This document shows positions 1 to 64,000 of a DNA stretch of 64,000 nt, piece after piece. Origin of the DNA: Artemia franciscana. Its lineage: Eukaryota > Arthropoda > Branchiopoda > Anostraca > Artemiidae. A program made the translations under genes and the position numbers. Position 1 is the stretch's first letter. Each line of letters begins with the position of its first letter. Location: contig NC_088863.1 of the NCBI RefSeq assembly GCF_032884065.1, positions 66,049,419 to 66,113,418 of the forward strand. The letters run 5' to 3'. A model generated the notes under the pieces. It saw only the letters and a list, made by a program, of their open reading frames with translations, made no database searches and was not told where the DNA came from.

Positions 1-600
1 CCTTATGTCCAAGGGTCGTCCTCAGCAAAACATAAATGTATAAGAAGATGTAAATAAATGTAACAGGGTAAAGTCAATAAAACTAAAATGATTTTTTTTT
101 TTTTTTTAACAGTGTCCTTACCTGAGCGACGTTCAACCAGGACTGATAAATAAATTATGACGAAACTAGGCAGTTCATTGAAATGAAAGAGAATGATTTA
201 AAAGCATGTTTTTAATGCCAATCTTGCTTTTTTGGCTGCTAATCTCATAGGTCTATTTATGACAGGTTATGTGTTAATATCTATTGTTAATATACCTGAC
301 ACGGGGATGTCATGGATATTCTATGGTAGCCACAACACTTGGCTGGGTAGAGAATTTAATATGGCGAAACCCTATAGGCAAGTGTATTCTCCTGATGAGG
401 CCTTGTGTTGGGTTGTTGCCTCTGAATTATTTGTCTTCATTGTTTCTATTGTTTGGTAAATGACGACTTATACTTATTGACGACATGACTGCCTGTCCAT
501 GGATTATTCTTTATGGTTGATTGTGTATGGCTATGCTGTTTGACCTATGTGATAGTATGGATGAGTAGGGTTACGTCCTCATTCAAGTGCTGGTCTATGT
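1..600. other. Unassigned sequence with one small ORF (232-459)
   Basis: I see no recognisable gene here. A forward ORF of 75 codons (232-459) encodes two hydrophobic stretches, one near the N-terminus (LIGLFMTGYVLISIV) and one at the C-terminus (LFVFIVSIVW), with a polar middle. I recognise no family and there is no clear splice or promoter context, so I do not call it a gene. A T-run lies at about 93-108. Confidence 0.3.
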
Positions 601-725
601 TAGTCACTAATTTACAGCGTTCGGACTCGCCTATAAATTCCAATAAATTCCTATATTCTAATGCACCCCTATAAAATGCCTATATTTTGGCTAAAATCCT
701 ATTATTCCTATATTTTCGGCTAGAG
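600..725. repeat. CCTATATTT-rich short repeat block
   Basis: Several degenerate copies of a CCTATATTTTGGC-like word are packed into about 100 bp (for example near 649, 680 and 709). Similar words (CCTATATTTGG, CCTATATTTAGG) recur at about 3727-3760, just beyond the poly(A) tract of the hAT-like sequence. They therefore flank that sequence on both sides. This could be coincidence of AT-rich sequence or relics of subterminal repeats. Confidence 0.3.
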
Positions 726-1466
726 AGCACTAAGAACATTGCTCATGATTTGCAATTTTCACTTTTCTTTAAGTAAGCCAAGATGTGCTTTTCTTTTTGC
801 TTTTGACTCTGTTGTAGACCGTGCTGTCTTTCGGTGCAGATCGATAATTAATTACAGCTGTTGAGCTGTTTGAACTTAACTAATCTTTTGTACTGGGCTT
901 AGTAAGCTGCTTCTGCCTGGGCTATGCTGTTGTGTTGACCTAGTAGCCTATGTTTTGTTTTTTGTCATTTTGGGCCTGTTCGAAATGAGCAAAGATCAGT
1001 ATACAGGCTAGCAGTATCTGCTTAATGAGACTGGAGTTCTTGCGACTTATGCGTTTCCTGCCTGAACGCTACTTTAAAGGCTGATGCGAATACGGCCCAG
1101 TTTTGGACATATCCATATTTTTTTTTATGGCCTTTTAATCTTGGGATGCTATTTTGTAGGTGATGCTTGGTAATTAAGTTTGGGGCCTACCAAGTTTAAT
1201 AGTTCATGGCTTGCTAAGACGGATTGCAGCGGTAGAAAGATTGGCGAATGGTGTAAGACTGGGAACGACCAGTACTCGTTCTTTTGCAAACTCTGCTTGA
1301 CTAATTTTGGTTGTACAGCTGGGGTTGCTCAGGGGTAAACCAACATGTGCGATCTGCAGAACACAAAGCCGCAGTTACTGCTTAACTACATCCACTATAG
1401 CTTCACCTGAATGGAAAATCTCGAGCTGATGAAACAACCAAGGATAAACCGTTAGTTGGTACAAAC

Positions 1467-1997
1467 ATGTTTTGTGAGCGTGATGCCGCTTATAAAGCTG
1501 AGTTAATATGGGCACTTCAGACGGTACAGAGTTCCATGTCTGCTAACTCTTCAGACCATATTGTCGCAACCTTCTATGCGATGTTCCCCGGTAAGACCTC
1601 CAACAAAGTGCCCCCATGTGCGAAGAAACTCATGTATCTGATCACCGATGCGCTGCATCCTTTCTGTAAGCAAATGCTTGTGAAGGACATTCAGTCATAT
1701 CTTGTACTAGAATATGACGAGAACACCAACAACGCTGGTATGGAAGAGTTACAGATATGTGTTCAATATTGGTCCTCATATGGAAACGAAATCCAGAGCA
1801 GACTTTTTTGCACAAGTTCTATGGGCCACGCGACAAGTGATGATCTGTGTAGGAAGATTATGTCAGCCGTTGAGCAGAATCAGCTGCCACTTGAAAAACT
1901 GATCATGCTTGGAAGTGATGGACCAAACGTCAACAAAAGCGTTTGGAACAATTTCAATGCCAAAAAAGAAAGTGACAGGAAAGAGAATGTTGAATAA
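1467..1997 (+). CDS. Longest intact frame of the hAT-like sequence (RNase-H-like core)
   Basis: 176 codons. The N-terminal part (ERDAAYKAELIWALQTVQSSMS) and the segment KLMYLITDALHPFCKQMLVKDIQS resemble the region before the catalytic core in hAT-like proteins. LVLEYDENTNNAGMEELQICVQYW holds the first acidic position, and MGHATSDDLCRKIMSAVEQNQLPLEKLIMLGSDGPNVNKSVW the second conserved block. The start codon is simply the first ATG after upstream frame breaks; homology continues upstream in other frames. The frame ends at 1995-1997 well before the dimerisation region, so any product would be truncated. Confidence 0.6.
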   Translation: MFCERDAAYKAELIWALQTVQSSMSANSSDHIVATFYAMFPGKTSNKVPPCAKKLMYLITDALHPFCKQMLVKDIQSYLVLEYDENTNNAGMEELQICVQYWSSYGNEIQSRLFCTSSMGHATSDDLCRKIMSAVEQNQLPLEKLIMLGSDGPNVNKSVWNNFNAKKESDRKENVE

Positions 1998-3316
1998 TGG
2001 TACTTGAAACATCCATATAATCCATAACGCTTTCTTGAAAGGTCTTCAGGTGTTCGGAGAAGAAACTTCCGACTTTGTTATTCTTGTGCATTCATTTTTT
2101 GACGGCTGGCCTTCACGTTGTGAAGACTATTGAAAGTGCCAAAAGAAAGCAAGAGTGCCAGAGAATGCTTTCATATAGCATGTCCTAAGCCGCTGGTTAA
2201 CGATCGGACGTGCCCTTGCTAGAATCATGCAGTAGTGCCGGCAATCCTAGAGTACTTCCTGAACTTCATGCCGAGTGAGAAAAAACTGAAGAAAGTTCTG
2301 TCCACTCCCAAATTTCTGAAGATTGTGGCTTATATCAGAAGTGCGAAGATGAAGGCCCAACTCGAGTTTGTTCTAGCCTCAGCAGAACTGTTCATAATTT
2401 TCACCCAACTGTTCCAGAAAGAAGAGCCTCTCATTCATGTTCTGAACTCTTTACTCCTGTAAAGAGTTAATTCCTGTTCTGGTCTTTACTCCAGATTTCG
2501 TGACCGAGATTGAAAATTTCTCACCAGAAATGTTGAACCTTGCTGAAAAATTTGCAGAAAAGCCCATAGTTTCAGAAAATGTGGAACGAGCTTTCCGTGA
2601 GAAAGCAACACTGAAAGACAAGGCCATTTTCTATGTCAATATGCGAAAACATTTTATTGCAGCATTCGCCATATTTTGAACAAATGGCCTCTGGAAAAGA
2701 TGGTTTTCTAGAGGCTTTACGCTTTTTGAGTCCGATCAACATGAAGGATTCAAGAAGCATTGCAGACATAGCGGATCTGGCACGCGAGATTGCGATTGGA
2801 GCAAGCTCAGACGTCGCTCAGGCTGAGTGGCTGCTTTTCAAACTGAAAATGGACCCCGTTAGGACATTACTCGGATCAATCATTTTTGGAGCCATTACTT
2901 TGGACTGATGAATGAGCACAGGGACAGCAAGTACCCAGAACTTACCAAGCTTATCAAAGCAATGCTGACGTTATCGCCTGGCAGCGCAGATGTTGGGCAT
3001 GGGTTCTCGTGTTCTAGTAGGATTCTTGGTGAAGACCAGGCATTAATGTCTGAACGCGTTCTGGATGCGAGACTCATGGTATATGACACGTTGAGACTTT
3101 ATGGAGGAAAACCAGAACGGTTTGTTATTACAAAAAACTGTTGAATCTTGCAGGTTCTGTACGCTCTTGTTATCAGCAATATCTGCATTAAAAGAAAAAA
3201 GAAGCTTTTGAAGAGGACAACAAGTGGAAGTTGCAGGAGGTCCACGAAATAGAAGACCTGGAAAGGGAAAAGAAAAACTTAGAGCATCAGAACAAAGAGA
3301 AAAGAGAACAGTAGCA

Positions 3317-3364
3317 GATACTCTACTTCAAGAAGTGACCGATACTCTACTTCAAGAAGTGACC
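3317..3364 (+). repeat. 24-bp perfect tandem duplication
   Basis: The 24-bp unit starting GATACTCTACTTCAAGAAG occurs twice in immediate succession (3317-3340 and 3341-3364) in the tail of the hAT-like sequence. It preserves the reading frame (TLLQEVTD repeated). Perfect identity implies a recent duplication or conversion. Confidence 0.9.
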
Positions 3365-3612
3365 GATAGAATGAAGAAGGCTGCCGGGTCCAAGAGTTCC
3401 ATAGACATTGCCCTAGCTGTTTCTTTGCTCGAAGGTGCTGTGAAGTCCAGAACAAGTGAAAGAGAGCAGATGGTGGAATCTGCGAGAATGGAGCAGTCTC
3501 TTGCAAAGAGAAAAACTGACCTCATATTGAAATTGATGCCCAAGAAGCAGCAAGAGTGATTTCAGGTATTTTACCTGTATCAGTCAGTCGTTGGCACAGT
3601 ATGTGTATCTGA

Positions 3613-3615
<3 letters not shown>

Positions 3616-3681
<66 letters not shown>
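3616..3681 (+). repeat. 66-nt poly(A) tract
   Basis: An uninterrupted run of 66 A residues follows the last hAT-like codon by 56 bp. This is what a retrotransposed mRNA tail looks like. I see no AATAAA in the last 60 bases; GATATAAA is the nearest match. I could not identify matching target-site duplications, because the 5' end of the insertion is unclear. Confidence 0.85.
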
Positions 3682-3683
<2 letters not shown>

Positions 3684-3879
3684 AACAGTAATCCCACGCC
3701 ATTTACAACCGATCTGATCCCCGAAGACTTCCGAATCCTATATTTGGCCTATATTTAGGCTCGGGAAACCCTATATAAATAGGACAGAGCCTATAATTTG
3801 AAACGAACCGACCTGTCCGAACCCTGAATTTAGGAAAACAGTCTTCCTTTTCTCCTTCTGTCTCTTTTTTTTTGTGTTT

Positions 3880-4420
3880 GTGCTGTTGCATTGGTGATTT
3901 CTCTTTTCATGATAATATTTCGTAAGGTCATTTTTAATTAAATTTGTGAATAGAGCATTTGGTGAATATTCTCCCAAGTCTCTATTTAGGGAAATATTAT
4001 TATTAATCTTAAGTCTGATTTCAATTGCTTCTCGAACTACTTGTTTTATGCCTATGTCTTTGCTAATAAGAGCGAATTCTCCAAAAAGTTGTGGTTAGAA
4101 TTTTCAAACACACGGCTGCTTAAAGCAGAATGAAAAGAAACAGAAGGAATATTAGAATTTAGAGCTTTGGTGATATCATCTTTTTACTTTTGTAGGCGTT
4201 TCTCGAAATTCTGGTGAATTCTCCCTTTATGAAATTTGCCTGACTCGCATGGTATTTGGTAGACAACTACTTGGCGAGTAACTGGAGTTTTATCCTTACC
4301 AGATTTTAGGGAATTTATTATTTCCATATTATTGGTAAATACAACATACAGATTATTTTGTATGCATACTTTTTTAATATTCCTAGTGATTTTTGGGATT
4401 TATGGGAGGTAAATTATCTT
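3880..4420 (-). pseudogene. Penelope-like element relic (GIY-YIG endonuclease region)
   Basis: On the minus strand, reading from about 4410 to 3880, the sequence translates as a diverged copy of the C-terminus of the PLE at 41.7-44.7 kb. VVYQIPCESGKFHKGRIHQNFEKRL matches VYKIPCSCGKFYIGRTHQQFTERF there. Further on, SKDIGIKQVVREAIEIRLKINNNISLNRDLGEYSPNALFTNLI matches SNDRGFSQWVREAIEIRKHIFANFSINRDIGNLNIDPIYDFLL. The YIG of the GIY-YIG motif is degraded to HKG, and a stop separates the halves. Only the endonuclease end is retained, as expected of an old fragment. It comes from a different PLE lineage than the copy at 42 kb. Confidence 0.7.
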
Positions 4421-5430
4421 TGGGGGCTATCAGGATTCTCACATGGTAAATTATCGTTGATTTTATGGGAGTATAAACTGCAAAACAAACAAACAAAACT
4501 AGTGCACTAGAAATGGGTGTAGTAAATGACCACCTACTTGTTTATTGTTTTTCAATAGCCTGAGTGATAGCTAGTTCAGGGGTATGTAATTTCGTAGTTT
4601 CGAACTATCGGTGTTTGTCTGTGTCAGACCGATAAACGTTGCAAACAATCATGGTCATTGCTTTGCCCTAGGTCTACCCAACCTTCTATTAACGGCACTA
4701 TTGAAATTAACGTCGGGTACTTACGTGTTATAGTGACCACACCAAAGAAGGGAAGTTAGGTTAATCCTAATGAAATATACCAAAATATAATGAAAATATA
4801 AGTTTAGTAGCCAAATTATGGAAAATACAACAGAGAATTATGAAAAGCAGGCTGCCCAGAACGTATTATATTAAATGCCTAACCTAACCACCTCTATATA
4901 TTAAATATTTAACTAAAGTGTACCGGCAAAGTAGTTTCTCTTGCTCAGGCTAAGCTTATTATCTCCGAGTGAACACAGAAACTAGTAGAAACTAGACTTC
5001 ACTCCGCCCTGCTCAACATCAAATGTAAATCACTTCTCCAGTGCACTACTGCTTGTCCTGCAATCCTCAATTACCTTGATCCTACCGTCGATCTTTCCAT
5101 CTGGATATCCTCAAGGATTGGTGTTTTTCTTGAAAGAATCCCAATTCTTTTCCCTGTGCCTTTAATTTCTCCATGAAGTGATTGTTCCACTTCGCAATCA
5201 ATGTGGAGGAAACAAGTATCTATAAAATTTGAAAAGAATATTTTTGTCGGATTATCGAAAAATCTGAAATTCACGCATTGAAATTTCTCGACTTACGAAT
5301 ATTAAGTCGTAATTCGTGTTTTCATTACAAATGAAAATAGTAGTTATTTTCATTAACTGTTTCAAACATTCTTGTAGAAGAATATTGTTTTGTTAAATAT
5401 TGTAAAACTTCTTGAATCAAATTTTTTAGG
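4420..5430. other. Non-coding sequence with an interspersed repeat at 4770-4930
   Basis: No gene is supported. The segment about 4770-4930 (GTATTATATTAAATGCCTAACC, then CACCTCTATATATT) is a repeat that recurs at about 23490-23580 in the same orientation and at about 27440-27580 in inverted orientation. All copies share the CCTAACCTAA(C/T)CAC(C/T)TCTATATAT core. Confidence 0.55.
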
Positions 5431-5436
5431 GTCACT

Positions 5437-5655
5437 GTTACGATGCAAAGAATGAACATCAGCGAAGAGATACTAACGATAACAACATTGACAGTGAGGT
5501 CGTCAAAAATGCGGATCAGAAGCCAAGTCTCGTGTCAACAGCTCTGACTTCCTTAAAGGGAGTCCCTTTGGTTCTTTACGAGGCCACTACAATCCAGTTA
5601 CTATACAGTACATGCTTAGTGAAGAAAGACCACATCCTCATTGTGAGTTATAGAT
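5437..5655 (+). other. Possible exon (uncertain)
   Basis: A pyrimidine-rich tract ending TTTTTTAG precedes about 215 bp of higher-complexity, less AT-rich sequence open in one frame (GHCYDAKNEHQRRDTNDNNIDSEVV...CLVKKDHILIVSYR). It reaches a GTGAGT donor-like site near 5642 and a stop just after. A second frame is also open over the later half (GSPFGSLRGHYNPVTIQYMLSEERPHPHCEL), so the frame is not settled. I recognise no family. It may be an exon of a forward gene, or a decayed element. Confidence 0.25.
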
Positions 5656-5739
5656 GATGTGCGAGGTCAACACAAGACTTACAGCCCGATATGGACGGCT
5701 GGGTGAGCTCGTCATGCCACTTGCTAGGTAAGGAATATC

Positions 5740-7140
5740 TTAGTTTATTCTTTGTTCCATCGCATAAATTGATGAAGAACCTATTAGGTTGAATTAGAGA
5801 CACTTCACACGTTTTTCAGAAAGACAAACTTAGGAATGGTTAAAAACAATTTTGTGAATGCCATTAAAACAAATCCACTACCTATGCTTCTTTTAATGCT
5901 GATATCCATTGAATAATAACCAATCTTTTAAACCTATGTCCCCCTCCTTTCAAATACTGGGGGTTTGTCATCTAGACAAAAAAAGAATAATTATTTTGGA
6001 CAAATTTTGCTTTCAAATTACAAGTCTTCTTTATTTCCATTGGTTTTGTCCGTGCATTTTACTGTATTATATAACTTGTCATGATCACTCCAGTAGGCTC
6101 AGTCAGTCCATGATCACTCAAGGGATGACTTAAGGTCCATATTTCATCCCCAATATTCTGAAAATTATCTTATTCTTCCCGTACATTATCATGATAATTT
6201 ACCGGTTCCTATTTTGAATAATGCATTATCAGAAATAAATTCCGGCGTAAGAACCTGCTTTGCGGTACCTATAGATTCGAAGTCCAAAAACAAATCATCC
6301 CACTAGTCAGAATGTACTTAGAGGGGGGGAGGATTTGTAATTTCACCCATCCCCTTCCTCCCAATGTGAAATATTACATATACAGGCGAATTGTTCGCTT
6401 ATGTAATGAATTCCCGGATTTTTTTTCTTTCAGGGCTGGAAGCAACTATTTAGCCATAGCCATAATTTAGCGCAATTTAGCCATAATTTTTAAATCCTTG
6501 TAGCATTTAACTGAAGAATCGGACGAAGCGTGTTACATTCACTCATTTGCACCATTTGAGGTTCCACTAATCGCAATATTAGCCTATTAGTTTTACCAAC
6601 TGGCTGATTGTTTTACCACATACTTATCAAACGAAAGCAAAATTTTGCTAATCAGGGAAAAAGTGAGACATAATAGTGGGACTGTACCCTATTATTTTAT
6701 ATATTTTCATAATCATATGAAAAACCCATTCAACGAAGCCCTTCGACCCCTCCACCTCATATAAGATGACTATGTTCAACAAGTAGCTCAACTACAACAA
6801 ATATATTACATGAAAAGCAGGAAGAGGGTGTACTGGATAAGGTACTCAAAACAGAGTTTAATTCACAATTATGTCATTCATTGGAATTCAGTTTTTCTTT
6901 TTTGTTGGGGGGAGGATTTCCGATATTTCATATACAAGTATACACAAAGACATAAAAAGACATTTTCTTAACAAACGTTGGTTTTATGACCATAAAACTC
7001 TCAGAATACCCGTTTTAAAATATAGGTCACTGCGTCTTGCGAAGCATGCTGTGCATAAACACAACACCATAAAATTATGGTATTTCTGATAGGAAATCTG
7101 CTTAATAAAATATCTGATGTATTTTCATTTATTTTATTGC
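5740..7140. other. No supported features
   Basis: AT-rich sequence with short ORFs only (for example 74 codons at 5909 and 72 codons at 6871) that show no recognisable domains. I see no clear repeats. Confidence 0.4.
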
Positions 7141-7164
7141 TAAATATAAAATTCAAAAGCGAAA

Positions 7165-7620
7165 CAAGACATTCATTTTTTTATTATATACAAGATGCAG
7201 CTAAAGTTCCTTAAGGGGAAGGTATGTTCATAAGACAAAGGGTAAAATACAACAGCTTTATTAACGAATATATAGCCTTACCTGTATCTAAAGTATTGCA
7301 GATGTTAATGACCTATCTTTATTTTATCAGATCTTCTCGGAATCCTTGCCCTCACGAATTTCATTTGCTACTGCTTAAGAGAAAATACCGAAGTGGGACT
7401 TGACATTCATCTTATTTTTAGCTATTTATAATATGCAGCTAAAGTATTAAAAGAGAAAGTTACAGCTAGTTAGACGAAGTCTATAATAATGTCTTTAATC
7501 CTGAATATATTAACATAAAAAAGAATATCACAGATTTAAATGAACTCTTTATTTTATCAGGCATTCTTGGTCCCCAAGGACTTAGTTTGCGTATTTGTAA
7601 ACTTGAAAAAGAGTTACAGA
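7165..7620 (+). repeat. Diverged tandem duplication (period about 260 bp), possible exon at 7560
   Basis: Two diverged copies of one unit follow each other. Both contain ATGCAGCTAAAGT (about 7194 and 7432), a later GAATATAT(A/T) stretch, and TCTTTATTTTATCAG (about 7316 and 7546). The second TTATTTTATCAG resembles a splice acceptor and is followed by an open frame (GILGPQGLSLRICKLEKELQKLNGKPAQ...) of about 40 codons ending near 7684. The match to an exon is weak. Confidence 0.4.
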
Positions 7621-7759
7621 AATTAAATGGAAAACCTGCCCAAATTACGATTGAAAATTTTCTTTTAAACAGTAAAATTAAATAGTTTGGTGATTCTTGG
7701 AAAACGTTAGAAAAATTAATTGGATTAAGGTGGCGACTTTTCAAACAAAGCTAAAAAAG

Positions 7760-8313
7760 AATTCTACAGCGAGCGAGAATTGTATCACTCATTTCTGCTA
7801 ATACGTATGCGAGTTACCATAAGCAGTAATGTAGTTGCCATTGGTTATGATAATAATATTAAATAATATTGCATTTTAGAGCCTTTAACCCAGGAGCTTT
7901 GACTGCCCCTATTTATCAGTTTATATTTGTTTGTATTTATCTAATATCTTACATTCACCTTATATTATTATTGATTTATATTCACCTTATTAATATTTAC
8001 CAATTTTATCGATTTTTATCATTTATAAACTTATTTCGTAAGATATGCAAGAAGTTGATACGGTCAATTGATAGCAAAGCATGCATATTAATAAAATCAG
8101 TAAGTTGGGAATTAAGCCTTTATATGAAAATACTACTGTATAACCAGAAGATATAAAATAGATAAAAGCTATTCATCTCCCTCTCCCTAAAGAGTTATGT
8201 TCGGATTGACGAAAACCTGCTGTATCTAGATGGAACATAACCAACTCCTCATCGGAAGAGTCACATATGGTAATGTTTGTCGATTGCGTCAATTAGTAAT
8301 TATAGTTGCAATC
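7760..8313. other. No supported features
   Basis: AT-rich sequence. The 95-codon ORF at 7869 is low-complexity hydrophobic (I/L/Y/F-rich) and looks like chance. Nothing else is recognisable. Confidence 0.4.
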
Positions 8314-8603
8314 AAAGAGTTTGTGTAACTTATAAGTGGAAACTGGCACTAGTGCCGACAAAAACTCAATGCCATCTAACGTTTTCCAACACTTTGCATT
8401 TTTCAGTGAAATAATAAAAATAATTAGTCTAATTTGTGTAGTTGGTAAAATTATTGTTGTAATAAGTGTCTCATTTCAGTTCCTGAGAGAATAAAAATGG
8501 AAATCTTGGAAAAATGCGTAGTATTGCCAAACGCTAGATAACGATGATATTTTTTGTCGACGCCAGCGCCAGTTTCCACTCTTATAAGTTACCCATACTC
8601 TTT
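8314..8603. mobile_element. Miniature inverted-repeat element (about 290 bp, arms about 95 bp)
   Basis: The left arm begins AAAGAGTTTGTGTAACTTAT at 8314 and the right arm ends in its reverse complement (ATAAGTTACCCATACTCTTT) at 8603. Complementarity continues inward for about 95 bp with indels: TGGAAACTGGC(A/G)CT, then CGACAAAAA, then a block around TCTA(A/G)CGTTT. The centre (about 8407-8508) carries no ORF. Non-coding DNA with long terminal inverted repeats is MITE-like or foldback-like. I could not define a convincing target-site duplication, so the superfamily is unknown. Confidence 0.7.
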
Positions 8604-8609
8604 GGTTGT

Positions 8610-9100
8610 CAGGTTAATACAGGATTCTCATGTCCAACTATTACAGCCATGATTACCTTTTCAATCAAATAACTGCTCTCATATTCTGTGGATGTTGATG
8701 TTGTTTGTAAAAACTCCCAGAAAACTCCTTAGCTACCGGATAAGAGTTAAATTTCCCAACTCTATTATCTGCTTAACAAAATAAAAAGAATAAATTAAGT
8801 TTGCTATTAACTTGCCATTGAAAATTAATATAGCGACATTTGGAAACGATCGCTTGGACCTAGGGTAATTCTAACCCTATTTAGAGGAATCTACATCAAT
8901 ATATTTATATGTGTATATTCTATATATTTCTAAGAAAAATATCGTTAATTTTTCTTCTAAAGTCGTAAATTGCTAAAACTTCGGGCATTGTAATCTATGC
9001 TATTTTGGGAGCATGTACAAGGTTAAGATTCAGTATCTTCTTAGGCAAAAAGAGAGGACACAAACTTGACCCTCCCCCCATGCTTGAAACACACCTCTGA
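8610..9100. other. No supported features
   Basis: AT-rich non-coding sequence with no ORF above background and no repeat I could match elsewhere in the window. Confidence 0.4.
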
Positions 9101-9197
9101 CTTGTGGGATTTCAGGAAAGGGAGCTGATACTGAGCAATTCTTCCAAATTTATAAAGCTATGTTATCAATCTTTTGCTAAAATCCTGCTTTTTTATA

Positions 9198-9324
9198 GCA
9201 CATTGACTGGATATGCTATCGGTGCTGACAATGTGCCACGCTACGACGCTCTTTTGGAAGCCAGCCGAATGGGCCGACGAAAAGAGGACCGTTCAGAAAA
9301 GTTTTCCCAAAGGTTCAACCTGTG
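9198..9324 (+). other. Possible terminal exon (uncertain)
   Basis: After TTTTTTATAG, which resembles a splice acceptor, an open frame reads (TLTGYAIGADNVPRYDALLEASRMGRRKEDRSEKFSQRFNL) and stops at 9322-9324. Its composition is balanced and charged, unlike the I/K/N/F-rich chance ORFs around it. An AATAAA lies at about 9493. This is compatible with a last exon and 3' UTR of a forward gene, but I recognise no family. Together with 5437-5655 it may belong to an undetected gene. Confidence 0.3.
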
Positions 9325-9329
9325 ATGAT

Positions 9330-10110
9330 ACATCCCTGATCCCGGTTCATATCTGAATGGCTAGTCAAATAATGAACAACTAAAACCTCTGTTTTAATTG
9401 TAGTGCGTATTCATACCCGGTAATTTATTTATGTTTAAAACCGATGTTACTTTTTATATATAATTTTATGGGGAGGGAATAGGTTTTCGTTGAATAAAAT
9501 TCGAATTATAACTACAAATTGAGTTTTATCATGACTAAGACAGGTACAGTAAAAACAGACTTGTATCGTCTTGTTCAAAAAACCTGTATCAAGTACTGCC
9601 ATCTTTGTATGACCTCCGGCTATTGTGTTGCGAGAGCGCCACTTGGTTTTGTCGTCTTTTTTTGTAGCATCCCGATTTCAGCTTATTCCTAGAAAGTGGT
9701 AAGGGTCTAACATCTGTGGTTTTTACGGAAAGTTTGAACCTTAGGCCGAATTGATGAATATGACTGTGTTTTGAAAGCTTCGTAGAACTCTTGCATGAGG
9801 CCAAAAATCTATTGTTTCTATCCATTTCTGTCCGTGATTTCAGCTGAGTTTATCATTCGGTTTTTTACACTTGGGATTGCGGTGGAGAAGTGGTATCAGA
9901 TATGCCTCTTAAACTTTAAAGGTTCTTTCATTGCTAAGGAAATTAGAGTTTATCCTTTGCTCTTTTCTAAGTGAGGACGTTAGAAATTTGGCCCAAGGTA
10001 AAAAAGTCAACTTTTGAACTAAGACAGATAGATTTTTTTTCGATGGCAGTCGATAGCTCTTGATGAGCTGATCAAAGTATATGTTATCCATTTTTTGGTA
10101 GAAAAATTCC
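9330..10110. other. Non-coding; includes a repeat shared with about 18660 bp
   Basis: No gene is supported. The segment around 9670-9730 (GATTTCAGCTTATTCCTAG...GTAAGGGT) recurs at about 18660-18720, marking an interspersed repeat. The 3' part (about 10040-10150) runs into the LINE that follows and may be part of it. Confidence 0.4.
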
Positions 10111-10113
10111 TTC

Positions 10114-12090
10114 ATGAGATATATCAGTTTGAAAGTTAAAGGGGTTGACAACATTAGTAGTAAGGTACACACTGAAACCAAAAGTAGGCCGATACCAATT
10201 CATGTATCCGCCAAGATTCAAGATCATATTCTTTGCTCTCCCAATTTATCTGTTTCGACTGTTTCTGCACACGAAACAGAAAGCGATATAGACAACCTAC
10301 CAATTTCCTTTATGCTTTGTATTTCTCTTGCTACTAAACGTGGGAATCGTAGATGGTTTACCAGGTGAAATTGGAATAAGGCTAATTGGGCTCTTTATAT
10401 TTCTACCCTTACCACTTTTTTGTCTAGGATAAAATTTCCTTTTCAGCTACTTCGGGTTGGATCTAAATTTGTAAATGATAATAATTTTCTGAACAAATGT
10501 TATTTTGATATTATATCATGCATGAAGGAGGCTGAGAGGGTGGCTGTTCCCGAAGAACGTGTTAAATTTAATACGCGGAAGCCTGAATGGTCATGGGATC
10601 CGGGTCTAAAATCAGCGAAAAATAGAGCCAAATTTTGGCTACATGTTTGGGTTTCTTGCGAACGACCACGTAGTATTTCAGCTTAAAAAGAAACTAAATT
10701 AGAGTATAAAAAGTATTTACGGTCTGCAAAATCTAAAATTTGCAAATTCCCGTCAAGTAATTTAGATTGGAAAAATGTGATAAATTCAAATAAAATTCGA
10801 TTCAATAAAATTCAAGAATTCAAATAAATTTTGACCAATTTCATAAAATTCATAGAATTCAATAAAATTCATAGAATTCAAATAAAATTTGATTCAATAA
10901 AATTTAAGAATCCAAATAAATTTTGACCAATTTCATAAAATTCATAGAATTCAAATAAAATTTGACTCTTCGTCAAAAAGTAGCCCAATTAGTCCTGCTG
11001 CTTGGTGCAAATATTGCAACCTGATTTTTAACACTATAGGCCATTTTGTTCATGCTACTTTTATGAGGCTTCTTATTTCTGCGCTTCCCGTATCACTCCG
11101 CCAGAACCAGATCCTCCCAGTTAATTTAGTTTCGGTGGCACAAGCTATAAAGAAGCTTAAGGCTAGCTCTAATGATTGTGATGGTATAAGTGCCAAACAC
11201 CTAAATGTAGATTGATTGTCCAGCTCTAGTCCAACATTTACAACTTCTGTTTCAATTGTGCTTATGCACCTCGGTTGTGCCTGAAAGTTTTGTGTGCGGA
11301 ACAGCTACTTCGATCCTGAAAAAAGGAAAGATTCCAACTGAGTGTGCATCTTACATGCCAATAACGGTTTCCTGCAATTTAAGCAAAAAATTTGAGCATC
11401 TTCCCCTCCCATCAGTTAATTCTTCGGTATATTTGGTGAAAATCAGATTGAGTTTTCAGCTGGGGTAGGTTGCCAGCAGGCCCATTGAATTTTGGCTAAT
11501 GTTCTTACTGAGGCTACTAAAAAGGATTCGAGTTATATTTATGTGCTTTGGATCTCTCCAAAGCCTTTGACACCGTAACGCATTCCCAAGCTATCTTTTC
11601 CCTTTTTAGTCACGGTATCAACATATCGGTAGTTTTTCTTCTTAGATATTGGTATTCAAATTCCTTTTTGCGGATTAAAACGGATATGAGGGTCTCAGAA
11701 AGTAAAATTCCAGTACGACGTGGGATCCGGTAAGGTGCTGTCCTCTCCCCCTCTATTTTCAAACTTTGTATATCATCTGTCTTTTCCTCTATCCCACCTA
11801 CTTGTATCCTTAATTCTGTAAATATTTCTTATCTTGCCTATGCAGATGATATTCTTTTGATCAGTAGGACTAAAAAAGGGCTTTCTTTGTTTGTTTCAAC
11901 AGTAGCATCTAAACTTCATGCGATTGGAGTGTTTCTTAATCTTTCAAAGTGTGAATATCTTTCATTTAATAGTAATATCACTACTCTAATCTGTGGATCT
12001 TTTTTTATCCCGTCGGTTTCTTCATTTCGGTGACTGGGGATTAATGTTCGCGAACAAATGTTGCCGCAACAACTCCCGCTGCCCATGCGA
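10114..12090 (+). mobile_element. LINE relic: endonuclease C-terminus, linker and reverse transcriptase
   Basis: Forward-strand non-LTR retrotransposon, read through several frame breaks. 10114-10368 ends the endonuclease (ESDIDNLPISF, where D-H-L-P is expected, so the catalytic His is changed to Asn). 10420-10686 is the linker (EWSWDPGLKSAKNRAKFWLHVW). 11130-11210 begins the RT (VAQAIKKLKASSNDCDGISAKHL). 11256-11468 continues it (FVCGTATSILKKGKIPTECASYMPITVSCNLSKKFEHL). 11548-11733 has the first catalytic block (DLSKAFDTVTHSQAI). The second block reads AYADDILLISRTKKG near 11840. RT motifs are in the normal order and YADD is intact. The element is inactive because of stops, and is interrupted at 10786-10970 by an AT-rich minisatellite. 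Confidence 0.8.
10786..10972. repeat. AT-rich minisatellite (AATAAAATTCATAGAATTCA-like)
   Basis: A composite tandem repeat. A unit containing GATTCAATAAAATT, AATAAATTTTGACCAATTTC and ATAAAATTCATAGAATTC is repeated about twice with small changes, and is itself built from shorter AATAAAATT(C/T) words. It sits between the linker and RT coding parts of the LINE, so it expanded or inserted after the LINE lost function. Confidence 0.85.
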
Positions 12091-12094
12091 CGTA

Positions 12095-13200
12095 GATCTA
12101 GTTCATTTTAATTTTGGCCCAGAAGTCGTTATAACAAGTTAGACGAATAAAACTGATTACAAAGGATTTGTCATAGATCTCAAGAGATTACTTCCCAAGA
12201 CTGATTCTGAGTGGTTTAGGGAAATTAGGTGGGGTTATTTAAATACTTTGGCAGTAAGTCAAAAGATGGTATGTTCAACCCCGGATCTACCCCAAAAATT
12301 TTGAAGATGAGGGAAAAATAGAAATATGCGTTTGGGTTTTATTTTACCTTTATTAAGAAGCAGCTGTCTGTGAAAGTAAGAGGTTTAGAGGTATTAAGAT
12401 TCGACACAATTTCGAAATTGATGGCTCACTTTCTCAACTATTTTTGAGAATAAAAGAAGATAATATAAAGTATTTTGGAGAAAAATTAAGCTTCTAGTTT
12501 TGATAAACCAAATGAGATACGATAAAACAGATTAAACATCGAGGGTATCCCTAAACACCCCTTCCCTTAGGAACAATCAGAGATTTAAAATTGTTTTCTA
12601 GCTAGTACTGAAAACGGACCTCTGAGCTCCCTTTCCCTTCATAGCAGCATCCCCTCCATTTTCTTGACCATCACACTTTTATAGGGTAAAGGGAGAAACA
12701 ATATTACGGTTCAGATCATATATAAATAAATAATTGGATCAATTACTTGAGCCACACCCCCTCTCCTCCAGCGAAACTCCTTCTGGACCCTCTACCAGAT
12801 AGGGTAATATATGCTATTAACCCTTAAACAAAGCACTATATTAGAATGTTTTAAAACAAGTTGGAAAAAATCGTTCCATTGATTTTGAAATGCATAATAA
12901 ACACACAGATCGACAAATTAACCCCCATACAGCGTAAAAGGATGCAAAAACAGTCAACACACGCAAAGTTGACACCCTAGAAGTAGTGTTGGGTGATATT
13001 CTATAACCGAACTCTCAACTGCCCTTCTCGGGGGATATCTGACAGTTTATAAGTGACCACATAATTCTTATGTTGTTCTAGAATAATTTTCTGAGATTAG
13101 TCTGTGTGGGGGTGGAATGGAACTGGTACTTTGACAATAAATCACATCAATTTAGTTTTTTTAAGAAAAAAATCACTCAGTGATAATTTATTGCATCTTT
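12095..13200. other. No supported features
   Basis: The first part may be the decayed 3' end of the LINE. The rest is non-coding with short ORFs and stretches of C-rich sequence; I recognise nothing. Confidence 0.4.
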
Positions 13201-14725
13201 TGGCATTTTGCGCTCCTAGGTCCAGGAGTAGTTGGCCTATTTTCAAATTATAGCATGTTGAGAAATATATTGAACCAACTAAAAGGCCATCTGTGCATGC
13301 TTCTGTAACTACTGTTGCTGCTACATCTTCTACTGTTACTTCTTTATACTACGGCTACTACTACTAAGGCTAAGGGTTGGAAGGTGAAACTCTCATAAAA
13401 TGCTTAGAGGGATGTATAACTAAATCAAGAAACACTCTGTACATGCAGATTGTCAAAGGGGTATATCAGCAGTATCAAAAGGATGGTTTAGGATATTAAG
13501 TTGAAACTTTCAGGGCACGTTAAGGGATATGGAACTAATCGCAATTCACTATGTAATTACTACTACTATTACGAATTATACTACAACTACTACAGTTGCT
13601 AATTCTTTTACAACTACTACAAATATAACTGCTATTGCGTTGGAAAACTAGTACTACTGAAGCAAAGGCATTACGGTGAAACTGTACGAAAATAAGAGGA
13701 AAGTAAACGATTGAAGTAAGCTATGTGAGTGTAGGCTATTAAACAGGTGTAACAGCTATATCCCTGGAATAGCTTAGACCAATAAGTTGAAAATTTCATT
13801 GCATGCTAAGAGGGACATTGAATTTACCAAAGGCTCTTTGTGCATGCAACTGCTACTACTACCATTACTAGGAATGATACAAATATGCTACAACTACTAC
13901 AGCTGCTATTACTTCTACAACTATAACTACTACGACTGCTACAAGTAGTAGTGAAGCTAAGGTTATTACGATGAAACTTTCCGCAAAGAAAACGGAAATA
14001 AGCTATTGAAACAAGTTATATGGATTTAGGATATTAATAAGGCGTAAAAGCTATATACCCAAAACAGCTTAGAGTATTAATTTGAAGCTTTCACTGCATA
14101 TTAAGGAGGATATTGAACCAACCAAAAGGTACTATTTGTATTCTACTTTGACTGCTACTATTATGGCCTAGGTTATTAAGGAGGAGCATTAGGCTTGAAC
14201 TTTCAGAGCATGTTTGCAGGGTCTGTTAAACAAACAAACTTTACTGCGTGCATATGTGTGGGTTATCAAAGGTTGTGATCTTATTACTAAGATCACAACA
14301 ACAGCTCAAGGTATTTAGCTGGAACTCTCAGGGCTATCAATATCACTACCATTTTTGCTACTAATACTACTACTATTACGACTAATACTACACTTCTACT
14401 ACTGCTACTATTAAATATATCAAAAGTAGCTTAAGTGCATCTAGTTTGTCAAGATATTCAGGCGGGATATTTTAGCACTAGAATAGGGTATAAAGCGAAA
14501 ACTTTCTGGGAAAGTTTTTGTTGCTATAAAACTAAATCGAAAAACAAGATGTGCATGCTGGCTGTCAATAAGACGTCTCAGCAATATCTCAAGTACAACT
14601 GATGGAATTACGTTGAAGCTTTTAGGGTTACCACTATTTCTACCAGGCCTGGATTTAAAGCTTTTACGCTTGTAGGCACAGGCATTTTTCTGTCTAGTAA
14701 AAATGTGGTTTGACCACAAACATAT
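13200..14725 (-). repeat. Diverged array of about 300-bp units with CTA/TAG-rich cores
   Basis: Several units follow one another. Each holds a trinucleotide-rich core (CTACTACTA, ACAACTACTAC), a segment such as GTGAAACT near AAGGC(A/T)ATTACG, a stretch like TATATCCC(T/A)GGAATAGCTTAG, and a segment such as GAACCAACCAAAAGG. The reverse complement matches the CCTGAAAGTTTC and TAGTAGTAG blocks found at 49.7-50.4, 52.8-53.3 and 57.1-57.7 kb. It is therefore one interspersed family, here on the minus strand. A 92-codon minus ORF at 14441-14719 lies inside and is not considered a gene. Confidence 0.7.
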
Positions 14726-14744
14726 TGCGATACAAATGATTCTT

Positions 14745-15365
14745 TCCCTATCCGACCAGAAAATATGTGCTGATTCCGGATCAGAAAAGTTTTTTTCCGA
14801 ATTCAGGTTTGCGTTTTTTGAGGTTGAATTTGAGGCTAAAGTAAAAATGTTAATTAAGTAAATGCCAGCAAATGTGATGTCACAATTAGTGACATCACTT
14901 TTTTTTGCTGATGAACTTGAAACTATATATTTAAAGTCAAAAGAATTGGTTGGGGCTTAAAGCTTTGAGAGAGAGAGAGAGAATGAGTTTGGCGGAATGG
15001 TTCTAGGAAATTTGTGAAACTGCTATACAAATAATTATTTCACTATCCGACTGAAAAATATGTGCTGATTCCATATCTGAAAAGTTAAAGGTCTAGCTCT
15101 TCTACGAATTTGAGTTTTTTGTGATTGAATGTGAGGTTGAAGCAAACAATATTGATTGAATAAATACCAGCAAATATGATTAGATATGTAATTTTTACGC
15201 TCTTATTTTTGCTGATAAACTTGAAACTAAATGTTTCAAGCGAAATGAATTGCTTGGGGCTTAAAGTTTTGGGAGAGAGAGAGAGAGAGAGTGAGGCTGA
15301 GGGATGGGCTCTAGGAAAATTGGGAAAAAGGGGTCAACCTCAAGCAAATTGCTATACAAATCATC
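14745..15365. repeat. Two-copy tandem repeat (period about 290 bp) with GA microsatellites
   Basis: Copy 1 (about 14748-15035) and copy 2 (about 15036-15365) share CTATCCGAC, AAAATATGTGCTGATTCC, TGCCAGCAAAT(G/A)TGAT or similar, TTGGGGCTTAAAG and a (GA)n run (about 14968 and 15275), then GCTATACAAAT. Copy 1 carries a perfect 10-bp palindrome, GTGATGTCAC/GTGACATCAC, at 14874-14898; copy 2 lacks it. Confidence 0.8.
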
Positions 15366-15544
15366 AGTTGAATGTCATCATGATTTCGTGACAAATAGGT
15401 TTTCGCTTTGTAAGTCATGAAGACTAATCTCTAAGTGTGTAAAAGGCATTCAACATATAATGGAAATTTCATTCAGTTGAACGTTTTGATATCACTGAAT
15501 TCAGATTTCAATCCTCGGCAATTTTATCCGTGGCTTCCACTTCA

Positions 15545-16740
15545 CACCTCCCTGTTTCGTATTTTAATACTTTCTCTACATTCCTTTTGTTTCCATGTGA
15601 TCTTTCACACAGATAATTCTTGTACAAATCGCTTGTCCTCTCCATCGAACACACAGCTTTTTCACTATTCTTGTTGTATATAATATATATATTTCTATAG
15701 TTGTATATAATACATGTATATAATATATATTTCTAGTTGTAGTCTTAACTTTCTTCCTTGAAACACCATCAGCAACTTCACAAAATATTTTTTTTATTAT
15801 TCCAGCCATCCTCCACATTGACAAATTTTAAACTCTCAAGTTTAGCCTCCAACTGTTCCTGGAAGATTTCTCTCAAATTCTGATCCTGGAGTCTTCCAAC
15901 ATCACAACTTCCCGGGAGGTAGTTACACTTCCGAAATATCGGCTTTGAATTAACCATAGACACAACTAGATAGTAATCTTTACTGTTAACATCAATAACA
16001 GCACTCCTATATACCCTAGTAACTTGTATTGATCCTGCCACTCTTCATTTTACTATACCATAATCAATTAGGTCTGCTATCTTAACATCACGTGAATACC
16101 ATGCCAACTTATGGGCCATATTACGACCAAACACCATATTGACTATAACGAGATTGTTTTACTTACAAAATTGCACAAGTCTGTAGCCATTACCATTTCT
16201 CTCCCTACACCAAATTCACCTAGGCAAGGATACCATCTATCCCTGTTGCTACCGACCTGGGCGTTAAAACCTCCTAGTAAATACACTATATTTCTATCTA
16301 AGACCCTGTCTATTTACTCCTGTTACTGTAAGTAAAACCCGTCTGAGTAACTAGTATCTCCATCAGTCGGTTCAACAGGGGCGTATACTCCCATAACTAA
16401 TACACTGGACTTTTTAGTCGTACAGTCAGCAATTAGAATTCTGTTATTAATACTTTCCCAGCCTAAACAAGACTTAGCAGCTTCCTTATTCATTACGAGC
16501 CCTACACAATGTTCATGTACCCCATCCTTCCTGACTGAACAAATTTCATGCTTGTTGTCCTGGGATCCAGGGATATGGGTTTCTGAAACTCCTAATGAGT
16601 CCAGTTCGAGTCGTCTGAATTCCTCAGTCAAAATGTCTATACGATAGTCATTTTTTGACGCCGTAACATTCCAAATTCCAATTTTCATGTTATTTAAATC
16701 ATTGAAATCTTTTTGGCCTCAGGAGAAGCCACGATCCCAA
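15545..16740 (-). mobile_element. RTE-like LINE relic: endonuclease and downstream linker
   Basis: Minus-strand non-LTR retrotransposon of the kind often mis-annotated as craniofacial development protein 2. The ORF 16688-16323 is the start of an exonuclease-endonuclease-phosphatase domain: GIWNVTASKNDYRIDILTEEFRRLELDSLGVSETH (the catalytic Glu of the SETH motif), then VGLVMNKEA and LVMGVYAPVEPTDGD. After a frame break, the rest of the domain and the linker continue (16041-15778: GSIQVTRVYRSAVIDVNSKDYYLVVSMV...GRLQDQNLREIFQEQLEAKLESLKFVNVEDGWNN), then KKIFCEVADGVSRKKVKTTTRNI. A TA-rich microsatellite (15677-15735) interrupts the next part. The same protein region recurs at 52.4-52.8 kb and its continuation at 36.9-38.2 kb. 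Confidence 0.8.
15677..15735. repeat. TATAATATATATTTCTA microsatellite
   Basis: Two near-identical TATATAATA(C/T)AT...TATATTTCTA(T)AGTTGTA blocks within the LINE linker. LINE-like sequence resumes on the far side (readable as RFVQELS...KITWKQKE), so the repeat grew inside the old coding region. Confidence 0.75.
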
Positions 16741-16744
16741 ATAC

Positions 16745-17650
16745 CAGTGCAGGACGGGGACCAAAATATTTTCTCCAGTCTATACCAAAGTGCTTAAACC
16801 GGCTAAGAACTGGACAGCAAGAAGTCCCTGGAACCTCCAGCATTAATGGAGGTTTCATACAATCCTGCGTCCATCTTGGTCAAAACATGGTTTTCATTAT
16901 CTTCTGTCATCTCTTCTATCAGGAAGAATTGAAATCCTGCTCAGACAGTCTCAAGCCTATTACCTCCAATTCATTATATATTCTTGCCTAAAAATATTAT
17001 GCTACTACGGGGAAGCAGCCCATAGTAGATAAATCAGCTAGGAAGAGGTTTTTCAGTCCGAAATCGCTTGTCAAAAAACAAACCAAGCCCAGAAGAATTA
17101 TCCATCAATCAGAATCTTGTGCGAATCCTGTTTCGTTCACTATAATTTCCTCGAGGAATACCACTGCTCAAGAGGTAATAGAGCTGATTACAAGGTTCCT
17201 AGTCTTGCAATTACCCTGAAAGTGAGACAGCCCTTTGGAGTGGTCGTTGTCCATGGATCTGGATAATATGCCCTGCCGCAGTTTTCCTCCCAATCGAGGA
17301 TCCTCCTACGATGGTGTTCTGCGTCACAAAGCAATTTTACCCATTACTGGGTGAAGGTTTGTACCTCATGGGACGTCGTAAAACGCCAGTGGGCCCTGTT
17401 GAGTGCATAGCCCGTTAATGAGTGATAGGAGACTGAGAAACTCAGGATAGAAGATTAGATTTTTCAAATTGATTGGCACCATAAAGTTATTTCAGTTGGA
17501 AATTTGTATTACATACATTTTGGTTGTTGGTATATAAAGTTTTTCACCACTAATATTGTCTTTTAAGATTTTCTAAAGAAAGGTGATTTATTTAGTATGC
17601 ATCGCCAACGCTGGTAAGTAGAAGAAACAGAAAACAATTGTCAAATAATG
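16745..17650. other. Unassigned, possibly the 5' region of the RTE-like LINE
   Basis: This follows the endonuclease start on the LINE's 5' side and has a more balanced base composition up to about 17450. I find no domain. It may be LINE 5' UTR or unrelated sequence. Confidence 0.35.
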
Positions 17651-17653
17651 AGG

Positions 17654-17726
17654 GTGTTCCAGGTGAAAAATCAAGTAACTTTAAAGTAACTAGAGAAGTT
17701 ACTTGAATTTTACGTTCACCAGGAAC
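17654..17726. repeat. Foldback block with AAGTAACT words (left)
   Basis: A 73-bp hairpin: GTTCCAGGTGAA at the start pairs with TTCACCAGGAAC at the end, and inner words AAGTAACT and AGTTACTT also pair. The outer sequence GTGTTCCAGGTGA matches, inverted, the right end of the block at 24.9 kb (12 of 13 positions). Confidence 0.65.
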
Positions 17727-19800
17727 GGCTTTTGAAGTAACTAAGGTCTTATTCAGATAGAAAAAATACTACGACCAAGATTTTGATAAAACATTTGTAG
17801 TCCTTGTAAATATTGTAGCTAAGGCCACCGACCAGTAGAGGAAACTCTTAGAATATTTTGGAACTGACCTTGAAATCAAAAAAATTAGATACACTCTAGG
17901 GGTGTATGAATAGGATATTCTAGGCTAGTTGCATGTTTAAACTTGTTTGTCTTGGGTATAGTTTGAATAACGTAGCCTCTTGCCAAGATAGCAAAGAGTA
18001 GCTAAACTAGAATTTTACCACAATTATTTTTTCTGCATTGTTTCGTGATTGATTAAGCTAGCCTAACCTATATCTTAAATTTAACACACTGTATAAAATT
18101 GACCTACATTGTTCACAAAAAGAAAAATAACTTAATGCCAAATTCATTATGGAAAGGTATTAATTTTGCAATAAATCTGTGGGCATTCACCTAAATTTGG
18201 TTTAAATATCCTGTTTCTATACTAATTTCAGTGCATTAGTGTCTGAGATAGCATACAGTAGTGTTGATTATTGAAACTATTTGGCTTAGGCCTATCACTT
18301 TCTTACATTCAGTTGAACTATTAAGGTTAGAATTTTAGACTAGGCTAGTTAAAATTTCCAAATGATGGCCTTTTCACTTGGCTATCTTGAAAAGTATTTG
18401 AGCTTACTAAATGATTTTTTAATAATGGATCTGCATCAAATGAGAAGGAGTTCCCCTAGATTTGGCAAAATACTTTAGGAATTTTCATTGAAATATATAT
18501 ATTTTGGTACATCCATCAAGGAACCCCCCTCCTCAGATTTTCAAAATACTTTGCCTTCCCCCTCCTATGTACAGTTTTGTAAATTAGTGCCATTTGTGAA
18601 TTAGCATAGCAGAAAGACTTTGGTTTTGTCCTAGATTTTGTTTTATTTTATACTTGACTGATTTCAGCTTATTCATAGAAAATTGTAAGGGTTTCATGTC
18701 TTCATTTTTATGGAATTTGTTTTTTTATTTATTTGCATAATTTTATAGTATTTGCTTATGAATAGGTCAAACTTGTATCAGATCAAAGGTATAAGCTATA
18801 TAAAAAATGCCAATTTTTCATGATAATTAAAAATGTTTTCTTGGGCATTAATTTGTGAACATGGAACATTTTGTTGTTAGGGCAATATGATCTTCAGAAA
18901 CTTGTTTAATAACCAAATCAGGCTCATACTTAGGCCCATGACCTAAACTTAACAAGAGAAAGAAACAGAAACTTGCAGGTAGGATTTAATTTAGAGTAAA
19001 GTGGATGACATATATTTGAAATATTCAGTTCACCAAGTTTAACCTTTATAAAGCAGAGTAGTCACAACACAGTTTTCAGTTTACTGTATTTGCTTCTAAT
19101 TAAATATAGGCTTTCTTTGAGACCACAGTCCAAGATAAAAATGATTTATTCAAAGCCCAATAAAGGAACAAATTTTACAGCCTCCATCAAATATTCCAAA
19201 ATTCATGAAAAATATAGCATAGAGATGGGTGCATAAAAATTCAATGGCTGATTTAGGATTTTTCTGTGAAGGGAAATTTCTCTCTTCTGATGGCTGTTCA
19301 AAAACCATTGTCTTTTGATAGGTAGAAAACAAAAATAACTGAACCTATAGTCTTTGTATGCATTCCTTTCATCTCAAATATTTGATACTCTTCAAAACAC
19401 TCACTATTATTGAAACAGATATCTTACAAAATCCTAAATATCAAATAACTTCAAAAATTCAATAGATTATCTCAACTAGAAACAATTTTAGATTTTATAA
19501 TTTTACAGCTTTTTTCAAATCTTCATACAATGAACTCTGCCAGTGGTACGACACTTTAGCAGCAACTGCCAAATAGCATTACTACTTACCTACCCCATTT
19601 TCTCTATTGTGGGGTATATGTATAAATGAATGTTGGAGTGGAGACAAGTATTATGTTGACTAATAATTTGTAATTTTTTTTATTACATAGAAACAGTTTT
19701 TTAGGACCAAGAAAAAAGGATTCTGATTTTATTTAAAAATACATTATTTTGTTTTGCTACAAAGTCATTTATTGTTGTAACCTGCGATTATGATGTTATT

Positions 19801-19857
19801 CATCATCTTGTATACAAAGATATCATCTTGTATACAAAGATGTCATCTTGTATACAA
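19801..19857. repeat. 20-bp tandem repeat, three copies
   Basis: The unit ATCTTGTATACAAAGAT plus three bases is repeated three times (the last ends ATACAATCATT). Each unit contains the palindrome TTGTATACAA. Confidence 0.9.
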
Positions 19858-22487
19858 TCATTGTGAGTCTTTATTTTGATGTGCATATTTGAAGAAAAAG
19901 TTTACCATATGTATAGACCAACTAACCCAATAGGAACATTTTGACTAAATACCTGACAGCCTGTACAACCAAAAAGTCTCTTTTTGCTTCCTGGCTTTTG
20001 GCTATGGTCTGTTTTATGCTTTCTATTTAGCTAATTTTGTTTTGCTGGTTAAATAGCAGAAATATTATTTATCTGACTATGTTTTTGAGTTTAGGCTATT
20101 TTATGGTTTTCATTTAGTTATTTTCTTTTTTCCCAAGAAAGAATGTTGGTTAAATAGCAGAAATAATCATATAGGCTACATCACCTATCACTGTCTTTGT
20201 AGAATAAACTTCTAATTTCTTGGAATTAATTTTTTCAGGTTTGGCATTAATAAATTTACTCATAGATAACATTGGCCTCCAAAATTAGAGTTTTGAAAAT
20301 TCCGTAAAGTATTTTGCCAAGTTTCATGCTATTTGATATGTTAATTCCAAAAATGGTTCCCATCATTCCCATAATGTCAGGATTTTTTTGAAAAATACAT
20401 ATTATTTTAAACAAAACCCAATTTGGAAAAGAATGATGTTACCCAATTTCTTGTGTACTATCTGGTAATATTAGTTTCACCCAAAGCCAATAATTTGTTA
20501 TTTCTTTATATTACATAGAAACAGTTTTTTAGGATTAAAAGTTTCTGATTTTATTCAAATGGCCCTTGTGTTTCAAGAGTTAAAGAATTAAGACAAAAGG
20601 TCAAACTGTAGCATAAAGAGCAGAGTATTGTGGAGGGGAAATCAAATCACATAACTTTCCCTAGCAAGAATTTCCTCTTTGTGAAGAATTTTTCCTGCAG
20701 AAAATTCTCCCATCAAATATTTATTTTCCTCAGAAATGCATTGATAAGCATCTTATCGTTTTGGTTATGGATGCAGCTGTTGGTTTGTTGCAAAATTACA
20801 AATTTCTGATGGAATGTAAACATTAACTTGCTTTTCTGAATTTACAACAAATTAGTGCAAACATAAACACTTAATTTGGTGGTGTCCATTGTAATTCTGA
20901 GTAACTTGCAATGTCAAGGATAATAACATCTTTGTTTTATTATACTTGACATCTAAAGTTTGTGTTTCCAAGATTTGTCAGGGGCTAATAGCTACAGTAA
21001 ATTCTTAAATGATTCATAAATGAGGGTAGCTTCCCCCTCCTTAATAACTCATTTTTCACCCTGAAGTTTTTAATATCTTATAAAAGTTTCTTAGGGGCCA
21101 TTTTCACAAGGATTCAAGTTCAACTAAAATCCTTGTGAAACCAACAAAAGATGGATAAAATTCATCTTTTGTTCAACTTAGAGATGGGCTTCATAATCCA
21201 GTTAAAAATGCGGCAAAAAACATAATCCATCTCAGTGATACCTAAACTCATATAGCAAATTTCAAGCAGAACTAACTTAGCCTACTAGCAGTTGTCTTGC
21301 ATTTTGGAGAGGCCAGGCCACCCAAGCAAAGGGTGTATTGTCATTACAAATGATTTTTCTGAAATGAGCTGGTGGAAAACTATTAGGAAATGTAAGGAAT
21401 CTAGTTTACTGTTTAGAGATTAGGATATCACAAAATTAAGCATTCAATATGCTTGTTTGTAAATCTTAAGTAAATACAAACCCTGTTGGAATTTTGTTGA
21501 TATCCATTTCACAATTAGTGTGTCTAAAGAAAGTTTCCAAAGAGCATTCAGTTTTAAGCATGTATTTTATCTTTATTGATGGTTAAAGAAAGCAATAGAT
21601 ATACCTGCTGTAGTTGATTAGTAATAAATAACTTGCTGCCTTTCTGCATAAAAATGTGCATTTTTATGTATAATGTATAGCTTTTAAAGTCATTAATTCC
21701 TGAGAAGCCCCTTCTCCAGTTATGCCAGCTTTATGGGTAGTAAAGCCTTTTTAAAATAATCTGAAACAATTCTTTGGGGGTCCTTACGAGTGGCTTTCCT
21801 TTCTAAGGCAATTAGCAATAGGTGAAATATATTGCAGTCACTAAAAATTTACAATCTTACCTATTTTACCACTATTGCAGGAAAGTTGCAAAAAGGGTGA
21901 ACTAAATATTTACCATTGAATTTGCCACAAAAGAAATTTCTAGCTTCAAGAAATTCAATCATGCCTTTAGAACAAGGGATCCTAAGTTAGGTCAAAGTCT
22001 TGAAAATGTGCTTCTAGCATAAATAATTTGTAAATAAAAATTTGTATCTTTCTAAAAATGAGACAAAAAAAATCCTGCAGAAAAGAAACAAGACAGATTA
22101 ATAAAGGAAGAAATACCATGGATGCCCATGAAATGTAAGATAGAAATGAACAAAACTTCAAGTATGCATCTGTTTTCTTTAAACAGACAGGAGGAACAAA
22201 CCTCCAAGCTTTGACAAATTCAATCTCACTTTTGGAACCAGGTATAAGACTAATTTCCAGGGAATGAAAACAGTAAATCCCTGGCTTTTCTATTGACACA
22301 GGCAGTGAAGGGAATAAAAACACATTTATTGTTCTGCCTATTTGTTCAACTTCTCTGTCTGTTCTACAAATTCTGTATTATATTTATTTGAAAAAAAAAG
22401 GCAAAATGTCATAGATAAGATTTATTTGCAAAAAAACCTGCAGGCCATAGCAAACACATGCAACTTTATACAAGCACCTAATTCCAA

Positions 22488-22550
22488 ACAACTTAAAAAA
22501 GCAAACAAACTTGCAAACAACTTAAACAAGCAAACAAACTTTCAAACACT
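22488..22550. repeat. About 29-bp tandem duplication
   Basis: ACAACTTAAA(A/C)AAGCAAACAAACTT(G/T)CAA occurs twice in succession. The encoded ORF is therefore repetitive (QLKKANKLANNLNKQTNF) and I do not treat it as a gene. Confidence 0.75.
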
Positions 22551-22959
22551 TTATGAATTCAGAAACACCCATAAATAAACTCTTACCAAGCTAACTCCTC
22601 AAACATGATTCCCTATGCTTAATCCCTAAACAAAGATTAAAAAAAACTGCTTTTTGGCTAAATGGTTTTCTCTTAGTTTTGATCAGACAATTTTGAGAAA
22701 TAAGGGGTGGGGAAGGAGGCCTAGTTGCCCTCCAATTTTTTGGTTACTTAAAAAGGCAACTAGAACTTTTAATTTTTAACAAATGTTTTTATTAGTAAAA
22801 AATACACATAACTTAAGAATTAACTTACATAACAAACTTTTATACTCTTATATTTTTTTATTGTGTATATGAGGGGGTTTGTCCCCTTGTTAATACCTTG
22901 CCTTTTATACTAAATCTTAAGTTTTGTCCCAATTCTTTAAGAATGACCCCTGAATCCGA

Positions 22960-23470
22960 AAGGCCGTGGAATAAATAGTTGAAATGACCACCACTACTAC
23001 TATATCATCTACAAACAATATACATGATAGCCTGAACCAATCCAAAGATACAAATTGGGCTCCATTATTTTTTCATAAAACTGTCTAAATCATTAACAAA
23101 CAAGGAGAAAAGCTTTGGGGATAAAGTACATCCTTGTTTCACACCCAAATGAGACATAACTAGTCTAGAAAATTTCCCCATCACATTTACAACAAACTTC
23201 ACCCTCCTATACATAGCTGCTATTATTGCTACAAAACAAGACAGCAAGCCTATTTCTAAGTTTCAATTAACAAACTCCTATTTACTGAATCAAAAGCACT
23301 TCTCAGGTCTAAAAAGATACAAATAGCCAACCATTTTTCTATCTCAATATTTCCAAAGTAAAAATATGGTCAATAGTGCTGAATGTCAATCTGAATCCCA
23401 CTTGTACTAGACTCAGTATTTCCTCTTTATCTAACCAATCTCTTAGCCTAAATTCTGAAACCTTATTTGC
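22960..23470 (-). mobile_element. LINE reverse-transcriptase fragment
   Basis: On the minus strand the frame 23247-23065 reads MYRRVKFVVNVMGKFSRLVMSHLGVKQGCTLSPKLFSLFVNDLDSFMKK. This is the RT block around G-V-(K/R)-Q-G-C-x-L-S-P. Upstream (higher coordinates), REVLLIQ*IGVC*LKLRNR is a decayed AFD-containing block. Downstream the YADD region is reduced to MYIVCR*YSSGGHF. Only RT motifs remain, with stops. Confidence 0.7.
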
Positions 23471-24700
23471 ACATTAGGGGAAGGGGGGGGGGGGTGCATT
23501 ATATCAAATACCTAACCTAACCACCTCTATATATAAATATTAATTTAAATGTAATTGCATCATAGTTTGTTTCACAAAAGAACCTAACTTTACTTATTGA
23601 GTGTGTTCTGAATAACACAAGTAACTAACAACCATATTGATGCATAGCTTAGATTTTTTGTTATGCATTGATGTATACAATTCTTCTCAATTCCTATTTT
23701 GATAGCAATACATGAGGGTTTGAGTTTCACATTATTTTGCATAATTGGACAGCCTACTAGTTTTGACCCTATTTTCTAATGTAGCAAGAAGTTAGGCCTA
23801 CTTAAAAAAGAAAAAAATTGTATGCTGACCAATGGTCAGCATTGCACAGCAAGTGATATCCTGATTCAATGTCTGTAGCTGGGAGTGTTAAAAAACATTG
23901 ATTCTTCATTTGAGTGCAAAAAACATTTGATTCTTCTTTAGTTTTTCCTCTAAATTTCTCCAGGTAGGCTAATCATTATAGCTAGATGTACTGTGGCTAA
24001 GCTTACAGAGTCACACCATTGACCCTTATCCCAACCAAAATAAGAGCAACACCAGGCCTTAAACTCCTAAGCTTAGGTTTTCAAGCCAGGAGTAGCCTAC
24101 AAGAAACTTTGCTAGGAGGGCTCAAATGTATCTATAAATTAATATTAAAAAGTTGTTACAGGCTACCAATAAACTGAAAAGTTTTTTGAAGAACTTCAAT
24201 GAATTACAGGATTCAATCTAGCCAAGGCTAGCTTAAGTAATTATCATTGAATGTTTTAAATCAGCTTCCAGAGTAACACAGTGTTTCTTTCTGTCAAGTG
24301 GGATTGAACTAAGCTTTCTTTGAACTATATACATTTTTTTCTGGACAATTAGACCTATTACTCACTCTAGGCTATGCCATCTCTACAAAACAATTTACCA
24401 CTGACTTTGGGTAGGCTAGCAACTGTCCAAGGATTACAGGAATTTAATTAGAAGCTTCCTAAAGCAAGACCTGAAGACTTCACCCCCAACAAACTATTCA
24501 ACCAAGCTTCTCTAGATATACCCAGCAGATCACATTAATGCTTGAACTTTACCAATGAATTTTTTATTAAAAATCATTTTAAGGTCAAAATAAGATTGCT
24601 TACCATCACTGGCTCTTTGAACAATTGCAGTTCCATTCTCTTCACTGCATAAAGGCTCATAGTCTTCAAACTTTTTTTTGTTAGCCATCATAAAAGTTTT
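23470..24700. other. Non-coding with a G-tract and an interspersed repeat
   Basis: A run of 12 or more G near 23484-23495 is followed by the CCTAACCTAACCACCTCTATATAT repeat (see 4770-4930). The rest holds no ORF or domain that I recognise. Confidence 0.4.
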
Positions 24701-24729
24701 ATATTATTGTAGTGATGATAATGATGTTA

Positions 24730-24903
24730 AGTTACTTAACTAAAGATGCTCGTTAACTATCTTTAGCAAAAGTTACTGAAAAAGTTACTTTGAAGTAACT
24801 TTTCTGTCGTTCCAGCTGCTAAATAGCCTCAGCTGGAACGGAAAAAGTTACTTTTAGTAACTTTTCCGTAACTTTTAGTTACTTTTTGTCTCAGCTGGAA
24901 CAC
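24730..24903. repeat. Foldback blocks with AAGTAACT words (right)
   Basis: A dense set of nested palindromes. GTTCCAGCTG and CAGCTGGAAC flank an 11-bp loop near 24813-24840. AAAAGTTACTTTTAGTAACTTTT repeats follow. The block ends CAGCTGGAACAC at 24903, the inverted counterpart of GTGTTCCAGGTG at 17654. Confidence 0.7.
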
Positions 24904-25009
24904 GCTCAATGTTGTCCAAGCAAATAGTGTTTTGAGAAGGTGGGTGATCAGATTTCAGCATTTTAGTGAAAAAAAAAATGTTTTCTGGGGTTCACCTAAG
25001 GTAAATTTC

Positions 25010-26080
25010 TGGCTTTTCGCTATCTTGGAATGCAGTGTAATTAGGGGAATGAAACTTTCAGCAATGTTTGCATGACCTAAATTAGCTTAGGCTACGTCCT
25101 GGTAAGATCTTTCAATACTGATAGCTTTATCCTTTCCATGTAATGAATCAATCAGCCTTTGATCTGTATTTTATCAAAAAGTTTAAATTGAGAGCCATAA
25201 TTCTTTAGTAGCTTAAAATAACAAGTTTGTGAACTTGAAAGCTGTAATTTCAAGGGGCCTTTTTGGGAAACTTTCTAGTAAGGGCAGAGTTCTTGATAAG
25301 CTGTTTTTCTGCTATCTTGGAAAGGGGTATGGTTAGGCAGATGGAACTTTTAGCAATGAATCAAGGGCCAAAGGCATGCTATGGGAAGGTAGCCTATTGC
25401 CAAGCTACTATCTTAACTCTCTTCTGATTTCTAAGTTTGGTAAAATTCTAGTGAATTGACTTCTTGCTATCTCAGAAAGGGTTTAGGTTAGGAAAATGAA
25501 ACTTTCAGGGATGAATCTACGGACAAAATTATGTCCAAGGAAGGTATTTGAAGCAACTAACTCCACTCCTTCTCCTTCTAGAGGGCCCTGACCTTTGATG
25601 ACCTTTAAAAATATGTGTGTTATAAAAGTGAAACCTTGTAAAATAGATCTTCTGCTTAATTGAAGTACAACAAAATTGTTTTCAGCTTCATAGCTTTGCT
25701 CATTTCCATCTTATAAGGTTTTAAAGATAGCCTATGCAAATACATTTCCTAAATTTTGAAAAAGAACATTGATATGGCTTAAAATTCTTCTCAAGTAACA
25801 GGAATTACATTTTTCAGAACTAAAGGCAGAGAAACAGCAACTAGTAGCTGAAAATTTAGGTAAAATGTTGTTTTGTCAAAATTTCAATAGATATAGACCT
25901 ATCATGTAGGCAAATTTCAGGGCCTTCTGGAGGGGAAGGAGTAGAGGTGGGTACTTCAAAATACCTTCCCAGGACATACTTTAGCCTGTAGACCCATCCC
26001 TGAAAGTTTCATTTTCATAACCTAAACCCTTTCCAAGATAGCAAGAAGTCAATTAACTAGAATTTTACCCTAAGTTTTAG
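25010..26080. repeat. Diverged interspersed repeat copies in both orientations
   Basis: About 25010-25120, 25280-25420 and 25440-25600 carry, with divergence, a TGCTATCT(T/C)(G/A)GAAAGGG...GAAACTTTCAG segment. 25905-26075 carries the reverse-oriented consensus (GGTGGGTACTTCAAAATACC, CCTGAAAGTTTCATTTTC, CCAAGATAGCAAGAAGTCA). Another forward copy lies at 27695-27870. Mixed orientation creates long imperfect hairpins. Confidence 0.7.
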
Positions 26081-26454
26081 AAGTTTGCCTGCTTAACTTA
26101 TTAGAATTCTGATACAATAATATTATTCCTTAATTTTGAGTTTTCAGTCTTTTTCTCTGGTACAGATTATAAAATGTAATTCCTTTTAGACTGATTTTAG
26201 CCAAATTTTAAGCCATGTCAATGGTTATTTTCAAAGTTTAAGAAATATATTTGTGTGTCTTTGAAGTCTCATAAATTAGTGTTAAGCAAAAATATGAAGG
26301 TAATGCTTTTTTGGTTACCCACTCAAAAATTTGATCTGCATGATCTGAGAAAAACCAGTTTGTCTGTCTACATTAGGTTTTAAGTTAGGTAATTGTTTAG
26401 TTTCATCAAAAGCTATCTAAACAGGGAATTATGCTGCAAACTGCATAGTTCCCA

Positions 26455-26725
26455 TAATATAGCACTTAAAAAATGCTAGTTCTGGAAGTAAATCCATTTC
26501 TGGTTGACCTTTCTCCTCCATGGGGCAGACTAAAAATGTGTAAAGTAGAACTAAAAATGAATAAAGTGGCAGGGTTTTGAAGCCAAGGGAAAATTTAGGG
26601 TTGTATAATATGAATGAAACTATATTTTAAATACTAATTCCAGTTATTACTAGTAATTTCTGTATAGTAGGAAGCCAAAAGATAATTAAAAAACTCACAT
26701 ATCCATTACTGTGAATATCCAAGAT
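26455..26725 (+). repeat. Left arm of an imperfect inverted repeat
   Basis: The reverse complement of 27110-27385 aligns with this segment at roughly 75-80% by eye. Shared words include TAGCAC(T/C)TA, AGTTCTGGAAGTA-like, CTCCTCCATGGGGCA-like, TTTTGAAGCCAA(G/A)GGAAAA, AATACTAATTCCAGT and TAGTAGGAAG(C/T)CAAAAGAT. Confidence 0.7.
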
Positions 26726-27109
26726 GGGCCACTTTTATTTTTGAGTTTAAATTAGTCAGCTGTTTGAACAAAACAAACATCCAGTTTTACTTATAGGTAA
26801 CATTACCTATAGAGCAAAGCATATTAGTTCATTAGCCCCACAGGCACTAGGGCAAGGTCTGTATTCTGACTGGTCAAATTGTTAGTTGATGTTTATGAGC
26901 AACTTTTTGCTGAACAAGGTTCAGCATTATTTGTTATGGTCTTGATATTTCATCCTTGCAACCCTATTTTTGCCAGAAATTACAGTTAGTCAAGGATGAG
27001 CTTGCTTCATTAACCAGACGACCATTAGAACTAAATGAGCAAAGTGGAATGAAGGTTTGTTATTATTTATTGTTATATTTTTATATGTTTATTATTATTT
27101 TATTATTTA

Positions 27110-27385
27110 TTTAAAGTGAAAGTAAACTATCTTGAATATTCACATTTATGGATGTGTCAGTTTTTTTTAATATCTTTTGACTTCCTACTATGCAGAAATT
27201 ACCATTGATTACTGGAATTAGTATTTAAAATAAAATTTCATTCATGTTGTACAACCCCAACTTTTCCTTTGGCTTCAAAACCTGCCCACTTTATGTTATT
27301 TTAGTTTGCCCAATGGAGGAGGAGGGTCAACAAAAAATGGATGTACTTCTAGAATTACCATTTCTAGGTGCTATAAAGTGGAAAC
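27110..27385 (-). repeat. Right arm of an imperfect inverted repeat
   Basis: Pairs with 26455-26725 in inverse orientation. The roughly 385-bp spacer has no ORF. The level of divergence says the pair is old. Confidence 0.7.
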
Positions 27386-27439
27386 AATGCTGCTTTTCAG
27401 TATAAGTAGCTTAGTTGCATAGAGAAAAACTACAATTCT

Positions 27440-27880
27440 AGTATATTTTAATTAAATATTCAATATATAGAAGTGATTAGGTTAGGTATTTAACATAATG
27501 CATTCAGTGCAACCTACTTTCCATAATTTTCTTGTGTAGTCTCCATGATTTTGTTAGTTAAGTATTATATTTTAATGGTATAATTCACTAGGACTATCTT
27601 TACTTCCTGGGTGGGGTTAGGGTAATATTTTAATACCTTTTCTTGCACTTCATTTAAGCAGAAGACATATTTTGCAAGGTTTATTTTTATAACACAAAGA
27701 TGTTCAAAGGTCATCAAAGTTCAGTGCCCTATAGAGGAAGAAAGGGTGAAGGTAGGTACTTCAAAGTATTTTTCTGGGACATACTTCAGCCTATAGATCC
27801 ATCTCTGAAAGTTTCATTTTCCTGATCTAACCCCATCCCAAGATAACAAAAGGTGACTTGTCTAGAATTTTATCCTTGCT
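27440..27880. repeat. Interspersed repeat copies
   Basis: 27440-27580 is an inverted copy of the repeat at 4770-4930. 27695-27870 is a forward copy of the 25905-26075 repeat (GGTAGGTACTTCAAAGTATT, CTGAAAGTTTCATTTTCCTGA). Confidence 0.65.
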
Positions 27881-28079
27881 TGGTGCAAAATAACAAAGTT
27901 TATTTGCAAAATTGTGTTTTTAAAACAATTCTGGAATAAAAAAAACGCTTTTTCTTTAAGGCAACCACAGATAGACCTTTTTAAGATTAAAACAGGAACA
28001 AATATGAACAAGGCATAGGCTGGAATGTCAATTATATGTGATTGGAGGGGTAGAGCTATATACCTTAAATGCTTAAGAT

Positions 28080-29065
28080 AAATATATCACTTACAGTATT
28101 TTATGGTAGCATGATCCTTTGCAACAAATAGCATTAGTAGGGCTGTGTTTAAGAGCACTTCATGTTCATCTATTATTACAAGGTCTAGTAACTCCATGGG
28201 CTTGGCATTCTGGTACCTAGCTGGACAATTTACAGCTTGATAAACTGAATAGTTAGTTTGACACTCTTAAAAGAGTACAACTGATTCCTATCTAGAATGG
28301 CCATCCATCCATTAGGTAGAAGGTAGGTTAAAATTTCCAACTATGTGAAGGTTTCCTATCAGTGCACCTTTTCTATCAATTGATTTTACTACCTGTAAAA
28401 GGTACCTCTCTAAATTAGGGGAACTCAAAATTTCTGTAAATTGTACCCATTTGAATTGGCTCACCAGGTTGGTTATTGATATCCACACTTCATCATTTGC
28501 CTACCAGGCTTAGGTAGCTTGGTATATATCTTTGTACAGCTTGTCTTTTTTGTCTGGTATGCTTTGGATACATTGTTTCTGCACTAAATTCTCCCAGTTC
28601 CTGTTGTTATCTATGGTTTCTTGAAAATTAGTTTCTTTGTTGTGAGGTGCACAAAAGAAAAATGATAGGTGCGTTTGAGCTAGTTGGGTTGTTTAAATTA
28701 GCTATGCAATGGAGATTTATGAGATATATTTGGGAGGAAGTATACTCATGAAATAGATACTAATGGATAAACTGTCCATTGTCTGATTTTTCTGGTGCTC
28801 TCAACTCAACAAGGTTAAGTTAATTCCTGTGTCTGTTTGTATCTTTGAGTATCAACTGCTTCATTTTGTTGCCTAAGTGGCTATTCAGAATCCATTTTAA
28901 AGCCTGTACCTGCAAGACTACAAGATTATTCAGCAAGTCCTGGTTGACAGCAACACTAGATGTTTGCTCAAGGGTATCTATCCATATTTCAATTGCCTGA
29001 AATTTATGATCCATACATTCAATCATTTCATGTTTAAACTCACAAAAAGACATTTTAATTGGTTT
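28080..29065 (-). mobile_element. LINE relic: ORF1-like protein and endonuclease
   Basis: On the minus strand 29053-28820 encodes MSFCEFKHEMIECMDHKFQAIEIWIDTLEQTSSVAVNQDLLNNLVVLQVQALKWILNS, a coiled-coil-prone segment. The downstream sequence is broken by stops but reads NRHRN*LNLVELRAPEKS and EFSAETMYPKHTRQ, typical of insect LINE ORF1 proteins. Further on, YLLQVVKSIDRKGALIGNLHIVGNFNLPST*WM resembles the GDFNLPxxDW block of the endonuclease, and ELLDLVIIDEHEVLLN...FAKDHATI its C-terminal block (S-D-H changed to K-D-H). The first Asp of GDFNLP is replaced by Asn. ORF1 and endonuclease lie closer than expected, suggesting an internal deletion. Confidence 0.6.
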
Positions 29066-29067
29066 GC

Positions 29068-29430
29068 TTACTTGCCAAATCGATTAAGAACCCTCCCACC
29101 ATTGTCACATTGCCCCTTATCTCCCACAAAAAATGTTCTAGGTCCTCCTTTGCCTTCACTTGTCATGGGACAGAGTGGGAACTTAATTTCTTCATACCCA
29201 TTACCCCTCTCCCACCCTCCCCGGTTACTGTTTGCCCTCTTCAACTGTTTCAAGCATGAGCTTTTTTTTTCATTTAGGGGGATTCCTCTGTTGTTTTTTA
29301 TGTTACATACCTAACTACCTATACTCTACATATTGGATACCACCCAATTTAGAGTAATTTACCCTTGAACCATGTTTTTTCTTTAGTTCTTTCTGTCATG
29401 CTACTTATGAAAAGTGAGTCTGCTCCTACC
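29068..29430. other. No supported features
   Basis: Overlapping ORFs of 60-116 codons occur on both strands (28964-29314, 29059-29259, 29068-29253), but they are P/L/S/F-rich shadows of each other without domains. I call none. Confidence 0.4.
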
Positions 29431-29542
29431 TTATATCCTGGGAAGATAACTTCGAAGACCACACTGCCTTTCCATGACGAAAGTAAAACAGTTCAAAATA
29501 GGGATGATTCCTTTTTATTGACAGTGAATAGATATAAAATTA

Positions 29543-29593
29543 TTTAACTGGATATTTCGAACACATATACAGTGTTCATCATCAGCAGTAAAA
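29543..29593 (-). ncRNA. Hammerhead ribozyme-like motif (left arm, reverse strand)
   Basis: The mirror copy of the right-arm motif, identical through core, stem II and stem I on the minus strand (for instance ACTG at 29547-29550 and CAGT at 29586-29589 on the plus strand). A transcript of either strand across the element would carry one motif in sense orientation, while the other arm competes to fold it into a long hairpin. Confidence 0.6.
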
Positions 29594-29629
29594 CTGAAAA
29601 AAAAACTGTAAAGCAGTTCATCATCAAAG

Positions 29630-29680
29630 TTTTACTGCTGATGATGAACACTGTATATGTGTTCGAAATATCCAGTTAAA
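29630..29680 (+). ncRNA. Hammerhead ribozyme-like motif (right arm)
   Basis: Core CTGATGA at 29638-29644; stem II GAACAC (29646-29651) pairs perfectly with GTGTTC (29659-29664); then GAAA at 29665-29668. A two-base loop TA, closed by A29668 and T29671, gives the minimal helix III. The expected cleavage is after C29672. Stem I pairs ACTG (29634-29637) with CAGT (29673-29676), continuing with TTT/AAA after one mismatch. One extra base (T29645) sits between the core and stem II. Minimal helix III is a described feature of hammerheads in PLEs. Activity is inferred, not shown. Confidence 0.65.
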
Positions 29681-29759
29681 TAATTTTATATCTATTCACT
29701 GTCAATAAAAAGGTGTCATCCCTATTTTGAACTGTTTTACTTTCGTTATATCCTGGGAA

Positions 29760-30080
29760 TTTTTTTTTCTTTAATTTACACCAATGTTACCCTCATTGTT
29801 TTATGGGCAGGGTAGCTGCCCCTCCCCCTGTTTTTCTGACATGAATTTCATTCAACAATTTTCCTTCAGCAGTGTAAAGAGATATAGATTTTTGTTCACA
29901 GTTTGACTTCTTTTGTCCTTTGGAAATCTTACAAGTCAAAAAAGTCGCTGCAGAATGCAGCTGCTTCTTGCCTTTAATGTTCCAAAAACTGTATGAACAT
30001 TTATAATTATTCACTTTGGAAAGCTAAACACCTACTTTAATTTTAGTAATTTTCAATTGTCAAAAGAATATATGGAAAAC
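29760..30080. other. No supported features
   Basis: T-rich sequence; the 73-codon minus ORF at 29793-30014 shows no recognisable domain. Confidence 0.35.
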
Positions 30081-30084
30081 TTGT

Positions 30085-30345
30085 CATATGTTAAATTCTC
30101 TTTTCAAACATTTGTCTCTGCCTTCTCTGCTTTAGAATCTTGCCTAAGATATTGTCCATTGATTTAGTTAATACAATCCCAACTTATTTTAAACCTCTCA
30201 AGGCAACACAAAATAAAGCTGCAAGAATTCTTGGCACTTCAATTCATCACCCTGCTAGACTACAAAATCTTTCAGAAACAGAAACTCTCTTGTTTCTTAA
30301 TATATTAGCATTAGTCAACTCAGTCAACTCAAAGTTTTGTAGTTA
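30085..30345 (+). mobile_element. LINE relic: post-RT C-terminal segment
   Basis: The forward frame 30140-30346 reads PTYFKPLKATQNKAARILGTSIHHPARLQNLSETETLLFLNILAL. Its LKxxQNKAARI motif is the signature of the thumb/C-terminal region after the RT in CR1/jockey-type LINEs. The RT itself is not found immediately upstream, so this is a 5'-truncated or deleted copy, separate from the LINE that starts at 31.0 kb, whose order of domains differs. Confidence 0.65.
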
Positions 30346-30349
30346 AACC

Positions 30350-30990
30350 TACCACTTTGGCATTATAGTATTTGGTCTCCAGAAAGTTGTTTTTATTGTA
30401 TGCATATTCTTGCCATCCCCTCTTGCTTGCTCTCTCCTACTTCAACTCATCTTGAAACACATAAGACTCCCTTAGTAAATTGTGGAAGGACTAGATTTTC
30501 AACAAAATTTCCAATCATTTTCACAGCAAATTGACTTAAATGATAAATTTACAAATCTAGCTGACATCTTTGAAGGAAATGTTGAAAGAATATATTGTTT
30601 ACCCTTGATTCTATAATTTTCTTGGCATGATATATTGTGAATTTGCTGTGCTGGGGTAGCCTCCCTTGTCCTTCTGCTGCTCTAAGTTGTGATGTTTGAA
30701 TTCTTTGCTTTTTTCTCTCTTCTTTTTGTTTTATTTTGTGTCTTGGGGGATCAAAAAATTTGTTTTGATATTAGTTTAGTTTGTGATCTGTTCTTAGCTC
30801 TATCTTGGGCCAATTTGAATTATTTTTTTTTTGGGGGGGGGTCTATTTTTTTCTGTATTTCATGTTAATAAAAATGTTGAATTTTGTTTCCCTCCTAATT
30901 TGATGGTTAATGGCCTTTTCTGGGTGAATCTAATCTTTAAGAGGCATTTACCCCCACTTTTGCAAATATGGGAAAAGCAAACTGGTTCTT
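30350..30990. other. No supported features
   Basis: AT-rich sequence with a T/G-rich stretch at 30820-30845. The 99-codon minus ORF at 30860-31159 overlaps the forward LINE and lacks domains. Confidence 0.4.
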
Positions 30991-31019
30991 CTGTAAGCTC
31001 CTGACTTTCTAAGCCTGTT

Positions 31020-32330
31020 TTCAAAAAGTTCTTCAGTCCAGTGAAATCAATGGCCCTGGAGCCTGTTTCTGAGGTTGAGATAAGCATAATTATCAATGTA
31101 TTAAAAGGTTCAGCGTCATCTGGTTCTGATTGTATTCCCACTAAACTAGTGATATTCATACTTTCTTCAGTTTTCTCACCCCTGACAAAGCTTGTATTGT
31201 TTTTTTTATGGAGTTTTCCCTGTTAACTTTAGCAAGTTTAAGCAATTGTTTTATATAAAGATGGACCTCATAGTGATCAAGCTAATTATTGCCTGAAATC
31301 TTTATTTTCTGTGTTTAGCAAAATTTTTGAAATAGCTATGCTTTTCTATTACTACTCTTACTACTCTTGGCTCGATGGTGCAGTGGATTTGACCTTAGCT
31401 TGGTAATACGGGACCCAGAGGTCAAATCACGCTGCAGTAATGCACTGCAGGGCCCTTAGTAGTCAAGAAGCGTTGTTAATTCTTAAATAAAATAATAATA
31501 ATAACTACTCTTGGCTCTTGATTCAGGTCTAATTCCTGCTTCTATATTTCTGGGACACCCAAAAAGCTTTTGGACTGAGTGGGTCAAAAGCTTTTGACCC
31601 ACTAAGTTCTGCTCTTTGAATTGGCTGATTACTGTATAGGAGGGGGTATTAGTGCTTGGTTTGATTCTAATTGGTCTAGAATGTGTTTTTTTCTGTGAAT
31701 CCTATTTCCAATCACCATCTCAGGTTAGCTTTAGGTCTCACACTGCTCAGTTCTAAGCAAACAGTGTGTCATTGTCCTTATTCATTGTGAATCTCTCTAT
31801 TTCCAGCAATGTAGATCTCTGTCAACTGGTAATGACATTCTAGTTGCCTCTGCTTCTGACAGTAAACTTGGCAGGGCTGTAAGAACACAGCTTGAGTTCT
31901 TTATTATGTTGAGTGCATAGTTTGAGAGCCTAATTTGCATGGCATTAAGTCTGCTTCATGTTTTTTTTTTTTTTGTGAATTTGTCAGGGTTGTCCCAAAC
32001 TTTTGGAAGTTCATCTTTCAAAGTGTACTTACAATAGACCTAGTGATCATTATGTTCAATTCCTGAGTGATTTACTTGACGAGAATCCTTCCTTCAGGCA
32101 TCACATTAGTCATATTCAAATGAATATATCAAAGAATCTCATAACTTTTCGAAAACCCAAGTGCATTTTCCCTGGGTATATTCTAAAATGCTATTTCACA
32201 TTCGATGTGTGTCTTGTTTTCTTCAGTTGCATGCTGGTGCACCACCAACCCTCTAGACTAGACCACCTCTTGTGTCTGAACAATCTACCATTACCTTCAT
32301 AATTTGGAGGGTATTTGGATTCCATTCAAT
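31020..32330 (+). mobile_element. LINE relic: reverse transcriptase start and post-RT region
   Basis: Forward non-LTR retrotransposon. 31041-31226 reads LEPVSEVEISIIINVLKGSASSGSDCIPTKLV...FSPLTKLVLFFLWS. After a frame change, KDGPHSDQANYCLKSLFSVFSKIFEIAMLF is the N-x-R-P-I-S block, with R-P-I lost. The element is then interrupted by a SINE (31374-31503). After about 500 bp without clear motifs, 32003-32302 gives LEVHLSKCTYN..., then SFRHHISHIQMNISKNLITFRKPKCIFPGYILKCYFTF, the post-RT (I/L)GILRKLK-like region. The catalytic RT centre is missing or unreadable. Confidence 0.65.
31360..31517 (+). mobile_element. tRNA-derived SINE with 14-bp target-site duplication
   Basis: A perfect direct repeat, ACTACTCTTGGCTC, at 31360-31373 and 31504-31517 flanks about 130 bp. 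The insert begins GATGGTGCAGTGGATTTGACC, an A-box-like element (TGGTGCAGTGG), and contains AGAGGTCAAATCACG, a B-box-like element, about 45 bp downstream. It ends in an A-rich (AATA)n tail. These are the marks of a Pol III-transcribed, tRNA-headed SINE inserted by LINE machinery. It lies in the sense direction of the host LINE relic. Confidence 0.8.
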
Positions 32331-32949
32331 ATTTTAGTCAGCTTTCAACCCCTTAACTCCTTAGTTGTGTTTTCAGGCACCAGGTTTGATGTGAGTTTTG
32401 AGCAGGTTTGACAAATATTTATTTATTTATTGATTGATTATTACGAATAGCAGTAAGCATAAAATGCTTGTCACAAAAACACAAAATCATAATACTAATC
32501 TAAAGTAAATTGGCAACGACAAACTAAACAGCAAAAAACTTCTAAATAACACGACACTACACAATAAAAGCGTCTAAATAAAAAGGCATATTGTATTGTA
32601 GTCAATTGTATATTGTATCAATTGTATAGGCGTATTGTATAAGTATTGTAGTCAAGAAGAGGGCGGGCCATTGATTTATATAGTAGTAAGAAATTACGAA
32701 GGTTAAACCTACTAAAGCTTCTCCTTATAGACGACAAACGATAATTTGTATGCTTTACAATTTCCGAAACATGCTTATCAAATTTCAATTGGGTATCAAA
32801 GTAAACGCCAAGGTCACGCACTATTTCGTTAGAAGAGATTCGTATGCCAGACAGGCGGTAACTATGCGCAGGTGGGAGTTTATGAGCATGGTGTAGTACA
32901 ACACACTTAGAAGGGCTTATGAACATGGAATTAGATTTGCACCAATAAG

Positions 32950-33553
32950 TTAGAGAGTCAAGATCCTCCTGTAAAAGTTGCACATCGTTTGGTCTCGCAC
33001 TGGTAGATTGAGTTTTACATCATCCGCGAACATCTTGACAGCAGAAGGCTGAACAGAGGAAGGAAGATCATTAATAAATAAACAAAATAAAATTGGACCC
33101 AGGCAGCTACCCTGGGGGACTCCACTTAACACATCAATTGAGGATGACATAGCTTCACCAACAACAACCTGCTGAGTTCGTCCATTTAGATAATCAGCAA
33201 TAAATGCAATTGTTTTTTTTACCCAATTTATAAGCTGCACAATTTTTAAGAAGGGTGGGGATTGAGACTTTGTCGAATGCCTTCGAAAAGTTGATGTAAA
33301 TGCAGTCAAAGGGTATGGCTAAATAGGCAAAACATTGAAAGTCCAAAATAACCTCAAGAAGCTGAGTATCACAAGACCTATTTTTTCGAAAACCATGCTG
33401 AGCAGGATTCCAAAGATGATTTCCGTCAAAATACCTTTGAACGCGTGAAACAATCAACTTTTCCATCACTCGGCAAAAAATAGACGTAATTGAAATTGGC
33501 CGATAGTTTTTAAAATCCGACTTGGAGCAACTTTTATGAAGTGACTTTACCAA
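32950..33553 (-). pseudogene. LINE reverse-transcriptase domain, two overlapping frames
   Basis: Frames 33553-33194 and 33309-32950 overlap. The first carries NYRPISITSIFCRVMEKLIVSRVQ, AQHGFRKNRSCDTQLLEV and YINFSKAFDKVSIPTLL (catalytic Asp of AFD). The second carries IADYLNGRTQQVVV, GVPQGSCLGPILFCLFIND and the FADD box. One frameshift near 33.2-33.3 kb separates the two catalytic parts. Confidence 0.82.
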
Positions 33554-34395
33554 GGCCTTCTTCCACCCTGACGGACACAGTCTGACGGACCGTCTATATC
33601 CGGCGCTTTAGACGTATCCAATTTTATAAGAATAGTATAAACTTCAGTCAATGAGAAATCTGAATCATCAAATGGAACAAGAATGTCCGGCGACGCAATG
33701 GACTCTACTTGAGATGCCAAATTAACTTCATTTGAATGAATTGGCTGTGTTTTAAGAAAAACCGAAGAAAAAATTTGGTTAAAAATAAGAGCCTTCTCAG
33801 AATCACTATCAATCTTTTAGTGTGTATCCTGATGTGTGAACGTAGATGTAGATGGTGCAAGGTTAGGCTTATTCCTATTTACATTTTGCCAAAATATTTT
33901 AGGTGATTTGGTGCTTGAGTGAATAATACGCGACTCGAGCTCTTCACGATTAGCCCTAAGAAGCCGAGTGACCTTGTTTCTCGCTAGTGAGTACGCATGC
34001 CATTCACCTGAATCGTCTTGCAACTGAGTATCCAAATGCCCTTGTCTGACTACTTTACTATGTCGTGACTCAATATAAGACCGCCAAAGACTATTTTTTT
34101 CACTTATTGCTTGGAGTATGTGTCTTGGAAGTTTAGGATTATTTCTGCGACCGGGAAAATTCTTCACCAAAGGAACAAATTTATCCCTACATTCCCTCAA
34201 AACTTTTTTTTTTACAAAATCAAACGCGGTGTCCGGAGAAACATGATTATTTTTAAGATCATACATGATATTAATGGACAAAAAAATTGTCGCATTGATT
34301 CATAATCGGCTTTAGCATAATCATGCCGATAAAACTCAAAACCTCTCTGTTGAGCATCAATATTCATAAAAATATCTAACACAACGTGATCACTT

Positions 34396-35019
34396 TTACC
34401 TAAAGGCGGACGGATATCTATACTCAAAATATCGTCGATTGACTTGGTAATAACCAGATCTAAAATCGATGGAAAAAGCATCATTCCTGGCTCGAGTTGG
34501 CCTATCAGTATGTTGGTATAAGTACAGATCATCCAATCTATCTAAAAATTGCTGCTCATACGATGAAGTGGACAAACTTATACTATGCACACTCCAATCT
34601 ATCAAAGGTAAATTGAAATCACCTAGAATAAGGAACTTTGAACCACGACCAACAAGACGAGAAATACACGCTAGAATATTGGCATTATTAACTGGACTCG
34701 ATAAATCCACAGTGGGACTACGATAAAAAGCTGCAATACACATGTAAGTACTATGATAAAGCAATTTAACATCAACCAAAAGACACTCCGACGCTGAGTC
34801 TACTAACGAATCAACAACCACAGAAAACTTAATAGAACCATGAATATAAATACAAATCCCTCTTTTAGCTGAATTATTAGGTACTAAATTATATTGTGGT
34901 AGCGGCTGAAAAAAAATAGACGGGTCACTGAAATGTTTTGGTAAAACTTCGGTAACAACAACTAAATGTGGTGTACATTGCTTTATTAGCTCACTAAACT
35001 CCCCCCGTATAGATGACAT
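34396..35019 (-). pseudogene. LINE endonuclease domain, main open frame
   Basis: 207 codons of exonuclease-endonuclease-phosphatase type. LVVVTEVLPKHF holds the catalytic Glu position, RGICIYIHGSIKFSVV and CIAAFYRSPTVD the central strands, and FLILGDFNLPLIDW the Asp/Asn pair. A frameshift then moves the last block (LDLVITKSID..., GKSDHVV) to the frame 34532-34212. The enzyme nicks target DNA in target-primed reverse transcription. The frame break would truncate it before the terminal His. Confidence 0.8.
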
Positions 35020-35084
35020 GCAGTCTGCATTTGTTTATGTCACCAAAAATTTATCACTCAGACACTTCGACTTTTTTAGGGAGT

Positions 35085-35477
35085 CACTCTTTGATGCTCG
35101 CGTAGCTATTTGGGGTTTTACGAAAAGAGTTATTGTTTTCAGGTTTTCCATGTTCAACCCAGCAAAACTTTAAAGTGTTTCCACCTTTGCAAGTTCCAAG
35201 TGTGTTGGACATGGGTTCTATGAAGAAATTTACCCATTTTGAATAAATCACTCCAAACAATAATGTGGATGACCCCATGTTGAACTCTATGTTGAATGTG
35301 GGTGCCCTGAAAACAAGGCAAATTTATTTTAATGTCCCCATGAAGTTGATGGATCTAGTCACAGTTGAAACTGCGTATTGTTTTGTTTATTTTGCATGGC
35401 ATTTTGCTCTGGTTTGGCTTTTAGCATGTAGTCAGTGGTTGGTGACTGGTTGAAATTTTAATCTTTACTGTGCGTAT

Positions 35478-35531
<54 letters not shown>

Positions 35532-36880
35532 TAAATATCTATTGAAAATATAAAAAATCAAATTGAAAATTAAAGTTTCTTTTACAGAACTACAAAGCAA
35601 AGAAGAACCTTAAAAAAAAAAAAATAATAATTACGCATGGTGTATTTGCGAAGCTAGTTCAAGCAAATTGACCTCTATCATTTTTCAACAGCCTTATCTG
35701 TAGAATTCTAAAAACAAAAACTTTACTAAACCCAGCTGGCCTGAGTTTTTTAGAGAATTACAATTGCATACTAAAAGCTATTGCATCATCATTCCTTAAA
35801 TACTTTAACATGACTTTTGTTTTGTGTGGTCAAAACATGTTTGTGTTTGTGTGTAAATGTAGTCTGTGTTTTGTGTGGTCTAATCATAAAATTTTCTGCT
35901 CCTAAGACAAGATCCTTTTTTTTTCAGTTGGTTATGTGTTTTGTGTTTCAGTAAAGTGCTAGTTTTTTTTTTCTACACATAGTACAAAATATCACAAGCT
36001 ACTTAATCTGAACTAATTGCATGTAGATGTGAAACTGTATTTTAATCTACAACATGATATAACTACCACACATATATTCTGACAAGATGATATAGCATAT
36101 GTCTCATTTGAAAAGTTGTCTTTCTGAGGTTTAGTGTTACATTGGAGTCACTCTTCTAACTGATTCTCTATTGTTTACTCTTTGCTAGATTCTAGCTAAG
36201 AATGGTCAAAGGATTTTCTTCCTGTGCCTGCTATTTTTTTTCATTCTTTCTTTAGTGAATAACTTAATAACCAAACTATCAGCTATGTCCCCATAGAATA
36301 CAGTTCTTTAATATAACCTGGAATAACTTAAAACTGAAATACTGATGCTGCTGGTAGTCAAATTGTTTTGAAATCTGTGGTTACATTCAGATTAGTCGGT
36401 AAAGCTGAAAATCAGCATTGGGAAAGGTGGTAGATAGACATAATATGCTATTCTTAAACAAAAAAAATCAAAAGAAAAGGATAAAAAAACAAGGAAAGGA
36501 AATAAGAGAACCAAAAGAATAGCAGAGAGCAAAAAAATGCTTTGAGCCAATTTTCATGATGTGTGGCCTATAAATAATGAATTAAGTGTACATTACTGGT
36601 AAAAGACTGCCGTAATTTTGCAGATACAATTATATAAATATAACCATTACAGTATTAGGTCATTAAATAACCCACAAGTCAACATAGCCCTAATATTATG
36701 GTAAGAGATTCAGATTGTTGCTGATTAATTTATGGTAGTTCACAGACTGGGAGGACCAATACTGGACACTTGGGCATATAGGAATGTCTGTTAAAAATAA
36801 AGATTGCCATCTAGTAATGTGTGGAGTTAATTTTAAGATGTAATTTCTGCAGGAGCAACTGCTTTCTAGTTAGTTACCAC
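35085..36880. other. Non-coding with a 52-nt T tract (35479-35530)
   Basis: No gene is supported. An uninterrupted run of 52 T lies at 35479-35530. On the minus strand it would be a poly(A) tail for sequence at higher coordinates, but I recognise nothing retrocopied there. GTTTTGTGTGGTC words repeat at about 35821-35880. Confidence 0.5.
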
Positions 36881-38265
36881 TAATCAATTCCAGCATTGGA
36901 ATTTGAGAGGACCTTATAAAGAACAAATGAATATGAAATTAGAAACCTTAGAATTTCATTTGGGATTCTAGAAGAGTGGATAATAGTTTTGGGAAATAGT
37001 TTGTGAAGTGGCTGACGATATCTGAGAGAGGATAGCTAAAAACGCATCTGGGGATATTAACACAAGCGATTTAAGCTTGATAGAAGAAAGAATTGGTTGT
37101 ACAAGATAACTCCTGAGTAATCTTACAAGAATGGGGTGAAATTAAGTGAACTGGAGAAGGCAATAAAGTATAAATATCAAGAAATATGGAGTGAAGGGCC
37201 ATATATACAATTTCCTTCGGATCTGATAAATGCAACCAGATGGAAAAATAGTATGAAACTATAGCCTATAGGAATGCTAAGGAATAAACACAGTAAAGTG
37301 ATAAAGAGAAGAGTATTGCGGTGGTTAAGGTAGGCTATTAGGTTAGTACCTGGATTCAAATTGAGCCAGGAGTTAAGCAGGGTTGTGCTCTATCCCTATT
37401 TATATGGATCGTTTTGAGGAAATTTGTCCTAAAGAACATGGCAAAGGCTATGGGAGATTACAGTATCAAATATGAAAGTCTTGCAAACTGATTATGCTGA
37501 TAATGTGAGCTTCCTAGATCAATTACTTTCAAAAGGAATGATTTCCCAGAGGTTTTGACAGTTCAGTGTGCTAAAATACGTTTTAAATTAATGCTGTGAA
37601 GGCAGTTAGATGCTAAGACTGGGAATAAGCAAAGATGAAGAGGATATGTAGGGTAACAAGAAGATCGATCAAGTGGATAGTTTCACTTGCTGAAGTATTA
37701 CTATTAGCAAAAATGGTGGATTTAGTGGAGATTTAAAAAGTAGTAGCCCAGGCCCAGGATTTTTCGTCACAGTTCAAAAAAAATTGGAAGAATAAGAAGT
37801 AAAGTCTGTGAACCAATGCTAGAATATTGGAAGGTACAGTGACGACAGTGGTCAAGTATGGCTGGGTAACGTAGGTTCTCGTTTACGGATTATTTTAGGC
37901 ACCTGTCTGACTGACCATTTTATAAATGGTAAATTGTGTGAAAAATGTGCCTGCTTTCGCGGTTATATAAGGAGAGGAAGGTTGAGGTGGCCAGGGCACA
38001 TTCTGCAGATGAAGGAGGGCAGATTTTCAAAGATCGTCCTTTTCGGCCAACTGTATAGGGCCAAGAAAAAAGAAGGTATTCCCCGAATGGGGCGGGAGGA
38101 GGCTGTAAGAAAGGATTTAAGGAAATTTGTAACTTCTTGGGAGGGATTAAAGAATGAGGCTCGACTAGATTTGGATGGAACAGTGGCTTGCGTAGCTGTA
38201 TTTGCATCAGGCAGCTTTGAGCTGCAGTGAGCTGTTAAAAGTAGTAGTAGTAGTAGTAGTAGTGA
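36880..38265 (+). mobile_element. RTE-like LINE relic: linker, RT and C-terminus with (TAG)n tail
   Basis: Forward copy of the family seen in reverse at 15.5-16.7 and 51.0-52.8 kb. Readable parts: KLETLEF...EIVCEVADDI and LSLIEERIG (linker), LSQELSRVVL...LFIWIVLRKFV (decayed GVKQGC block), TDYADNVSFLDQL (YADD mutated to YADN), LRLGISKDEED and NKKIDQVDSFT (post-RT). The open frame 37934-38230 then reads IRRGRLRWPGHILQMKEGRFSKIVLFGQL...GRKEAVRKDLRKF-like, typical of the RTE C-terminus. The element ends in (TAG)8-like repeats at 38238-38262, a usual RTE microsatellite tail. Several stops make it inactive. Confidence 0.8.
37934..38230 (+). pseudogene. RTE-like LINE C-terminal open frame
   Basis: 98 codons with CEKCACFRGYIRRGRLRWPGHILQMKEGRFSKIVLFGQLYRAKKKEGIPRMGREEAVRKDLRKFV. 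In RTE proteins this R-L-R-W-x-G-H block follows the RT thumb. The frame stops at 38228-38230, immediately before the TAG-repeat tail. That matches a true element 3' end, so this is not a host gene. The 150-codon minus ORF 38415-37963 is its shadow. Confidence 0.75.
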
Positions 38266-38269
38266 TGCT

Positions 38270-40380
38270 GAGAAATTGAGAAACTTGGACCAGTAAAAGC
38301 TGGGAATAGGGTCTGAATTATTAACATGGAATGTGTTAAGTAGAGATGGGTAGAACGTTCTGATATTCTTTGAAATTGTGTTTTCTGATAGGAGTAAAGA
38401 ACTCAGAAGGATCAAAAATTATTGCTCTATAGTTGGAAAACAGTCCCAGCAAAAAATTGCACTTCACTTCACTTTAACTATAAAACCAACGCAAATAAAA
38501 ATCAGGTGCTCTAATAGGAGCAGAAAAGTCCGAAAGTAGCTTGTGGAAAGTAATATGCCTACTAGTTTATAAGCCTCTTAATAGTCTATTACCACCATAA
38601 CATCGACGATTTTATGCTTACAGTTCAAGTTCTCTGAAAAACTCAAGCAATTATAGTTTTTTCTTCTCACTTTTCTTAAACGTTCCTATGTAAAAGATGT
38701 ATATTTTTTTTGACGCAAAAAATCTAAAGGGTACATTATCAGCGGTGGTATTGAAAAGTCGCGGTTAAAAAATCGAATTATTTATGAAATGTTGTTGTAT
38801 ATAGAATATATGGAAATATTAAAGAACTGAATGACAGTAAAAGAAGTAAACAAAACAGAAAGTTTGAATAAAGATAAAATTCACACGATAAGAATGAGAA
38901 CACTAAAAATAAAACCAAAGGCGAGTTATTGGTGAGTAATCGTATTTATTCTGGTAGAATTACCTCTAAATACGTCATTGTTGTTCTTTCTTATAGACCG
39001 GTTCATTCTAGAGAAACTCTAATAATTGCCCCTTTTTCCGAAATAGATTAATATTTGATAAATTTCCATTTTTGTAAATATAGAAAGAAACAAATGATAC
39101 TTCATTCTTCGATATATTTTTTTCATAGTTTTTTTTCAAATTTCTCTTACTAAGGATGTTGGAGAGGGTGTACACAATGGGGGGGGGGTATAAACCTCTG
39201 GCTAAGGATTTTTGACCATGAATATTACAATAGAATCTTCAATATACTCCAGAAATAGCAACACAAATGCCATTGGCAATGTACAAGAATTCTAACTCAA
39301 CTAACAACATAAAACCAACAGTTGTGTCAAAATATTTAATTTTGTTCACGGTTAAATATGATGGTCTGTTTGTCTGTCTCTTTTATAGCATAATTCGTCC
39401 AGATACAAAAAAAAGCGTCAATGGACACACGTTTTCCAAGCCCACCTGCTCATGGTCAAGGTTTTCAATCTTCAAGGATCCCTAATTTCAAGCAATTAGA
39501 AACATGTTATAGTGAGGACCAAACCTAATTCTTTGTTTTTCGAGATAGTGGGTGAGAGGGGTTGAAAACCTTATGTACAGGATTTCAAACTTTGAAATAT
39601 TTTTATTTACTTTTTTATAATGTGTATTCCCCTGCATTTTGTCTCTCTTTTGCGGGCAAATGATGTTGAGAAAAGACAAATGACAGAAAACACCCCTGTG
39701 GCTATGGCTCAAAACCTTTTATTTATGGTCTTAGTCCATGAAAGATTGATTGACTCTCTTAGAACTTTTATTCTCAGTATTTTGAATCTCTTTGGGCCAC
39801 AGCTGATTTAGCATAAAATCGTAGAATTACCACTCTGCTGTTGTTTGTCACGGCGGGGCTCAAAACGTCTTGTTTGGGTTCTTTATTATAATAAAGAACC
39901 TTAAACCTAGAGTTTATCGGCTAGCTATTTAGAATTCGAAAAAAGAGGATTTTCCTTATTCCTGAAGATGGAATTCTGTGATTCTCCTAATTGGGATTTT
40001 GTTATGATTCCAATAGTGCAGTTTTTAATTTTAACCTGACCCCATTCTTGTGGGTTTTTTTTCGAAATTTGCGTAAATATATTTTTTTATTAAGCATTTA
40101 CTATTAAGATTAATCGAAATAAAAGCTAAAATTCCTGAATCTGCTTTAAATGACAATTCTTCCTCACTTGACAGTTTTTCCAAAACATATTTTAAAATTC
40201 TTGGTTACTTCAGGCTAAAGTTTGTTCTTTGCTAAATCGCGCGACTTAACTCGCTAATTACTAGGCCTATATGTAACATGTTAATGAATCCATGGGACCA
40301 TTGACAGAAGACAACATTCGTCAATTCTCTATTTGGCATGTTCAGCGCATAAAAATTAAAGATGTACTGCCGATCAAGAA
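38270..40380. other. No supported genes; homopolymer tracts
   Basis: About 2.1 kb of AT-rich non-coding DNA. A G-run lies at about 39180-39188 and a C-run at about 40392-40405. Small ORFs (39267-39485 plus, 39488-39712 minus, 39620-39811 plus) lack domains. Confidence 0.45.
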
Positions 40381-40640
40381 ACTTTTCAAGGACCCCCCCC
40401 CCCCCCTTGTCATCATCTTTCTCTTTACGCTAAAGTTTGATCGTTAATTATTTTTTTTTTTAAGAACGGCTCCGTAAACACAAAGGCTGTTTAATTAGAA
40501 TAGAGAGCCTTTTTAAAAGTACTAAAAACTTTATCGTAAAGAACAATGTATTGAGGAGGGGGCAAAAATATTTAGCGTAAAGAACAATGTATTGAGGAAG
40601 GGGCAATCCCTTCATACGAAATAATTTATGTTCGTTTTGA
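40380..40640. repeat. Interspersed repeat with GTAAAGAACAATGTATTGAG direct duplication
   Basis: GTAAAGAACAATGTATTGAG occurs twice about 40 bp apart (about 40536 and 40576). The part CTTTACGCTAAAGTTT (about 40423) with CAAAGGCTGTTT recurs at about 47022-47090, so this is a dispersed repeat. Confidence 0.55.
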
Positions 40641-40759
40641 GTTAATGTTATTCCTTACGTTCAGTTTTTATGGCGCTTGGTATTTACCAAGTGACATGTA
40701 CCGATCGCAAATTCTGTCGTCTGTCTGTTGGTTTGTCCTGATTTTGCTAGTTTGGCACT

Positions 40760-41668
40760 TCCAGATAAGATAGGACGATGAAATTGGCAGGCGTATCAGG
40801 GACCATACCAGATTAAATTAAAAATAATTGTTTCCTTGATTCGATCATTCGGAAGGGAGTGGAGGGTGGGCATTCCATTTGAAATTTTTTTTTAGAAAAA
40901 ATGGGTATTTTTAACTTACAATCGGCGGATCGGATCTTAATGAAATTTTATATTAAGAAGGATATCGTGTCTCAGAGCTCTTATTTTAAATCCTGACTAG
41001 ATCTGGCGACATTGGGGAAGTTGGAGGGGGAAGCCTGAAATCTTGGAAAACGCTTAGAGTGGAGGGATCGGGATGAAACTTGGTTGGAAAGATAAGCACA
41101 AGTCCTAGATACGTGATTGACATAACCGGATTGGCTCTGCGCTCTTTGGGGGAGTTGGGGGGGGGGGGTTAATTCTGAAAAATAAGAAAAAATGAGGTAT
41201 TTTTAACTTACAAAGCAGTCATCGGACCTTAGTGAATTTTCATATTTAGAAGGACCTCATAGCTCAAATCCCTTGTTTTAAATCCCGAACAGATCCAGTG
41301 GCATTGGGGGGAGTTAGAGGGGGGAACCAGAAATCTTTGAAAACGCTTAGAGTGGAGATATCGTGTTGATACTTGGTTGGAAGAATAAGTACAAGTCCTA
41401 GACACGTGATTGACATAGCCAGACTGGATTGGCTCTCTTTGGGGTGTTTGGAGGGGGGAAACAGAAATCTTGGAAACCGGAAATATTGGAAAACGCGTAG
41501 AGTGGAGAGATCAGGATGAAACTTAATTGGAAGAATAAGCGCAAGTTCTAGATACGTAATTGACATAACTGAACCGGATCCGCTCGCTTTGGGGGAGTTG
41601 GGAGGATTTCCAGTGCTTTGGCGAGTTCGGTGCTTATGGACATGCTAGGACGATGAAAATTGGTAGGC
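40760..41668. repeat. Tandem-like repeat interrupted by the PLE (left part)
   Basis: Units of roughly 300 bp each contain CGGATCTTAATGAAATTT-like, CTCAGAGCTCTTATTTTAAATCC, AGATCTGG(T/C)GACATTGGGG, GAAAACGCTTAGAGTGGAG and GATACGTGATTGACATAACC. Copies begin near 40920, 41210 and 41450 (shorter). The same array resumes at 44750-45640 on the other side of the PLE, so the PLE inserted into it. The minus-strand ORF 41264-41566 is a by-product of repetition. Confidence 0.8.
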
Positions 41669-41669
41669 T

Positions 41670-41965
41670 AATGAAAGTTCTTAAGCCGAACTGGCCAGAC
41701 ATGACAATAAACAACAAAGAGAGATAAAACTCCACATAAAAAAAACCTCAAACGAGACTACGGCCAGTAAAGAGGAAAAACTAAAACAACGCGGATATTT
41801 CGCCTGTATCCTAACTAGGCGTCCTCAGCACAAGATAAAAAGAAAAAAACACTAAACTAAAAACAAATAAAACCACCACCAATAATAATAAATACAATTG
41901 TCGCTACTGATCCACGTAGGGAAAAGAAGCTATTAGAGTTACTTCAATGAGAACATCAAAGCAAC
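41670..41965 (-). repeat. PLE terminal repeat (pLTR), downstream copy
   Basis: About 296 bp, matching 44410-44694 with scattered substitutions. On the minus strand it lies 3' of the coding region. It includes the hammerhead-like motif (41787-41836) and the 34-bp terminal segment (41932-41965). The repeat's minus-strand 3' end is at 41670, next to host repeat DNA. Confidence 0.85.
41787..41836 (-). ncRNA. Hammerhead ribozyme-like motif in downstream pLTR
   Basis: Read on the minus strand: GTG, then CTGAGGA core, stem II GCC...GGC (a further C and G flank it), GAAA, a TA loop, then TC, with expected cleavage before CGCG. Stem I can pair GTG with CGC using one G-U wobble. It has the same minimal helix III (A-TA-T) and the same extra base after the core as the motif at 29.6 kb. 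Core bases are intact. Confidence 0.6.
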
Positions 41966-42088
41966 TGTGGAAAAATCATGAAAATTGAAACTTAGTTAAC
42001 TCTTCTGTTGCAAAATAATCCTCTTGTAAGCTAATATTGAAGCAAGTCTTTTTGGTCTAGTAGGTAATCTTGTCCCCTGGTGATTGTG

Positions 42089-42460
42089 TTAAATTTTAAT
42101 TCCCTTATTGATTATTGGTTCATTTTTCAAAAGAAAATCATAAATTGGGTCAATATTTAAATTCCCTATGTCTCTATTTATTGAAAAATTAGCAAATATA
42201 TGTTTTCTAATTTCTATAGCCTCCCTCACCCACTGAGAAAAACCTCTATCATTAGAAATAGCTGTAGCCTCATCAAATTGTATAAAATGTTCAGGATGAA
42301 AGAATGTATGTTCAGATAGAGCCGAAACAAAAGTTTCAGGTGGCTTTCTTAATTGTAGGGTTTTTTCTATTGAGTTGCAATGCTCAATAAATCTTTCAGT
42401 AAATTGTTGGTGAGTTCTACCAATATAAAACTTTCCACAAGAACAAGGGATTTTATACAC
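42089..42460 (-). pseudogene. PLE GIY-YIG endonuclease domain
   Basis: 123 codons. MYKIPCSCGKFYIGRTHQQFTERFIEHCNSIEK contains the GIY-YIG-type pair (YKI...FYIG), followed by the conserved Arg region and the Glu/His of the R-x-x-E-H block. The downstream part (VREAIEIRKHIFANFSINRDIG) has the conserved E-A-I-x-I-R segment. In PLEs this domain makes the nick that primes integration. It ends at a stop 120-130 bp before the pLTR, so it is probably the true protein end. The start shown is only the first Met after an upstream frame break. Confidence 0.85.
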
Positions 42461-42568
42461 CCCACTAACTAAATCTCCCCGGGTTAAATCCTTCCCAGAA
42501 TTAAGAAAACTGCCTAATGGTCTCGCTGATTAGAAACAAGTATCAATGTTATTTTTACCTAAAATTCG

Positions 42569-42970
42569 TTAAAGCATCTCCCCCAAAGTAGTTACATAAG
42601 GCAAAGAAATGAACCTTTTCGGCAAGTTTAATTCTGTACACTGTGAAACCCCAATAACCCTATTGTTGTGTTTAATGCGTCTATTTTTTATTATTTTATC
42701 AATGAATTTAATCGGGTAACTATTACAAAAAAAAACATCCCTCAAATACAAGAATTCAGAATCTAAAAACTCCTGGGAACAAATTCTGAAAGCTCTATCC
42801 ACCATTGCAATCACAACCCCTCGTTTTACTGAAACAGGGTGGCACGAGTGAAAGTTCAAATACCTATCACTGTGTATAGGCTTTCTATATACTGAAAAAA
42901 GTAAATCGAAATCACTTTTAATCAATAAGATAACAAAATAAGGTAGTTTGTCATTTTCTTCGAACTCCAC
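42569..42970 (-). pseudogene. PLE post-RT (thumb/connector) region
   Basis: 133 codons: LPYFVILLIKSDFDLLFSVYRKPIHSDRYLNFHSCHPVSVKRGVVIAMVDRAFRICS. The VYRKPxHxDRYLxxxSxHPxSxKRGV block lies just after the RT catalytic region in PLE proteins. It is separated from the FMDD motif (near 43060) by a frame break and from GIY-YIG by a stop-containing gap of about 110 bp. Confidence 0.82.
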
Positions 42971-43044
42971 TGTAAGTTTTATATTTTTGTCAAAACTAAA
43001 TGTTCATGGAAAAGGTCTAAAGACTCTAAACCGTGTTTCCAAAT

Positions 43045-43693
43045 GCAAACCACATCATCCATGAATCTGCCCCAGAAACAAGGGGAGAGCCTAAAACTGT
43101 GTATAGCGGAGGTTTCAATAGATTGAAACCTCGAAGGGGAGAGAATGTTCATTTGCAAGGATAACCAACTTCATAATGACTTCAATCTCCAAACTAGCCA
43201 TGGTCACATCTTGTATCAAATCAAAGTGCTTTTGTAATTTAATCCTTGATATATCTTCGGACTTTTTCACGTTACGATTTGTATACATGGACACCACATC
43301 AAAACTACAGAGAATTGAATTCTCCTCCAATGTGAAATTTTTTAACTTATTAGTAAGATCAGTGGAATTTTTTATGTATGATTTTTGTGTTCCTAAGAGT
43401 GGACGCAATGCCACTGATAACCACTTTCCCAATTTTGCCACTGGTGATGAGAAAGTTGATATAATGGGACGGAGGGGGACTCCCGTCTTATGGATTTTGG
43501 GTAGACCAAAGATCTTTGGTGCGGAACAACCTCTTGGATAAAAGTTATTATAAAGTTGTGGGGTAATGTGTAAATTATTTTTCAGTGACTCCAATTCCTT
43601 TCTTATCGACTTTACATATTTATCTCTAAGATCAAAATCCAATTTTTTGTAAATAGTGGTATCCGAAATGATTGTATTTACGATCATAATCAT
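43045..43693 (-). pseudogene. PLE reverse transcriptase
   Basis: The frame 43693-43115 reads DLRDKYVKSIRKELESLKNN..., then APKIFGLPKIHKTGVPLRPIISTFSSPVAKLGKWLS (the hallmark GLPKxHK and LRPIxS block), SILCSFDVVSMYTNRNV (catalytic SFDVVSMYTN, first Asp), and EVIMKLVILANEHSLPFEVSIY. The catalytic pair follows in another frame as CFWGRFMDDVVCIWKHGLESL near 43040-43082 (F-M-D-D). The M-G-S-P-L-S-P block expected between them is not visible and is probably deleted or unreadable. The domain copies RNA into DNA; this copy cannot. Confidence 0.85.
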
Positions 43694-44148
43694 CAGTGTC
43701 CATAATTACAATAGTATTTGCCCTAGTGTTATATCATTTTCAATTTTTCTCATGTTAAAACCCTTAAGTTTCCTTACGATTTCAGCTCTAAGCTCTTGAG
43801 GAGCCTCGACTTTATCAATAGAAGCCATGATTCCTTACTCTACCTTAGAAATTATTTTTGAATAAGAAATTGGTGTTTGAAAACAAAATCTAAAACCCTT
43901 CGACAAAACTGCCTCTTGTTGACTACTAAGAGGTTTAGATGATAAATTCTTAGTGACAGGACCCAGACAAAAACAAGGATAAAAAGTATCCGAATCCTAG
44001 AACTTTTCAAACAAAAGTCTATTGAACTTGTCGACCAAACGAACCTTTGACAAATGGAAATCATGGTGAAAAGATCTAACGGCCATTTCCTTAATTCTCA
44101 GAAAAATGTAAGATTGAAGGTAATTCCTCAAAAAGTTTTTGACAAAAT

Positions 44149-44493
44149 TTAAGTCTTTGGACAACTTAAAACGTCTTTCTTTTTGCTCGAAGTCATGTGA
44201 TTTAAAGCCATGAGGCTTAATTTGTTTTTTAATTTTGATCTATTTTCAGTACCAAAGTGGGTATTGATTCTAAAAGATTTAGGAATCACTGATTCCTTCT
44301 TGCAATTTTTTAATAAAATTTGCTGATTTAACAAATTTGCATGTTTTTTTTTAACCAAGGAAAAATAATAATTGACAGAAGCGGCTAATTGTTGCCCGTA
44401 AGCTTGACGAATGAAAGTTCTTAAGCCGAACTGGCCAGACATGACAATAAAGAACAAAGGGAAATAAAACTCCACACAAAAAAAAAATCTCAA
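44149..44493 (-). pseudogene. PLE N-terminal region
   Basis: 114 codons starting inside the upstream pLTR (MRFFFCVEFYFPLF...MSGQFGLRTFIRQAYG). The later part, YYFSLVKKKHANLLNQQILLKNCKKESVIPKSFRIN, is the conserved N-terminal block of PLE proteins (L-x-x-C-x-x-x-x-V-I-P-K-x-x-R). The real start may be the Met at about 44439 (MSGQFG), which would place translation at the pLTR edge. The frame breaks before the RT. Confidence 0.65.
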
Positions 44494-44694
44494 ACGAGAC
44501 TAAGGCCAGTAGAAAGGAAAGACTAAAACAACGCGGAAATGTCGCCTGTATCCAAACTAGGCGTCCTCAGCACAAGATAAAAAGAAAAAACACTAAACTG
44601 AAAACAAATAAAACCACCACCAATTATAATAAATACAATTGTCGCTACTGATCCACGTAGGGAAAAGAAACTATTAGAGTTACTTCAATGAGAA
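44410..44694 (-). repeat. PLE terminal repeat (pLTR), upstream copy
   Basis: About 285 bp aligning with 41670-41950. It contains the hammerhead-like motif (44528-44576) and, at 44673-44694, a 22-bp segment whose inverted copy sits at 44729-44750. The two pLTRs differ by roughly a dozen changes over 280 bp, so they have diverged since insertion. Confidence 0.85.
44528..44576 (-). ncRNA. Decayed hammerhead ribozyme-like motif in upstream pLTR
   Basis: On the minus strand the CTGAGGA core, GCC...GGC stem II and following bases match the downstream pLTR motif. However, GAAA is changed to GACA, altering a core adenine required for catalysis in hammerheads. This copy is expected to be inactive. 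Confidence 0.55.
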
Positions 44695-44716
44695 AATTAT
44701 AGTTCAAAGCAATTTA

Positions 44717-44750
44717 GTTGCTTTGATGTTCTCATTGAAGTAACTCTAAT
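44717..44750 (+). repeat. 34-bp inverted terminal segment of the PLE
   Basis: A perfect reverse complement of 41932-41965. Its first 22 bp (from the outer end) also pair with 44673-44694, giving a terminal hairpin with a 22-34-bp loop. A 34-bp inverted segment is known from Penelope of Drosophila virilis. Confidence 0.85.
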
Positions 44751-45640
44751 TGACCTGCACAAATTGACTCGATAACAGTCGTTTCCCCGATTCGACTAAC
44801 TGGGGGGCTGGAGGGAGCGGAAAAATTAAAAAAAAAGATGTATTTTTAACTTACGAATAGGTGATCGGATCTTAATGAAATTTGATGTTTAGAAGGACTC
44901 GTGTCTTAGAGCTTTTATTTTAAATCCCGACCGCATCTGGTGATATTGGGGGGAGTTGGAGAGGGAAACGGGAAATCTTGGAAAATGCTTAGAGTGGAGA
45001 GATCGGGATGAAACTTGGTGGGAAGAATAAGCACAAGTCCTAGATACGTGATTGACATAACCAGACTGAATCTGCTTTCTTTGGGGGGATTGGGGGGGGG
45101 GTGTTAATTCGGAAAAATTAGAAAAATTGATGTATTTTTGGCTTACGAGCGGGTGTCCGGATCTTAATGAATTTTCATTTTTGGAAGGAACTCATGTATA
45201 AGAGATCCTGACCAGATCTGGTGACATTGGGGGGGATTTGGAGGGGGAAACCGGAAATCTCGGAAATTGCTTAGAGTGAAGAGATCGAAATGAAACTTGG
45301 TGGGTAGAATAAGCAAATATCGAAGATTGGTTATTGACGTAACCGGACTGGATCCACTCTCTTTGGGGGAGTTAGGGGGGTCCAGTGCTTTGGGGAGTTC
45401 AGTGCTTCTGGACTTGCTAGGACGATGAAAATTGTAGGTGTGTCAGAGACCTGTACAAATTGACTTGATAAAGTCGCTTTCCCCGATTCGACCATCTGGG
45501 TGGCTGAAGGGAGAGGGAAAATTAGAAAAAATGAGGTGTTTTTAACTTACGAGTAGGTGATCGGATCTTAATGAAATTTGATATTTAGAAGGACCTTGTG
45601 TCTCAGAGCTCTTATTTCAAATCCCGACCGGCATGAAGCT
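44750..45640. repeat. Tandem-like repeat (right part of the interrupted array)
   Basis: Further units of the array at 40760-41668 begin near 44860, 45160 and 45560 (GGATCTTAATGAAATTTGAT, CTTAGAGCTTTTATTTTAAATCC, GACATTGGGG, GCTTAGAGTG(G/A)AGAGATCG). ACCTGCACAAATTGACTCG at 44752 matches ACCTGTACAAATTGACTTG in the undisturbed copy at 45450, locating the PLE insertion point. Confidence 0.8.
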
Positions 45641-48600
45641 TCTGATTTTCCTTTTAAACCAATTTATTGACTCATAAAATTTTGCTAGAGCTCGTGCCAT
45701 ATGAGCTCTTGGCTCTTCCGACCTCGGCACAAATGCCATATGAGCTCTTAGCTCTTTTTTTTATAATCTATAAAGGATGTGCGTGCAGAAGAACAGGACT
45801 GTGAAAAGCAACAAAAAAGATGCCTTGTATTGAGGATGTAGTAAAAACTAGCTAATTTACGTGACTATGTCAAGTTAACTTGCTGTTCATTACCAAATTA
45901 AGTGTTTCTGGGATAGTTCAGTTATGGGCAACTTTCTATATCGCAATGGAATTTTTATCAGTCCAGCTATAGATTCATACTACGGTAGAGAAATATAGAT
46001 ATATTTCTCTACAGTTGTCTACGCTTAGCGTTAAAACTACCGAGATTATACCTTACAAAAAATTCAGTAAACGAGACTATGTCTCGTTAGGTCGCTTCAC
46101 TCGTTGTTGTAATTAACTTCTTTATTGCATCCTCGCATCAAGGTATCTTTTCTGTTAGCTTGACTGTAAGGACGAACCCTATATCTCACTTAGTCCTTAG
46201 TTCTGCCCTAGGATGGATGGATGATAGACTGCATACAAGTAAAGTGACATCACTTATACAATTCTGAAAAAGGCCTATGCCACCAGCTACGCCTCTCACG
46301 CAGACTATCTGTTTTGGCTTTTTCTCCAATTAGCCATGGCTATCAACTTTTTCATCACAGTCCACCAACTTGATTTTAATTCAAAAATCAATGGACTCCG
46401 TCTTTCTGAGACAAAGCGTTCACTGTGCTTTGATTTCTATCACCCTAATATACCTACCGCACATGAAATATTCTCAAAACTAGCCATAAAGTATTTAATT
46501 GTTAGCCGAGAAGGGATTTTCATATCCTTTTATCTTAGAAAATAATCCGTTCTAAGCATTACTTGAATGATAATTATTTTTATGAGTAAGAATTTCCTTG
46601 ATTCTCTTTTGTTGGAACTTAGCTGTTATTTGTTTGAGACTATTTTTATTATTGTCATGCATGCGCATCTTTCAATCAACACTGGAGCCTGTCGAGTTTG
46701 TTCCTAGACCGTAAACTTGGAACATTTACTAGTGTTGGGAAGCTTCTAAGTCCTAAAGATTAAGGTTTATTTAATGTTTTGTAAGTGGATAGTTTTTATG
46801 GACGTCAATATTGTTTTGTTACCTAGACGTTTAACCTAGTTTTGACTACAATTGAAGCAAAACACATTGTTCGTGCTCAAACGAATATTTGGATCGTTGT
46901 ATTTCTGTCTAATAAATAAAGGAAAATTATAGAGTGAAAGAAAAGAGCAACATTAAAACTAAAAAAGTGAACTGGAATTATTCCGTATATGAGGGGGGGG
47001 CTATCCCCTTTTAGTCCCTCCTTCTTTACGCTAAAGTTTTATAGTTCTTTGAAAAGTGTTTTTATTCCAGTTCAACAGCCCTTGTGTTTGAGCAGTCTTT
47101 CTGAGCAGTCTTAAAGTGTCTCATTTTATTGTAGACCAAAGGAGCAAGGGTTAGAGGAGGTTCCAGTCTCTTTCATATATGTAGCAAATTCTCTTCATTT
47201 TAAGGTTTAACGTCGCTGTTTTCTTTTATTTGAAAAAAAACCTAATTTTTTGAAAAAAAACTAATTTTTTTCTTTCATTTCTGTTGGTGTTTAAAAACAA
47301 ACGTAGCCAGGGTTACTCTAATCAGGAGGAGGGTTAAGGCCCCCTCGAACTTGATATTTGAAAATAAATTTAACTATGGCGAAAGAATACATCTTGAAGA
47401 TAGCTCATTTAGTGTATTTGCTTTTCGAAATAAAGCATAATTGCCAAAAATAAACGCTATCTCCCCAATGAGGAGAACCCCCTACTGGCGTCTATGAGAG
47501 CACTGTGTAAAAAGATTTCTTCAATGAATTCGCCATGGAAACTGTTAAATGATTAACCTACAATTTGTTTTATTTCATTAAATCATTAATTGTTGGATAC
47601 TAAATCCTTTGATATTGAATCGCTCCCTAGCACCAATATCTTGGGCGTGGTCCAAAAACATTCCTGGAAATTAAGAGGGAATAGAGATTATTTTTTACTT
47701 CTCTTCCCCAAACCATCTATATCTGAAGGCTCATGAAGCGTTACGAAATTTAGGCATAGAAACCACAGCTGTTTATGCTTCCGGACATTCCCCTTCCGAA
47801 TCTATAAAGATGCACTTGCTTATGTGCAATTATGCATGTGTGTATTTTTATCAAGGCCCAAATGAATAAACTCACAGTTTTTCGATAACTTTAAATCAAT
47901 TGGCCTTCTCAATATTTTTGCTCGATGGCTTTTTGAATTTCTTTCGGCTAAAATTTCTTATTTTTGCCATAAAATCGCTGAAAACGCCACATTGGCGTGG
48001 CGCAATTTTCTTGTAACTTAAATAGATAATAAAACTTTTAATATTCTTTTTAGATGGCCTTCTCTGATTTTCTAGGACCTTCGGTTTTGTACGATCTTAC
48101 CCGAGGAAAGAAAAACAACAAAGAGATAAACATGAATCCTTGATCATCCTTCCTAAGTTCTGGTTTGAGTCCGGATAGCGCAAGTTTCTCCTTACTTACA
48201 GTTCACTGACACGAACTATTTTGATAATTAGATAAAATAGAAAATACATTGTTAATGGGTTGAAATTTTAATTGAAAGAGTGAGATATATTTACTGATAA
48301 AGCAGTAGCATTTCAATTTTTGTGATGAATTGTACATCGAATCAGCGTAAAATTTGACTCTTTTGATGTTTTAATTGTTACCTATTTTTTTATTTCTATT
48401 GGTCTGAGCCCGCTCCTTACTTTCAGTTTGTTACCACAAACTGTGATATGGCTCTACAATTTTCTCTAAAAATTTTCTTTCTTGAAAATATTTTAAGAAA
48501 TGGATTTCAACCTATTTTTAATTGACACTGTTTTATTATTGGTTAATCTTCAAAATATTTTTGAATTTTCTCATGTAAGTATCTCCTCTGTCTCCCTAAT

Positions 48601-48900
48601 TCAATAGTTGAATACCCCTTACCCCTCTCCCCCATAACACTCCTTTATTTCTTACTAGGAATTTCAGGGGGAAAATGCCTGAAACTCCCCAAAAAGGACA
48701 ACAGATTTAAAAGAAAAGAGAGCCTTTCGAAAAACCACGGTAAAAAACCTTGCAAAGGAGAAGTGTAGTCCTTCACATAGAACAACAAGAATTTTTTTTT
48801 TCTCCTTTTTTTTGCAAAAAAATATAAAACAAACAAATGAACGTGGATTGTCAGTTTAACATACATATACTGATATCTATTCCTCAAAGTCTTAATAATT
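45640..48900. other. Non-coding; short repeats only
   Basis: About 3.3 kb without a supported gene. GCCATATGAGCTCTT is repeated at 45697 and 45738. 47000-47100 shares CTTTACGCTAAAGTTT with 40420. The 69-codon ORF at 46336-46545 and the minus ORF 48645-48887 have no recognisable domain. A duplicated TTTGAAAAAAAAC(C)TAATTTTTT word lies at about 47228-47270. Confidence 0.45.
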
Positions 48901-48929
48901 TGTTTAATTATTAAAGCTAAAAAAGTGAA

Positions 48930-50985
48930 AACATTTAATACGTATTATGTTCTCAGTAAAGTGCTGGTGTTCTGGTCTTGAAAAGGCATGGGGGTTATGA
49001 GTCCTATCCATGAAATTTCTGCTCATTTGAGTTTGACTTGGTTATTTATTGTAGTTTCTGTTCGTTTTGGTTTTCATTTATTCACTGTTGGTGATTAGTG
49101 GTAGTTTTAGGATTTGAAGATTATTTGACTTTATTTCTGCTTAATTTTAGTATAATGGAGCTCTTTACTCTCCTTTGAAAAGCTTGTTTTGTGGAAGAAG
49201 TTTTTAAAATTAATTTCTGTTCGGTTTTTATTGACATTGTATTTTTCATGGAAAGAGGAAATAATATTTTATATCTTTTCGTTGTTTTTTTTTTATAAGA
49301 ATGTATAGTTTGGCTTGATATCTGTTATGCTGGAGAAAAATTTTCCATAATTTCTAAAAACATACACGCTTTTGAAAATCTCGACAAAAATCTTATTGTT
49401 TAATTTAGTTTTGTACCTCATTGAGTTGACCTGAAAAATAAAACTTAATACTATTCCCAATGTATTCCCTTTCATTTCATATACCGTATCTCAAAATATT
49501 CATTGGATGTCTTTGGAAAATAAACGGGCTAGGTAAGGGGCTGCTTGCCCTCCAATCACTTTTGACTCTTAAAAAGGACACTATTAGCTTCTTTAAAAAT
49601 TTCAATTATATCGCTATCTGTGAAAGAGTGGCGTTGCCTATGATATTGCTTATATGCCCTTTTGAAAACCTGCATGCACATAGTCTTTTCGTTTAATTGA
49701 AATTCTCCCTAAAAGTTAAACTTAATACCTTTAGCGTCATTAGTTACAGTAATCGCAGTAGTAATAGTATTAATTGTGTAAGCATAGTGTCTTCTGGCTA
49801 ATTCAAAATCCACCACAACTTACCCTGAAAAGTCTGACTTAATAATGTAAGCCGTTCTTTAGATTTTGCTTCGTCATTTTTTTGGCAACCTACATGCTTT
49901 TAGTTCGTTTTGATTCATTTCGACATCCGCCTAAATGTTCCTCGAAAGCTTCGCCTTAATATCCTTAGCTTACGTAGTAGCAATAGCTGTAGTAGCAGTA
50001 GTAGCATTAGTAGCTGTATGCACATAGCACCTTTGGTTCTCTTCAACAACCCCTTCAAAACACGCTGAAAGTTTCAACTTAATGACATAAACCGTTCCTG
50101 AAGCATTGCTGATTGACAACCAGTATGGGTGTAGTTTGTTTCGATTTAGTTCAATATAGTCTCAATATTCCCCTAAGTTTTCGCCTTGATGCACTTAGCT
50201 TTAGTAGTAGTAGTAGCAGAAGAAATAATAGTAGCAGTTGTAGTAGCAGTTGTAATAGTATGAGAAGAGCTGTAGCATTAGGGGCAAATATAGCCTTTTG
50301 GTTAGTTCAACATCCACCACAACAAGCCCTGTAAGTTTCAACACTCACCTCAACATTCTCTGAAAAACTCACTGGAACGTCTTTCGCCTTTTTTGAAAGT
50401 TAGGGTCAAACTTACCCACGTTTCTATATACTATATGTAAAGAATGACGGATTGCCTAACGTACAGCCATTGTCCTGACGGCAGCGGGAGGGCTTGACAT
50501 TCCAAAGACATAATTACTTGACTTTTCAACATTGCTGAACAAATTGGCTGCCTCAAAATTTCAATGGGATGTGTTTTGGGAAGTGATGGGCTTGAGGGGG
50601 GGTCTGTTTGACCTCCAATCACTTTTTATTCTTAAAAAGGGCACTAGAACGTCTGTTTTCCAGTCAAATAAGCCCCATCCGAATTTTATACGGTCACCCA
50701 CTCCTGAAAAATCTTTACTGGCGCATAACTGACAACCCTTGCCTCTGAGCTTGAGGAGGTTGTGACAACCCTGGAGGCATTGTTATATGTTCTTTGGACT
50801 ATTTTGAGTCAAATGGCTATCTCACAATTTCGATCAGATAGATCTGGGAAAAGAGAGCGGTGGGGGGAGGGGCCAAATGCCTTTAAGATCACTTTTATCC
50901 CTCGAAAAGGAAGTATAATCTTCAATTTCCAATTAAATGTGCCTCTTCTAAAGTTTATGCGCCCACCCCTTCCATAAAATCCATA
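48930..50985 (+). repeat. TAG-rich interspersed repeat family, long copy
   Basis: Forward orientation. The 5' section (CTCAGTAAAGTGCTGGTGTTCTGGTCTTG, then TTCTGTTCG(T/G)TTT...TTTATTTCTGCTTAATTT) matches 56590-56980. Next come units with GGGCTGCTTGCCCTCCAATCACTTTTGACTCTTAAAAAGG (about 49540; related at 50600 and 50870). TAGTAG/CAGTAG cores follow near 49745, 49985 and 50200, each preceded by GTTT(C/A)(A/G)(A/C)CTTAAT-type sequence. It matches the minus-strand array at 13.2-14.7 kb. Confidence 0.7.
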
Positions 50986-51059
50986 TATACCACCGGGCTC
51001 TGAATATTTTCAACAAAATGTCTATCGCAAAATTTTTATAAATCGCTATTTGCTTACGC

Positions 51060-52795
51060 AGCGCTAAGTGAAGCTGTCCACGTGATCAATCTTCTCGTTA
51101 TCCAACATTACCTATTTACCTTCACCTATTCCAAGTCTTAGCGACTAAGTCTTATTTATATTATTTTTCAAACCTGTTCTTGCGCCCTGAACCCTCAAAA
51201 CCTCCCAAAATTCATTCGTGTTGCTTGTATTTTCTTCTAGGATGCCCAAGTTATCAGCAAAATCTTTGTATGTGAGATTAACTTCCCCATTTGATTCTCT
51301 GCTCTCTCATAGCCTTTGCTGTCGTCCTAAAGACAAAGCCCATCAAAATGATCCTCATAAATGAACGCAACCCTGTTTGACACTAGCCTATTTTTCCCGC
51401 AGCAAGGTTATTCTCGCACATATCATTAATCACTTTAATGTACTTATCTGGCATACCATACAATGATAGAACCTTCGCTAAAGCTCTTCTTTCGACTGAA
51501 TCAAACGCGTCTTCATATTCTATACAATTAAAGACTGAATGGTCTGATGAATCTGGCACTTCTCAATTATCATTTTAAGAAAGAAAATTTGGTCCAAGCA
51601 TCCTCTCCCCTTCCTAAAACCACACTGTTCCTCGCTTAAGCTTTATCTACAGCATCTTTAAGTCTAAGAAATATCATCAAACTAAGTAATTGACTTACGA
51701 CAGAATCCAAGCTAACGGCTATAATTACCGCAATCACTTTCATCACCTTTCTTATAGAGTGGTTAACTGATTAAAGTTTTCTTAAAATTGCTAAGTACAT
51801 CCCCTTTTGTAAAAATCATCATCATAATCTTCTGTAATTTATCTCTAGCTTAACAACCACGATATTTAAAAAGCTCATTTACCATACTATCAGCAACTGA
51901 AGCCACATTTTTTAAGCCTTTTAATCTTGTCACTAATTCATTCTCACAAAATAAATGTTCCTTGACTTCCAAGGTATTACACACTTTTCATTCTTTTTTA
52001 TTTTTTACTGTTATTTGCACGGCTTAGCTCATTCTAAAACTATTCTGTCTATCTCTTTTAACTTTTTCCTTATTGCTGATCGTGGCCCCGTTTCTGTTTT
52101 TAAAGTGGGACACGTCCAGATTAGCCGTCCCCTCTCAATTTTCTAACAAGCCAGCACAGTGTTTAAATATTATGCCGTCTGGTAACATCTTCCAGATCTT
52201 AAACAATTTTACCCATGGTCTCTATTTCACACCTCCTTAGTTAATATTTTAGTGCTTTCTCCAATGTCCTTATATTTTTCTTATTTTCATATTATCTATC
52301 ACTTAAAAGTTTCTTGTATATGCTGCTTCTTCTCTGTACTAAACCTAAATCATTTTCACTAATATTCCTAGCTGCGTTTCCAACTTTATTCTCTAAGACA
52401 TCATTTGCGATTTCACAAGTTTTTTTCTAAAATAATTCCATCCATATCCTTCTTTTTCAAATTTTAGACTCTCCAGTTCAGCATTCAACTGTTCCTAGAA
52501 AGTTTCTCTCAAATTCTCATCCTGGAGTGTACCAACGTCGAAACTTCCCGGAAGGTAGTTATCCTTCCTAAATTTCAGCTTTAAATTAATCACACACCGT
52601 TGTATCTTGTATCGATCCTGCCAGTCTTCTATTTACAATAACATAATCGATAAGGTTAGCTGTCTTAGCATCATGGGAATACCATGTTGGCTTATGGGCC
52701 GTTTTTTGTCCAAATACTGTATCGGTTGTAACCAGATCTTTATATCTGACAAATTGCCGTAATCTATGACCGTTACTATTTTCTTCCTAAGCTCC
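51060..52795 (-). mobile_element. RTE-like LINE relic: endonuclease C-terminus, linker and RT
   Basis: Minus-strand copy of the RTE-like family. Near 52790-52590: NGHRLRQFVRYKDLVTTDTVFGQKTAHKPTWYSHDAKTANLIDYVIVNRRLAGSIQDT, the endonuclease C-terminus. 52590-52400: the linker that aligns with 15.8-15.9 kb (CCTGGAGTGT(A)CCAAC; GAAAGTTTCTCTCAAATTCT on the plus strand). 51900-51060: decayed RT, with KQGC, then FIMRIILMGFVFRTTAKAMREQRIKW. Stops and frameshifts are frequent. It ends near 51060 without an obvious tail. Confidence 0.7.
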
Positions 52796-52799
52796 CTTG

Positions 52800-53340
52800 A
52801 TGTAGTTTACTAGTATAGTTGCAATAACGGTAGTAGAAGACGTAGTAGTAGTAGTCGCAATTACTTGCAGTCACTGTAGCAAGTTGTCGCAATTGCAGAC
52901 GCAAGTAGTTGCAGACGTACTCACAAGGAAACACAGCTGCGAATTGTCGCAGCCACAAAAAGTTTCCGTCACAGTTAGCTGCATTTGCAAGTAGTCGCAG
53001 TTGCAAATAGGTACCTTCCCAGTCTAAATTAGTCGCAGTTGCAAATAGTCATCGTCGCAGTCGCAGATGAAAATAGTCGCAAGTAGTTGCAGTCACAGTA
53101 ATAGTAGTGGCTTTGAAAGCTTCAAGTTAATAATCTTAGCTCTTCCTTGTATACTGTAGATACACTCGTTTGATAACATAGATGCATGTAGTGTCTTTTG
53201 AATCAGTTCAACTTCCCCAGCAACATTCCCTGGTTTTACTTTATTACCCCTAGACTTTTCAGGCAAATCCAGGATCGAACTTTCTCCTCTTTCCCAACAA
53301 TAAATCCTATATTTTAACAATTGGGGAATTGCGTAATTTC
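52800..53340 (+). repeat. Degenerate AGTCGCAGTTGCA minisatellite and flanking TAG family
   Basis: Between 52830 and 53110 a word like AGTAGTCGCAGTTGCAA recurs many times with variation. It is followed by the family's GCTTCAAGTTAATAATCTTAGC segment. The same minisatellite type sits at 57460-57670, and inverted at 61250-61470. Confidence 0.7.
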
Positions 53341-53344
53341 CAAC

Positions 53345-54140
53345 CCTTGTTCCGGGTAATATGAGGGTCTTTTAATCCAACGAGGCATAGTTACTAGACC
53401 TTTTGACTATTTTGAACCAAATGGCTGTCTTAAAATGTTGTGAAGAAGGCTATCTAAAACGGGTTAGGGGGCTGGTTGCCCTTAACTGCTTTCAATAGTC
53501 CCTCGACATACCCTAAAATTTTTAAGTTAATGTTCTCAGTCCTTTCTGAAATGTTTACGTGTTAGAATCTGACGGAAGAAGAGACGGGAATTCGTCTTTC
53601 AGAAGTAGTTACGAGAAGAGCAAACTTGATCATTTATAGTATTTCACTGGTGAATGAAGGACCTTCATTAGCGGTCAATAGTAGTCAAGATATGATTAAG
53701 GTCGGATTTCCAGCTACGGATCCACAATTTGAAAAATTTCTTAGGCTTTTCCATTTCGAAGGTTACTGCCTAGTGATTTTGTGATTTGCCTAGGCTAGGT
53801 ATTATGTTCTTCTTAACTGTTCAAATAGCCCCGGTGTAGGCGTAACATCACGCCAGAGGCAACACTGTAGTGTTGTCTGAAGTAAGGAGAAATAATTACA
53901 AGTATAATCTGTAGTACCTTCATCTAGTTTTATTAAAGCCTCTAAAATATTCTTGGAACCATGGTGCACGTTAGTCCAGCCGGAAGATGTTTCTTGAGCA
54001 GGGAATTGTGCGTCAAAGTATGTTATTAGGCCATAATTTTTATGCCTTCTTGAAAATGTGAATTGAGACCCCCTACTCCCCTCCAACTAACTACCACCTA
54101 TATCTAACTAACTATTTAGGTACTATATAGTATTTACTTT
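53345..54140. other. Upstream region of the LRR gene
   Basis: No gene is called. 53440-53500 is a diverged copy of the GGCTGGTTGCCCT repeat. A minus-strand ORF (54086-53802, 94 codons: FSRRHKNYGLITYFDAQFPAQETSSGWTNVHHGSKNILEALIKLDEG) has a balanced composition but belongs to no family I know. It may be a repeat-derived reading frame. A promoter for the LRR gene could lie here or further upstream; no clear TATA/initiator pair stands out. Confidence 0.35.
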
Positions 54141-54161
54141 CAGGTTTTGTACTCGTATATA

Positions 54162-54344
54162 ATGGTTTCCCCCCCAGTGTGCTGGACCCAGATGCTAATT
54201 TGGTTTATAGTACTAGATGCAACAGGGTCTACAGTGGGTGCAGTGTGTCCTGGTGCCTGTTATTGCGATGATATCAGATTGGAGGTTTTTTGTGACAATG
54301 CAGGGCTAGATGTCATTCCTATCACCCTTAACCCTTATGTTCAG
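54162..54344 (+). CDS. LRR protein gene, exon with signal peptide and LRRNT domain
   Basis: Coding exon of an extracellular or membrane leucine-rich-repeat protein. From the ATG at 54162: MVSPPVCWTQMLIWFIVLDATGSTVGA is a plausible signal peptide. CPGACYCDDIRLEVFCDNAGLDVIPITLNPYVQ is an LRR N-terminal cap (C-x3-C-x-C-x9-C) running into the first repeat. The exon ends in phase 0 at a consensus donor (CAG|GTAAGC, 54344/54345). A TTTACTTTCAG acceptor lies just upstream (54133-54143), so a 5' UTR exon is likely. The next exon is at 55746. The cap followed by I-x-x-L-x-P-x-(V/I) resembles insect cell-surface LRR proteins of the capricious/tartan kind, but too little is present to name it. Confidence 0.8.
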
Positions 54345-54920
54345 GTAAGCGGGCCTTTATTGAAAACATAAAAACAAGTTTGTTTTCAAATTGTTCTTTT
54401 TTGATTATGAAAAATTTGAGACTATTTATAAATAAAATTAAATAATAATTTTGGGTCATTTAGTCAAACTGATTTAGCCCTGAGGATGAATGGTATCGAA
54501 AAGATAAAAAAAAGAAAAGAACTGGGTCAAAGGTTTGTTTGAATACAAAAAAAAAAAAATACAGTGACTAGTACGCTCGATAGAAACGAATGTGAAACCC
54601 GTTACTAACTATTAAATCGTAAAATTAAGTTGAAAGCGAATTATAGCGAACACCCCGCTGGAAAAAAAGCAACGAAAAGCATTATTCACAACTTATCTTT
54701 TTTCCTTTTTTCTCAGTGATTTGTTTCCTGTGACACCCCCGAGGACAACCGTTACTTTTTATGGGAGGTAGTGAATCATTATTTTTATGTTATTTGTGCG
54801 TTCTATTAAAAATCCTCCCTTCCTAAAAAAAAATTATTTAATTCACTGATTTATTGTCTAAGAGTGAAATACCCAGAAAACATACAATGGTAAAAAATTA
54901 CCAAGCAACGCACAAGAGCA

Positions 54921-55327
54921 ATTTATAATTTTATCCTGCTCTTTAAAAGAACTTGCAACCATCCATTCTGCAGCCAACATTTAAAGCTCAGGATGTGTTG
55001 TTTTGACTCAATTACTTTAAATTGGATTACTTTAATCCAATTTATCAATTTAATCAATTTATCCAATTTAATCAATTTATAATTTTATCCTGCTCTTTGA
55101 AAGAACTTGCAACCATCCATTCTGCTGCCAACATTTAAAGCTCAGGATGTGTTGTTTTGACTCAATTACTTTAAATTGGATTACTTTAATCCAATTTATC
55201 AATTTAATCAATTTATCCAATTTAATCAATTTATAATTTTATCCTGCTCTTTGAAAGAACTTGCAACCATCCATTCTGCGGCCAACATTTAAAGCTCAGG
55301 ATGTGTTGTTTTGACTCAATTACTTTA
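54921..55327 (+). repeat. 154-bp tandem repeat, about 2.6 copies
   Basis: ATTTATAATTTTATCCTGCT starts at 54921, 55075 and 55229, giving an exact 154-bp period twice. Each unit has GAACTTGCAACCATCCATTC, GCTCAGGATGTGTTGTTTTG and a palindromic TAAATTGGATTACTTTAATCCAATTTA-like segment (listed here as words only). Copies differ at a few bases (CTTTAAAAG/CTTTGAAAG; CTGCAGCC/CTGCTGCC/CTGCGGCC). Confidence 0.95.
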
Positions 55328-55473
55328 CCTGAAGTAAAATATTAGTGAATTTCAATTGATTTACACAAGGGGTAGGTTTCCTAGTTTTTATTTTTTTGTG
55401 AGAATTTAAACATACCCCACAAGACATAGTGTTATTCAATTGTTATCATTCTTTTATTTTTGGGCACCGTCAA

Positions 55474-55565
55474 GTGCCGTTTTACCGAGTGGTTAGCATG
55501 CTAGACTTGAAATCCTTTGTTCGTGTGGACAAGGTTTCGTGTCCTGTTGTAGCTTTTGTCCTTTT
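55474..55565 (+). mobile_element. tRNA-Ser-like sequence (SINE head or tRNA pseudogene)
   Basis: TTACCGAGTGGTTAGCATGC resembles the D-arm/A box of tRNA-Ser (GGCCGAGTGGTTAA). CTAGACTTGAAATCC is an anticodon arm with TGA as anticodon. A variable-arm-like stretch follows, then AAGGTTTCGTGTCCTG, a B-box/T-arm. The acceptor stem does not pair well and the T-loop is altered, so it is not a working tRNA. It is followed by TTTTGTCCTTTTTT. It probably heads a SINE. Confidence 0.6.
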
Positions 55566-55745
55566 TTAACAATTTAGCTTGGAGGATTGAAATATACTGA
55601 AACTATTTAGTTTTGTTATTATGATCGTTCTGTTTGTTGGCGCCTCCCTTTCAGCGAATTATAACCTTGCATTTGCATTTCCTATTTGGATTTTTTTTTT
55701 TCTTTTCACTTGTAAAAGTTAATTTTTTTATTATGTTTTTTTTAG

Positions 55746-55837
55746 CGGCTCGCACTTCGCAACAATAGGATTAAGAGTATTGACAATGGTCTTCGGGTGT
55801 ACCAAGATTTGTTATATGCGGACCTCTCACGGAACAA
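55746..55837 (+). CDS. LRR protein gene, second coding exon (leucine-rich repeats)
   Basis: Follows a strong acceptor (polypyrimidine tract, TTTTTTTAG|C at 55745). It continues the frame of the first exon in phase 0: RLALRNNRIKSIDNGLRVYQDLLYADLSRN, i.e. LRR consensus LxLxxNxIxxIxxGLxxxxxLxxLDLSxN. It ends at AACAA|GTAAGT (55837/55838), leaving phase 2. Joined, the two exons encode 91 complete codons. No further LRR exon is visible before the window end; the large inverted repeat begins only 160 bp downstream. The rest of the gene must lie beyond 64 kb, unless the palindrome has destroyed it. Confidence 0.8.
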
Positions 55838-56109
55838 GTAAGTAACAATTTTTGTTAATGTTGTTCTAAATGGTAAAGAGCGACATTAATTTTGAAAGAA
55901 TATTCTAAAAGTAAAAAGTAGCAATAATTTTGAAAGAAATCATTGATCCTTCGGAGATTTTTTTTAACAGAGGGTAAAGAAGGACAATGGAACCTAGAAA
56001 GCTTTATTAAACTTCACAAAATAGAGCCCCATCCTTCAATTACGGTTACAAGTCCTTAAATGGTCACACTCTCAAGCTCCTTAAACGGTCCCATTCCGCT
56101 TTTTATTCT

Positions 56110-56148
<39 letters not shown>

Positions 56149-56589
56149 AACAACACAAGTTCTTCAAAGAAAAGTAATAACCTACATTAAATAAAGTCAA
56201 GCAGAAAAGCAGGAACTAAAAACATGCAGAAATAAATTCAATTAATTACTGAAGCTTAAAACGAACATAAATTACTAAATAAATGAAACTTGAAGGCAAA
56301 GGAAATTCCAATAAATAATCAAGCCAAGCTTAAAGCGAACAGAAATAATCCAAAAAGACTAGCACTGGCACTTTACCAAAAGTGGTTTGCACTGTACTGA
56401 AAGCAACTATTATCTTGAGCTGTGCTTTTTATTGGTCATAACATCCACAAAAAAGAACGAAAATAACCATAATAACCAAGTTACTATAAAGACCTAATGA
56501 ATGAAGATGAGGAGTTTAATATATCTCGATGTTCATTCCTGAAAGTCTCAGGAATTTTAGATACATATAAAAGTTGTGAAAGAGAAAAC

Positions 56590-57720
56590 GTTTAAAATGT
56601 ATTTAGTTTTCAGTAAAGAAGAAATGACGTTTTGGTCTTTCTAAAGCACAAAGGGCGTTAGACCTACTCCTGTTTGTAGTAATTTTTGTTCGCGTTGGGT
56701 TCCATTCGTTTATTGGTAACGATTTATGTTCATTTTACGCTTGAATTATTATTTGATTTAATTTCTACTTGCTTTGGTTTAATGCACATTTTTTTTTCTT
56801 TAAAAAACCTTTTTGGTGCACTACGGTTTTCTGAATTACTTTCTGACAGTTTTTAATAGGCAATGCTTTTTTTATAGGTTAATAAAAGGAATATTTGCGA
56901 AGCTTTTATTTGCTTTCCTCCTTAAGAAAAAAAAATTTTCACTTGTCATTTTTCTTTTGGAAAATTTTTACAACAAATTCTAAAAATAGTTGTATTCAAA
57001 AGTATTCAATCAATAGATTGCAAAGATCTCCTATAGGGCCAAGGCCATTCTGGCCCCCATCAAGTTACAACCCTGAGTAAGAAAAATAGTAATCAACCAT
57101 CCTCTCAACTTGCCCTGAAAGATTAATATTTTGTTCAGCATACCCCTCTACATACCCTGAAAGTTTCTACCCAAAGCCATTCCCAAGATATAGTAGATAT
57201 GTCCTTTTGAGGACCGTAAATGCCCACAATATATTTTGATTTAGTACCAACCCCAACGACATACCCTGAAAGTTCACACCATGAAACGTTCTACAGATAC
57301 CATTTCGACAATCTAGTCATACATAGTGCCTTTAAGTTTAGTTCAACGTCTCGCACAACTTTCCCCGACAGTTTCAAATTGATACCCTATTCCGTTTCTG
57401 AGACATTGCATATATATCATTTTGACAACCTGGATGTACTTAAACTCTTGTGAATTAGATCAATTCTAGTTGTAGCAGCAGTTGCAGTCGCAGTCGCAAG
57501 CAATCAGAGCCGTGAATCTAATCACAAGTAATGGCAGTTATAAGTAGTCACCTTGGCAACTAGTCGCAGTTCGTAGTCACAGTTGCAAGTAGTCGTAGTC
57601 CCAAGTAGTTACAATTGTAGTTGCAGTCGCAGAAACAAGTAGTCTCATTCACAGTAATAGTAGTCCTGAAAGTTTCAGGTTAATAACTTAAGCAATTCGT
57701 AAGATATTGCACACACACCG
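56590..57720 (+). repeat. TAG-rich interspersed repeat family inside the left arm
   Basis: Matches 48930-50400. The segment TTTTCAGTAAAGAAGAAATGACGTTTTGG parallels the CAGTAAAGTGCTGG start there. ATACCCTGAAAGTTTC and GATACCCTATTCCG blocks follow, and then an AGTCGCAGTTGCA-like minisatellite at 57460-57670. The same elements in reverse lie at 61190-62330. Confidence 0.75.
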
Positions 57721-58504
57721 TTTTAATAACCTTATACGACCTTTTATTTCATAAAAACGAAAAAAAAAGAATGAAAAGAAATAAAAATAAACAATCTTTT
57801 GGTGACTACATTCAAAAGTACTGAGACTTCCAAGAACGAATATCAATATATGGTAATTGTCAATCTATCATTTGTTCTTTTTTTTTTGTAACCTTGGTTA
57901 AAAGGTTCTACGACAACTCCTCCCGTGCTAAGTGGTCTGAACGAAACAACAACAATAACAATAAAACAAAACAAAACAATAACAAATAAAGCCCATTTCG
58001 CCTTTCACTTAGGTACCACCCAATGATACTGCAGAATTTAAGGTAAAAAAGAACATGGAAAATAAGTAGGTTGAGCAAGTCATTAAAGTTATCAAATTTA
58101 TTTGCACATATTTTGCGAAAACAGCGCACGGATACATTTCAACTTTAGTGCTCAGTTGTTAAAGATACGGTTTTTGACCAACAGGAATACGTTTGAAAGT
58201 AATTAAATAATTTTACATTAATTTTTAGAAAATTTCAGCACAAGTTCTTATTGACCATGTTTATTATATTTTTTTGGCTTTGTTAATGAAAAAAAACAAC
58301 TATTACAAAAACTATATTTGTTTAATAGGCATCCTGATTTTTTTAATAGACATACTGAACACATGAAACGAAAGTTTCCTAATATTTGAGCAATGAGACC
58401 TCTGGTTGCCTGTACTGGCTAGACTGGAAAGTTGAGGGCCACAGTAACATTTCTACATAGCAAGTAAAGGAGTAATAAAATACTAATCTTTCTAGAATTA
58501 CACT

Positions 58505-58775
58505 GCATAATTTTTTTCGGCCTCATTTAGCAAGAGAAATTATTATGTTTTCGAATATAGGCCAGTTCAAAAAGTTTGAGCTTAGTGGGCCCAACTCCCC
58601 TGGCTATACTCGTGCAAGAGACCAAGTAAGAACTAGTAAGAATTTTTTTTCGGCCTCATTTTGCAATAGAAATTATTATGTTTTCGAACATAGGTCAGTT
58701 CAAAAACTTTGAGCTTAGTGGGCTCAACTCCCCTGGCTATACTCGTGCATGAGACCAAGTAAGAACTAGAAAAAC
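58505..58775 (+). repeat. About 130-bp tandem duplication within the arm
   Basis: TTTTTTTCGGCCTCATTT(A/T)GCAA...GCTTAGTGGGC(C/T)CAACTCCCCTGG...GAGACCAAGTAAGAACTAG occurs twice. The opposite arm carries the same pair (about 60160-60420), so the duplication existed before the arms were copied. Confidence 0.85.
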
Positions 58776-59002
58776 TTGCACTACAAACATGCCTTTAGTG
58801 AATCAACTATGGTTTCTCACAAACATATAAAAAAGAAAGTCTTCAGACCGATTCACTAGTTTAAAATTCTTACAAGGTTATCTGCAATTTCATTTGGTTA
58901 TAAAGCTATATAATAGTCAGAAATGTCATATAATAGTTCGAACTTATATCGAACAAAAATAAACTATCAATGAATACTTGAAACCTAAACAAATAGAAAT
59001 TA

Positions 59003-59925
59003 AAAGGAATGACCAAGTCAAAATTCAAACGAACGGAAATTTTCAAGATTTTTGCCTCCTAAGCCTTCTAAATACTACAGCATCATTTTTACTACACTGA
59101 AAACAATTTGGGTAAAGATTAAGGAGAAGGACACATTTGAAGGAAACCCTAAAAAATTCTTTTTAATACAATCTAACTATTTTAATTCTATCAGTAAACT
59201 AAAATTCTAACAAAACTATTTTAATACAATCATAAATATTACTTATTTCACTTAATCCCCCCTCACAATGAAGCAATCGAAAGCTTACTGTATATTTTAC
59301 TCATTTATTACAATAGCAAGCACTGATTAAAAAAAATACACCGTAAAATAAATGTTTTTGTTTTTAATGGGTGTTTTGGACCAAAGGGGTCCAAAACACA
59401 ACCTATTGAAATACAAAGTAGTCCAATAGGGTTAAAATAATCAAAAAACCAAGTATTGAACTTCCCAGTCTCAGAAGTGGTATACGCAGATTGGCACAAT
59501 CGCTTTTAAAGAGGCAGGTAGTACATACAAAATACACAATTAGTATACACCGTTATTTGGTCACTATCTTGTATACAGGGAGACACTATCGTGCCATCTA
59601 TTTTATTTTCCTATTGTACCAGTCACCAGTTGCATCCCGACTTTAGGTCCTGAAGTTTGCGATCTGCTACCCTGATTTTAGATCCCAAACAGACTCGGCG
59701 TGGATACCAAAGACCTAATTTTGTGAGGCCCATCTTTTATACAAGACATTGTCACATACGTCAGATAAATTTCGAAGTAATAATAAAAGAGTTTAATTTA
59801 AATCCTTGGGATCATTGACATACGGCATCAACTGATATCATACCGTGTAAGTTGATGCATTAATACCACCTAGCACCCATTAAACGAAAATAGTACATTA
59901 AAACAGACCCTTCAAGCGCAAGAAA
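59003..59925. other. Spacer (loop) of the giant inverted repeat
   Basis: 923 bp of single-copy sequence between the arms. It contains a small perfect hairpin, GTGTTTTGGACC/GGTCCAAAACAC, at 59371-59399. No ORF beyond 63 codons and no recognisable domain is present. CTTGTATAC occurs near 59570, as in the 19.8-kb repeat. Confidence 0.8.
59371..59399. repeat. 12-bp perfect hairpin in the spacer
   Basis: GTGTTTTGGACC (59371-59382) and GGTCCAAAACAC (59388-59399) around a 5-base loop. It is a stable small stem-loop at the centre of the palindrome. Confidence 0.85.
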
Positions 59926-62782
59926 TAATTTCTATTTGTTTAGGTTTCAAGTATTCATTGATAGTTTATTTTTGTTCGATATAAGTTCGAACTATTATAT
60001 GACATTTCTGACTATTATATAGCTTTATAACCAAATGAAATTGCAGATAACCTTGTAAGAATTTTAAACTAGTGAATCGGTCTGAAGACTTTCTTTTTTA
60101 TATGTTTGTGAGAAACCATAGTTGATTCACTAAAGGCATGTTTGTAGTGCAAGTTTTTCTAGTTCTTACTTGGTCTCATGCACGAGTATAGCCAGGGGAG
60201 TTGAGCCCACTAAGCTCAAAGTTTTTGAACTGACCTATATTCGAAAACATAATAATTTCTCTTGCAAAATGAGGCCGAAAAAAAAATCTTACTAGTTCTT
60301 ACTTGGTCTCATGCACGAGTATAGCCAGGGGAGTTGGGCCCACTAAGCTCAAACTTTTTGAACTGGCCTATATTCGAAAACATAATAATTTCTCTTGCTA
60401 AATGAGGCCGAAAAAAATTATGCAGTGTAATTCTAGAAAGATTAGTATTTTATAACTCCTTTACTTGCTATGTAGAAATGTTACTGTGGCCCTCAACTTT
60501 CCAGTCTAGCCAGTACAGGCAACCAGAGGTCTCATTGCTCAAATATTTGGAAACTTTCGTTTCATGTGTTCAGTATGTCTATTAAAAAAAAATCAGGATG
60601 CCTATTAAACAAATATAGTTTTTGTAATAGTTGTTTTTTTTCATTAACAAAGCCAAAAAAATATAATAAACATGGTCAATAAGAACTTGTGCTGAAATTT
60701 TCTAAAAATTAATTTAAAATTATTTAATTACTTTCAAACGTATTCCTGTTGGTCAAAAACCGTATCTTTAACAACTGAGCACTAAAGTTGAAATGTATCC
60801 GTGCGCTGTTTTCGCAAAATATGTGCAAATAAATTTGATAACTTTAATGACTTGCTCAACCTACTTATTTTCCATGTTCTTTTTTACCTTAAATTCTGCA
60901 GTATCATTGGGTGGTACCTAAGTGAAAGGCGAAATGGGCTTTATTTGTTATTGTTTTGTTTTGTTTTATTGTTATTGTTGTTGTTTCGTTCAGGCCACTT
61001 AGCACGGGAGGAGTTGTCGTAGAACCTTTTAACCAAGATTACAAAAAAAAAGAACAAATGAAATGTAGATTGACAATTACCATATATTGATATTCGTTCT
61101 TGGAAGTCTCAGTACTTTTGAATGTAGTCACCAAAAGATTGTTTATTTTTATTTCTTTTCATTCTTTTTTTTCGTTTTTATGAAATAAAAGGGCGTATAA
61201 GGTTATTAAAACGGTGTGTGTGCAATATCTTACGAATTGCTTAAGTTAGTAACCTGAAACTTTCAGGACTACTATTACTGTGAATGAGACTACTTGTTTC
61301 TGCGACTGCAACTACAATTGTTACTACTTGGGACTACGACTACTTGCAACTGTGACTACGAACTGCGACTAGTTGCCAAGGTGACTACTTATAACTGCCA
61401 TTACTTGTGATTAGATTCGTGGCTCTGATTGCTTGCAACTGCGACTGCAACTGCTGCTATAACTAGAATTGATCTAATTCACAAGAGTTTAAGTGCATCC
61501 AGGTTGTCAAAATGATATGTATGCAATGTCTCAGAAACGGAATAGGGTATCAATTTGAAACTGTCGGGGAAAGTTGTGCGAGAAGTTGAATAAACTTAAA
61601 GGCACTATGTATGACTAGATTGTCGAAATGGTATCTGTAGAACGTTTCATGGTGTGAACTTTCATGGTATGTCGTTGGGGTTGGTACTAAATCAAAATAT
61701 ATTGTGGGCATTTACGGTCCTCAAAAGGACATATCTACTATATCTTGGGAATGGCTTTGGGTAGAAACTTTCAGGGTATGTAGAGGGGTATGCTGAACAA
61801 AATATTAATCTTTCAGGGCAAGTTGAGAGGATGGTTGATTACTATTTTTCTTACTCAGGGTTGTAACTTGATGGGGGCCAGAATGGCCTTGGCCCTATAG
61901 GAGATCTTTGCAATCTATTGATTGAATACTTTTGAATACAACTATTTTTAGAATTTGTTGTAAAAATTTTCCAAAAGAAAAATGACAAGTGAAAATTTTT
62001 TTTTCTTAAGGAGGAAAGCAAATAAAAGCTTCGCAAATATTCCTTTTATTAACCTATAAAAAAAGCATTGCCTATTAAAAACGAACAGAAAGTAATTCAG
62101 AAAACCGTAGTGCACCAAAAAGGTTTTTTAAAGAAAAAAAAATGTGCATTAAACCAAAGCAAGTAGAAATTAAATCAAATAATAATTCAAGCGTAAAATG
62201 AACATAAATCGTTACCAATAAACGAATGGAACCCAACGCGAACAAAAATTACTACAAACAGGAGTAGGTCTAACGCCCTTTGTGCTTTAGAAAGACCAAA
62301 ACGTCATTTCTTCTTTACTGAAAACTAAATACATTTTAAACGTTTTCTCTTTCACAACTTTTATATGTATCTAAAATTCCTGAGACTTTCAGGAATGAAC
62401 ATCGAGATATATTAAACTCCTCATCTTCATTCATTAGGTCTTTATAGTAACTTGGTTATTATGGTTATTTTCGTTCTTTTTTGTGGATGTTATGACCAAT
62501 AAAAAGCACAGCTCAAGATAATAGTTGCTTTCAGTACAGTGCAAACCACTTTTGGTAAAGTGCCAGTGCTAGTCTTTTTGGATTATTTCTGTTCGCTTTA
62601 AGCTTGGCTTGATTATTTATTGGAATTTCCTTTGCCTTTAAGTTTCATTTATTTAGTAATTTATGTTCGTTTTAAGCTTCAGTAATTAATTGAATTTATT
62701 TCTGCATGTTTTTAGTTCCTGCTTTTCTGCTTGACTTTATTTAATGTAGGTTATTACTTTTCTTTGAAGAACTTGTGTTGTT

Positions 62783-62817
<35 letters not shown>

Positions 62818-62930
62818 AGAATAAAAAGAGGAATGGGACCGTTTAAGGAGCTTGAGAGTGTGACCATTTAAGGACTTGTAACCGTAATTGAAGGATGGGG
62901 CTCTATTTTGTGAAGTTTAATAAAGCTTTC
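59926..62930 (-). repeat. Right arm of the giant inverted repeat (about 3.0 kb)
   Basis: Begins TAATTTCTATTTG (reverse complement of the left arm end) and ends GTTTAATAAAGCTTTC. The length is almost the same as the left arm (3005 versus 3006 bp). It contains the mirror image of all left-arm features, including a T tract at 62786-62814 that corresponds to the A tract at 56113-56147. The flanks differ immediately outside (left ...GGAACCTA, right TCGTTTAACTG...), so the boundaries are sharp. Confidence 0.95.
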
Positions 62931-64000
62931 TCGTTTAACTGTTAGACTTTGGATAAAAGGTTTTTGATCACTTTCCATATGGTTTAATAAACGGAAATTG
63001 TGTTAGCTAAGCTGAAAATTAAAAACAAAGTTTTAGCTGGGACAGTTGCGTAGTATAGTGAAACCTACATTATATTGGGAGATCTAGTAAGAAGTGTGGC
63101 GACCTTACCTTTGTAATTCCATTTTTTGTTACACGTTTCTTCTTCGTCAATTGACAAAATAATCTGTAGTAATCCTTATTGCCTTTATACGGCCCTCTAA
63201 AACCCTCTCGCTAAGATTGCTACTGAACGTCCCCCTATTTCAATAGGATGGAGGAATCGCAGCTTTAAGTAATTTTCAGAATTGCACTTATTATTGTACT
63301 AATGCACATAATTAACCTTATTGGTATCACAACCTTACCTTTGTATTTCAATTTTCCGTTACGCGTTTCTTCTTCCTCGATTTTTTATTGAAAAATTTTC
63401 TTTAGCACCCCTTTTTGCCTTACCTATATACAGCCCTCCAAAATTATCTCGCTAAGATTGCTACTGGGCGTTTCCCTATTTCAATGTAGAGGGGAATCTC
63501 AGCTTTGAGTACTTCTCAGAATTTTACCTATTATTGTACTTATGCACTTAGACAAATTGTCCTTTCTTTAGAAGTGCCCAAATCTTATAGACTTTCCCCT
63601 TTCATCCCAGACCGTGGCTGACAATTCATAGTTTTTCTGCTTTACTAATAGAGACAGATTCGGAGAAATATTCTTCCGCTAAGAGATATCACTGGAAACA
63701 GTTCAATATTAAGCTTAAGCTATGAAAAAGCTTGCCTTCACTCCCCTATTTTGGGTATAATTCTGTTTTCTATATTTGCTCTAGCTTGTATTTTGATACG
63801 AATAATATTACAAACAGAAGTTGGGGTTGTTTTGTCAATAATATGTAATATGAATAAAATGGAAAATCAGAGAAGAGTGAAATAGTCAATACAAGAAAGA
63901 GTTCTAAAACTTGTGGAAATTTGATGATGCTTCGCTAACCATATTCAAGCCAATACCGTTGAATTCGTAAAGGGAAAAACGAAATCTGGGTTTATTGTAC
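62931..64000. other. Right flank; diverged 250-bp duplication, no exon seen
   Basis: About 63100-63300 and 63340-63540 are diverged copies of one unit (CCTTACCTTTGTA(A/T)TTC, CGTTTCTTCTTC, CTCGCTAAGATTGCTACT, TTTCAAT, TTATTGTACT(A/T)ATGCAC). No LRR exon or other gene is visible. Confidence 0.55.

Follow-up and report, generated by a model that had tools for sequence, protein, structure and literature searches.

A near-identical inverted repeat with 3-kb arms in a predicted intron of Artemia franciscana and the direction of its copying

Introduction

Hairpin-RNA genes and sex-chromosome palindromes may both start out as long inverted repeats. Among the closest described systems are human inverted duplications with a spacer between the copies. 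In one series, 21 sequenced junctions have spacers of 766 to 70,466 bp, 13 of the 21 carry 2 to 8 bp of inverted microhomology, 3 have homologous repeats and 5 have inserted bases, and the rearrangements go along with terminal deletions, translocations or rings (PMC3907307). In flies, according to another report, hairpin RNAs that are expressed attract the helicase MLE, and those of endogenous origin are a source of endo-siRNAs (PMC4710571).

Here, we describe an inverted repeat in Artemia franciscana that is a clean polarised case of the birth of such a structure: old repeats crossing one of its junctions separate the source from the copy. Among the matches listed for titles on Artemia assemblies, hairpin RNAs, sex-chromosome palindromes and inverted duplications or repeats, none concerned this locus, and the main text of PMC10827361 uses none of the terms palindrome, inverted repeat and satellite.

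Results

The window, that is, the whole stretch of DNA analysed, comprises 64,000 nt of A. franciscana (NC_088863.1, positions 66,049,419 to 66,113,418, forward strand). When the window was compared with itself by BLAST, 55996-59002 (3007 bp) matched 62931-59926 (3006 bp) on the opposite strand with 98.7% identity over 3013 columns (E=0). A sequence-only reading of the window had described a giant, almost identical inverted repeat with arms of about 3.0 kb, and this description was borne out. Its inner limits, 59002 and 59926, also stood, whereas the outer ends each lie 1 base further out than the 55997 and 62930 that it gave. The ends are sharp, with no matching base beyond either of them, and the outer flanks of the two arms are unlike each other. 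The arms enclose a spacer of 923 bp (59003-59925, + strand). In a search of the genome (1,270,528,402 bases in 6468 contigs), the spacer gave one full-length match, in agreement with the unique 0.92-kb spacer proposed earlier; the arms are thus near-identical, inverted and placed around an unduplicated sequence.

Global alignment of the arms, made on 55997-59002 and 59926-62930, revealed 25 substitutions in 2999 aligned bases (11 transitions and 14 transversions) and 6 indels, which corresponds to a Jukes-Cantor divergence of 0.84%. One of the 6 indels is in a homopolymer, which measures 33 nt on the left and 29 nt on the right; the 35 nt reported before for the left arm was not reproduced. 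A chance origin is impossible for 3 kb at 98.7% identity. In 264 kb around the window, searched with the low-complexity filter on, this was the sole pair, among the 11 inverted pairs listed, with a length of at least 300 bp, an identity of at least 85% and a spacer of less than 10 kb. The only assembly gap in the 264 kb is 225.5 kb to the right of the window start. The inverted repeat is confirmed as real in the assembly.

Elsewhere in the window, a palindrome of 276 columns (29474-29749, 91.7% identity) has almost no spacer and may be a fold-back element of small size. At 40892-45634, several copies of a repeat of about 280 bp, 78 to 94% alike and some of them in tandem, form a cluster, and old retrotransposon pieces with reverse transcriptase and endonuclease matches in Pfam are found at 11734-12030 (+) and 33197-35034 (-).

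The inverted repeat appears to reside in an intron of about 15 kb (about 55838-71113, window-relative) of a predicted leucine-rich-repeat gene on the + strand. Upstream of it, an open frame with an upstream exon and, by eye, a cysteine-containing leader (54120-54368) gave one genome match and no Pfam match, and a short leucine-rich-repeat exon-like stretch with splice-like borders was read by eye at 55746-55837. Beyond the window, leucine-rich-repeat exon-like stretches follow, with frames that score in Pfam as leucine-rich repeats, at about 71.1-71.4 kb and about 78.5-79.8 kb (window-relative), the latter with a membrane-spanning stretch recognised by eye. The exon-like stretches of one gene therefore continue on the same strand on either side of the inverted repeat. 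We also considered a second copy of the gene, i.e., a W copy or a haplotig, and rejected it: the upstream exon frame, the one frame searched for this purpose, matches one place only. According to the description of a female A. franciscana assembly, chromosome 1 is the Z chromosome and 62.5 to 70 Mb is Z-specific (PMC11492255); the inverted repeat is probably on the Z chromosome. Two further repeats lie in or near the exon-like stretches. Just upstream of the second one, 54919-55327 holds 2.7 copies (98%) of a 154-bp unit. At 71217-72230 (window-relative), a tandem duplication of 501 columns with 97.6% identity, its copies 513 bp apart, includes a portion of one of this predicted gene's leucine-rich-repeat exons and would be a recent partial exon duplication.

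These data bear on the possibility that the structure was produced by assembly or sequencing, either from a chimeric read or from two alleles of pooled animals joined in opposite orientation. The description of the likely source assembly gives DNA from 14 females, and a divergence of 0.8% is of a size possible between alleles. The same description names 20-kb size-selected PacBio libraries, and the single-copy spacer of 923 bp, the sharp and unlike flanks, the 25 substitutions and 6 indels between the arms, the intact strand and order of the gene on both sides and the lack of a nearby assembly gap all count against an artefact of this kind, which we regard as very improbable. The earlier opinion that a missed adapter is unlikely gains from the unique spacer, the unlike outer flanks and the same-strand exon-like stretches, which speak against a misjoin as well.

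Both arms contain older repeats. A 133-bp tandem duplication (58511-58772, + strand, left arm) is mirrored at 60156-60417, as the sequence-only reading had stated for both arms, and it predates the inverted copying. An old degenerate inverted repeat (56219-56775, + strand, left arm) with arms of 71 columns and 76% identity sits where dispersed relatives are numerous and is likewise mirrored in the near-identical right arm. No protein gene was seen in the arms: among frames of at least 70 amino acids, the longest stop-to-stop frame within an arm has 77. A search of 54000-64000 against Rfam returned one chance-level match (E 0.41), outside the arms, and a tRNA-type search of the whole window with ARAGORN returned none.

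Since the arms carry dispersed repeats, their relatives elsewhere in the genome could be used to ask which arm is the copy. The query for the left inner junction (58700-59300) gave 47 match rows from the best 40 of 226 candidates. After the self match, the right arm and two tandem-copy rows had been left out, 43 rows remained, not all of them independent, a few being close together in one place. Of these, 40 cover at least 13 nt on both sides of 59002, and the remaining 3 extend only 6 to 8 nt beyond it. The right inner junction (59650-60200) gave 33 rows with all 31 of 31 candidates scored; the self match and the left arm, together with two tandem-copy rows and three spacer-internal rows, were set aside, and not one of the remaining 26 crosses 59926. 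Upon realignment of 16 loci, which had been picked by their match to the right arm, 9 crossed the left inner junction and none the right. Over about its first 180 bp, the spacer carries on an old dispersed repeat of the left arm: the relative at C4:6191545-6191824 runs unbroken from the end of the arm into 181 nt of spacer, with C4:6191626-6191824 matching spacer positions 1 to 181. The outer junctions give no direction, since no relative crossing 55996 or 62931 was found among the scored matches to other places.

Because dispersed homologues cross the left inner junction and none cross the right, the left arm (+ strand) is taken as the original and the right arm (- strand) as the copy. Judged by these homologues, the left arm and the spacer form one continuous stretch of ancestral DNA, whereas the right arm is an inverted copy, inserted between 59925 and 62932, whose inner end falls within an old repeat. 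The proposal that a 3-kb block had been copied recently in inverted orientation is supported by this analysis, and the contrast of 40 of 43 with 0 of 26 junction-crossing rows adds a polarity to it.

The repeats in the arms, which include the small inverted repeat, and the location of the right arm's inner end within a repeat would also fit a transposable element of the fold-back or terminal-inverted-repeat type, consisting either of the complete inverted repeat or of a single arm. A 1001-bp arm query gave 56 match rows, of which 2 were near-identical, both at this locus, and the other 54 were 64 to 83% alike. Three arm queries detected no further near-identical copy among the best 40 candidates scored per query, and on the same scale (the best 40 candidates per query) matches of high identity were confined to these two places. 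Also, no target-site duplication of at least 5 bp flanks the structure as a whole or either of its arms, with three end pairs compared at offsets of 0 to 5, a test that duplications of 2 to 4 bp fall outside. Moreover, the repeats run on beyond the inner end of the left arm. We then compared the spacer end, the right flank and the left flank with the arm, the spacer and the opposite flank, and no homology was found; none of the eight junction alignments scored above shuffled sequence (P 0.24 to 0.92). That neither a target-site duplication of at least 5 bp nor junction homology was found speaks against a transposon. Transposon insertion was rejected because no such duplication and, among the scored places, no other near-identical copy came to light, and we give it next to no probability.

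Demonstrated are the structure itself, the polarity of the copying at the inner junction and the lack of a target-site duplication of at least 5 bp. The probable explanation is an inverted duplication with spacer that arose in a single germ-line event, through break repair with fold-back. The DNA would have broken at the site whose two sides today are 59925 and 62932. After resection, the left broken end would have folded back and primed near 59002 on its own strand, with the loop giving rise to the 923-bp spacer. From there, synthesis would have run backwards through about 3.0 kb of the intron as far as 55996, and its free end would then have been attached to the right side of the break, presumably by end joining. 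Afterwards, the arms would have diverged by about 0.8% through ordinary mutation. A single break with fold-back priming and end joining accounts for the source, the loop-like spacer and the inverted copy. In favour of a break-repair duplication, we also count the exon-like stretches of one gene on the same strand on both sides and the other recent local duplications in the neighbourhood, which are the one at 71217-72230 (97.6%) and another at 154414-155491 (97.0%, window-relative). The spacer of 923 bp is within the human range of 766 to 70,466 bp, which counts for a fold-back duplication as well. Against this reading count the human junctions, most of which carry microhomology, homologous repeats or inserted bases, the interstitial position of the event here, unlike the human series, and the outer junctions, which are silent on direction.

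The nearest rival is a double template switch during replication, in which synthesis would have proceeded to 59925, jumped strands at 59002, run back to 55996 and continued forward at 62932. It yields the same product with the same copying direction, and without the empty site the product is indistinguishable from that of fold-back repair. However, two switches are needed, and there is no detectable homology at either, so we consider this series of switches possible but unlikely. Switching guided by homology is out, since the eight junction alignments were no better than shuffled sequence.

The duplication looks fairly recent in evolutionary terms, given the divergence of 0.84%. Arthropod mutation rates are a few per billion per generation, and with such rates the divergence corresponds to an age on the order of a million generations. 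The sequence-only reading had offered as an alternative that the arms are kept identical by gene conversion. An older palindrome kept alike by arm-to-arm conversion would be compatible with any origin of the structure, and the probable location on the Z chromosome would suit it. The differences are unevenly spread, with 4 of 26 difference events in the outer 1269 bp and 22 of 26 beyond (P=0.004 at the chosen cut; P=0.04 for dispersion over ten bins). If the choice of the cut is allowed for, the split-point test gives P=0.07, and the longest clean run gives P=0.14; furthermore, a divergence of 0.8% requires no conversion. Gene conversion is thus weakly hinted at, and as the explanation for the likeness of the arms it is rather improbable.

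Discussion

Fold-back break repair would make the inverted repeat the outcome of an ordinary kind of genome rearrangement, which is not surprising in itself, and no function has to be assumed for the structure. Transcription of the host gene, if it occurs, would give a primary transcript with a 3-kb near-perfect hairpin that persists until splicing. In flies, Dicer-2 acts on hairpin RNAs. A hairpin-RNA role of the inverted repeat is possible but putative. A more specific form of this idea, that a newborn intronic hairpin, probably on the Z, serves as a substrate for Dicer-2 (giving endo-siRNAs), for ADAR or for an MLE-type helicase before a target relation has evolved, is a speculation to which we attach very little probability. 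There was little sign of a target in trans nearby: of 2986 21-mers from the arm, 20 match exactly elsewhere in the 264 kb, and 18 of these 20 are at the poly-A tract.

With endogenous hpRNA loci of flies that make endo-siRNAs (PMC4710571), the Artemia locus shares that any transcript would form a long hairpin; it differs in that no target of its arms was seen within 264 kb. Near-identical arms, a unique spacer and, probably, a sex chromosome as the location are features in common with sex-chromosome palindromes (PMC7023750, PMC3403216), from which the Artemia inverted repeat differs in being small and intronic, with no genes seen in its arms and with conversion between them only weakly hinted at. 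The human fold-back inverted duplications with a disomic spacer are far larger, reaching megabases in rows of the published table, whereas the Artemia copy is 3 kb and interstitial. What the two have in common is the architecture, an inverted copy next to a short unduplicated spacer, and the spacers are in the same size range.
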